A stretch of DNA of 38,578 nt from Chitinophagaceae bacterium (GTDB lineage: Bacteria; Bacteroidota; Bacteroidia; Chitinophagales; Chitinophagaceae): contig CANCPA010000016.1 in assembly GCA_947379895.1 (NCBI GenBank), positions 1 through 38,578 of the forward strand, in the 5' to 3' direction. Under the pieces are notes generated by a model. That model made no database searches and had not been told where the DNA came from. It worked only from the letters and a program-made list of their open reading frames with translations. Positions 1-38,578 of this stretch are shown here, one piece after another. The translations under genes were made by a program, and so were the position numbers. The stretch's first letter is position 1. Every line of letters starts with the position of its first letter.

Positions 1-60
1 ATACTCAAAGTAGCTCAAAGAAAAAATGAAGTATGGATACTTATGAAGTGCTTTAAAGAA

Positions 61-197
61 CTTAGTGCCTTTGCGACTTAGTTTCTTTGTGGCAATAGAA
101 ATAAAAAAAGACAAAAAAACATTTAATTCAATCTATGCGTAAGGTGAGTAAGGATTTAAAACTTTAAAAGTTATACGTTTTAAGTGATACTTTAAGT
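61..197. repeat. Degenerate heptamer arrays downstream of the transketolase gene
   Basis: Two short stretches show 7-bp periodicity. At 61-95 the units are CTTAGTG, CCTTTGC, GACTTAG, TTTCTTT and GTGGCAA. At 170-197 they are GTTATAC, GTTTTAA, GTGATAC and TTTAAGT. The second set uses the same heptamers as the array at 8106-8161. No gene is visible in positions 1-291; the remainder is AT-rich DNA without other recognisable signals. The period is not a multiple of three, so these are unlikely to be coding remnants. Confidence 0.55.
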
Positions 198-202
198 AAA
201 TT

Positions 203-266
203 AATAGCCTTATACTTTTTACAACTTCTTCTTTTTCTGAAAAGTTAGTAAAAGTATAAGGCTATT
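203..266. terminator. Perfect 17-bp inverted repeat after tktN, possible terminator
   Basis: Positions 203-219 (AATAGCCTTATACTTTT) and 250-266 are perfect reverse complements, separated by about 30 bases rich in pyrimidines. The repeat begins 26 bases past the stop of the minus-strand transketolase gene. The 30-base loop and the lack of a clean T-run make it an unusual intrinsic terminator. A processing/stability hairpin or a small palindromic element is equally possible. Confidence 0.45.
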
Positions 267-291
267 TTAATAAAACTATATAATCAGTATT

Positions 292-1134
292 TTAATAATC
301 GCCTAAGGTTTCAGGCAATTGTGCTAATGCTTTTGCCAATTGATCGTTGTTAGGCGCAATTCCATGCCATTCGTGTGTTCCTTCCATGAAATCGACTCCT
401 TTGCCCATTGCAGTTTTCATGATAATACAGATTGGCTTACCTTGTCCTGTCAATGATTTTGCCTTATTTAAAGTAGCAATTGTATCATCTACATCATTAC
501 CATCCATTTCTAAAACTGTCCAATCAAATACTTCAAACTTTTGTTTGATATCTCCAAGATTCAATACTTTTTTGGTAGAACCATCTATTTGTTGACCATT
601 AAAATCAACTGTAGCAATAAAATTATCTACCTTATTATGTGCTGCAAAAAGAATTGCTTCCCAATTTTGACCTTCTTCCAACTCTCCATCGCCACATAAT
701 GAAAAGACTAAACTTTTATCTCCATTATATTTCTTTGCTAAAGCAGCACCAATTGCCACACTCATACCTTGTCCCAAAGAACCACTAGCTACACGGATAC
801 CAGGCAAATGTTCGTGAGTAGTAGGATGTCCTTGTAAACGAGAATTTAACTTACGGAAAGTAGCTAATTCCTTAACATCAAAATAACCAGCCCTTGCCAA
901 TACAGAATAAAAAACGGGAGATATATGACCATTAGAAAGGAAAAACAAGTCCTCTCCTACACCATCCATACTAAAGTTTGTATTATGATTCATAGTATTG
1001 AAATAAAGGGTAGTCAAAAAGTCGGTACAACCTAATGAACCACCTGGATGTCCACTCTGAACACCATGAACCATACGTACGATATCACGTCTTACTTGTG
1101 ATGTAATTTTTTTAATTTCTTCTGCAGATGCCAT
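292..1134 (-). CDS. Transketolase, N-terminal (thiamine-diphosphate binding) subunit
   Basis: This 280-residue cytoplasmic protein corresponds to the N-terminal half of transketolase, the enzyme that moves two-carbon ketol units in the pentose phosphate pathway. The HPGGSLG motif lies at residues 29-35. The thiamine-diphosphate motif starts with GDGE at 148-151 and ends with N179 in VDFNGQQ. The C-terminal half (pyrimidine-binding and transketolase_C domains) is absent because the family is split into two genes in many Bacteroidota and archaea. The partner gene would be expected directly downstream, but the 291 bases left in the window hold only repeats and a hairpin. It must therefore lie farther away. 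A TAnnTTTG promoter element sits just upstream, at 1155-1162. Start chosen at MASAEEIKK, the usual N-terminus. Confidence 0.93.
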   Translation of the reverse strand: MASAEEIKKITSQVRRDIVRMVHGVQSGHPGGSLGCTDFLTTLYFNTMNHNTNFSMDGVGEDLFFLSNGHISPVFYSVLARAGYFDVKELATFRKLNSRLQGHPTTHEHLPGIRVASGSLGQGMSVAIGAALAKKYNGDKSLVFSLCGDGELEEGQNWEAILFAAHNKVDNFIATVDFNGQQIDGSTKKVLNLGDIKQKFEVFDWTVLEMDGNDVDDTIATLNKAKSLTGQGKPICIIMKTAMGKGVDFMEGTHEWHGIAPNNDQLAKALAQLPETLGDY

Positions 1135-1154
1135 TTTATTATTATTTATGGGAG

Positions 1155-1162
1155 CAAATGTA
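1155..1162 (-). promoter_or_regulatory. -7 promoter element of tktN
   Basis: On the minus strand this reads TACATTTG, matching the Bacteroidota -7 consensus TAnnTTTG. It lies 20 bases before the start codon, so the leader would be short. A candidate -33 TTG is present, but its spacing (about 15) is shorter than usual. Confidence 0.45.
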
Positions 1163-1396
1163 ACTTTTTACCCATTACAATTAATCATTTTTGATAAACT
1201 AAAACGTTATTTTAATGAAAATAATCACATTTATTTTAATTACACCATGATTAAACGTTAAATCAATCTCTTCGAAAAGGAAAGAAAGAATTACTAAATT
1301 ATTGATTTTATATCTGCTTTCGAATCATTTATTCTAATTTTTCTCAAAAGTTCATTCCTTCTTTCCACAATTTGTGTATAATCTAATTTAAGATAA
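1163..1396. other. Intergenic region between divergent tktN and phoH
   Basis: The divergent spacer covers 1135-1467 (333 bases). Apart from the two promoter candidates at its ends, it is AT-rich with no ORF, hairpin or repeat that I can support. Confidence 0.5.
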
Positions 1397-1428
1397 TTGC
1401 TGTTTCATGGTTAGACCTAATAAATTTG
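1397..1428 (+). promoter_or_regulatory. Promoter of phoH
   Basis: A TTG at 1397-1399 (-33 type) is followed after 21 bases by TAAATTTG at 1421-1428, which fits the Bacteroidota -7 consensus TAnnTTTG. Transcription would start near 1434, giving a leader of about 35 bases before the TTG start codon of phoH. Confidence 0.5.
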
Positions 1429-1467
1429 AAGGCGACAAGTATTTCATCACACTATTAAAGAATTACC

Positions 1468-2457
1468 TTGACAGAAACAATTATTAGTTTAAACACAGTT
1501 AATCCAATTGAGTTTTTTGGAGTTAATAACGGGAAATTAGATGTATTAAAGAAAAAGTTTCCCCTCTTGAAAATTCTTTCAAGAGGGACTCAAATTAAAA
1601 TTAGCGGGGCGCCTGAGCAAATAGAAGTTGCGAAAGAGAAAATTGACCTCCTCATTCAATACTTGGAAAGAAATGGTAGCCTAAGTGAAAACTACTTTTC
1701 AAAGATTTTAGGAGGCGACGATGCAGAATCAATTGATAATTTCGTTGATAAAAACCCAAATGATGTACTTGTTTTTGGACCAAATGGCAAAACTGTAAGG
1801 GCAAGAACTGTCAATCAGAAGAGAATGGTGGAAGCTGCCGACAAAAATGATATAGTATTTGCAATTGGACCGGCTGGTACCGGAAAAACTTATACTGCCG
1901 TAGCATTAGCTGTTAGAGCTTTGAAAAACAAGATAGTTAAGAAAATCATTTTAACAAGACCTGCAGTAGAAGCGGGTGAAAGCCTAGGATTTTTACCTGG
2001 AGACTTGAAGGAAAAGATAGACCCCTACTTACGTCCCTTATATGATGCATTAGATGATATGATTCCTGCCGATAAACTTGGGTATTATATGAGTACACGT
2101 ACCATTGAAATTGCTCCACTAGCTTACATGCGTGGGCGAACATTGGATAATGCCTTTATCATTTTAGATGAGTCTCAAAATACAAATGACCTTCAATTAA
2201 AAATGTTCTTGACCCGTATTGGTGCAAATGCGAAGGCGATTATAACAGGCGACCCGACTCAGATTGATTTACCTCGCAATCAAAGAAGTGGTTTAGAAAA
2301 GGCATCAAGGATTCTAAAAAACATTCCTGGAATTGCTCATATACAATTAGATGAAGAAGATGTTGTCAGGCATAAATTGGTAAAAGCAATTATTAAGGCT
2401 TATGAGAAAGACCATAAAGAAGAGGAAGAATATTATAATATTAGAAATTCAAAATAG
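1468..2457 (+). CDS. phoH: PhoH family ATPase
   Basis: This 329-residue cytoplasmic protein belongs to the PhoH/PhoL family of P-loop ATPases, linked to RNA metabolism and often to ribosome-associated YbeY. The Walker A motif GPAGTGKT is at residues 134-141 and the Walker B motif IILDESQ is around 231-237. The N-terminal portion (about 1-100) is the usual small domain before the ATPase core. The start is TTG. An in-frame TAA lies 12 bases upstream (1456-1458), no ATG intervenes, and the resulting N-terminus MTETIISLNTVNPIEFFG fits the family. Length is normal. It is divergent from tktN and followed by a repeat-containing spacer, so it is probably monocistronic. The precise biological role of PhoH in this phylum is not settled. 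Confidence 0.93.
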   Translation: MTETIISLNTVNPIEFFGVNNGKLDVLKKKFPLLKILSRGTQIKISGAPEQIEVAKEKIDLLIQYLERNGSLSENYFSKILGGDDAESIDNFVDKNPNDVLVFGPNGKTVRARTVNQKRMVEAADKNDIVFAIGPAGTGKTYTAVALAVRALKNKIVKKIILTRPAVEAGESLGFLPGDLKEKIDPYLRPLYDALDDMIPADKLGYYMSTRTIEIAPLAYMRGRTLDNAFIILDESQNTNDLQLKMFLTRIGANAKAIITGDPTQIDLPRNQRSGLEKASRILKNIPGIAHIQLDEEDVVRHKLVKAIIKAYEKDHKEEEEYYNIRNSK

Positions 2458-2532
2458 CTGAAAGAGGTTAAAAAAACAAACAAGGTTAAGGCAAGGAATA
2501 CAATAGTTTTATAATTAATAAACTATAATCAC

Positions 2533-2670
2533 TGTCGTTTAGTTAATAGTACTAACCGAAAATAAGGGTGTCAGACAGAGCCTGTCGAAGGCGTTCAAAG
2601 TGTGAAAGAACCTTATTTTATCCCGGTTTCGACAGTCTCAACCTTACAGTCGTTCCTTAACTAAACGACA
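2533..2670. mobile_element. MITE-like palindromic element with 14-bp terminal inverted repeats
   Basis: Positions 2533-2546 (TGTCGTTTAGTTAA) are perfectly inverted at 2657-2670. Further inside, AACCGAAAATAAGG (2554-2567) pairs imperfectly with the CCTTATTTTATCCCGGTT segment starting at 2611. CCTGTCGAA (2581-2589) is inverted as TTCGACAG near 2629. The 138-base unit therefore folds on itself. It has no ORF, lies in the 417-base spacer between phoH and the next gene, and is more GC-rich inside than its surroundings. The TTCGACAG core resembles dispersed repeats that are common in this phylum. No target-site duplication is obvious. Confidence 0.6.
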
Positions 2671-2874
2671 TCGAAACTATATTTGAAATTATAAACTCCC
2701 TGTCATAACCTCTTTTTAATTTTATTTATACATATAGATAGTAATAAATGAACTCAATAAGTATATGAAATTATTAACTTAAAAGAAATATTGTGATATG
2801 ATATTGACTCTATACAATATTTTGATAAGAATTTCGTTTATATAGATGGATTATCATGCAAAAAAATAAATAAA

Positions 2875-3780
2875 ATGAAAAAGCACATTAGCATAGTTAG
2901 CATAACCCTTTTTTTAGGAATTTCTGTTGCAAATGCTCAGATAACACCTACTATAACTTCGAAGCCACCTTTTAAAGTGAGAACAGCTAAGAAACCGTCC
3001 CTATCCCCAATTAAATCGCCTGCAATTTATCCAAGTAAGAATATAGTAAGTAAAAACGTAGTGTATGAATATATAGACACTACTTTCCCAAAAAGTGAAA
3101 ACCATTTCCCACTAAATGGGAATGCGGGTATTGGTACTCCTGCTCCTCAGGCACCTTTAGAAATTAAAAAGAGTGCAGGAAATGTAAAAAATAAAAATAT
3201 ACTACTTCAACTGAGTAATGTGTGGGCTGACGCAGGGCAAAATGAACCAACCATGATGTTTTCAAATGGAGATTTGAGTGATCCTAAAAGCACAAGTTAT
3301 TGGACTGTAGGTGCTAGGGTGTCGGGTGATAACGTATTAAAAACGCCACAAACCTTTAAAGTTTGTTTTAAGGCTCCTGGAGCAGATTACGACCAAGAGT
3401 TTTTCTCTATTAACTCTTATCAAGGAAAAGTAAAGATTGGAAATGTGAATGAATTAGTAGATGGATATAAGCTTTTTGTAGAAGAAGGAATCTTGAGTGA
3501 AAAAGTAAAAGTTGCCGTTAAAAACTCCGATGATTGGTATGACAATGTATTTAAGCCTTCCTACAAGAGAATGACGATTAATCAGCTAGATGAATTTATA
3601 AAGCAAAATAAACATTTACCTGATGTACCTACTACAGAGACAGTTATGAAAGAAGGGATAGATTTAGGAAAAATGAATGGAATTTTACTAAAGAAACTCG
3701 AAGAACTTACCCTTGATGTCATTGATTTGAAAAAAGAATTAGACGCAACAAAAAAAGAATTGGAGAAAATGAAGAAATAA
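2875..3780 (+). CDS. Secreted protein with Bacteroidota tail-type C-terminus, function unknown
   Basis: This 301-residue protein starts with a signal peptide (residues 1-21, cut after NAQ or ANA). A Pro/Lys-rich linker follows to about residue 75, then a beta-rich middle section starting at NAGIGTPAPQAPLEIKKSAG. The end has the composition seen in many secreted or surface proteins of this phylum: YKLFVEEGILSEKVKV, NKHLPDVPTTETV, GIDLGKMNGILLKKLEEL and a short Lys/Glu coiled coil to the C-terminus. That pattern resembles the trimeric tail regions of fibre-like proteins. Substrate and partners are unknown. The gene appears to stand alone, after a MITE-like element and before a convergent amylase gene. 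Confidence 0.75.
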   Translation: MKKHISIVSITLFLGISVANAQITPTITSKPPFKVRTAKKPSLSPIKSPAIYPSKNIVSKNVVYEYIDTTFPKSENHFPLNGNAGIGTPAPQAPLEIKKSAGNVKNKNILLQLSNVWADAGQNEPTMMFSNGDLSDPKSTSYWTVGARVSGDNVLKTPQTFKVCFKAPGADYDQEFFSINSYQGKVKIGNVNELVDGYKLFVEEGILSEKVKVAVKNSDDWYDNVFKPSYKRMTINQLDEFIKQNKHLPDVPTTETVMKEGIDLGKMNGILLKKLEELTLDVIDLKKELDATKKELEKMKK

Positions 3781-3788
3781 TTAATAAT

Positions 3789-3885
3789 GATTAGTGGTTA
3801 GTGATAAGTTATGAACTATAAGTGATGAGTTTTCTCCTAGAAACATATTGAACTAACCACTAACCACTAACAACTTACCATTAGC
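3789..3885. repeat. Inverted pair of heptamer arrays between convergent genes
   Basis: Six plus-strand heptamers occupy 3789-3830: GATTAGT, GGTTAGT, GATAAGT, TATGAAC, TATAAGT, GATGAGT. Five complementary-type heptamers occupy 3851-3885: AACTAAC, CACTAAC, CACTAAC, AACTTAC, CATTAGC. TTAGTGGTTAGTG at 3791-3803 is perfectly complementary to 3858-3870, so the whole can fold. The last unit overlaps the stop codon of the amylase gene. It may serve as a two-way transcription end for the convergent genes. Confidence 0.6.
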
Positions 3886-5143
3886 TTTTCTTATAAATCA
3901 CAAAATCATTAGCCATTAATTCAAAGGTTTCTTTTCTATTAAAAACAAAGGATAACCCTGAAAATACATTTGTAAAACCACCTACAAACCACTCGTGTTC
4001 AACTTCAAATTTGATTTTATTATCTCCCCCAAAATTCAATATAACTAAAACTACTTCATTTTCAAACCGCCTTAAATAACTCATCACTTTTGGATGTTGT
4101 GACGGTAAATTAAAAGTTTCGCCTACCGCTACAGCTTTTGTTTTGTGCAAAGAGAGTAAAGTCTTATAAAAATTATGTAATTCAGTCGGCTGTTTCCAAA
4201 CAATCTCATCCTTATTGAAAAACTCTAACCGTTTCTTATTCGGATTCTCTTGTCCACTATAAATTAGAGGGAGTCCACGTCTCCAAGTACTTGTAAAAAC
4301 GGCGAAAGCTTTTGCAGCCGCGCCATATTTTTCACTTTCAGTCCCATTCCAACTATTCTCATCATGATTTGAAGTGAAGAATAACTTCAGGGCATGTTCA
4401 GGATAATTGCTGTAGTCATGTAATACATTATAAATGTCATTTGTTGAGGCTTCATTCTTAACAAAACGTTCAGTTATATGCATCCAATTCCATGCATAAC
4501 TAACATCGTAAACATCATGATAACGTATATCTTCACATTCTGCTAACCAAAACAGGGGCTTTATTACATCACAATGTGTTCTGGCGGCCTTCCAAAAGTT
4601 CAAAGGGACCAAATGTGCCATATCACATCTAAATCCATCAATATCAAACTCTTTTACCCAATAGCGCATCGAACTAATCATTTGTTCACGCATATCCACA
4701 TTGTAATAATCTAGGTCTATCACATCTTGCCATCCATTCCTTTCTGTAAAATTTCCTTCCGCATCCCTAACATAGAAATCTGGATTAGATATTGTCCATT
4801 CATGGTCTAAACCGGTATGATTAGCCACCCAATCGATGATGACTTTTAATCCTAAAGAATGCGCACAATCAATTAATTGCTTAAAATCTGATAATGTACC
4901 AAACTCAGGATTAATACCCACATAACTACTACAAGCATAATAGCTGCCTAATGTCCCTAATCGTCCCTTTACACTAATTGGTGTAATTGGCATCAACCAA
5001 AGAATTTCTACCCCCATATCCTTTAATCTGGGAAGATGCTTACTAAACGCTTCAAAAGTTCCTTCCGCTGTATATTGCCTAATATTTACTTCATAAATGT
5101 TACTTCCCGATGCCCACTTAACTGTATTAAATAGTTGTCCCAT
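3881..5143 (-). CDS. Alpha-amylase family (GH13) glycosidase, cytoplasmic
   Basis: This 420-residue protein carries the four conserved GH13 regions. They are DWVANHT at 104-110, the nucleophile region GFRCDMAHL with D174, the acid/base region WLAECED with E202, and FFTSNHDENSW with H260 and D261. All three catalytic acids are present. No signal peptide is seen, so it probably acts in the cytoplasm on maltooligosaccharides or glycogen fragments; the exact substrate cannot be told. The barrel fills most of the protein and a short beta domain closes it. The gene is divergent from an amino-acid permease across an 81-base spacer that carries an inverted repeat. It converges on the secreted-protein gene with a heptamer array between. 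Confidence 0.9.
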   Translation of the reverse strand: MGQLFNTVKWASGSNIYEVNIRQYTAEGTFEAFSKHLPRLKDMGVEILWLMPITPISVKGRLGTLGSYYACSSYVGINPEFGTLSDFKQLIDCAHSLGLKVIIDWVANHTGLDHEWTISNPDFYVRDAEGNFTERNGWQDVIDLDYYNVDMREQMISSMRYWVKEFDIDGFRCDMAHLVPLNFWKAARTHCDVIKPLFWLAECEDIRYHDVYDVSYAWNWMHITERFVKNEASTNDIYNVLHDYSNYPEHALKLFFTSNHDENSWNGTESEKYGAAAKAFAVFTSTWRRGLPLIYSGQENPNKKRLEFFNKDEIVWKQPTELHNFYKTLLSLHKTKAVAVGETFNLPSQHPKVMSYLRRFENEVVLVILNFGGDNKIKFEVEHEWFVGGFTNVFSGLSFVFNRKETFELMANDFVIYKKS

Positions 5144-5171
5144 AATAGTGTGTATAAATTCAAAGATTATT

Positions 5172-5189
5172 TCGGAATTAATATTCCGA
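5172..5189. promoter_or_regulatory. Inverted repeat in divergent promoter region, possible operator
   Basis: TCGGAAT at 5172-5178 is perfectly inverted as ATTCCGA at 5183-5189 around a TAAT centre. It lies in the middle of the 81-base spacer between the divergent amylase and permease genes. That is a natural place for an operator acting on both, but no regulator is encoded nearby. Confidence 0.35.
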
Positions 5190-5224
5190 TTTCGGCAAAG
5201 AAATAGCTTTATTTGTAACCATCT

Positions 5225-6541
5225 ATGATTGACAATAATAAACTTGAAAGGAAAATTGGATTATTGCAGGCTACTGCCATCAATATGACGGATATGGTGG
5301 GCATTGGCCCCTTTGTTGTGTTGAGTGTTGTGGTACAAATTATGAATGGACCTTCATTCTTATATGCATGGATTGCAGGCGCTTTTCTTGCGTTTATTGA
5401 TGGAATGGTATGGAGTCAGTTAGGATCTACCTTCCCTTTAGCGGGAGGAAGTTATAATTTTCTGAAAGAAGGATATGGAAGTAAAGGAGGAAAAATAATT
5501 AGCTTTCTTTTTGTTTGGCAAACCTTAATTCAAGCACCTCTCGTAATTGCATCTGCCGCAATTGGCTTTTCACAATACTTCTGCTATATTTTCCCCTTAT
5601 CATCTATTGAAAGTAAAATGATGAGTGGCAGCATCGTTCTATTAATTGTTATTTTATTATATAGAAAAATTGAAGATATCGGAAAGATAAGTGTGTTCCT
5701 TTGGGTGGGAGTTTTAGTAACGATGGCTTGGATAATTGGAGGAGGTCTTTTTCATGGTAATTTCATCACACCTATTGCCCATATAAATGAAGGTTTAATC
5801 TTTAATCAGGCATTTGTAACAGCGATTGGTTTTGCAAGTGTAAAGACAATGTATAGTTATTTAGGCTATTACAATGTTTGTCAATTAGGAGGGGAAATAA
5901 TCGATCCTCAGAAGAATATACCTCGAAGTATGTTTATTTCTATTGGTGGCATTGCTGTTTTGTATTTATTGATGAATATTAGTGTTGCGTCTGTTTTACC
6001 AATTGAAGCCATTAAAAACAGCAAATTTGTAGTCAGTCTTTTTGTTGAAACTCTTTCAGGGCCCACTTATGCCACAATTGCAACTTTACTCATATTGTGG
6101 GTAGCCTTCGCTTCGGTATTTTCTGCTACTTTAGGCTACTCGCGAGTTCCCTATGCTGCAGCAGTTGATGGTGCTTTTTTCAAATCATTTGCTAAATTAC
6201 ATCCTACCAAAAACTTCCCATATATATCACTTTTAGTTTTAGGTGGCGTTGCTTTCGTTTTCAGTCTTTTATTCAAATTGAAGGATGTTATCACTGCCAT
6301 TTTAGCCATGAGAATATTGGTACAATTTATAGGACAGGCTATTGGATTAATGCTATTGGTGAAGAGAAAAGGAATTGGAATGTTTGCCTGGAAGATGCCT
6401 CTTTATCCACTTCCTGCCATTATTGCCATCGTATTATGGGCATTCATTTTTTATTCAACTGAGGCAAAATTCATGATTAGCAGTATTATCATTATTTCAT
6501 TAGGACTCATTGCTTATTATGTTAAACGAATTTGGGATTAA
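5225..6541 (+). CDS. APC-superfamily amino-acid/polyamine permease
   Basis: This 438-residue integral membrane protein has about twelve hydrophobic segments over its whole length. The first helix contains the unwound glycine-rich segment typical of the APC fold (GIGPFVVLS, about residues 26-34). A second typical glycine-rich patch is PLAGGSYNFLKEGYG (about residues 75-89). It should import amino acids or related amines through the inner membrane by proton or cation coupling, or by exchange; the substrate cannot be inferred. Its short leader begins after a TATTTG element near 5210. The divergent neighbour is a GH13 amylase, but no functional link is evident. Confidence 0.85.
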   Translation: MIDNNKLERKIGLLQATAINMTDMVGIGPFVVLSVVVQIMNGPSFLYAWIAGAFLAFIDGMVWSQLGSTFPLAGGSYNFLKEGYGSKGGKIISFLFVWQTLIQAPLVIASAAIGFSQYFCYIFPLSSIESKMMSGSIVLLIVILLYRKIEDIGKISVFLWVGVLVTMAWIIGGGLFHGNFITPIAHINEGLIFNQAFVTAIGFASVKTMYSYLGYYNVCQLGGEIIDPQKNIPRSMFISIGGIAVLYLLMNISVASVLPIEAIKNSKFVVSLFVETLSGPTYATIATLLILWVAFASVFSATLGYSRVPYAAAVDGAFFKSFAKLHPTKNFPYISLLVLGGVAFVFSLLFKLKDVITAILAMRILVQFIGQAIGLMLLVKRKGIGMFAWKMPLYPLPAIIAIVLWAFIFYSTEAKFMISSIIIISLGLIAYYVKRIWD

Positions 6542-6710
6542 GTGTAGTGTTATAACTGACTTTATATTTTCGCTTGACTATATAGAAATAGTAATTAGGG
6601 AGAATATTTTATTAGCATTTGTGTATTTACAATATTTCATAATGTATTTAGTTGAATGATTGCATTGAAGTTTGAACTATCTGTTAGGAATAACTTGGCT
6701 TAGTACAATT

Positions 6711-6888
6711 AACCTAGATAACGCAATAGGATACTTTTACATTTCACAACTACTTCAAACACAAGCTTTTACATGATTTGTTTGACCTCAAGGTAATTTA
6801 TTATGTCTTCAGTCAAAAAATATGCATAAAAACTTGTCTATTTTGTTTTTCTGAATTTCATAACGTATCTATTGCGTAATCTGGGTTT
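6711..6888. mobile_element. 178-bp imperfect-palindrome element, full-length copy A
   Basis: The ends are inverted: AACCTAGATAACGCAATAGG at 6711-6730 against the complement of 6869-6888, whose reverse complement includes AGATTACGCAATAG. The similarity of the two arms continues inward for most of their length. For example, ACAAGCTTTTACATGATTTG in the left arm matches ACAAGTTTTTATGCATATTT read from the right, followed by TTTGAC in both. The whole element can therefore fold into one long imperfect hairpin. Related copies lie at 8201-8297 and 12223-12315. It has no ORF. It occupies most of the 419-base spacer 6542-6960; the rest of that spacer shows nothing recognisable. Confidence 0.6.
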
Positions 6889-6948
6889 AAATGATTCACT
6901 GCGCAAAAAAACTTATTTATACTTTTTATATTAGTTACACCTTTCATT

Positions 6949-6956
6949 TAGTTTTG
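6949..6956 (+). promoter_or_regulatory. -7 element immediately before the BioF-like gene
   Basis: TAGTTTTG matches TAnnTTTG and ends only four bases before the ATG at 6961. If used, transcription would start at or within a base or two of the start codon, giving a leaderless or nearly leaderless message. A GAGG just before the ATG could instead be a Shine-Dalgarno sequence of an upstream-initiated transcript. Confidence 0.4.
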
Positions 6957-6960
6957 AGGC

Positions 6961-8085
6961 ATGTATAATGACATTTTTTTACAAGAAAGATTATTGGATC
7001 GAAAACAAAACAATGCTTTTAGAACCCTAAAAAGCAAAGAAGAAAAGGTTGATTTTTGTAGTAATGACTATCTTGGGATTGCCACATTTGAACATATTTT
7101 AAAAAGCGATAGATTTAAGTTTAATGAATCTGACAATCCACAACAATGGGGAATCGGTTCGACAGGTTCAAGATTATTAGCTGGAAATTATTCTCTAATA
7201 GAAGAGACTGAAAATGCGATTGCAAATTTTCATGATGCCGAATCAGGTTTAATTTTCAATTCAGGATATGATGCAAATATTGGACTATTGAGTTGCGTGC
7301 CTCAAAAAGGTGATACCATAATTTACGATTTCCTTTGTCATGCTTCAATTAGAGATGGAATTCGATTATCGCATGCACAATCTTTTACATTTCTGCATAA
7401 TGACTTAAATGATCTTGAAAGACGACTTAAAAATTGTTCAGGCAATATATTCATTGTAACAGAATCAGTATTTAGTATGGATGGTGATTTTTGTCCTTTA
7501 AAAGAAATCATTGCCTTATGTAAACGCTATCATGCACATTTAATTATTGATGAAGCTCATGCAACAGGTGTAGTTGGGATACGAGGAGAGGGCTTAGCAC
7601 AACACCTAAACTTACATAAAGAGATATTTGCTAGGGTACACACATTTGGAAAAGCATGCGGATGTCATGGTTCTATTGTACTAGGTTCAAATAGTTTGCG
7701 TGACTATTTAATAAATTTTGCTCGAAGTTTTATTTATTCTACTGCTTTGCCGCCTCATGCTATTGCTACAATTGCGTGGAGTTATCGAGTTTTTCCATTG
7801 ATGTTAAAAGAAAGAGCACACTTGAATACATTGATAAATTACTTCCAATCATCAAATATCACATATCAAAAACTAGTTTCGTATACACCCATACAAGTTG
7901 CAATTGTTGAAGGTAATGATGAAGTAAAAGAAATTGCACTGACTCTACAAAAAAACAATTTAGATATACGCCCTATACTTTATCCGACTGTTCCTAAAGG
8001 AAAGGAAAGACTGCGCATAGTATTCCATAGCTTTAATACAATTTCAGAAGTAGATTTGTTGATTAAACTACTTACTACTGATTAG
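6961..8085 (+). CDS. BioF-like 8-amino-7-oxononanoate synthase / alpha-oxoamine synthase
   Basis: This 374-residue PLP-dependent enzyme has fold type I and belongs to the alpha-oxoamine synthase family. It most likely condenses pimeloyl-ACP or -CoA with alanine in biotin synthesis. Visible marks are the substrate-loop segment GIGSTGSRLLAGN (about 64-76), ESVFSMDGD (about 168-176), the cofactor motif LIIDEAHATG with D197 and H200, and the Schiff-base lysine K231 in HTFGKACG. Length is normal for BioF. No other bio genes are adjacent, so assignment to BioF over Kbl or other family members rests on size and motif style. The window also holds accB and accC, the biotin-dependent carboxylase genes, but not in the same operon. 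Confidence 0.8.
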   Translation: MYNDIFLQERLLDRKQNNAFRTLKSKEEKVDFCSNDYLGIATFEHILKSDRFKFNESDNPQQWGIGSTGSRLLAGNYSLIEETENAIANFHDAESGLIFNSGYDANIGLLSCVPQKGDTIIYDFLCHASIRDGIRLSHAQSFTFLHNDLNDLERRLKNCSGNIFIVTESVFSMDGDFCPLKEIIALCKRYHAHLIIDEAHATGVVGIRGEGLAQHLNLHKEIFARVHTFGKACGCHGSIVLGSNSLRDYLINFARSFIYSTALPPHAIATIAWSYRVFPLMLKERAHLNTLINYFQSSNITYQKLVSYTPIQVAIVEGNDEVKEIALTLQKNNLDIRPILYPTVPKGKERLRIVFHSFNTISEVDLLIKLLTTD

Positions 8086-8105
8086 CAACTGTGATGATTA
8101 AGGGA

Positions 8106-8161
8106 GTTGTACGTTGTAAGTTTTAAGTTGTATGTTTTACGTTTTAAGTTATACGTTTTAA
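8106..8161. repeat. Eight-unit heptamer tandem array (GTTKTAN type)
   Basis: Eight consecutive 7-bp units run without a gap: GTTGTAC, GTTGTAA, GTTTTAA, GTTGTAT, GTTTTAC, GTTTTAA, GTTATAC, GTTTTAA. This is the cleanest of the heptamer arrays in the window. It starts 20 bases after the stop of the BioF-like gene. The surrounding spacer (8086-8399) also carries palindrome copy B. Confidence 0.75.
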
Positions 8162-8200
8162 ATATTATAAAAGGATTGAATGTGCAAGATGGATTGCAGT

Positions 8201-8297
8201 AAACCTGATTATGCAATAATACTCGACTTCAATTCAAAACTATTTCAAACACAAGTTTTTGTATTTGTGATTTTGCTAAAATCATATTGCATAATCG
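8201..8297. mobile_element. Palindromic element, short copy B
   Basis: The left end AAACCTGATTATGCAATAA (8201-8219) and the right end share the inverted 11-mer GATTATGCAAT, complement at 8286-8296. The internal part, AAACTATTTCAAACACAAG, aligns with AACTACTTCAAACACAAG of copies A and C. It is about 97 bp, shorter than copy A through a smaller centre, and lies 47-150 bases after the BioF-like gene array. No ORF. Confidence 0.55.
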
Positions 8298-8373
8298 AAG
8301 TTAAATTTGATTTCATATTTTCAATTTATTTAGATCTATTTCGAAAAGAGTATCAATGATTTACAACAACCTA

Positions 8374-8381
8374 TATTTTTG
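8374..8381 (+). promoter_or_regulatory. -7 promoter element of LD-carboxypeptidase gene
   Basis: TATTTTTG matches TAnnTTTG and ends 18 bases before the ATG at 8400. An in-frame TTG at 8379 lies inside this element, which argues that the ATG at 8400 is the true start. Confidence 0.45.
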
Positions 8382-8399
8382 CAAATAATAATTAATTTA

Positions 8400-9314
8400 A
8401 TGATTAGAGTACCACCATACTTAAAACAGGGCGATACAATCGGCATCATTTGTCCCTCAGGATTCATGCAAGCAGAAAAAATTAAAACAAGTATTGAACA
8501 ACTTAAGGAATGGGGTTTTCAAGTAGTTTTAGGAAAGACAATTGGAAATCAGTATCATTACTTTTCAGGAACAGATGAACAACGACTATCAGACATTCAA
8601 TTCATGCTTGACAGTCCAAAGATAAAAGCCATTTTATTTGGAAGAGGCGGTTATGGATTGAGTCGGATTATTGACCAAATCAATTTTGATAACTTTAATG
8701 ATAATCCTAAATGGCTGATTGGGTTTAGTGACATCACCGTTTTACATGCCCACATTAATCAACAACTTAGAATTGCAACCATTCATGCACCTATGTCGGC
8801 CGCGTTTAATGATGATGGCTATAAAAACGCTTATGTTCAGTCATTAAAAAAAGTAATTAAAGGGGAGTCCTACACTTATACTTCAAATGCTCATTTATAT
8901 AATAAAATCGGGATAACAAAAGGCGAGCTTATTGGAGGTAATCTTAGCATTATAGCTCATTTAATAGGCTCAACATCTAGTTATTCTGACAAAGGAAAAC
9001 TTTTGTTTATAGAAGATGTAGGAGAATATTTATATAATATTGACCGATTAATAATTCAATTAAAAAGGAGCGGTTTCTTACAACAAACGGCAGGCATTAT
9101 CATTGGAGGATTTACCGACCTAAAAGACACCACAATTCCCTTTGGCACTGACATATACAACATAATAAATTATCATATTAAGGAATTAAACTGTCCAATT
9201 TGCTATGATTTTCCTGTAGGGCACCAAACAAATAATTATGCGTTAAAAGTAGGAATGATTCATGAATTGAATGTTACTTTAAATGGTGCGTATTTGAAGG
9301 ATTTATCCTATTAA
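8400..9314 (+). CDS. LD-carboxypeptidase (peptidase family S66)
   Basis: This 304-residue protein is an S66 muramoyltetrapeptide carboxypeptidase of the LdcA type, which removes the terminal D-alanine from tetrapeptides during murein recycling. It begins with the family's PPYLKQGDTIGIICPSG region. The nucleophile-elbow region FGRGGYGLSRIID and IGFSDITVLHAHI follow, with the Ser of the Ser-Glu-His triad expected in that region. The C-terminal domain holds the acidic LFIEDVGEYLYNIDR and GHQTNNYALKVG, whose His is a plausible triad residue. No signal peptide is present, in line with a cytoplasmic recycling role. Start chosen at ATG 8400 rather than an upstream TTG that overlaps the promoter element. 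Confidence 0.88.
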   Translation: MIRVPPYLKQGDTIGIICPSGFMQAEKIKTSIEQLKEWGFQVVLGKTIGNQYHYFSGTDEQRLSDIQFMLDSPKIKAILFGRGGYGLSRIIDQINFDNFNDNPKWLIGFSDITVLHAHINQQLRIATIHAPMSAAFNDDGYKNAYVQSLKKVIKGESYTYTSNAHLYNKIGITKGELIGGNLSIIAHLIGSTSSYSDKGKLLFIEDVGEYLYNIDRLIIQLKRSGFLQQTAGIIIGGFTDLKDTTIPFGTDIYNIINYHIKELNCPICYDFPVGHQTNNYALKVGMIHELNVTLNGAYLKDLSY

Positions 9315-9549
9315 GTTGCTTCAAATATCATTTCTTCTCTCATAAACAAACTTGCTTATATATAAAAGAGTTCCAAGTAATCAAGTTTTTAATTAGTTAC
9401 CCAATACTTTTTACTTTTTATGCATCCATGTATTTTTTTAAAGTAGAAATACTAATTTAGTTATAAGAATCAGTTAATTAAATAATATTATTTATCAACA
9501 ATACAACTAAATAAGTCTTCTCAACGTCGCATTTTATTACTTTACGCCC

Positions 9550-10704
9550 ATGATTAAACAATGGCTTAATTGGAGAAGTGCATTCGGACTCATAGCAGTA
9601 CTAATTGTTGTAGGGACCATCTTTTATTCAGAATCTCTAGCAAAAAAAATTGCAGCTCAAGAAAGAGACAATGTAGCAATTTGGGTTGAGGCACAAAAAA
9701 CCATTCTAAACTCATCAGACTCTGCAAGTTTAAATTTAGCTACAAAGATATCAAGTGGCAACATTAATATTCCCATAATAGAGACAGACGAACACGACAA
9801 AATATCTAATAATTACCTAAATCTTGATACTATTGATGTAAAATACAATAAAAATTATCTTGCAGAAACACTTGAATCTTTTAAAGAATATGCACCTCCA
9901 ATAGTACTTGTCATTAGCAAATCGCCTTATATGGCCAATAAATATTATTACGGTCCGAGTTTATTATTGACTCAAGTTAAATATTATCCTATCGTTCAAC
10001 TATTTATTGTTTTCTTGTTTATAATTATTGTAATGCTTGCACAAAGAGCAAATTATAATAGTAGACAAAATCAGGTTTGGGCAGGGATGGCAAAGGAAAC
10101 AGCACATCAATTAGGCACACCTGTTAGTAGTTTGCAGGGATGGCTAGAAATGATGAAGGAAATGAAAGATATGGGGCCAATTGTTACAGAAATGGAAAAG
10201 GATGTGAATCGTTTACTTTTGATTACTGACAGGTTTGGTAAGATTGGTAGCATGCCTAATCTTGAGGAGAAAAACATCATTGAATTGGTTGAAAACATGA
10301 TGGATTACATCAAGAAAAGAGCAGGAGGAAATGTAAATTTCGAATTAAATACATATGGACAAACATTTATACTCTCTTTAATTTGCCCTCCTTTATTTGA
10401 TTGGGTAATTGAAAACCTTTTAAAAAATGCATTGGATGCCATGGAAGGAAAAGGGAATATTTTAATTACTATAAAAGATGCTGCAGCACAAATAATCATC
10501 GAGGTTACGGATTCTGGAAAGGGAATTACAAAAGCAAATATTAATAAAGTGTTCAATCCTGGATTTTCAACCAAGAAACGAGGATGGGGATTAGGACTTA
10601 CACTTACCAAAAGAATAATTGAACAATATCATAAAGGACAAATTTATGTTTTACAAAGTGAACTTGGTAAGGGAACTACTTTTAGAATCATACTAAATAA
10701 ATAA
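9550..10704 (+). CDS. Membrane sensor histidine kinase with two TM segments
   Basis: This 384-residue protein has an N-terminal membrane helix (about 11-27), a roughly 115-residue extracytoplasmic sensor region and a second helix (about 148-165). Without a clear HAMP domain it runs straight into the kinase core. The phospho-acceptor is H186 in AKETAHQLGTPVSSLQGW, an unusual H-box of the HQLGTP type common in this phylum. The catalytic domain shows the N-box WVIENLLKNALDAM, the G1 box DSGKGI and the GWGLGLTLTKRIIE G2 region. No response regulator is adjacent, so it is an orphan kinase whose partner cannot be named. It is followed, 102 bases later, by waaA. Confidence 0.88.
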   Translation: MIKQWLNWRSAFGLIAVLIVVGTIFYSESLAKKIAAQERDNVAIWVEAQKTILNSSDSASLNLATKISSGNINIPIIETDEHDKISNNYLNLDTIDVKYNKNYLAETLESFKEYAPPIVLVISKSPYMANKYYYGPSLLLTQVKYYPIVQLFIVFLFIIIVMLAQRANYNSRQNQVWAGMAKETAHQLGTPVSSLQGWLEMMKEMKDMGPIVTEMEKDVNRLLLITDRFGKIGSMPNLEEKNIIELVENMMDYIKKRAGGNVNFELNTYGQTFILSLICPPLFDWVIENLLKNALDAMEGKGNILITIKDAAAQIIIEVTDSGKGITKANINKVFNPGFSTKKRGWGLGLTLTKRIIEQYHKGQIYVLQSELGKGTTFRIILNK

Positions 10705-10710
10705 ATTAAA

Positions 10711-10802
10711 GGTTAGTTATTAGTTGCTAGAAAATTTGATAAGAACAATTTCACAAGTAATTCATCACCAACATTTCATCATCATATATCATAACTCATC
10801 AC
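10711..10802. repeat. Heptamer units upstream of waaA
   Basis: GGTTAGT, TATTAGT and TGCTAGA lie at 10711-10731. After a break, six units follow at 10761-10802: TTCATCA, CCAACAT, TTCATCA, TCATATA, TCATAAC, TCATCAC. The last ends four bases before the waaA start codon, so the array forms its leader or promoter region. Confidence 0.5.
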
Positions 10803-10806
10803 TAAA

Positions 10807-12048
10807 ATGAAGCTCCTATATAATATTTTCATCTGGCTTTACCCAATTGTTGCTCGCTTAATTAGTGGTCAGAATGAAAAGGCAAAACTTTGGGTTGAAG
10901 GACGAAAAGACATCTTCGAAAAACTAGAGGCATCCTTCAAAAACAATATGTCTCGGGTTATTTGGATTCATTGTTCTTCATTAGGCGAGTTTGAACAGGG
11001 GCGCCCTGTAATAGAAGCGATTAAGAAAAAGGATTCTACTTCAAAACTTTTAATTACCTTTTTCTCTCCTTCCGGCTATGAAATTCGTAAAAACTATGAA
11101 GGTGCCGATTGGATTTATTATCTCCCTATGGATAGTAAAGTAAATGCCATCAGGTTCTTTAACATTGTAAAACCCGAGCTAATCATCTTTGTAAAATACG
11201 AGTTTTGGTTTTATTATCTTCAACAGGCGAGGATGCGAAACATAAATACAATCCTAATTTCGGGGATATTCAGGAGTAATCAACCTTTTTTTAAATGGTA
11301 TGGCGATTTTAATAGAACAACACTTCAGTTTTTTACCTGGCTTTTTGTTCAGAACAAAGTTTCGGCTGAACTTCTTAAGCGAATAAATAGAGTGAATAAC
11401 GTTACAATTAGTGGTGACACTCGCTTTGATAGAGTAATAACTATTGCCAATCAATTTGAACCAATAGACGTCATTGAAAAGTTTATAGGTAATTGTAATA
11501 AGGTTGTTGTTGCCGGAAGTACTTGGCAAGAAGATGACGAGGTATTACATCATTATACCATTATTCATCCTGAAATTAAATTCATTATTGCCCCACATGA
11601 TATCCAAAAAAGCAGGATTGATGAATGCAAAAATCTTTATACAAATGCAATTACTTTTTCACAATTAAGGGAGGGAATAAATTTAGAATCTGACACTTCA
11701 AATGTATTGATTATTAATAATATTGGCATGTTGAGTAAACTATATCACTATAGTACAATAAGTTTTGTAGGAGGAGGTTTTGGAGGTGATGGCGTACATA
11801 ATGTACTTGAAGCTGCCGTTTATAATAAACCTGTTATATTTGGAGAGGAATACAGCAAATACAGAGAAGCTATAGAATTAGTTGAAATTGAAGGTGCTTT
11901 TAGTGTTAAGAACACGCTTGAATTAGAGAAAATACTTAATAAACTATTCACTGACAATAATTTCTATGAAAGATCAAGTAAAGAAGCAGGGGAATATGTA
12001 AAAAACAATGCAGGCGCAACTGATATAATATTAGCATACCTACAATAA
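10807..12048 (+). CDS. waaA: 3-deoxy-D-manno-octulosonic acid transferase
   Basis: This 413-residue GT30-family glycosyltransferase (WaaA/KdtA) transfers Kdo from CMP-Kdo to lipid A precursor at the cytoplasmic face of the inner membrane. An N-terminal hydrophobic anchor (about 3-20) precedes the first Rossmann domain, which includes WIHCSSLGEFEQGRPVI with the conserved Glu. The second domain holds VVAGSTWQEDDEVL and the sugar-nucleotide region SFVGGGFGGDGVHNVLEAA followed by KPVIFGEEYSKYREA. Length is normal. It marks the organism as an LPS or lipooligosaccharide producer. No other Kdo genes are adjacent. The heptamer arrays on both flanks suggest it is transcribed alone or with the upstream kinase. 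Confidence 0.93.
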   Translation: MKLLYNIFIWLYPIVARLISGQNEKAKLWVEGRKDIFEKLEASFKNNMSRVIWIHCSSLGEFEQGRPVIEAIKKKDSTSKLLITFFSPSGYEIRKNYEGADWIYYLPMDSKVNAIRFFNIVKPELIIFVKYEFWFYYLQQARMRNINTILISGIFRSNQPFFKWYGDFNRTTLQFFTWLFVQNKVSAELLKRINRVNNVTISGDTRFDRVITIANQFEPIDVIEKFIGNCNKVVVAGSTWQEDDEVLHHYTIIHPEIKFIIAPHDIQKSRIDECKNLYTNAITFSQLREGINLESDTSNVLIINNIGMLSKLYHYSTISFVGGGFGGDGVHNVLEAAVYNKPVIFGEEYSKYREAIELVEIEGAFSVKNTLELEKILNKLFTDNNFYERSSKEAGEYVKNNAGATDIILAYLQ

Positions 12049-12057
12049 TCGGTTGGA

Positions 12058-12113
12058 GTATTAAGATATGAGTATTTAGAAGTGTGTTTTAGTTTATAGT
12101 TTAACTTAATAGT
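12058..12113. repeat. Heptamer array after waaA
   Basis: Eight loosely conserved units occupy 12058-12113: GTATTAA, GATATGA, GTATTTA, GAAGTGT, GTTTTAG, TTTATAG, TTTAACT, TAATAGT. It begins ten bases after the waaA stop codon and is the left edge of the 1073-base gene-free region 12049-13121. Confidence 0.5.
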
Positions 12114-12222
12114 TGGGTGAATACTAGTTTATCGATTTATTTAATCATAAATCACCCCTCCTTTCTGGCCACTTACAGGATCGGAATTAAACGTTAAAGA
12201 GATGTTGAAATTAGTTTGCTTT

Positions 12223-12315
12223 AACCAAGATTACGCAATAGGGCTCTATTACAATTCACAACTACTTCAAACAAAAGCTTTTACTTGATTTATTTGACTT
12301 CGACGTAATTTACAT
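12223..12315. mobile_element. Palindromic element, half copy C
   Basis: The sequence from AACCAAGATTACGCAATAGG onward aligns with the left arm of copy A (6711-6800) for about 90 bases at roughly four in five identities. The match includes TTCACAACTACTTCAAAC and AAGCTTTTAC, then TGATTT and the GTAATTTA segment near 12309. The right inverted end is not found, so this looks like a truncated copy or the left half only. Confidence 0.55.
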
Positions 12316-12369
12316 TTAGTAAGGACTAGAATGTTATACAACACATTCATTTGCTTTAAAATGAGATGT

Positions 12370-12620
12370 GAACTATCAAACATGACATGAGAAATATTAA
12401 ACTATAAAAGTATACATGTAATCACAAGATGGAAAATATCAAATATGAGATGGAAAATATGAAATATGAGATGAAAAATATCAAATAAGAGAAGCACAAT
12501 ATAAATCACTAGATCACAAATATCAAACATGATTTGGTCAATATCGAACATAATTTGAAAAATATTTAACTACAGAAGCAAAATATTAATCACGAAATAG
12601 AAAATATTAATTGTATTAAC
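12370..12620. repeat. Degenerate 21-bp tandem array, about 12 units
   Basis: Twelve units of mostly exactly 21 bases can be laid end to end (starts at 12370, 12391, 12412, 12432, 12453, 12474, 12495, 12516, 12537, 12558, 12579, 12601). The best-conserved units, at 12432-12473, each read as three heptamers: GAAAATA, TCAAATA or TGAAATA, TGAGATG. An AATAT core recurs near the start of nearly every unit. Twenty-one bases are two turns of B-DNA and three heptamers. The array contains only short open stretches, such as a heptad-like MENIKYEMENMKYEMKNIK ending in TAA. Confidence 0.7.
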
Positions 12621-12701
12621 CACTCTCCCTGTCACTAATTTCAGCCTCAAGCTGCTTGCTGTTCCTTATTTTAATGACTACCAATTTAGTGATTCTCAAG
12701 T

Positions 12702-13071
12702 GGGTGCATAAAAGTTTTTCGCTTAAAATATTAACCCTAAATAAATTCGATTTATGAAAGCTAAAAGTTCAAACCGATTAGAATATGGATTTATTCGGTT
12801 TTTTTGCCTCTGAGCCGGCAGGCTTCGTCCTTACAACGCCACTCCGTTCAACCTTTTGAGAAAAAATATCCTACGGATTTTTCTCAATTTCAGCTTCGCT
12901 GAAAGCAGATTGCCCTAAGGTGGCTTATGTAAGGACTGGTGAGAAAGAGAGTACTAGAAAAACAATTTGAAAAAAAGCTATTTTATAAATTTAGCTGTGC
13001 GGAAATTATCACTAAAACACATTGGTGATAATGTATTTTAGTAATGGTAAGCGAAAAACTTTTATACACCC
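12702..13071. mobile_element. 370-bp non-autonomous element with 24-bp terminal inverted repeats
   Basis: Positions 12702-12725 and 13048-13071 are inverted over 24 bases with one mismatch; the shared core is ATAAAAGTTTTTCGCTTA. Inside are nested inverted repeats. GTCCTTACAACGCCAC (12827-12842) pairs with the complement of 12920-12936. The GAGAAAAAATATCC arm starting at 12858 faces GGATTTTTCTC at 12875-12885. A perfect hairpin TTTCAGC-TTC-GCTGAAA occupies 12888-12904. No transposase ORF remains. The middle is clearly more GC-rich than the flanks. It ends about 40 bases before the promoter of the next gene. It looks like a MITE or a deleted insertion sequence whose parent lies elsewhere. Confidence 0.65.
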
Positions 13072-13109
13072 CGAATAAAGAATAAATTTTCTAATTTATT
13101 TCATTCTAT

Positions 13110-13117
13110 TACATTTG
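13110..13117 (+). promoter_or_regulatory. -7 element directly before the Cys-rich protein gene
   Basis: TACATTTG matches TAnnTTTG and ends four bases before the ATG at 13122, the same geometry as at the BioF-like gene. Use of this element would give a leaderless or nearly leaderless transcript. Confidence 0.4.
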
Positions 13118-13121
13118 CGGC

Positions 13122-13508
13122 ATGTTTAAACAATCAATAGCAATACTCTTTTTATTTGCGTTCCTGACGCAAATGTTTAGTAAGGCTATTATTGTATGTA
13201 GTTTCTACGCTAATCAAAGCTATATTGCTAAAAACCTTTGCGAAAACAGAAAGAAACCTAAAAGTTGTTGCGAAGGAAAGTGTCAGCTTACAAAGAAACT
13301 AAATAAAGAAACGAACGAGGACAAGCAAAGCAACGAACGTAAATCAAGTAAAGAATCGGAGGTTCTTTCATCTATTTCCTTTTTCACTCATCAATTGATT
13401 CCAAATAGTATAGATATTTCAAAATTTTACTCTGAACATAAGCTAATTAAACCAATAGATAAATCATACGCAATTTTCCATCCCCCCGGAATAAAGTTCA
13501 CAATATAA
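13122..13508 (+). CDS. Small Cys-rich exported protein, putative metal (copper) related
   Basis: This 128-residue protein has an N-terminal hydrophobic segment (about 4-24) acting as a signal or anchor. A conserved-looking cluster follows, YIAKNLCENRKKPKSCCEG, then KC, placing cysteines at 40, 49, 50 and 54. A Lys/Glu/Ser-rich charged linker and a 45-residue C-terminal part come after. I recognise the CENRxKPxxxCxGKC pattern from small unnamed Bacteroidota proteins that are often near copper or TonB genes, but no function has been established for them to my knowledge. The clustered cysteines and the MbnP-like and di-heme genes downstream suggest periplasmic copper handling. That role is inference from context. 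Confidence 0.65.
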   Translation: MFKQSIAILFLFAFLTQMFSKAIIVCSFYANQSYIAKNLCENRKKPKSCCEGKCQLTKKLNKETNEDKQSNERKSSKESEVLSSISFFTHQLIPNSIDISKFYSEHKLIKPIDKSYAIFHPPGIKFTI

Positions 13509-13527
13509 GTAAGTTGCTAAAGTTGAA

Positions 13528-13590
13528 GGTATTAAGTACTAAGTATTAAGTAATAGGTATTAAGTTGTACGTTATACTTATAAGGTTGTA
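13528..13590. repeat. Nine-unit heptamer array
   Basis: Nine contiguous 7-bp units: GGTATTA, AGTACTA, AGTATTA, AGTAATA, GGTATTA, AGTTGTA, CGTTATA, CTTATAA, GGTTGTA. It starts 19 bases after the Cys-rich gene. The rest of the 449-base spacer 13509-13957 shows no ORF, hairpin or promoter that I can support. Confidence 0.7.
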
Positions 13591-13957
13591 CTCATTGCAG
13601 TTTTGTTGATATGAAAGTCTGCAAAAGTGTACAATTTAGATACTCTTATAGCCTCTACTCAATCTGAATAGCAAACTTATATTCAATTAAATTTCACCAT
13701 ATAGGTACTTTAGAGAAATGATATTAATTCAGATTTGTAGTATCGAATAAAACATCGAAGGTTTCATTTTTTCATTCGAGACATTGCTACATTAATGTGG
13801 AGCGCTACTTATCTTAATTAAAATTTACAAGGTTTCTACTGTGACTATATGGAACTACACTTTCGCGATTTTGTTTACTCTAAGTGGTATAGCCATCTGA
13901 GTTGAACAATCACTCATCATTTTCTCAATTAATTTAAATTAAACAACTAAAAAAATT

Positions 13958-14764
13958 ATGCAACGTATTTTCATATCATTTATAGCAGCTTCATTGCTTT
14001 TTGTTTCTTGTAAAAAAGATAGCGTATCAAGTTATAATAGTAACGTAAAAGCCGACTTATCAGTTGAGTTTGATAACATAGCAGGGTCTCAGGATTTACA
14101 ATTGAATACAGGTAAATATAAAACGACAAATGGTGACTCAATCACAAGTATTACAAAGCTTAAATACTTTGTTAGTAACTTTTCATTCACTAAAGTGGAC
14201 GGAACAGTGTATACAATTCCTCAAGATAGCAGCTATTTTTTAATTGTCGAGGGCGATTCAAGTACTTATGAGCCTAGCTTTAAGGTTCCTGAAGGCGAAT
14301 ATAAATCAGTGAGTTTTGTATTAGGCGTTGATAGTGTTCGTAACACACTCGATGCAAGTAAACGCACAGGCGCACTTGATGTTACAGGAGAAGCATCTGA
14401 TATGTATTGGACTTGGAATAGCGGCTACATATTCTATAAATTAGAGGGCAATTCACCTCAAGTTCCTTCGATGGGCGGCATGGGAAATTCGTTTATGTAT
14501 CATATCGGTTTATTTGGTGGTAAAACAACCCCTACAATCAACAATATTAAAACCATTTCACTCGATCTTACGGCAAGAGGTACACCTAAAGTTAAATCGG
14601 GCAAGGACACAAACATACACTTAATGGTAGATGTATTAAAAATGTTTTCAGGAACAAATACAGTTAGTATTGCAGCACATTCAATGGTTATGACGGATGC
14701 TTATAGTGCTTCGATTGCTGCAAATTTCAGTGGAATGTTCCGTCACGAACATACCGAAAATTAA
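13958..14764 (+). CDS. MbnP-like copper-binding lipoprotein
   Basis: This 268-residue lipoprotein has a signal peptide with lipobox LFVSC (C18). Its body resembles the MbnP-like family: LKYFVSNFSF near 68-77, the FKVPEGEYKSVSFVLGVDS region at 108-126, and a tryptophan motif YWTWNSGYIFYKLEG at 150-164. W151 and W153 are the only tryptophans in the protein. In characterised MbnP proteins, a partner di-heme enzyme (MbnH) oxidises a tryptophan to kynurenine, which creates a high-affinity copper site. Here a di-heme protein gene follows directly. Possible metal ligands include H182, H241 and the C-terminal FRHEH. It should sit in the outer or inner membrane facing the periplasm. Copper binding and modification are inferred from the family, not seen. 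Confidence 0.78.
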   Translation: MQRIFISFIAASLLFVSCKKDSVSSYNSNVKADLSVEFDNIAGSQDLQLNTGKYKTTNGDSITSITKLKYFVSNFSFTKVDGTVYTIPQDSSYFLIVEGDSSTYEPSFKVPEGEYKSVSFVLGVDSVRNTLDASKRTGALDVTGEASDMYWTWNSGYIFYKLEGNSPQVPSMGGMGNSFMYHIGLFGGKTTPTINNIKTISLDLTARGTPKVKSGKDTNIHLMVDVLKMFSGTNTVSIAAHSMVMTDAYSASIAANFSGMFRHEHTEN

Positions 14765-14782
14765 GCAAGCAAATCGTATAAT

Positions 14783-14817
14783 GTATTAAGTAATAGGTTG
14801 TAAGTTTTACGTTAAAA
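14783..14817. repeat. Five-unit heptamer array
   Basis: GTATTAA, GTAATAG, GTTGTAA, GTTTTAC and GTTAAAA run contiguously, 18 bases after the MbnP-like gene. This interrupts an otherwise probable operon with the di-heme gene. Confidence 0.6.
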
Positions 14818-14926
14818 CAAATAATTCAACAATAAAACATTGGATTTCATACAAAGTTTAAATCATTTAATTAAACTAGATTAACGTAGAATTTACTACC
14901 TATTCTTAAACCAATTCAGGTTAAAA

Positions 14927-15961
14927 ATGAAATTTACTCGAAATATCGCTTTAATAGTTTTACTCTTTGGCATTAGTATTTATGCCTGCAAAAAGGAACT
15001 CTCAGAGCCCTTTTTGGGATTTCAGCAACCCTCAAACTTTCCTCAGCCGACTTATCATTTTGAGTCAAATACAGTAACAAAAGCAGGTTTTGAATTGGGA
15101 AGAAAACTTTTTTACGACCCTCTTCTTTCGCATAACAATACAATTAGCTGTGGAAACTGTCATATTCAAACTTCGGCCTTTGTTCATCCGGGACATAGTG
15201 TGAGTCATGGCATATATGATAGACTTGGCAAACGAAATAGCCCTCCTATCATGAACCTTGCATGGAGTACAACATTCATGTGGGATGGAGGAATTTTTGA
15301 CCTTGACTTACAACCACTTGCACCGATTGCAAATCATGTAGAAATGGATGATACAATCACCAATGTTTTAGCAAAACTCCGACATACAACTACTTATCCT
15401 ACCTTATTCCAAAAAGCTTTTGGCTCGACAGAGATCACCGGAACAAAATTCTTAAAAGCACTTGCACAATTTATGGTCATGTGTGTAAGCAGCCATTCAA
15501 AATATGATAGTGTAATGCGAAATGAAGGTGCGCACTTTTCAGAGAGTGAACAAATTGGATATAGCCTATTTCAACAAAAATGCAATAGTTGCCATAAAGA
15601 GCCCTTATTTACAGATTTATCATTCAGAAACAATGGTTTACCGGTAAGTGGATTGAATGATGAAGGTCGATTTTCAGTCACACTAGATAGTTCTGATAGA
15701 TATAAATTTAAGGTTCCTAGTCTTCGAAATATATTATTTACTGCACCCTATATGCACGACGGTAGATACTACGACTTAGATGGTGTGCTAGATTATTATA
15801 GTAACAATGTGCAAAACACATTAAATCTTGATCCCTTATTAAAAGAAAATGGGAAATTGGGAATTTCCTTAACATCTGCTGATAAACTAAACCTATTAGC
15901 TTTTTTGAAAACATTGAGTGATAGAAGCTTTTTATTAGATAAAAAGTTCTCGGAACAATAA
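14927..15961 (+). CDS. Di-heme cytochrome c peroxidase / MauG-MbnH family lipoprotein
   Basis: This 344-residue protein has a lipoprotein signal (IYAC, C21) and two heme c sites, CGNCH at 75-79 and CNSCH at 219-223, as in bacterial cytochrome c peroxidases, MauG and MbnH. W113 (NLAWSTTFMWDGG) could bridge the hemes, as the equivalent tryptophan does in MauG and CCP. The distal-ligand region is APYMHDGRYYD at 273-283. Paired with the upstream MbnP-like gene, it most likely oxidises a protein tryptophan instead of only removing hydrogen peroxide. A plain peroxidase is the alternative. The leader carries AATTCAGGTTAA at 14913-14924, also found before the next gene. It should act in the periplasm, anchored by lipid. 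Confidence 0.85.
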   Translation: MKFTRNIALIVLLFGISIYACKKELSEPFLGFQQPSNFPQPTYHFESNTVTKAGFELGRKLFYDPLLSHNNTISCGNCHIQTSAFVHPGHSVSHGIYDRLGKRNSPPIMNLAWSTTFMWDGGIFDLDLQPLAPIANHVEMDDTITNVLAKLRHTTTYPTLFQKAFGSTEITGTKFLKALAQFMVMCVSSHSKYDSVMRNEGAHFSESEQIGYSLFQQKCNSCHKEPLFTDLSFRNNGLPVSGLNDEGRFSVTLDSSDRYKFKVPSLRNILFTAPYMHDGRYYDLDGVLDYYSNNVQNTLNLDPLLKENGKLGISLTSADKLNLLAFLKTLSDRSFLLDKKFSEQ

Positions 15962-15966
15962 AATAA

Positions 15967-16015
15967 GTTGTAAGCTATAATTTGAACGTTACAAGTGTTA
16001 GGTATAAAGTAGAAA
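15967..16015. repeat. Seven-unit heptamer array
   Basis: GTTGTAA, GCTATAA, TTTGAAC, GTTACAA, GTGTTAG, GTATAAA and GTAGAAA lie end to end in the 106-base gap after the di-heme gene. Unit divergence is higher than at 8106 or 13528. Confidence 0.5.
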
Positions 16016-16067
16016 AGTTGAGGATAAAAAATATGAAAAACAAAATAATTCAGGTTAACATTTTACC

Positions 16068-16991
16068 ATGAAAAAGATTCTTTTAATATTATTAATTACC
16101 TGCTTCTTTGGGAGTAAAATCGTTGCGTGCGATATATGTGGCTGTGGCGTGAGTAGCTATTACAATGGCATACTTCCCGATTTTAAAAAGAAAATCATCG
16201 GGTTTAGATATCGATTCAATTCACTAAAAACACATATTGGTTTAAGTGGTGTTGAAAGCTATTTAACAACTGTAGAGCGTTATCAAACAGCAGAATTTTG
16301 GGGAGGATGGAATATAGGGAATCGATTTCGGATCATGTCTTCTATTCCTTATAGCTTTAATGAAAGAAACAATCAGGGAAATAGTACGAAAAAAGAAGGA
16401 ATTGGTGATATTACTTTCACAGGATATTATCTTATATATAAACAAGAAAAAACAGTATTATCCAATTTACGGCTAGGTCAGAGTTTATGGATTGGAGGAG
16501 GGATTAAACTTCCTACAGGAGCTTACAATCCCGCAGAAAAGCAAGGTAGTACACAAAACTCAAATTTATTTCAACTAGGAACAGGCAGCCTTGATTATAT
16601 GGCAAATGCAATGTACGATTTAAGACTACAAGATGTAGGTATCAATATCAACGCTAGTTATAAAATGAATAGTAGTAACAATCACGACTATCGATATGGT
16701 AATAAATTGAGTACTGCAGCACAGTGTTATTATAAATTTCGCCCTTTACACAATTTATCAATTGCACCTAATGTTGGAGTAGTGTATGAGAAAGGGGTTA
16801 CTGATTTCAGCAACGGATTCAATGTAGATATATCGGGTGGAAATATTACTATTGGCACAATTGGTATTGAGACAGCATTTGACAAACTTAGTTTTGGTGG
16901 AAGTTGGCAAACTCCATTATCTCAAAACTTAGCAAACGGCTTTGTTAAATCTAACAACCGATTAATGGTACATGTTTCTATGTCATTTTAG
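16068..16991 (+). CDS. Outer-membrane beta-barrel protein with N-terminal CDICGCG motif
   Basis: This 307-residue protein has a signal peptide (1-20) whose cut would leave CDICGCG at the mature N-terminus (C21, C24, C26). IVAC could also be a lipobox. The rest consists of alternating beta strands with aromatic ends: FWGGWNIGNRFRIMSSIPYSF, GDITFTGYYLIY, LWIGGGIKLPTG and the terminal LMVHVSMSF. That matches an outer-membrane barrel of the transporter or MetA-pathway-of-phenol type. The three-Cys motif is a plausible metal site. I recall the CD(I/V)CGC family next to MbnP and di-heme peroxidase genes in other Bacteroidota, which supports a copper-linked role, but no function is proven. A weak hairpin with ATGTC/GACAT arms (17023-17037), followed by TTTT, may end the transcript. 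Confidence 0.72.
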   Translation: MKKILLILLITCFFGSKIVACDICGCGVSSYYNGILPDFKKKIIGFRYRFNSLKTHIGLSGVESYLTTVERYQTAEFWGGWNIGNRFRIMSSIPYSFNERNNQGNSTKKEGIGDITFTGYYLIYKQEKTVLSNLRLGQSLWIGGGIKLPTGAYNPAEKQGSTQNSNLFQLGTGSLDYMANAMYDLRLQDVGININASYKMNSSNNHDYRYGNKLSTAAQCYYKFRPLHNLSIAPNVGVVYEKGVTDFSNGFNVDISGGNITIGTIGIETAFDKLSFGGSWQTPLSQNLANGFVKSNNRLMVHVSMSF

Positions 16992-17053
16992 TTTTAGGTA
17001 AAATTATTCATAATTTTTATCAATGTCACCACGACATTTTATCGAATATGTAA

Positions 17054-17581
17054 TTACAAAATATTTTTAGACAAATAATTAAAAGCTTTAACTGCTTTAT
17101 CTGAAGATTTATATTGTTCTACTTTTGAAGGATAATACAAATTGATACTAATTGTTGAAGCATCAATCATTTTCTTGAAATAGGTCTGAGGTATTGAAAC
17201 TGAGAATCGATTTGCGATAGAATTATGGTACTTTTCAGAAAACAGATGAGAAGAAATTGGAAAAGTAGTCACCCGGTCCTTTGCCGTTATTTTGATACTA
17301 TCCAAAGACTTAATTGGCATATTAGAATAAAAAGTAAAATTCATTATTGCAGAGTCTTTCCATTCATCTTTATATTTGAAAGAGAAATCAGCGATAAGTT
17401 TATTACTTTCTGACTCTTGAAAAAGAATTGGCTTTACAAAATACAACATTCCTTTATCGCTTGCAAAAAACGTTTCAACCCACTTATGTCCTTTTTCTGA
17501 ATGAAATCTCTTTACAAAACAACTAGATAATCCTAAAGCAAGTAAAAATAAAAAGCAGATTAATTTAATATTCGATTTCAT
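17054..17581 (-). CDS. Small lipoprotein of unknown function
   Basis: This 175-residue protein has a clear lipoprotein signal: MKSN, a hydrophobic stretch, then LSSC with C21. The mature part contains several possible beta strands (LIADFSFKYKDEW, AIMNFTFYSN, STISINLYYPS) and Lys/Ser-rich turns. I do not recognise a family. It lies 15 bases after the stop of the upstream lipoprotein gene on the same strand, so the two are co-transcribed and may act together at the envelope. It converges with the CDICGCG barrel gene. Confidence 0.65.
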   Translation of the reverse strand: MKSNIKLICFLFLLALGLSSCFVKRFHSEKGHKWVETFFASDKGMLYFVKPILFQESESNKLIADFSFKYKDEWKDSAIMNFTFYSNMPIKSLDSIKITAKDRVTTFPISSHLFSEKYHNSIANRFSVSIPQTYFKKMIDASTISINLYYPSKVEQYKSSDKAVKAFNYLSKNIL

Positions 17582-17596
17582 GATAATTTGCAGAGA

Positions 17597-18088
17597 TTAG
17601 TTTTTGATGAATCGTGCTAATATGCTTTTTGCATCAAGTTGTAAATTAGCAATGGAATCTGACTTAGTTGAAGCAAGAACGTAAAATTTATTCTTATCAA
17701 TTTTAATCACAGTTTCAATTATAATGGTGCTATCAGATTTTATTTTTTGATAAAATTCAACCTTTTTACCTTCTATTTCAATTGAACTCTTCGAAATATC
17801 TTTTATTAAACAAGAATCTTGAGCAACATTTGGAATACCAATAAATAATTCATAATCAAAGTCATGACAAATATATTTATTGAGAGGGGGCAAACATTTT
17901 TTATTGGGATTTAAAGTAGCGTATCTTTTAAAAGAATATGCATCAATCTTTTTAAAATATTCAGAATCCCTTAACTCAAGCGAAATATTATTAAATAAAT
18001 AGTTTTTGTCAACAATACTTTTACAAGCAAAAAAAAGGATAAGAAAAATTACAATTGAAAAAAATGAAAATAAAGGCCTTAATATCAT
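17597..18088 (-). CDS. Small lipoprotein of unknown function
   Basis: This 163-residue protein has a long hydrophobic N-terminus ending FFAC (C22), which fits a lipoprotein signal. The body has a charged Lys/Asp pattern with two cysteine-bearing stretches (KKCLPPLNKYICHDF around 64-78). I do not recognise a family. It is the first gene of a two-gene unit with the next lipoprotein and has a similar size and low GC. It lies about 100 bases past the stop of the TRL-like gene, separated by that gene's terminator. Confidence 0.6.
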   Translation of the reverse strand: MILRPLFSFFSIVIFLILFFACKSIVDKNYLFNNISLELRDSEYFKKIDAYSFKRYATLNPNKKCLPPLNKYICHDFDYELFIGIPNVAQDSCLIKDISKSSIEIEGKKVEFYQKIKSDSTIIIETVIKIDKNKFYVLASTKSDSIANLQLDAKSILARFIKN

Positions 18089-18138
18089 ATTATATTTAAA
18101 AATGGCGAAATCGGTGTTAACTAGAACTAGAAAAGACT

Positions 18139-18178
18139 GAAAAAATAAAAAGAGCTGCTAAATAAATTTAACAGCTCT
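18139..18178 (-). terminator. Intrinsic terminator of the TRL-like gene
   Basis: On the minus strand, an AGAGCTG/CAGCTCT stem (18172-18178 with 18151-18157) is followed by TTTTATTTTTTC. The stem can extend inward by ATTTA/TAAAT pairing after a mismatch. It begins eight bases past the stop codon of the TRL-like lipoprotein. Confidence 0.8.
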
Positions 18179-18186
18179 CAATAAAT

Positions 18187-18468
18187 TTACTCTCCAGTTA
18201 CAATTGTTTGATAAGTCACTATCAAATTTAAAATATTAGTTTGCTTGATATCAACAGTTGAAATCTTAGTGATTCCACCGTTTTTAGCTGCTGTACTAAT
18301 ACTTGCATCTTGGTCAAAAAACAAGATACCCAAATAACCTGTTGCTGAAGCTGTACCAACTTTCTTTCCTACTGCATTACTTGTAGCATTTACAGGAAGG
18401 GTTAAAGAACAACTTGTCAAAGCACCAACAAGCAAACAAATCGTTGCAAAACTTAAAACTTTTTTCAT
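18187..18468 (-). CDS. TRL-like family small lipoprotein
   Basis: This 93-residue lipoprotein has a signal ending LTSC (C20). The mature sequence (SLTLPVNATSNAVGKKVGTASATGY then LGILFFDQDASISTAAKNGGITKISTVDIKQTNILNLIVTYQTIVTGE) matches my recollection of the TRL-like family. These are small lipoproteins with a Gly/Ala/Ser-rich start and a conserved AAKxGGI(T/K)KI segment. Their function is unknown. Strong lipobox, own terminator and normal length indicate an intact, monocistronic gene. Confidence 0.8.
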   Translation of the reverse strand: MKKVLSFATICLLVGALTSCSLTLPVNATSNAVGKKVGTASATGYLGILFFDQDASISTAAKNGGITKISTVDIKQTNILNLIVTYQTIVTGE

Positions 18469-18656
18469 TTTTAGAAATTAAATTGTAAAATAATTCAACA
18501 AATATATAGTTATCTATTAAATGAAAAGAAAGTATGAAAAAAAGTTGAAAAAATTATTCACCAATAATGAGGGCACTCGCACAATTCAAACTTTTTATCC
18601 ACTTACTACAAATAAAGAATTTTGGCAATTGATAAACTATGTTATTTTTACAGCCT

Positions 18657-19052
18657 ATGGCAATTTTAAATACTTCAGAAACATTCAAGAGGCTAAGGAA
18701 TCGTTATCGCCTTGTGGTGATGAACGATGATACTTTTGAAGAATTGATTACTTTCAAATTAGACCGACTTTCCGTTTATATAATGATGAGTTCAATATTC
18801 GTGATTTTGGTTAGTCTTACAGTTGCACTAATTGTATTTACACCCATGAAATATTATATTCCTGGATACGGAAGCAGAAATAGTGAGACTGAGTTTAAGC
18901 TACTTAAAATTAGGACAGACTCTTTAGAACAGGCTATTCATTACAACGACCAATATATTAATGGCGTAAAGAAAGTACTTAATGGAACAAGCCCCGGCAA
19001 ATTGGATACTGTAGCTATAAAAATCCCTAATGCAGAAGTAACTAACGATTAA
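18657..19052 (+). CDS. Membrane-anchor protein resembling the N-terminus of M23 peptidases, peptidase domain absent
   Basis: This 131-residue protein begins MAILNTSETFKRLRNRYRLV, then VMNDDTFEE, a transmembrane helix (about 42-66), the segment FTPMKYYIPGYGS and a short heptad-rich periplasmic helix. This layout is the usual N-terminus of a family of Bacteroidota LytM/M23 endopeptidases of about 280 residues. Here the coding region stops where the peptidase domain would start. The next gene follows after 37 bases, so no remnant is present. It may be an anchor or scaffold subunit rather than an enzyme. ATG 18657 is preferred over 18639 because the family's RYRLVxMND segment then begins at a normal distance. 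It heads the atpZ cluster. Confidence 0.7.
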   Translation: MAILNTSETFKRLRNRYRLVVMNDDTFEELITFKLDRLSVYIMMSSIFVILVSLTVALIVFTPMKYYIPGYGSRNSETEFKLLKIRTDSLEQAIHYNDQYINGVKKVLNGTSPGKLDTVAIKIPNAEVTND

Positions 19053-19089
19053 TTTAATTGATAACAATTTTCATACATCAATTAATAAA

Positions 19090-19284
19090 ATGGATAATAA
19101 ACGGCTTTTATTACAGTACGCAGGCTTTGCTGCACAATTGATAATTGCATTAGGAATTTCTGTGGCAATTGGATTATGGATCGACAAAAAATATTTTCAT
19201 GCTACACCATGGTTCGTTTGGCTTTTACCATTAATCATTTTAATTGGATTAATTATCAAGGTTATTAAAGACACATCAAAATAA
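19090..19284 (+). CDS. atpZ: AtpZ/AtpI family membrane protein
   Basis: This 64-residue protein has two transmembrane helices (about 9-29 and 40-59), with GLWIDKKYFHATPWF between them. That is the pattern of AtpZ, a small accessory protein encoded ahead of F-type ATP synthase genes and thought to help c-ring assembly or magnesium/calcium uptake. No atpB or other ATP synthase genes follow, which is unusual for this gene. It is the second gene of a tight cluster with the M23-like anchor before it and an AtpI-like protein after it. Confidence 0.82.
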   Translation: MDNKRLLLQYAGFAAQLIIALGISVAIGLWIDKKYFHATPWFVWLLPLIILIGLIIKVIKDTSK

Positions 19285-19314
19285 AAGAATTTACACTCAT
19301 ATATAAAATCACAC

Positions 19315-19713
19315 ATGAATCATAATTACGGCAAATTGTTATTTCCTACCCTCCTACTCTTTGTAACTATCACACTTATTTTCATGGTAGCTTCTAGCTT
19401 TTGGGATAGCATTGGAGTAAATCATTGGGTTGTTGTAGTAGGCAATTTATTATTGTACTTAATATCGGCAATTACAGTTTGGATGCATTTGCAGGCTATC
19501 AAAAACCCTAATCCCAATGTATTTACACGGAGTGTTATGGGGAGTACTGTAATTAAACTTATGGTATTAGGTATTGCAGTCATGATATATTTGATGGTAT
19601 CAGGAAGTAAAAAAAGCATCTATGCCATATTTATTTGTATGATTCTTTATATGATATATACCGCATTTGATGTAAAGGCTGCTTTACAATTGAATAAAAA
19701 GCCAAAAGAATAA
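19315..19713 (+). CDS. AtpI-like four-helix membrane protein
   Basis: This 132-residue protein has four hydrophobic helices (about 8-26, 36-59, 76-95, 100-118). Size and helix pattern fit ATP synthase protein I or its Bacteroidota counterpart, normally encoded between atpZ and atpB. Sequence identity alone is not conclusive, and the label rests largely on position after atpZ. Its TAA stop shares one base with the ATG of the SprT-like gene (TAATG at 19711-19715), so the two are translationally coupled. Confidence 0.65.
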   Translation: MNHNYGKLLFPTLLLFVTITLIFMVASSFWDSIGVNHWVVVVGNLLLYLISAITVWMHLQAIKNPNPNVFTRSVMGSTVIKLMVLGIAVMIYLMVSGSKKSIYAIFICMILYMIYTAFDVKAALQLNKKPKE

Positions 19714-20348
19714 TGCCCATTAAAGAACATCCTTTACATGCACTTGCGGCATATCTGCCTGATAATTCCTTCGAACCAGTTGTGAATTATATAAATCATT
19801 TTAAGATACACCTTACTGTAACAAGACAACGTAAAAGTGTATTAGGCGATTATCGTCATGCGGGAGGATGGGGAAATCATAAAATTAGTATCAATGGAAA
19901 TTTAAATAAGTATGAATTTCTAATTACGTTCCTTCATGAACTTGCTCATTTATTTACATACGAACAATATAAAAATAAAGTTGAACCACATGGAATTGAA
20001 TGGAAAAATAACTACAGTCAATTATTACTCGACTTTGTACAAAGAAATATTTTTCCACAAGATATTGTCATAGCATTACAAAAATCAATAAAGAATCCGT
20101 CTGCTACCGCAAATGGTGAAACAGAATTATTGATGATTCTTCGTAATTATAGTCAACAATCTAGACCAGGATTTACAATTGTTGATAAAATTCCTGATGG
20201 TGGAGAATTTATTACTGAAAATGGGAGGCACTTTAAAAAAATAGGCAAAAGACGGAAGAGATATGAATGTTTGGAACTAAATACAGGACGTAGATATTCG
20301 TTTAGTGGATTATCAGAAGTGAAAATAGTTGTTAATAACAATACTTAA
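19713..20348 (+). CDS. SprT-like zinc metalloprotease
   Basis: This 211-residue protein has the zinc-binding motif HELAH (75-79) with E76 as catalytic base and a third ligand H93 in PHGIEWKN. That arrangement fits the SprT/Spartan-like family. In eukaryotes Spartan cleaves DNA-protein crosslinks; the bacterial SprT role is poorly defined. The C-terminal part (FKKIGKRRKRYECLELNTGRRYSFSG) resembles the end of other SprT-like proteins but has only one cysteine, so the zinc ribbon of some members is absent. It overlaps the preceding gene by one base. It sits 97 bases before efp. Confidence 0.85.
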   Translation: MPIKEHPLHALAAYLPDNSFEPVVNYINHFKIHLTVTRQRKSVLGDYRHAGGWGNHKISINGNLNKYEFLITFLHELAHLFTYEQYKNKVEPHGIEWKNNYSQLLLDFVQRNIFPQDIVIALQKSIKNPSATANGETELLMILRNYSQQSRPGFTIVDKIPDGGEFITENGRHFKKIGKRRKRYECLELNTGRRYSFSGLSEVKIVVNNNT

Positions 20349-20394
20349 AACAAGGCAAAATGGGGAACTTTTGCATTAAATACAAATCGATTTA

Positions 20395-20423
20395 TTGTTA
20401 TTTGAACTCAATCCCTACTTTTG
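20395..20423 (+). promoter_or_regulatory. Promoter of efp
   Basis: TTG at 20395-20397 and TACTTTTG at 20416-20423 are 18 bases apart, fitting the -33 and -7 elements of Bacteroidota housekeeping promoters. The start codon lies 22 bases downstream of the -7 element. Confidence 0.6.
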
Positions 20424-20445
20424 TCGCCTTAAATAATATTTAATT

Positions 20446-21012
20446 ATGGCAAATACAGCAGACATCAGCCGTGGAATGATTTTAAAACTTGACGGTAGCC
20501 TGTACAGTGTAGTAGAATTTGGTGAAAACAAAACCGCAAGAGCTGCGGCTAAAGTTTGGGCCAAATTGAAAGGAGTTGATAATAATAGAAGTATTGAAAA
20601 AACATGGAATAGTGGAGAAACAGTATATCCTGTTAGAGTTGAAAAAATTACTTATCAATATTTGTATAAAGATGAAACTGGATACAATTTGATGAATAAT
20701 GAAACTTACGAACAAATTGTACTTGCAGAGGAGATGATCGATGCACCACAATTTTTAATGGACGGTAGTGAAGTGTTTGTTTATGTAAATACAGAAACTG
20801 ATTTACCAATAGGTGCCGAATTACCTGAGAAGATTGTAGTAAGGATTACTTATTGTGAACCAGGATTAAGAGGCGATACAGCAACACGTGCTACAAAACC
20901 TGCCACTATTGAAACTGGAACTACTGTAAATGTTCCATTGTTTGTAGATGAAGGTGAACTTATCAGGGTTAATACAAAAACAGGTGAATACTTAGAAAGG
21001 GTAAAAGAATAG
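20446..21012 (+). CDS. efp: Translation elongation factor P
   Basis: This 188-residue protein is EF-P, which binds between the P and E sites of the ribosome and relieves stalling at consecutive prolines. It shows the three beta-barrel domains: KOW-like N-domain (about 3-65), middle OB domain (about 68-130) and C-terminal OB domain ending TKTGEYLERVKE. The loop tip that carries the modified residue in E. coli (K34) is FGENKTARAAAK, with K29 and K36 nearby. The exact modification here cannot be told. Length is normal. It has its own promoter and terminator although it belongs to the widely conserved efp-accB-accC gene order. Confidence 0.96.
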   Translation: MANTADISRGMILKLDGSLYSVVEFGENKTARAAAKVWAKLKGVDNNRSIEKTWNSGETVYPVRVEKITYQYLYKDETGYNLMNNETYEQIVLAEEMIDAPQFLMDGSEVFVYVNTETDLPIGAELPEKIVVRITYCEPGLRGDTATRATKPATIETGTTVNVPLFVDEGELIRVNTKTGEYLERVKE

Positions 21013-21030
21013 TTTTTGAAAGAGAAAAAT

Positions 21031-21071
21031 AAAGACAGTCAATCATTTTTTGATATTCTGTCTTTGTTTTT
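21031..21071 (+). terminator. Intrinsic terminator of efp
   Basis: AAAGACAG (21031-21038) pairs with CTGTCTTT (21058-21065). An inner ATCA/TGAT pairing closes around a T-rich loop. GTTTTT follows directly. It lies 18 bases past the efp stop codon. Confidence 0.82.
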
Positions 21072-21146
21072 CAGTATAGATTGCATGTTAAAATGTGTGA
21101 AATTTGTACTCTTTTTTTGTAATCCTAGCATTTTTGCTAACATTTA

Positions 21147-21177
21147 TTGCCTGTTACATTAAATTATTACTACTTTG
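21147..21177 (+). promoter_or_regulatory. Promoter of accBC
   Basis: TTG at 21147-21149 and TACTTTG at 21171-21177 are 21 bases apart. The -7 element lacks one of the two spacer bases of TAnnTTTG. It lies 67 bases before accB and after the efp terminator, so accB and accC form their own transcription unit. Confidence 0.45.
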
Positions 21178-21244
21178 CCATCCCTTATCTGAAATAGATA
21201 AGAATTAAAGGCAACTGTTAACTTACCGTATAAAACAATCTATT

Positions 21245-21733
21245 ATGGATTTAAAGCAGATTCACGAACTAATAAAGCTTATCAATAAGAGTAATATTGG
21301 AGAAATAAGCATAGAAGATAAGGATGGAAAAGTCACGATCAAACAAAAAGACGAGCCTATTGTATCTTATCAACAAGCCGCACCTCCACAACAAGTATAT
21401 AATGTAGTTGCTCCAACTCCCTCTGCATCTGCAATCGAAGTTACTGCACCATTATCATCAGCACCTGTTGCACAAACGCCAAAAGCTGATAATTTAATAA
21501 CTATTAAAAGTCCGATGATAGGAACTTTTTATAGAAGACCTTCTCCTGACAAACCTAACTTCACAGAAATTGGCACAGAAATTACGCCTGGAAAAGTACT
21601 TTGTATTATTGAAGCGATGAAATTGTTCAATGAAATTGAATCAGAGATTAGCGGTACTGTTGTTAAAATACTTGTAGAAGACAATAGTCCTGTTGAGTAT
21701 GATCAGCCACTCTATTTAGTAGAGCCTAGCTAA
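21245..21733 (+). CDS. accB: Biotin carboxyl carrier protein of acetyl-CoA carboxylase
   Basis: This 162-residue protein carries biotin for acetyl-CoA carboxylase, the first committed step of fatty-acid synthesis. The N-terminal 35 residues (MDLKQIHELIKLINKSNIG) are the family's dimer/complex segment. An Ala/Pro/Gln-rich linker runs to about 80, then the biotinyl domain from TIKSPMIGTFYRRPSP to the end. The acceptor is K126 in the canonical EAMKL motif, which in BCCP holds the thumb-bearing domain. Length is normal. It is followed by accC after 116 bases with no terminator between them. Biotin needed here could be supplied through the BioF-like enzyme at 6961. Confidence 0.97.
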   Translation: MDLKQIHELIKLINKSNIGEISIEDKDGKVTIKQKDEPIVSYQQAAPPQQVYNVVAPTPSASAIEVTAPLSSAPVAQTPKADNLITIKSPMIGTFYRRPSPDKPNFTEIGTEITPGKVLCIIEAMKLFNEIESEISGTVVKILVEDNSPVEYDQPLYLVEPS

Positions 21734-21849
21734 GGATTTTGAAATGATAATTTCATAAAACAAGAGTGTTTGCATCCTTTAGTAGTACTTGCTTATATTC
21801 TAATGTATTCGCTTGTCGATACATTTTCATTTTAGCTAATTAAGAAAAT

Positions 21850-23190
21850 ATGTTTAAAAAAATATTGATTGCCAATCGTGGTGAAATTGCCCTACGTGTT
21901 ATTAGGACTTGTAGAGAAATGGGAATAAAAACGGTGGCTGTTTACAGTACTGCTGATAAAGATAGTTTGCATGTACGATTTGCCGATGAAGCTGTCTGTA
22001 TTGGTAAACCTGCTAGTTCCGAATCTTATCTCAACATTCCTCATATCATGGCTGCAGCAGAAATTACCAATGCTGATGCAATTCATCCAGGATATGGGTT
22101 CTTGGCAGAAAATAGTAAGTTTTCACAGATATGTGCAGATCATAACATTAAGTTCATTGGGCCAACACCTGATATGATTAATGCAATGGGAGATAAAATT
22201 ACTGCTAAAGAAACAATGATAAAAGCAGGTGTTCCTGTTGTTCCCGGAAGCGGTGGTTTACTCGAAAGTGTAGAAGAAGCTATTGAATTAGCTAAGAATA
22301 AAGTTGGCTATCCAGTAATTTTAAAAGCAACTGCAGGTGGTGGCGGAAAGGGAATGAGGGTTGTATGGAAAGAAGAAGAAATGGAAAAAGCCTTTAATAC
22401 TGCAAAGATTGAGGCAGCAGCTTCTTTCAAGAATGACGGTATTTATATGGAGAAATTTGTTGAAGAACCCCGTCACATTGAAATTCAAATTGCAGGCGAT
22501 CAATATGGCACTGTATGTCATTTGAGCGAAAGAGACTGTTCTATTCAACGTCGACATCAAAAATTGGTGGAAGAAAGCCCCTCACCTTTCATGACTCCGG
22601 AATTACGTAAGGCAATGGGCGAAGCAGCAATTAAGGCAGCTAGTGCAATCAACTACGAAAGTGTTGGAACGATAGAATTCTTAGTAGATAAGCACCGCAA
22701 CTTCTATTTCATGGAAATGAATACTCGTATTCAGGTAGAACATTGTGTAACTGAAGAAGTTGTAAGCTTTGATTTAATTAAAGAACAGATAAAAATTGCT
22801 ATGGGGGAACGTATTTCTGGAAGGAATTATGAGCCTAAGATGCACGCCATAGAGTGCCGTATCAATGCAGAAGACCCTTATAATGACTTTCGTCCTTCAC
22901 CAGGTAAAATTACTACACTTCATACTCCAGGAGGGCATGGCGTTAGAGTAGACAGCCATGTTTATGTTGGATACGTTATTCCTCCATATTATGATAGTAT
23001 GATTGGGAAATTAATAACTGTTGCGCAAACACGTGAGGAGGCTATTGATGCAATGTACCGGGCTTTGAGTGAATATGTTATTGAAGGTGTTAAAACAACA
23101 ATTCCTTTTCATTTACAACTTATGAAAAACGAAGACTTTAGGAGTGGCAATTTCACTACTAAATTTTTAGAAAGTTTTGAAATGAAATAA
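21850..23190 (+). CDS. accC: Acetyl-CoA carboxylase, biotin carboxylase subunit
   Basis: This 446-residue ATP-grasp enzyme carboxylates the biotin on AccB with bicarbonate and ATP. The three domains are visible: N-terminal [20 protein letters not shown], the ATP-grasp core with the glycine-rich loop [12 protein letters not shown] (about 159-170) and [20 protein letters not shown], and the active-site segment [17 protein letters not shown] (about 293-309). The C-terminal domain runs to the end with [18 protein letters not shown]. Length is normal. It is the second gene of accBC and ends with a very strong hairpin. The carboxyltransferase subunits are not in the window. Confidence 0.97.
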
Positions 23191-23205
23191 TCTTTTTTAA
23201 TTTAC

Positions 23206-23250
23206 AAATTGCAAAAGCCCACAGCTAATAACTGTGGGCTTTTGCAATTT
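23206..23250. terminator. Strong two-way terminator after accC
   Basis: A perfect 19-bp stem (AAATTGCAAAAGCCCACAG at 23206-23224 with its complement at 23232-23250) encloses a 7-base loop. AAAAGCCC/GGGCTTTT within the stem supplies a T-run on either strand. It starts 15 bases after the accC stop. Confidence 0.82.
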
Positions 23251-23372
23251 CGCTTCATCCAACTTTATTTTCATATAAAAGAAATAAATACACAGAACGG
23301 TGATAACAAGAGTTAATGCAATTTACACGTATGCAAACAAACAAATTAAACCTTAGAAATTATTATTTACTT

Positions 23373-23393
23373 CTTACAACGTACAGCTTGCTA
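23373..23393. repeat. Three heptamers overlapping a stop codon
   Basis: CTTACAA, CGTACAG and CTTGCTA are contiguous. The last contains the CTA that is the stop codon of the minus-strand gene ending at 23391. Too short to call on its own; reported because it uses the same unit type as the longer arrays. Confidence 0.35.
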
Positions 23394-24194
23394 ATGCAAT
23401 AATAGACCTGCTTTTATACCAATTGTGAAAGAAATACCAGGACTTTTTCCAATACGATCATTACAGTAATTAAAAGATGATGTTGTAGTATAATTATAAT
23501 ATGAAGTACTGTAATATTTTTTATTATCTATTCCATAGCCCAATCCAAAATACATATCAATTAGCCCCCTATTTTTTATTACCCATTGTTTTCCTAGTTC
23601 AATTTGTAAACTAGCAAATTGGGTCGTAGGACGAAGTAACTGATATTGTCTATTTCCTATATATGCAATCCTATTTTCATCATAAGCGCCAAAATATAAC
23701 ATTGGTCTAGCATATAATCCTTGCAAAAGGTGTACTGTACTATCGCCGCCAATTTCAAATAAAGGTAATTTGCTAAATTTATATCCAAATCCAAAAAACA
23801 AACCTAATTGACTCTTATTATGTTCTCCAGAGTGATTCATTGTATCGGAATACTCAAATCGATCATTATTACCAATCCCTATAATTCCCAATGATAATTC
23901 CATAGAATTCTCCGAAGTAGTAGCAACTTCATAAGTAATTTGAGTATACCCTCTAAACAAACCAAACAAATCAAGTTTTAGATCTCTCTTTGAATCTCTG
24001 AAATCTTTTGCAACTGAATTCGTTTGTCTTTGATTATTTAAAGAGTCTTCTAGTTGAATGGTTGTATCTCTACTTTCAAAAATGGAAATACAATTTGACT
24101 TATATAACGAAGCATTAAAAAGATTTAACTCATTAGCATTTGCCGCAATGACAATCACTAATGACAATAAAAATAATAGTTGTTGCTTTGTCAT
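23391..24194 (-). CDS. Exported beta-rich (outer-membrane type) protein of unknown function
   Basis: This 267-residue protein has a signal peptide (about 1-20, ending NANA). Residues 80-267 alternate Gly/aromatic-rich strands: MELSLGIIGIG, LGLFFGFGYKF, LYARPMLYFGAY, LQIELGKQWV, MYFGLGYGID, SFTIGIKAGL. These point to an outer-membrane beta-barrel similar in style to DUF3575-type proteins. The first 75 residues after the signal form an unconserved linker. The function is unknown. It lies 78 bases after the Lgt-like gene with no terminator in between, so co-transcription is possible. Confidence 0.65.
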   Translation of the reverse strand: MTKQQLLFLLSLVIVIAANANELNLFNASLYKSNCISIFESRDTTIQLEDSLNNQRQTNSVAKDFRDSKRDLKLDLFGLFRGYTQITYEVATTSENSMELSLGIIGIGNNDRFEYSDTMNHSGEHNKSQLGLFFGFGYKFSKLPLFEIGGDSTVHLLQGLYARPMLYFGAYDENRIAYIGNRQYQLLRPTTQFASLQIELGKQWVIKNRGLIDMYFGLGYGIDNKKYYSTSYYNYTTTSSFNYCNDRIGKSPGISFTIGIKAGLLLH

Positions 24195-24272
24195 TAAACC
24201 GATTTGATATAAGACTAAAATTTAAAAGAAAACGTTGCGTTAAAGTTAACCAAGAGCCGCATTTTTCCCATA

Positions 24273-25571
24273 TTATAAAACAGGAGCAAGAGTGTCATTT
24301 GCTTTTTTTCCCATTGTCACTTTAATCAATAAAAATAATCCTACAATTACTAGTGTCAACGAAATCAATTCTGCTTGTGTGGGCTGAAAAGGTAGACTTT
24401 CATATTTAGTATTTACCCGGATCTTTTCGATTGTAAATCTTTCAATACCATTAAAAATTAAGTATAATCCTGTTATTTGTCCTGCGACTTTCAATCTTTT
24501 CCTCAAAGAAAAAAGAATAATAAATAAGAGAGTACAGGCTACGGTTTCATATAATGCTGTAGGAAAAACCGGAATTGGCAACTGATTGCAATATTGGATT
24601 CCCTCACACCCCAAAATTCTTTTACCTTCACTAATCACATTATGAGGATAGTTATAGGCGAAAATCCAATTAGGTAAATGCCAAAAAGGTTCAAAGGAAA
24701 TATGTCGCACATTCTCTAAAGTCTGGAATTGACTAGTATAAAAATCCATATTATGACCAAGTGCCTTACTATAATCGGAGCCCGAAGCAGTAACCATTTG
24801 CCCTGTCGGTGACGATATAAAGTTACTATTCAATACCCCCCAATCACCATCCCCACTAACCTGACAGCCAATTCTTCCAATCGCATATCCAATCATAAGT
24901 GCAGGTGAAAAAGCATCTGCAAGATGAATGATTTTAATAGAATTTCTTCGGGCATAAAATGCAATTGCTAAACCCGCACATATTAGTCCTCCATAAAAAG
25001 TAAGTCCGCTAAATGAAATCAAAGCTTCAATTGGATCTTTAATAAATTCGTTCCAATTTTCAAAATTATGAAATATTTTAGCACCTGTAAACCCAAAAAT
25101 GGCTGCATAAATTACCATGTCCCCTACCCTATCATGTGGCCAAATTCGTATCACTCTTTGCTCAGGATTTGTCAACTTTTCCTTATTCTTTTCCCACCAT
25201 TTTAACCCAGAGAAAACAAGTCCAGTAACGAATCCAATAGGCAAATTCCCATTTATTGAAAGAATAAATGATTGAGGATCATTAAATACATCGCGCATAA
25301 CAAATGCACTTATTATCTTATATCCGAAAATAAAACCTACCATAAAATTGATAAGCAAATCTGATATAGAAGCAGGTGCACCTACCATAATTTTCTCTTC
25401 AGTATATGACAATAATCCTTGTTGTTGCTTGCGTCTTAATTCAATCGACACTACCCAAGCAGACACTAAAAAGCAAATGGCAACAAAGAATCCAAAAGTG
25501 TTTACAAGTTTAAGAAAATTCAATTCAACACCAAAGAAATCTTTGACTGCATAAAATAAATTTGGATACAT
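24273..25571 (-). CDS. Divergent prolipoprotein diacylglyceryl transferase (Lgt) family protein
   Basis: This 432-residue membrane protein has about eight helices and the Lgt signature region. It is much longer than classic Lgt (about 270-290), with a long cytoplasmic/loop insertion around 120-150 and another around 255-330. Lgt moves diacylglycerol from phosphatidylglycerol to the lipobox cysteine. The aligned motif is SGLTFYGGLI (188-197), where E. coli has FHGGLI, so the His103 position is Y193. The second is IGRIGCQVSGDGDWG (231-245), where E. coli has GRLGNFINGE, so Asn146 becomes C236, while the essential Arg is kept (R233). I recall this GRIGC form from other Bacteroidota. Whether it is the working Lgt or a paralogue is open. 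Confidence 0.78.
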   Translation of the reverse strand: MYPNLFYAVKDFFGVELNFLKLVNTFGFFVAICFLVSAWVVSIELRRKQQQGLLSYTEEKIMVGAPASISDLLINFMVGFIFGYKIISAFVMRDVFNDPQSFILSINGNLPIGFVTGLVFSGLKWWEKNKEKLTNPEQRVIRIWPHDRVGDMVIYAAIFGFTGAKIFHNFENWNEFIKDPIEALISFSGLTFYGGLICAGLAIAFYARRNSIKIIHLADAFSPALMIGYAIGRIGCQVSGDGDWGVLNSNFISSPTGQMVTASGSDYSKALGHNMDFYTSQFQTLENVRHISFEPFWHLPNWIFAYNYPHNVISEGKRILGCEGIQYCNQLPIPVFPTALYETVACTLLFIILFSLRKRLKVAGQITGLYLIFNGIERFTIEKIRVNTKYESLPFQPTQAELISLTLVIVGLFLLIKVTMGKKANDTLAPVL

Positions 25572-25670
25572 ATCTGATAAATTAGTTAGTTATTATTTTA
25601 TTATTCCCAAAGGGTGCAATGTTAATTAATAAAACATTAGTTAGTATCAGCAACTTTGTTATAATCATAC

Positions 25671-25700
25671 AAAAAAGCCCCACTTATAAAAGTGAGGCTT
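25671..25700 (-). terminator. Intrinsic terminator of the bacilliredoxin gene
   Basis: On the minus strand AAGCCTCACT and AGTGGGGCTT form a stem with one G-T pair, followed by TTTTTTG. It lies about 20 bases past the bacilliredoxin stop codon. Confidence 0.82.
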
Positions 25701-25720
25701 ATAATCATAGCTTCTATTAA

Positions 25721-26137
25721 TTAGTTGCAATGCCTATCAAATTCTGAAATAAGATATTGAGCAATAACTTGTGCAGGACGACCTTCTATTTGATGACGTT
25801 CTACCATGGTAACTAATGATCCATCCTTAAACAGTGCAATAGCAGGTGAAGATGGAGGATAAGGTAATAGATATTCTCTTACTTTTTTAACAGCATCAAC
25901 ATCAAATCCAGCAAAGCTTGTTACCAAATTATCAGGCAATTTAGATGCATTATTAATAGCCATCAAGACGCCTGGTCTACAAGCGCCTGCTGCACAACCA
26001 CAAACCGAATTTAATACAACTAAGGTAGTACCTTCTTGTTTTATAGCCTCAGTTACTAATTCTGCAGTATTAAGATCTTCAAATCCATGATCAGTCAACT
26101 CTGCCTTCATTGGCAATACTATTTCTGCTGGGTACAT
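25721..26137 (-). CDS. BrxA/BrxB family bacilliredoxin
   Basis: This 138-residue protein belongs to the YphP/YqiW family. Members remove mixed disulfides between proteins and bacillithiol, or act as thiol-disulfide isomerases. The active site is the CGC motif C46-G47-C48 in LNSVCGCAAGACRPG, with a further C53. Bacillithiol is known in some Bacteroidota, so the bacilliredoxin role is plausible; the genes for the thiol are not in this window. A thioredoxin-like fold is expected, with the family sequences MYPAEIVLPMKAELTDHGF and EGRPAQVIAQYLI at the two ends. It is divergent from hsp20 and has its own terminator. Confidence 0.9.
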   Translation of the reverse strand: MYPAEIVLPMKAELTDHGFEDLNTAELVTEAIKQEGTTLVVLNSVCGCAAGACRPGVLMAINNASKLPDNLVTSFAGFDVDAVKKVREYLLPYPPSSPAIALFKDGSLVTMVERHQIEGRPAQVIAQYLISEFDRHCN

Positions 26138-26367
26138 ATTTTCTTATTTTTAATTTGGTTGCAAAAATACAACAAACTACATCATTGAAATGCTTGTTAA
26201 AAAGCCATTTTGCCTTTTTTCGATTATCGTAACCGACAAATTGACGCTTCATTTGACCATAAAGAGACAAAATGTCTTTTAAATATTTAAATTAAGTGCA
26301 TTGGAACAGCATTTGTAAAATAGGTCTGCAGAAAACGATATTTAATTACATTTTAAAACTAAAAATT

Positions 26368-26799
26368 ATGACACTTGTAAAACATGGTTATCCAAGAGAC
26401 ATCAACTACTTGTTTGATGAAATTTTCAACAGCTTTCCTACCTCATGGGGTACAGACAATCACAAAGCAACTAACTATCCGAAAGTAAATATCCACGAAA
26501 CAAAGGATGCTTTCTTGTTAGAACTTAATGCGCCTGGATTGAACAAAGAGGACATTAAAGTAAATGCTGAAAATGGATTATTAACAATTAGCTTCGAGAA
26601 AAAAGAAGAAGTAGAAAATGAGAACGTTAAGACAATTAAAAGAGAATTCTCTTATAATAGTTTTTCACGTAGTTTTAGCTTAGATGACAAAATCGATTCA
26701 GAAGCCATTCAAGCTAAATACGAAAATGGAGTTTTAAAACTTAATCTTCCCAAAAAAGAAGATATAAAAACTGCTCCTAAGACAATTACAATTGGCTAA
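26368..26799 (+). CDS. Hsp20/alpha-crystallin family small heat-shock protein
   Basis: This 143-residue cytoplasmic chaperone holds unfolded proteins in an ATP-independent way. The alpha-crystallin domain runs from about 38 (PKVNIHETKDAFLLELNAPG) to about 130. The conserved GVLKLNLPK-type motif and the terminal KTITIG (an I-x-I tail) are present. The N-terminus MTLVKHGYPRDINYLFDEIFNSF is typical for Bacteroidota members. ATG 26368 is the start. An in-frame GTG 72 bases upstream is rejected because the extension shows no family resemblance. The leader near 26250-26285 contains GACAAATTGACGC, TTTGACC and an AAGAGACA/TGTCTTT inverted pair that may be a stress-control site. A clear terminator follows. 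Confidence 0.94.
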   Translation: MTLVKHGYPRDINYLFDEIFNSFPTSWGTDNHKATNYPKVNIHETKDAFLLELNAPGLNKEDIKVNAENGLLTISFEKKEEVENENVKTIKREFSYNSFSRSFSLDDKIDSEAIQAKYENGVLKLNLPKKEDIKTAPKTITIG

Positions 26800-26824
26800 T
26801 CACTGAATCAATTTAAACAAATTA

Positions 26825-26859
26825 GGCTGACTCAATTTACTGAGTCAGCCATTTTTTTT
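26825..26859 (+). terminator. Intrinsic terminator of hsp20
   Basis: GGCTGACTCA (26825-26834) and TGAGTCAGCC (26841-26850) form a perfect 10-bp stem with a 6-base loop, followed by ATTTTTTTT. Confidence 0.92.
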
Positions 26860-26914
26860 GGTTGATTAATTAGGCATCTATTATGAACAATGTTTAATTC
26901 CTGTTTGAACTTCA

Positions 26915-29140
26915 CTAGATAGTATTCAAAAAAGTAGGCGTCAATTCTGTATCATCATCTTTTGGCAATCCTTTTTTTATCATTGGAACTTCCACCGTTT
27001 TTTGATATTTGTTTTTCTGATTTGATGAATCTTCACTAATTCTTAATTCCTTTTTCTTTTGATCTAATTCACGTTGCTGCTCATCTAATTGCTCTTTCAG
27101 TTCTCTTTTCTTTTCTTCCATTTCCCTTTGCTTTTCCTCTATGTCTTGCCTTAGCTCATCAAGATGCTGCTTTTTCTCGTCAATACGTTGATCCCTTTCG
27201 TCATTACTCTCATTATCATTCGAATTTTTACCATTACCAATAACTTTCAACCCCTTAGGTGTCATTACATACTCCTTATTAGTTTCCCAATACATATCTT
27301 GATCATTATAATCATCATTTTCCCAATTCCAGTCATTACTTCCTGAACCAAAGTCTAAATGTGTTCTCCAACCTATTTTATCATCAATTTTAATTCTTTT
27401 ACCTATAGGGACTGCAATCGTAATTATCATTCGCTGATTTCTAAATTTATCGGTCGTATTAATTCTAATACCTTTATAAAATGATAAAACAGTATCCTTT
27501 TGAGTTATTGAATAGGTTATCTTATTAGCCAGATTATTGGCAATTTCTTTACTCCTTCCATTACTGATTTTTGTTACTGTTACTTGAAAACTATCATTTG
27601 GAGATTTAACAATTCGAACATCTGTATTTGGAACAAAAACAGTATCACTATCTATCCCTTCAAAAGGTTCAATTTTTAGCCAATGTAATCCTCTTCCTTT
27701 CCAACCATATCCACTCAATACAACATCAAGTTTATCTACTTTAGCATTTGTTAATTGAACCTTTTCTTCTATAGCATTGTTTCGATATTTAAAATCATTT
27801 CGCAACGCAACAAGTAAACTAATCAAACAAATTAATCCAATTACCCATAGTGAAAAAAATGTATAGCGAACTAGTGTACTATTTCTTTTTGCCTTTGTAA
27901 TACGCCTAACAACCCAAGTAATGATTCCAACAATTGGTATCCAGATACAAAGTAAGATACCGCACCATGCAATAACGGTTTCCCAACCATCAGAGAATAG
28001 ATAATTTAAAACAGGAGAAATCCCAATAAACACTACGCCTAGTCCAAATAGCCCCATTACAACAGAAAACAACAATACTGCTAATATAAAGTAGGCGAAA
28101 ATTTTAGCAATCAGAACAATCACCCCTCCTAATCCAGAACTACTTTTACGGGCAGCATATGACACTTCATCACCAAATTTCCGAGCTTTAGGAGCAAAAT
28201 CTCTTCCTAATTCTTCTGCTTTGCTTTTAATATCTTCTCCAAATTTTTCTGCTCTTCCTTTAAACCCCTCCATATCTGTTTGAATAGTGTTTTTAATACT
28301 GTTCAAATCAACTCGCTCACCTTTCATCTCTAGCTTATCTGCACTCGTAATCGCTTCGGGAAGTATTAACCAAAGAATAATATAAAGTATAGTAGCTCCT
28401 GGACTAAATGAAAGACTAATAAAATGAGGAAAACCAAACATATCCCAATTGTTCCAATGTGTAACAAAGGATAAAAAAGGAATTAAAAACAACAAGCGAA
28501 CTACCCATAAACTAATCCCTAAATAATGACTAAGTCCACTAGCAACACCACCCAAAATTTTATCATCCATATCCCTAAACAAACGTTTGCGAGGACTTCC
28601 AATCACTTGTGTTGCAGTGCTAGGAATTGTAACCCATAACACTAAATAAGGAATAAAAGAAATTCCGAATGCTACAACTGCTAATATCCTTATAACAAGA
28701 GGGTCAATACCAAAGTAATTGGCAATACCACTACAAACACCTCCCAAAACTTTGTTATTTTCATCCCTATATAAGCGATTTGAATAACCCGAAAATTGTT
28801 GTTGCTGATGTTGTTGTTGAGAAGACTTATGCTCCTTCTTAGAATTGCCTTCTAATTGAGCTTGAACTTTTCCTTCTTCATCATCAAAATCTTCAGGCCG
28901 TCCCATACTCTTAATGATGTCATTTACATCTTCCTCTGTAATACAGGTACTACCTTTTTTCAATATTTCAGCAAATAGTTCTGCAATACGACTTTCTATA
29001 TCATTAATAATTTCATCTTTTCCTTCTTCATCAGCAAAATAACCGCGAAGACTTATTATATATTGCTGTAGAATTTCATAAGCAAATTCTTCAATCGGAA
29101 CTACTCGTCCTTGAAAATTAATATTTATTACTTTTTTCAT
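26915..29140 (-). CDS. Double PspC-domain membrane protein with C-terminal coiled coil
   Basis: This 741-residue inner-membrane protein starts with a cytoplasmic part (VININFQGRVVPIEEFAYEI to about 85) and a Gln/His-rich linker (107-116). Two PspC domains follow at about 120-176 (NRLYRDENNKVLGGVCSGIA) and 186-264 (RKRLFRDMDDKILGGVASGL). An amphipathic stretch lies at 285-330, then three or more helices between 335 and 446. After a beta-rich region, a long Glu/Gln/Lys coiled coil fills about 655-715. PspC proteins sense or guard membrane stress in other bacteria; here the link is to the PadR regulator gene 18 bases upstream. Both are probably made from one promoter and repressed by PadR. Duplicated PspC domains plus coil are seen in other Bacteroidota. 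Confidence 0.85.
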   Translation of the reverse strand: MKKVININFQGRVVPIEEFAYEILQQYIISLRGYFADEEGKDEIINDIESRIAELFAEILKKGSTCITEEDVNDIIKSMGRPEDFDDEEGKVQAQLEGNSKKEHKSSQQQHQQQQFSGYSNRLYRDENNKVLGGVCSGIANYFGIDPLVIRILAVVAFGISFIPYLVLWVTIPSTATQVIGSPRKRLFRDMDDKILGGVASGLSHYLGISLWVVRLLFLIPFLSFVTHWNNWDMFGFPHFISLSFSPGATILYIILWLILPEAITSADKLEMKGERVDLNSIKNTIQTDMEGFKGRAEKFGEDIKSKAEELGRDFAPKARKFGDEVSYAARKSSSGLGGVIVLIAKIFAYFILAVLLFSVVMGLFGLGVVFIGISPVLNYLFSDGWETVIAWCGILLCIWIPIVGIITWVVRRITKAKRNSTLVRYTFFSLWVIGLICLISLLVALRNDFKYRNNAIEEKVQLTNAKVDKLDVVLSGYGWKGRGLHWLKIEPFEGIDSDTVFVPNTDVRIVKSPNDSFQVTVTKISNGRSKEIANNLANKITYSITQKDTVLSFYKGIRINTTDKFRNQRMIITIAVPIGKRIKIDDKIGWRTHLDFGSGSNDWNWENDDYNDQDMYWETNKEYVMTPKGLKVIGNGKNSNDNESNDERDQRIDEKKQHLDELRQDIEEKQREMEEKKRELKEQLDEQQRELDQKKKELRISEDSSNQKNKYQKTVEVPMIKKGLPKDDDTELTPTFLNTI

Positions 29141-29158
29141 TGTATAATTTTTTGTGGG

Positions 29159-29530
29159 TTAAAGTATTGTTGTTGTTGTTTCTTCTTCAGTAGTAAAAGT
29201 ATCATTTGTTTGTGTCAGTGCATGAACTGCGTCGGCTAATTCTTTCCAAGTACTTTCGAGTGATTGATAAAAATCCAGGCCCTCATCCGTCATCACAAAA
29301 TATTTCCTTGGTGGTCCACTATTACTCTCTACCCATCGATAACTAAGATAGCCTGCATTTTTTAATCTTGTAAGAAGAGGGTAAAGCGTTCCTTCTAAAA
29401 TGCTAAGATTGGCCGCCTTCATTTTATCTACAATGTCACTTGGGTAAACTTCCCCTTGACGAATTACAGATAAAATGCAAAATTCGAGTACGCCTTTTCG
29501 CATTTGGCTCTGTGTGTTTTGAATATCCAT
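29159..29530 (-). CDS. PadR family transcriptional regulator
   Basis: This 123-residue winged-helix repressor has the family core MRKGVLEFCILSVI, then GEVYPSDIVDKM, the wing helix LEGTLYPLLTRLKNAGYLSYRW and GPPRKYFVMTDEG. The C-terminal dimer helix (LDFYQSLESTWKELADAVHAL) is followed by a short Thr/Glu-rich tail. PadR proteins usually repress membrane-stress or efflux genes and release DNA when a ligand binds; the ligand here is unknown. It heads an operon with the PspC-domain gene and has a palindrome overlapping its own promoter, so negative autoregulation is likely. Confidence 0.92.
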   Translation of the reverse strand: MDIQNTQSQMRKGVLEFCILSVIRQGEVYPSDIVDKMKAANLSILEGTLYPLLTRLKNAGYLSYRWVESNSGPPRKYFVMTDEGLDFYQSLESTWKELADAVHALTQTNDTFTTEEETTTTIL

Positions 29531-29647
29531 TTTTATTCGTTTTTATGTTAATAATTTAAATTCATCGCTACTAATTAATTTTATAATACTTTCTTTTTCA
29601 ACATTGCTTGAATGAAAAAAAGTATCATTCTTTTTACTTGACAGGAC

Positions 29648-29688
29648 AAAGATATAGAGAAATTCAGTACTATGCAAAACAAAGTACC
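29648..29688 (-). promoter_or_regulatory. Promoter with overlapping PadR operator
   Basis: On the minus strand, TTTTG (29680-29676) is the -33 element and TATCTTTG (29655-29648) the -7 element, 20 bases apart. Overlapping the upstream part is a palindrome, GTACTATG at 29668-29675 and CAAAGTAC at 29681-29688, with one mismatch and a 5-base centre. That is the position and symmetry expected of a PadR dimer site. The start codon of padR is about 118 bases downstream. Confidence 0.62.
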
Positions 29689-30345
29689 TTTTTTTTTATG
29701 GTAATTGGCTAAGAACAGTTACATATAAACTACGTTAGCATTGATTTACAATAATTTAAATACATTTTAACCCAAAAACAACTTTCGATCCATTTGACAA
29801 ACGGTAAAATAGAATGACAATGTACATTACTCAAAATTCGATTTAAGTAATAATGTGATGATTTGCAGGAAACACTTGTTACTAAATATGGATAATGAAT
29901 AATATTGACTTAAATCGATTTGAATTTGCAAAAAGAAGATTTTTAAGCAGGTTAATTTGCTTTATTAACCATCAAGGACAGATATAGAAAATTGAAATCT
30001 AATTATATCATTTCTTTGGTAAAAAGACTAACATCACAAATCAGCAAAATTAATTTGTGATTCATCAAGTGGCTTCCAAGTTTATCGCTCAAAATAAATA
30101 CTTGTATTACTTATCAGACATTAATTAAAAAGAAGTTTCACAGATAGTATAAATTATAAAAAAAATTGACGGCATTTATTTACAAATTTTCTGAAAGTTG
30201 CCCAATAAAATCATTCTGAAAACTACTTATATAGTATTCAAGTTGAATTACAAAATTATATAGGGGCTATTTTAAATTGTAAATTGGTATTCTATACAGT
30301 AGGATATGTTTTATCAGGCTAGCTCTTATGTATTTAGAACTTTTA
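29689..30345. other. Gene-free region upstream of the PadR promoter
   Basis: This is most of the 815-base spacer 29531-30345. I see no ORF of convincing codon pattern, no strong hairpin and no member of the heptamer arrays. It is uniformly AT-rich. Confidence 0.5.
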
Positions 30346-31197
30346 CTAGTCTTCACTTTCCTTATCCTGTAAAATAGCGGCAGTAGAAGAAATATTTTTA
30401 AACAATGAATCTAATTCTACAGCTGTGGATTTTAAATGATCTACTAATACCTTTTTTCCATCCTCAGAATATTCATTATGCCTTTCCAAAAATTTGACTA
30501 ATGCAAGTGTATTTGGTAAGGTATCCCTTAAAGCCTTATTACTCATAAGAGTTATTTCGGTCAATTGTAAGTCCTTATCTTGAACTATTTTTGTTAGTGA
30601 CTCAGACCTCTCTCGTTCTTCTTTCCGCTCATTTTTCTCTTTCTTCTCATAATATACTCCCATTGTAACAAATAAGGCAATAAGTGTGGTACCCAAACAA
30701 GCATGTACCCGCCAATATAATACCCTATCTATCGATAATACCTTATCATAAAGAGGTGTAGTAGGACAAAAAATTATACAAAGCAGGCAAACTATAAGCG
30801 TAAATAAAATATAACCTAGTGTTGTTTTATCAAATTCGCCTTCATCATCAATTATCATTGATAATGCTGATAATATTACAATAAAATAAATGATACCTGC
30901 AATACTTAGTCCAAACATTACAGCTGATAATACTCTAAATAGGTTCCAAGAAACAACATAAATACCTTTTATATAAGGCTTTCCCCATTTATAGTCAGCA
31001 TAAAATACGATGGAAGTGAATATTAAGAAGGCCACATTTTTATAAAATGCTAACATTAAGTTGAAACATAAATTCAGCGTTATAATAGCAAGTAAAGTGA
31101 CAATAAGTGATGCACCAAAAAGTAATCGACGCCTATGAAGAAATTTAATTTTTTTATTGAGTGCACGCAAAGTTTCAAAACTAGATAGCCCAATCAT
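30346..31197 (-). CDS. Orphan membrane protein with C-terminal helical tail, unknown function
   Basis: This 283-residue protein has about five hydrophobic segments (26-50, 54-67, 83-112, 127-145, 163-183). A charged helix, YYEKKEKNERKEERERSES, and a roughly 90-residue cytoplasmic helical tail follow. I do not recognise a family. The tail (LMSNKALRDTLPNTLALVKFL) has heptad-like hydrophobic spacing and could be a dimerisation region, but no histidine-kinase or ATP-binding motif is present. It lies alone between spacers of 815 and 759 bases, which suggests recent transfer or loss of neighbours. Base composition is close to its surroundings. Confidence 0.55.
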   Translation of the reverse strand: MIGLSSFETLRALNKKIKFLHRRRLLFGASLIVTLLAIITLNLCFNLMLAFYKNVAFLIFTSIVFYADYKWGKPYIKGIYVVSWNLFRVLSAVMFGLSIAGIIYFIVILSALSMIIDDEGEFDKTTLGYILFTLIVCLLCIIFCPTTPLYDKVLSIDRVLYWRVHACLGTTLIALFVTMGVYYEKKEKNERKEERERSESLTKIVQDKDLQLTEITLMSNKALRDTLPNTLALVKFLERHNEYSEDGKKVLVDHLKSTAVELDSLFKNISSTAAILQDKESED

Positions 31198-31956
31198 AGC
31201 GGTTAATTAAAAGAGTTATAAATGCAAGTAGAAATAATCAATTCCGCAATAAATAAATTCAAAACATTTATTACGATAAAGCAAACAATTGAACGTAAAA
31301 ATAAGGGAATCATTTTAGAAATATTGGCAAAGAATCTCATTTATATTAGAAAGTTGTTCATTTTCTCTTCAAAGACACATTTTAATAATATCAAAATGTC
31401 CTATCAATTTATGATTCAAACAAACATCATATTTTAATTAGTGAATTAATTTATTGACTCATTTTTGCTTTTGAATATAAAATTTTTCATCATATCTAAC
31501 TTTCCTTTCAATAAAAAAGTTAAAAAATTTCACAATAAATAACATGCGGTTCGATAAAAAAACATATTGTTCGAAGCCGAAGTTGCTAAACTTAAATCAA
31601 TAGCTAAACCCTTAAATTAATTTATTGTAAAATTTGCCATTGCTTGTTACCACGCTATTAAAAACAGTAATTATACCTTATATACTGAATTCAGTACATT
31701 TTCTCAATTTGCAATTATTTAAAATAGAATTGCTTTTCAACGAAAAAAATCAGAAAAATTTACTCTTCAGAGTAGATTAACAAACAAACTAAAAACTAAT
31801 TAAATCTACATATAAAGATTTTTGAATGTTTTACTAGTAATTCTAGCCGGATTATGCACTAAAAACCAATTTGACTAATTTGCTAAAGGCTAAAAATGAA
31901 TAGAAGTTAAGTATTGCTACTTATCTTTACCTCATCTACTCAAATAATGATTTAAA
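31198..31956. other. 759-base gene-free region upstream of mazG
   Basis: The region is AT-rich. One perfect 14-bp palindrome, TACTGAATTCAGTA, lies at 31683-31696. An open stretch of 71 codons at 31222-31437 lacks any family resemblance and has a low-complexity Ile/Lys/Asn make-up, so I do not call it. No repeats of the window's main classes were seen. Confidence 0.45.
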
Positions 31957-32742
31957 ATGGCTAATTCGCTTTCTGACAGTTTTTTACAACTAGTAAAAAT
32001 TATGGATGACCTTAGGGAAAAATGTCCTTGGGATAAAAAACAAACTATTGATACACTTCGACCACTCACAATAGAAGAAACTTATGAATTGACCGATGCA
32101 ATAACTGCAAAAGATTGGCAAGGAATCAAAGAAGAATTAGGGGATGTATTACTACATTTACTTTTCTATAGCAAAATAGGTTCCGAACAAGGACAGTTTA
32201 CTATACAACAAGTAATTGAAGGTATTAGTAAGAAGCTAATTCATCGGCACCCGCATATTTATGGCGATGTACAAGTAGCTAATGAGGAAGATGTTAAACG
32301 TAATTGGGAACAATTGAAACTGAAAGAAGGAAAAGGAAAGAAAAGTGTACTTGAAGGTGTTCCAAAATCACTTCCTTCCATGGTAAAGGCGACTAGAATT
32401 CAGGAAAAGGCCAAACAAGTTGGCTTTGAATGGGAAAACAAAGAAGATGTTTGGAAAAAAGTGGAAGAAGAGATTATCGAATTACAACAAGCAGTAGAAG
32501 AAAATGATCAACAACACATAGAAGAAGAATTTGGTGATGTTTTATTTAGTTTGATAAACTATGCACGGTTTTTGAATATCGATTCAGAAGGAGTTCTTGA
32601 GAAAACAAATCTCAAATTCATATATAGGTTTCAAAAAATGGAACAACAGGCTGCATCTCAAGGAAAAAAACTTGCCGAAATGAGCCTCGAAGAAATGGAC
32701 GCTATTTGGAATGAAGTAAAAAAACAAATTCGTAACGCTTGA
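31957..32742 (+). CDS. mazG: Nucleoside triphosphate pyrophosphohydrolase MazG
   Basis: This 261-residue cytoplasmic enzyme hydrolyses (d)NTPs to monophosphates, cleaning the nucleotide pool and moderating stress signalling. It has the two MazG repeats of the E. coli-type protein (263 residues). The first contains CPWDKKQT, RPLTIEETYELTDAI and EELGDVLLHLLFYSKI. The second contains VEEEIIELQQAVEE and EEFGDVLFSLINYARF; the EExxE/ExxD pattern binds magnesium. Its TGA stop overlaps the TTG start of the following sensor kinase (TTGA), implying translational coupling. Nearly full-length alignment and intact motifs indicate a working enzyme. Confidence 0.94.
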   Translation: MANSLSDSFLQLVKIMDDLREKCPWDKKQTIDTLRPLTIEETYELTDAITAKDWQGIKEELGDVLLHLLFYSKIGSEQGQFTIQQVIEGISKKLIHRHPHIYGDVQVANEEDVKRNWEQLKLKEGKGKKSVLEGVPKSLPSMVKATRIQEKAKQVGFEWENKEDVWKKVEEEIIELQQAVEENDQQHIEEEFGDVLFSLINYARFLNIDSEGVLEKTNLKFIYRFQKMEQQAASQGKKLAEMSLEEMDAIWNEVKKQIRNA

Positions 32743-35700
32743 TTTATTCATTTATATCATCATTATACAAACATGGCTACTTACTCTTAACTGCAGTTTG
32801 GCTATTCACTATTTCTTTCATTATCACTCATTATTTAGCCTACGACTCTTCGCCTTTAAAGGTAAAAAGTAAGCTAGAAAAAAAAATAAAGAATGCTGAG
32901 GATGCAGTTGTAAATATAAAAAACGACACTTTATTGCTTGAATCATTATTAAATGATTCTGTATCTAAAAAGAAACAAACATTATTATCTCAACCATTTG
33001 GAATATATCTATATACCCTCAATGATGTGGGTAGTCCTATTCTTAATTATTGGAATAGCAATTTATTTACAATATCCGCTTCTGACATTCAACAAAAAGA
33101 TGGCTACTATTTTACAACACAACAAAATGGAGAGCAGGAAATTATAAAAGAAACCATTACCCTGAAAGGAAAATCTGCCATATTTATTGCGGTCATTCCT
33201 ATAAGATGGAATTATTTTATTCAAAACAAATATCTACAAAAGGGATTTGATGGATTTCCTAAACTTAGCGATTTTTATGAAATCAGTAATGATGCAGGCG
33301 CATTATCAATCATAAATTCTAATGGACTTTCTCTATTTAAAATTAAGCAAAAGAGTGGCCATATATATGCACAATATGACAACGTAACCATTTTACTTAG
33401 AGTACTTTTTATTTTTGTCTTAATTATTTTTCTTAATAAAGTAGCTATTGACATTATAAAGACGAATGGCCTTGCTGTTGGTACAATTTTCCTTTTATCC
33501 ACTATATTAATAATGAGAATTATCACTTATAACTTCTCAGTCCCTTTCGATTATAGCCGGCTCTCACTTTTTGATCCGTCAATTTATGCATCAAATTTCT
33601 TACACCCTTCGTTAGGGCATCTTTTCATTAATTCAATCCTATTTTTCTGGATTGTTAGTTTCTGGAAATTTAATTCGCTTAATTATTCACCATCAAAATA
33701 CTATGAAAAGTATGATTGGCTAAAATATTTCAACATTCTATTCTTATTAATCGCTGTTTTCTCCTTGGCAAACATCACGGGAACACTTGTTCAGGATTCA
33801 CAGATTTCATTTGATGTTACTCATTTCTTTAGTCTAAACATTTTTAGTGTTGTCAGCTTCATCATCCTTGCTTTTTTGGCTTTGGGATTATATCATTTTT
33901 CTCACATACTCCTTCGACCATTAATTTATTCAAATACGCCCCTTTTAAAAACATTGCTAGTAACAGCCGTTGCAGGTCTTATATATATAAGTTTCACAAT
34001 TGGGTCTTCTTCTAATTTAAAAATCATTGTATTATTTTGGTTAATTGGTTACTTAATATTATTAAACTTCCGCCAGGAAGACATGAGCATTTCTATACAA
34101 AAATCATCATTCTTTATCTTTTGGGTAACCATTTTTGCACTCTCTATTACTTTTCTTATTAGCTGGCAAAACAGAGTAGTAGATATTTCCGAAAGAAAAA
34201 AGATGGCAGAGAGGCTCATCTTACAAAATGATGCAAACGGGGAGAATGCTTTAAGTATTGCCGTATCTAATATTAATGCAAAGGTGATTGCCGCCAATTA
34301 CAATCGAATTTCTTCTTCCGAAAAAGCAAATAAATATATAAAAGACAGCATTTTAAACGAAAACTTTTCTGGTTATCTCAATCGCTTCGAAACAAGTATT
34401 TATACCTTCAATCAGTTTTATGAACCTTTATTTAACGATGACACCACTTTTAACTATGCCGTTCTCACAACAATTATAAGTGTTCGTAGCAAAACTACTA
34501 TCGAGCCTAATCTTTATGCATGGGAAAATGGACCTAATCAGGTAAGCTATCTTTATTCAATCCCAATTTCAAGTAATGATTCTACAGTAGGTTATTTTAT
34601 ACTTATGGCAAAACCCAAAAAGTATAAGAGCGAGGCGTTATATCCAGTACTCTTTAGTCAAACAGGAGAAGAAACAAATTGGAGTGGACAGAGTCAATAT
34701 GCACAGGCTATTTATATTAAAGGGCGTCTTGTAAGCAAATATAATGATTACGATTTCCCATTAAAAATAAGCTCCTTACATCAATTACCTTATGAATTCT
34801 CCCTACATAAAAATGGTGAATACGAAGAGTTATGGTATAATGCTAGCAATGGTAAAACGGTAATAATTGCAAAAGCAAATACTCAATTGGTAGAAGTTCT
34901 AACGCTTTTTGCCTATTTGTTTTTCACTTTTCTAGTTGTTATTGGCATATTTCATATTGCTAACTTCTTGCTAAAAGCTAAACTTAAAGGAGTTTCTGTT
35001 ATCACTTACTTGCGCTTAAGCATGCAGGCACAAATACATGCAACAGTCATCTTTATTTGTGTGTTCTCTTTTGTTGTAATTGGGGGGGCTACGATTTTGT
35101 TTTTTATAAATCGCTTTAGTACAAACAATACACAACGCTTATCAGCATCTATTGAGAGTATTGCAAATGAAATTTCGGGCAGAGTACAACAGATTCAATC
35201 TCAAAAGACTGATGATGATAATCTTTCAATTTTTGAAGGCGAATTTGGCAATAAATTAGAGCGGGACATCACTGAAGTATCCGAAACACACAATGTCGAT
35301 ATTAACTTTTATAGCCTTTCAGGCAATTTAATTGCTTCTACTCAACCACATATTTACAGCAAGCAATTATTAAATACACATATCAATCCAATTGCATTTT
35401 ACCATCTCAAACATGATGATAGAAGTAGGTATATGCAGTCTGAAAACATTGGAAAGCTTGAATATCTAAGTATGTATATGCCTGTCCTTGACAATTCAAA
35501 CAACGCTTATGCCTACATTAATATCCCCTATCTAAATTCACAACTTGAACTTAATCAGGAAATATCAAGCTTCATTGCAACTATTATTAATCTGAATGCA
35601 TTTGTATTTTTGATTGCAGGAGCAATAGCTTTTTTAATTACGCAAAGAGTAGTGGAATCTTTCAGCATTATTGCTAATAAAATGAAAGAAGTTAATATCG

Positions 35701-36488
35701 GTCAAAAGAATGAAGCAATACTTTGGGACAGAGATGATGAAATCGGCGAATTAGTAACCGAATATAATAAAATGGTTCAAAAGCTTGAACGTAGTGCATT
35801 TGCTTTGGCAAGAAGTGAAAGAGAAGGTGCATGGCGTGAAATGGCTAAACAAGTGGCACATGAGATAAAAAATCCTCTCACACCCATGAAACTCAGCATT
35901 CAATATCTTAAAAGGGCTATTGATAACGACCAACCAAATGCTAAAGAATTAGCTCAAAAGGTAGCGACGACCTTGATTGATCAAATAGATCAATTAGCGA
36001 AGATAGCAGGCGATTTTTCACAGTTTGCAAATATTGAAAATGCTTTAATGGAAGAATTAGATATCAGTAAATTATTGGATAATATCGTTCAGTTATATCA
36101 ACAGACAGATACAGTAAGAATAGTTTATCGTTCACAACCTCCTGTTTTGATATCAGGCGACAAAACACAATTAGGCCGGCTATTTACTAACTTAATAAAA
36201 AATGCGATTGAATCGGTAGATGTTGAAAGCGATTGCACAATAGAAATTCTTCAATCCAAAGAAGATAAGTTTGTAAAAATATTGATAAAAGATAATGGCA
36301 AGGGTATTCCTTCAGCTATCAAGGAACGTATTTTTCAACCAAACTTTACGACCAAAACTTCAGGAACAGGATTAGGACTTGCTATAAGCAAAGGAATAGT
36401 GGAAAATTTAGGTGGAAAAATACGATTTGAGAGTCAAGAAGGAGTAGGAACTACTTTCGAAATACTATTACCCCTATTAGAAAGTTGA
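32739..36488 (+). CDS. Large multi-TM sensor histidine kinase (NtrY-like)
   Basis: This 1249-residue kinase has an N-terminal helix (13-32), an extracytoplasmic domain to about 215, and a cluster of about eight membrane helices (222-476). A second extracytoplasmic domain (about 480-715), further helices near 717-745 and 768-793, a third external part and a last helix (945-970) follow. A HAMP domain lies around 973-1025. The phospho-acceptor is H1041 in KQVAHEIKNPLTPMKLSIQ, and the ATP-binding domain has the N-box NLIKNAIESV, DNGKGIP and GTGLGLAISKGI. The His box and HAMP resemble NtrY-type kinases. The start is TTG 32739, overlapping the mazG stop; no in-frame ATG exists before about residue 258. 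No response regulator is adjacent. Confidence 0.88.
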   Translation: MIYSFISSLYKHGYLLLTAVWLFTISFIITHYLAYDSSPLKVKSKLEKKIKNAEDAVVNIKNDTLLLESLLNDSVSKKKQTLLSQPFGIYLYTLNDVGSPILNYWNSNLFTISASDIQQKDGYYFTTQQNGEQEIIKETITLKGKSAIFIAVIPIRWNYFIQNKYLQKGFDGFPKLSDFYEISNDAGALSIINSNGLSLFKIKQKSGHIYAQYDNVTILLRVLFIFVLIIFLNKVAIDIIKTNGLAVGTIFLLSTILIMRIITYNFSVPFDYSRLSLFDPSIYASNFLHPSLGHLFINSILFFWIVSFWKFNSLNYSPSKYYEKYDWLKYFNILFLLIAVFSLANITGTLVQDSQISFDVTHFFSLNIFSVVSFIILAFLALGLYHFSHILLRPLIYSNTPLLKTLLVTAVAGLIYISFTIGSSSNLKIIVLFWLIGYLILLNFRQEDMSISIQKSSFFIFWVTIFALSITFLISWQNRVVDISERKKMAERLILQNDANGENALSIAVSNINAKVIAANYNRISSSEKANKYIKDSILNENFSGYLNRFETSIYTFNQFYEPLFNDDTTFNYAVLTTIISVRSKTTIEPNLYAWENGPNQVSYLYSIPISSNDSTVGYFILMAKPKKYKSEALYPVLFSQTGEETNWSGQSQYAQAIYIKGRLVSKYNDYDFPLKISSLHQLPYEFSLHKNGEYEELWYNASNGKTVIIAKANTQLVEVLTLFAYLFFTFLVVIGIFHIANFLLKAKLKGVSVITYLRLSMQAQIHATVIFICVFSFVVIGGATILFFINRFSTNNTQRLSASIESIANEISGRVQQIQSQKTDDDNLSIFEGEFGNKLERDITEVSETHNVDINFYSLSGNLIASTQPHIYSKQLLNTHINPIAFYHLKHDDRSRYMQSENIGKLEYLSMYMPVLDNSNNAYAYINIPYLNSQLELNQEISSFIATIINLNAFVFLIAGAIAFLITQRVVESFSIIANKMKEVNIGQKNEAILWDRDDEIGELVTEYNKMVQKLERSAFALARSEREGAWREMAKQVAHEIKNPLTPMKLSIQYLKRAIDNDQPNAKELAQKVATTLIDQIDQLAKIAGDFSQFANIENALMEELDISKLLDNIVQLYQQTDTVRIVYRSQPPVLISGDKTQLGRLFTNLIKNAIESVDVESDCTIEILQSKEDKFVKILIKDNGKGIPSAIKERIFQPNFTTKTSGTGLGLAISKGIVENLGGKIRFESQEGVGTTFEILLPLLES

Positions 36489-36574
36489 ATAAAGTATGGT
36501 TAAACGAATTTTAATTTGTTAAAGATTACAAAATCTCCTTTTCAACTTTATGGAATCCTTTTATTCTTGAATCC

Positions 36575-36582
36575 TATATTTG
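36575..36582 (+). promoter_or_regulatory. -7 element before the MuiA-family gene
   Basis: TATATTTG matches TAnnTTTG and lies 55 bases before the ATG at 36638. A matching -33 element at the usual distance is not clear. Confidence 0.35.
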
Positions 36583-36637
36583 AAATCAAACACATTTGAT
36601 TTTGCCATTTAACTTATTTCAAAAAAATATAAAATTT

Positions 36638-38257
36638 ATGAAACAACTACTTACTGCCCTTTTTATTTTTATTTGTCTTACTGTCTTCGCAAATGAAGAT
36701 AGAACTGTTGTGAATGCCCGTCTTCAATCAGTAACTGTATATAGAAATGGAGCCGAAATGATACACGTTGCTAATGCCACTTTGAAGGAAGGAAGTAATG
36801 CATTAGTGATAGAACAATTGAGTAATTCGATTGACGTAAACAGTATTCTCATAAAAGTATCAGACGGCATTACCATTCTCGGTACAGAGTTTAGCAACAA
36901 TCATTTAACAAGTCAAGTGAAAACTGCAAGAGTTAGACTATTAGAAGATTCATTAGAAGTACTAAAGAAATCGTCCGAAAAAATTAGTTTAGGGATTAAC
37001 AATATCAATCAACTGCAAGATATTCTGAAAGTAAATAAGGATATTAAAGGTACTCAAACAGGAGTAAGCGTATCAGAATTGATTAAACTAATGGATTACT
37101 ATAAATCTAAAACAACTGAGTTACAGACAGAATTACTTCAACTCCAAGAAAAAAATCATCGGATTAAAGAGGGTATCGACAAAATTCAAAAAGAACTAAA
37201 TGAAGAAAAATATAAAAACACTTCATCAACCGGTCGGATTGCCTTACAGTTGCAGGTATCATCTACCGGAAAATATACTTTTGATATAAGTTATATTGCC
37301 TTAAATGCAAGTTGGAATCCATTTTATGATTTACGTATCGAAGATATTAAGAGTCCTATTAAATTAGTTTACAAAGCAAATATTAGTCAATCAACAGGCA
37401 TTGATTGGAAACAAGTTAAACTTTCCTTATCCACCGCTACCCCCGGTCAATCGAGTAATGCCCCCGAATTGACACCTTGGTTTTTAGGATATTTAAATCC
37501 ATATTCTAGAAACAGGATGGCAATGGCAAAGCCTATGGCAATGATGGCAGAAGCAAAAGCTGAAACCTTTTCAATAGAAGGCTATGGATCTAAAAAATTA
37601 GATACAAAGGCAAAGAAGTTAGAGGAATATGTATCAGTTTCGGATAATATAATGAACGTAACTTTTGATATAGATATTTTATACGATATCCCGACTAATG
37701 GTAAGGAACAAACTGCATTATTGAAAACCTATCAATTACAAGCAAATTATAAGCATTTTGCAATACCAAAACTTGATAAAGATGCCTATTTAATGGCTGA
37801 AGTATTGGATTGGGAAAAATTAAATCTTTTACCGGCAGAAGCAAATGTAATTTTAGAAGGTGCCTATACAGGTAAAACGTTTATTGATCCTAATTCCTCA
37901 CAAGATACACTACTTCTCTCTCTAGGTAAAGATAAGAGAGTCGTTTTAAAACGTGATAAACTAGTTGACTTTAGTAGTATTAAGTTTTTAGGTACTAATA
38001 AGATGCAAAAATTCACCTTCGAAATAACGGTGAGGAATAATAAGAAAGAGGCAATTAATCTCGATTTAAAAGATCAGTTTCCTTTAAGTACTAATAAAGA
38101 GATTGAAGTAGAGATGATAGATGCAGGTGGTTCAGTTTTGAACAATGATAATGGCGTTCTCAATTGGTTGATTAAATTACCTGCAGGAGAAACTAAGAAA
38201 TTTAAATTTACATATTCCATCCGTTATCCCAAAGACAAGTCGATTAACCTGAATTAA
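36638..38257 (+). CDS. Mucoidy inhibitor MuiA family protein (DUF4140/DUF4139)
   Basis: This 539-residue exported protein has a signal peptide (about 1-19, ending VFAN). The N-terminal DUF4140-type region starts VVNARLQSVTVYRNGAEM and is followed by a coiled coil (about 100-190, DYYKSKTTELQTELLQLQEK). The beta-rich DUF4139 part runs from WNPFYDLRIEDI to the end (FTYSIRYPKDKSINLN). A Met/Ala-rich stretch (RMAMAKPMAMMAEAK) sits in a loop at about 290-305. The family is named after a Sphingomonas-type mucoidy inhibitor but the molecular role is unknown. ATG 36638 is chosen; a TTG 42 bases upstream would put a non-typical extension before the signal peptide. Confidence 0.85.
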   Translation: MKQLLTALFIFICLTVFANEDRTVVNARLQSVTVYRNGAEMIHVANATLKEGSNALVIEQLSNSIDVNSILIKVSDGITILGTEFSNNHLTSQVKTARVRLLEDSLEVLKKSSEKISLGINNINQLQDILKVNKDIKGTQTGVSVSELIKLMDYYKSKTTELQTELLQLQEKNHRIKEGIDKIQKELNEEKYKNTSSTGRIALQLQVSSTGKYTFDISYIALNASWNPFYDLRIEDIKSPIKLVYKANISQSTGIDWKQVKLSLSTATPGQSSNAPELTPWFLGYLNPYSRNRMAMAKPMAMMAEAKAETFSIEGYGSKKLDTKAKKLEEYVSVSDNIMNVTFDIDILYDIPTNGKEQTALLKTYQLQANYKHFAIPKLDKDAYLMAEVLDWEKLNLLPAEANVILEGAYTGKTFIDPNSSQDTLLLSLGKDKRVVLKRDKLVDFSSIKFLGTNKMQKFTFEITVRNNKKEAINLDLKDQFPLSTNKEIEVEMIDAGGSVLNNDNGVLNWLIKLPAGETKKFKFTYSIRYPKDKSINLN

Positions 38258-38263
38258 AACGAG

Positions 38264-38367
38264 ATTGTACCACAAATGAACATGGTTATTTTCAATAAAC
38301 ACAATGGTTGAATTTATCTCCATCTTGATGTTAAATTGTACATATACTAGTGCATTTGTGGTACAAT
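38264..38367. repeat. 104-bp unit with perfect 15-bp terminal inverted repeats
   Basis: ATTGTACCACAAATG at 38264-38278 is perfectly inverted at 38353-38367. The centre is AT-rich with no ORF. It starts seven bases after the stop of the MuiA-family gene. The 74-base interior is too long for a standard terminator, so a small MITE-like unit is more likely. Confidence 0.5.
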
Positions 38368-38380
38368 AGTTAATTAATAA

Positions 38381-38578
38381 TGCGAATCAAGGGTTGAAAG
38401 TACCGTTAGGTACTAGATATTGGTAGTGCAATATTAAAATGAATGCTTGAAGTGCCGTAGGTACGACATAATTTGCGTTTGAAACTATAAAAAGTGTTTC
38501 TTTTGAGCATTTTAAAATGACATGTCGTCCCTACGGGACTTTAAGCAATTATTATTCACCTGTTTCCTACCGATATTT
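38381..38578. repeat. REP-like hairpin repeats at the window edge
   Basis: Three related short palindromes occur: AGTACCGTTAGGTACT (38399-38414), AGTGCCGTAGGTAC (38451-38464) and, in inverted direction, GTCCCTACGGGAC (38527-38539). GAT(A/C)TTGGTAG-like flanks recur (AGATATTGGTAG near 38415, and its complement CTACCGATATTT at the right end). The unit spacing is about 52 bases for the first two. This is the pattern of REP-type dispersed hairpins in the phylum; the array continues past the window. Confidence 0.6.

Follow-up and report, generated by a model that had tools for sequence, protein, structure and literature searches.

A cysteine-rich leader ORF ahead of MbnP and MbnH genes, a probable copper-sensing arrest peptide in Bacteroidota

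The small cysteine-rich protein encoded at the head of an MbnP/MbnH gene cluster in a Chitinophagaceae genome is probably a cis-acting, copper-sensing arrest peptide that controls a four-gene copper operon. The observed basis of this proposal consists of the protein families, their conservation, the motif spacing, the position of a promoter box, the gene context, and a stretch with more C than G. Whether the protein also stands for a copper-sensing arrest-leader family that is the Bacteroidota's own and not recognisably related to CruR is, in our judgement, evenly balanced. In such a family, a three-cysteine sensor, an F[HRQ]PP stall motif, and a spacing of 66 residues would place the sensor immediately beyond the translocon, and the nascent chain would gauge periplasmic copper while the ribosome masks a Rho site. 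Across much of the phylum, it would serve as the general regulatory switch for operons of copper acquisition, those with MbnP/MbnH included.

The window, the whole analysed stretch of 38,578 nucleotides, carries four consecutive ORFs with intergenic gaps of 449, 162, and 106 nt (Table 1). The cluster had been claimed in a preliminary description and was recovered in gene number and position, with all four ORFs on the + strand. The motifs given there were found as well: MbnP contains exactly two tryptophans, W151 and W153, within YWTWNSGY, the di-heme protein harbors CGNCH at residue 75 and CNSCH at residue 219, and CDICGCG starts at residue 21 of the barrel. The cysteines listed for the first gene (C40, C49, C50, and C54) are present, but the list omitted C26.

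Table 1. Features of the four-gene locus in the window
Feature	Position	Strand	Remarks
TACATTTG, Bacteroidota-type -7 promoter box (TAnnTTTG)	13110..13117	+	4 nt before the leader ATG
Leader ORF, 128 aa	13122..13508	+	hydrophobic N-terminus (by eye), Cys sensor, F-H-P-P near the C-terminus
Cys sensor, codons C40 to C54	13239..13283	+	C40, C50, G52, and C54 invariant in 44/44 aligned
C-rich, G-poor stretch, 18 C and 5 G in 78 nt	13410..13487	+	extends through the Pro-Pro codons; candidate Rho-loading site
F119-H120-P121-P122 codons	13476..13487	+	candidate ribosome-arrest motif
A+T-rich gap between leader and mbnP, 449 nt	13509..13957	+	no TAnnTTTG box of its own
MbnP lipoprotein	13958..14764	+	M149, W151xW153, H182
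MbnH-like di-heme enzyme	14927..15961	+	lipobox by eye, CGNCH and CNSCH
Outer-membrane beta-barrel	16068..16991	+	CDICGCG near the N-terminus, FapF/COG4313 channel-like fold

The gene order in the window is not due to chance. The neighborhood survey covered 40 regions selected on MbnP score rather than on the Cys gene, with the window's genome contributing two; from 55 MbnP places, 42 genes in these regions were examined. MbnH directly follows MbnP in all 42. The Cys gene lies directly upstream of MbnP, or one barrel away, in 19 of the 42 and within 6 kb in 21, the barrel adjoins the MbnP/MbnH pair in 16, and MbnH, the Cys gene, and the barrel are all present in 14. The locus had been described as lacking methanobactin genes, and in the whole genome (5.3 Mb, 99% complete) no MbnB-type gene (PF05114) was found. 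An MbnP/MbnH pair in such a setting is not new, however, as the available text of an earlier study already has such pairs reaching far beyond methanobactin producers (PMC3621798).

The identity of the central pair, as proposed in the preliminary description, is borne out by Pfam, by matches to PDB sequences and folds, and by the conservation of Trp, Met, and His. Gene 2 matches Pfam MbnP (PF20243) with an E-value of 3e-49 and 167.8 bits (cut-off 27), and its structural model (pLDDT 87) has six chains of 7l6g (TM 0.52-0.56) as its only PDB matches at E <= 0.001. M149, W151, W153, and H182 are aligned with 7l6g and invariant in 30 chosen WxW sequences; among all WxW MbnPs, the Met is kept in 62/67 and the His in 65/67. 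The only cysteine, residue 18, takes the lipobox position, so that MbnP has no four-Cys motif. Gene 3 combines two CxxCH heme motifs with an adjacent MbnP, and its best PDB sequence match is 6e1c, which we take to be MbnH, ahead of peroxidases.

In a 2021 structure study of MbnP, the first Trp of WxW is reportedly converted to kynurenine, with Cu(I) bound near Met and His. On family grounds, kynurenine formation and copper binding may be expected of the window's MbnP. That MbnP instead stays unmodified and binds copper by Met and His alone, next to an ordinary di-heme peroxidase, is rather unlikely. It would fit the scores of both proteins below their NCBIfam equivalog cut-offs (MbnP, TIGR04052, 51 versus 140 bits; MbnH, TIGR04039, 198.7 versus 362.85 bits, the latter still the best of all NCBIfam models) and a Bacteroidota MbnP clade that retains the first Trp mostly without a nearby MbnH. 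It is opposed by the 42/42 MbnPs of the score-picked regions with MbnH as the next gene, by the match of the enzyme to 6e1c (MbnH) ahead of peroxidases, and by the loss of W153 (19/19) and H182 (18/19) in that clade.

The co-occurrence of WxW and MbnH was considered as proof of kynurenine and rejected. Among 91 distinct MbnPs, 64 combine WxW with an MbnH no more than 2.5 kb away, two have WxW without MbnH, six have no WxW but MbnH nearby, 17 have neither, and the flanks of two are too short to judge. A single clade holds all 19 barrel-MbnP-type proteins that lack WxW (17 have no MbnH, the flank of one is short, and one lies close to a second pair), which thus represent about one event. Since the first Trp is kept in 23/24 WxW-less MbnPs, 18 of them without MbnH found nearby, Trp conservation alone does not establish kynurenine.

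The barrel had been regarded as an extra partner of the pair; this is supported insofar as it is a conserved neighbor, an outer-membrane barrel of the channel type. Its best fold matches are 5o67, 5o65, and 4rl8, at a moderate TM of 0.54-0.64, and the window barrel has no Pfam match. Cysteines are located at residues 12, 21, 24, 26, and 220, of which C21 and C24 are invariant in 21 sequences; in a further 30, their conservation drops to 90% or above.

In the leader family, the only invariant columns among 44 aligned members are C40, C50, G52, C54, P121, and P122. The sensor takes the pattern C-x9-C-x3-C, and the Pro-Pro lies 1-9 residues before the C-terminus (six in the window), usually in an F-[H/R/Q]-P-P ending. 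The distance from the cysteines to Pro-Pro is nearly fixed at 61-70 residues, although the intervening stretch is only 20% identical. Among the 124 distinct leaders with Pro-Pro near the end, the length of this 66-residue linker has an SD of 1.6, compared with 1.8-3.8 in eight segments of MbnP that span 26-62 residues at 28-40% identity. Leader loci were found by an N-terminal pattern and ranked by tblastn score, and the top 80 of the 266 were named; additional leaders within a locus were labelled by a profile that includes the C-terminus. In these best 80 of 266 loci, a PP-ending leader is found in 79, and 87 of 88 complete leader ORFs have PP within the last 15 residues. In the 87, F is at -2 in 86, residue -1 is H, R, or Q in 68, 14, and 5, respectively, and the Cys-to-PP distance is 63-70 in 86, with one counted as 129. 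F[HRQ]PP occurs in the last 15 residues of 0/1853 other ORFs. An earlier set comprised 48 leaders, from which L094 (contig end) and L101 (masked letters) were set aside, and additionally L066 and L100 from alignment A1; PP was present in 45/46 versus 24/774 other ORFs. In either set, the one leader that deviates carries the motif in a different frame. At class level, where leaders were found with the full profile, C-terminus included, PP is present in 29/29. Outside the nearest relatives, the residues before PP vary (IQPP, FVPP, SPPP, FSPP, FKPP). Within the window's class, 105 of 198 genomes carry the leader family, as do 42 of 60 genomes of its taxonomic family; related members are not independent samples.

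No description of the family was found in the literature searched, supplementary tables aside. Neither the window leader nor any of the 44 members has a DUF2946 (PF11162) Pfam match; the 44 members gave stray Pfam matches only, and an NCBIfam scan of the leaders yielded one stray match. Homology to DUF2946 was rejected on the missing Pfam match and an hhalign probability of 0.3%, obtained against only five weak DUF2946-type Bacteroidota proteins; a distant kinship may exist. A weak match of the window leader to Ctr copper transporters (E 0.083) was taken as chance.

TAnnTTTG is the consensus of the Bacteroidota -7 promoter box. It precedes 87/127 family members and is absent before 40/127; before the downstream genes it was found in 4/92 mbnP, 0/73 mbnH, 2/66 barrel, and 1/38 TBDT cases. 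Judged by the box, the leader appears mostly to be the promoter-proximal gene of its operon. It heads copper operons with MbnP/MbnH, with a TonB receptor and PepSY, with SCO1, or with YtkA, and its neighbors include TBDT, PepSY_TM, SCO1, YHS, YtkA, and MbnP/MbnH. Labels beyond cys, mbnP, mbnH, and barrel denote resemblance to one of a small number of seeds, nearly all of which were checked with Pfam; a single seed, the L073 protein of 666 aa, matches no Pfam family. In the best 80 of 266 loci, the gene after the leader is on the same strand in 87/87 and is a barrel in 30/87 and a TonB receptor in 29/87, so that the Cys gene has no fixed partner.

The coding sequence before Pro-Pro is skewed in composition. 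In the 125 distinct leaders with Pro-Pro near the end, the mean of C minus G over the 81 nt ahead of PP is +9.0, versus -1.9 at the ends of 708 other ORFs and -1.6 further upstream within the same genes. At fourfold-degenerate sites near PP, G is depleted (0.137 versus 0.257 and 0.222), which points to selection on the RNA; C is not enriched at these sites (0.270 versus 0.269 and 0.250). Amino-acid use contributes to the C>G bias of the leaders.

The preliminary description saw the Cys-rich protein as an extra partner of MbnP/MbnH, which is probably wrong: the leader also heads operons without MbnP and resembles regulatory leaders of the CruR/CutF type. A mature, exported copper-binding chaperone or reductant for MbnP/MbnH, with HPP as a metal-binding or interaction motif, would account for the hydrophobic N-terminus, the three invariant cysteines, the frequent H at the end, and the location mostly beside copper genes. 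It is distinctly improbable given the MbnP-free operons, the mostly promoter-proximal position, and a Cys-to-PP stretch that is poorly conserved yet nearly fixed in length. It is also opposed by the lack of a fixed partner, by the G depletion near PP, which points to selection on the RNA, and by the swap of H for R or Q in 19/87 leaders of the best 80 of 266 loci.

In the arrest-leader reading, arrest, copper binding, the direction of control, Rho, kynurenine, and the barrel's function are what we infer. A single promoter directly before the leader would drive the four-gene operon. The hydrophobic N-terminus would direct the nascent chain to the membrane, and the ribosome would tend to stall on reaching F-H-P-P. 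At the stall, C40, C50, and C54 would lie ~66-82 residues ahead of the peptidyl-transferase center and hence outside the ribosome, probably across the translocon. At low copper, the stalled ribosome would cover the C-rich, G-poor stretch, and transcription would continue into mbnP, mbnH, and the barrel gene. Binding of Cu(I) by the leader cysteines would relieve the arrest, the ribosome would leave, and the downstream genes would be turned off, most likely via Rho. Subsequently, MbnH would oxidize W151 of MbnP to kynurenine and thereby create a site for Cu(I) close to M149 and H182, and the CDxCGC barrel may pass copper, or hand it over, at the outer membrane.

The signal could be something other than copper. 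Crossing the translocon takes a spacing similar to the 66 residues found here, so that the leader could sense export itself, and a Cys-only sensor could respond to redox. An arrest leader that gauges the disulfide state, zinc, or Sec export capacity is nevertheless very improbable: copper-linked genes (SCO1, YtkA-like, PepSY_TM, MbnP, and MbnH) recur downstream, and no sec gene was found among 20 leader neighbors scanned with Pfam.

We have guessed the direction of control from the genes that follow the leader, as CutF has the same general design and works oppositely in the available text (PMC9973294). In a CutF-type control, copper would prolong the pause, a downstream RNA hairpin would open, and the operon would be switched on for detoxification rather than acquisition. 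This is unlikely, but besides the shared design (PMC9973294), the gap to the next gene is below 100 nt in about half of the best 80 of 266 loci (median 99 nt), and the window gap holds a hairpin of -15.7 kcal/mol near 13583-13637. The neighbors, however, are mostly of the acquisition type, and the operons of CruR and CorA are described as copper-repressed (PMC9426467, PMC3912023). The hairpin, moreover, is matched by 3/50 shuffled gaps and lacks a T-run, and no conserved gap element is evident. The best gap hairpins of the close relatives L158 (-20.7 kcal/mol, 0/50 shuffles as low), L157 (-17.1, 3/50), and L159 (-13.6, 16/50) lie elsewhere in the gap and differ in sequence. A conserved RNA element among the four close relatives and a strong terminator in the 449-nt gap, whose best hairpin is not clearly better than shuffled ones, were thus both rejected. 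The short gaps of the best 80 of 266 loci suit Rho termination less than the 449 nt of the window.

To our knowledge, copper sensing and acquisition in Bacteroidota have been little described. If the proposal is true, the leader family adds a copper gauge with a different stall motif and fills this gap. CxGxC ... F[HRQ]PP could serve as a simple marker for unannotated copper operons, and the family allows a test of whether the Cys-to-arrest distance sets cytoplasmic versus periplasmic metal reading. Already known are MbnP/MbnH pairs outside methanobactin clusters (PMC3621798) and bulk-catalogued CutF-like Bacteroidota proteins (PMC9973294), as far as the available texts go.

Compared with known systems, the pair resembles MbnP/MbnH of Methylosinus trichosporium (7l6g; 6e1c) in the Pfam MbnP match, WxW, the aligned Met and His, and the adjacent MbnH-type enzyme. 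It differs in that the window genome has no MbnB-type gene, both proteins score below the TIGR04052/TIGR04039 cut-offs, the window MbnP lacks the four-Cys motif, and the operon adds a leader and a barrel. MopE/SACCP and CorA/CorB of methanotrophs likewise are reported to place a kynurenine-site copper protein beside a di-heme enzyme under copper repression (PMC3912023); the MopE and CorA sequences are described as not markedly similar to MbnP (PMC3621798). The barrel has its best fold matches among COG4313/Phenol_MetA_deg channels and FapF, unlike which it carries CDxCGC near the N-terminus. CutF of Rhodobacter capsulatus has the same general leader design (PMC9973294), and the window leader passes the CutF-like filters (128 aa, PP in the last 15 residues, a same-strand gene within 1000 nt). 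The CutF-like catalogue includes many Bacteroidota proteins; its available text, supplements aside, names no Bacteroidota cluster, motif, or link to MbnP, and the control of CutF runs opposite to a CruR-type model (PMC9973294). CruR (Bordetella pertussis Bp2923, DUF2946) differs in RAPP instead of the usual F[HRQ]PP, in CXXC instead of C-x9-C-x3-C, and in a spacing of 45 instead of 61-70 residues (PMC9426467). The leader motif thus departs from RAPP/RGPP, which have been shown to stall, and the leader has neither a DUF2946 match nor detected profile similarity. In its design, the leader is nonetheless like CruR: a small first ORF with an N-terminal export-type signal, a Cys metal motif set a constant number of residues before a C-terminal Pro-Pro, a C>G stretch within the ORF, where cruR has its rut site within a C>G bubble, and TBDT plus PepSY_TM or MbnPH-like genes downstream, the reported CruR neighbors being TBDT, PepSY_TM, Sco-type chaperones, and MbnPH-like proteins (PMC9426467).

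The source genome (5.3 Mb, Bacteroidota, 401 contigs) contains an operon of four ORFs that are read in one direction (see table). Homologous loci were collected with a pattern for the N-terminal part of the Cys protein, and the best 80 of 266 by tblastn were named. All four families co-occur on 20 of these 80, and the closest named relatives, the Chitinophagaceae MAGs L157–L159, carry the same four genes. Re-reading of the ORFs bears out the residues listed in the preliminary description, which left out C26 of the Cys protein. A+T-rich near-repeats like AAATATGAGATG are seen by eye 5′ of the operon (about 12420–12620), and each of the three gaps likewise shows repeats resembling TTAAGT/TAGGTTGTAAG (about 13540–13590, 14785–14815 and 15965–16015).

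Features of the operon and of loci compared with it
Feature	Locus	Position	Strand	Remark
TAnnTTTG box	window	13110–13117	+	4 nt 5′ of leader ATG
128-aa Cys protein (probable leader)	window	13122–13508	+	
Strongest C>G stretch	window	13410–13487	+	final leader codons through PP
MbnP lipoprotein	window	13958–14764	+	
Di-heme MbnH-type lipoprotein	window	14927–15961	+	
Outer-membrane barrel	window	16068–16991	+	
Extra MbnP/MbnH pair	L120 (G000:C145)	3620–5307		same genome
Extra MbnP/MbnH pair	L122 (G000:C78)	4097–6158		same genome; without WxW, SWPDQM instead
Leader-barrel-MbnP operon	L231	6403–8798		WxW-less MbnP, no MbnH found nearby; similar: L169, L192, L193, L210, L218, L227
DUF2946-type small proteins	L123–L127			RAPP/RGPP ends; few Bacteroidota
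DUF2946-type protein	L124	1492–1824	-	CSLC to RAPP 45 residues, like CruR

The assignment of the second and third genes to an MbnP/MbnH-like pair is supported by family, structure and residue conservation. The MbnP protein scores 167.8 bits with Pfam MbnP (cut-off 27), and the MbnH protein 169.7 bits with CCP_MauG. For the latter, TIGR04039 (MbnH family) is the top NCBIfam model ahead of MauG, with the equivalog cut-off not reached; the MbnP protein likewise stays under the TIGR04052 cut-off. By sequence, the solved structure nearest to the di-heme enzyme is 6e1c (“Di-heme enzyme”), which we take to be MbnH, with peroxidases and MauG behind. The window's MbnP sequence alone reaches 7l6g at just E 0.66; a profile built from 30 MbnPs with the WxW motif (W151 and W153) matches it at E 1e-5 and aligns M149, W151, W153, and H182 to its Met, Trp, Trp, and His. 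The AlphaFold model of MbnP (pLDDT 87) matches the six chains of 7l6g and no other structure at E 0.001. All four residues are invariant in the 30-row WxW alignment, and across all 67 WxW sequences M149 is found in 62 and H182 in 65. According to a 2021 structure paper, the first Trp of the characterised MbnP is reportedly converted to kynurenine, with copper near a Met and a His.

The whole genome yielded no MbnB-type protein, which agrees with an operon without methanobactin genes, but such pairs are not new: the available text of Kenney and Rosenzweig (PMC3621798) already describes the pair as conserved far outside methanobactin producers. Within the phylum, 39 of 148 genomes encode MbnP (38 over the Pfam cut-off), and the window's genome holds two extra pairs. 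Both lack the Cys leader, for which the class-level search found a single copy in this genome.

The Cys protein had been taken as an extra partner of the pair. By analogy it is probably a copper-responsive leader of the CruR/CutF kind and not a partner protein, as argued by its PP ending, fixed spacing, position at the head of operons, and varied downstream genes. In an alignment of 44 members, C40, C50, G52, C54, P121, and P122 are the sole invariant columns. PP lies near the end in 45 of 46 leaders of the first set, vs 24 of 774 other ORFs of at least 100 aa. Among the best 80 of 266 loci, 79 carry a PP-ending leader and 87 of 88 complete leader ORFs have PP within the last 15 residues, preceded by H (68), R (14), or Q (5) and, in 86 of the 87, by F before that. 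F[HRQ]PP near the C-terminus occurs in none of 1853 other ORFs. Distant relatives end variably (IQPP, FVPP, SPPP, FSPP, FKPP), and two leaders without the in-frame PP motif have it in another frame. The last Cys and PP are separated by 66.3 residues (SD 1.6, range 61–70, 124 leaders whose PP lies close to the C-terminus), and 1–9 residues (median 2) follow PP. Length is thus conserved and sequence is not, since mean pairwise identity in this stretch is just 20%, whereas eight MbnP segments of 26–62 residues with 28–40% identity vary more (SD 1.8–3.8).

The RNA around PP is biased as well. C minus G averages +9.0 in the 81 nt 5′ of the PP codons (125 leaders), compared with -1.9 at 708 other ORF ends and -1.6 earlier within the same genes, although the leaders are relatives and not independent samples, and amino-acid use contributes. 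The bias spans about -120 to +30 nt relative to PP. At fourfold-degenerate sites G is low near PP (0.137 vs 0.257 and 0.222), and C is not enriched (0.270 vs 0.269 and 0.250). Rho loads at C>G stretches. The rut site of cruR lies within one (PMC9426467, in part). In L158, a close relative, the gap between leader and mbnP harbors a -20.7 kcal/mol hairpin (about 1793–1852) that beats all 50 shuffles; neither its position nor its sequence is common to the window's gap.

TAnnTTTG, the consensus of the Bacteroidota -7 promoter box, stands just 5′ of 87 of 127 leader genes, vs 63 of 583 other ORFs, and precedes downstream genes as follows: mbnP 4/92, mbnH 0/73, barrel 2/66, TBDT 1/38, and PepSY 1/14. 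The operon's three gaps hold no additional box. In 46 of the 87 boxed leaders the 3′ end of the box is 4–8 nt 5′ of the first in-frame start codon, and the mRNA may therefore start almost at that codon.

On the best 80 of 266 loci, the gene after the leader is always on the same strand (87/87; median gap 99 nt) and encodes a barrel (30), a TonB receptor (29), MbnP (13), another leader (4), a YtkA-like protein (3), or others (8). Among twenty selected neighbours, the Pfam families matched were TonB receptor, PepSY_TM, SCO1/SenC, YHS, YtkA, P-type ATPase, Fe/Mn SOD, and DJ-1/PfpI; four proteins matched none. Leaders appear exchangeable between copper operons, because a same-genus leader 72% identical to the window's is first in an operon with a TonB receptor, PepSY, and SCO1. 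Leaders of this kind occur in 105 of 198 genomes from the window's class and, at the level of the taxonomic family, in 42 of 60. Two tandem leader genes precede one TonB receptor gene in L166, L167, and L168. In L073 (9833–11833) and L074 a protein of ~670 aa is encoded between the first leader and MbnP; for that of L073, Pfam gives no match at E 0.001, and a YtkA-like protein just under the cut-off comes before it.

The barrel, also proposed as an extra partner, does recur beside the pair, with an outer-membrane fold and a conserved CDxC; its role, perhaps as a channel for copper or as a docking port, is a guess. C21 and C24 are invariant in 21 homologues and kept in at least 90% of another 30 sequences. 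In Pfam, three of 30 relatives match Phenol_MetA_deg and five the autotransporter barrel. The AlphaFold model (pLDDT 79) best matches FapF and the COG4313 channel 4rl8 (best chains E 1e-10 to 6e-9, TM 0.54–0.64, 12–17% identity). The gene is single copy in the genome.

Nineteen WxW-less MbnPs of leader-barrel-MbnP type form one clade. No MbnH was found near 18 of them (17 with adequate flank, one short); the nineteenth, in L219, lies within reach of a second pair. The second Trp is missing in 19/19 and H182 in 18/19, and nearly all retain the first Trp. WxW loss thus accompanies MbnH loss, counted as one event because the 19 proteins are one clade. Since WxW-less MbnPs without a nearby MbnH mostly keep the first Trp, this residue by itself is, at the sequence level, no marker of modification. 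In L231, the barrel variant beside the WxW-less MbnP is Met/His-rich, and an adjoining small cytochrome-like protein has a CX4CH heme-like motif.

By analogy with CruR, the leader is probably a copper-relieved arrest switch for mbnP-mbnH-barrel. At low copper, the ribosome would arrest at F-H-P-P, directly over the C>G stretch, masking the Rho site so that the operon is transcribed; copper on C40/C50/C54 would release the arrest and turn the operon off. Counted from the peptidyl-transferase centre, a nascent chain needs about 65–70 residues to span ribosome and translocon. The Cys sensor may therefore read periplasmic copper, a putative step and the boldest of the proposal; the spacing of 61–70 differs from the 45 residues of CruR. 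The copper-off direction is suggested by the acquisition-type cargo and by the copper repression of the CruR (PMC9426467, in part) and CorA/CorB operons (PMC3912023, in part). Control by CutF runs the opposite way (PMC9973294, in part). CruR-type arrest has been demonstrated in vitro (PMC12992588, in part). The same source, as far as available, reports RAPP/RGPP leaders 5′ of copper-factor genes as absent from some groups, e.g. Bacteroidota; DUF2946-type proteins with such ends were found in 5 of 148 genomes (2 over the Pfam cut-off), and hhalign against five Bacteroidota DUF2946-type proteins detected no similarity to the leader family. This family is probably already among the catalogued CutF-like proteins, 19% of which (40% normalised) come from Bacteroidota, and the window leader falls within their length, PP, and downstream-gene filters; the available text gives no Bacteroidota motif or MbnP link for them (PMC9973294). 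The cruR homologs head TBDT, PepSY_TM, Sco-type chaperone, and MbnPH-like operons (PMC9426467, in part), kinds that they have in common with the window leader's family.
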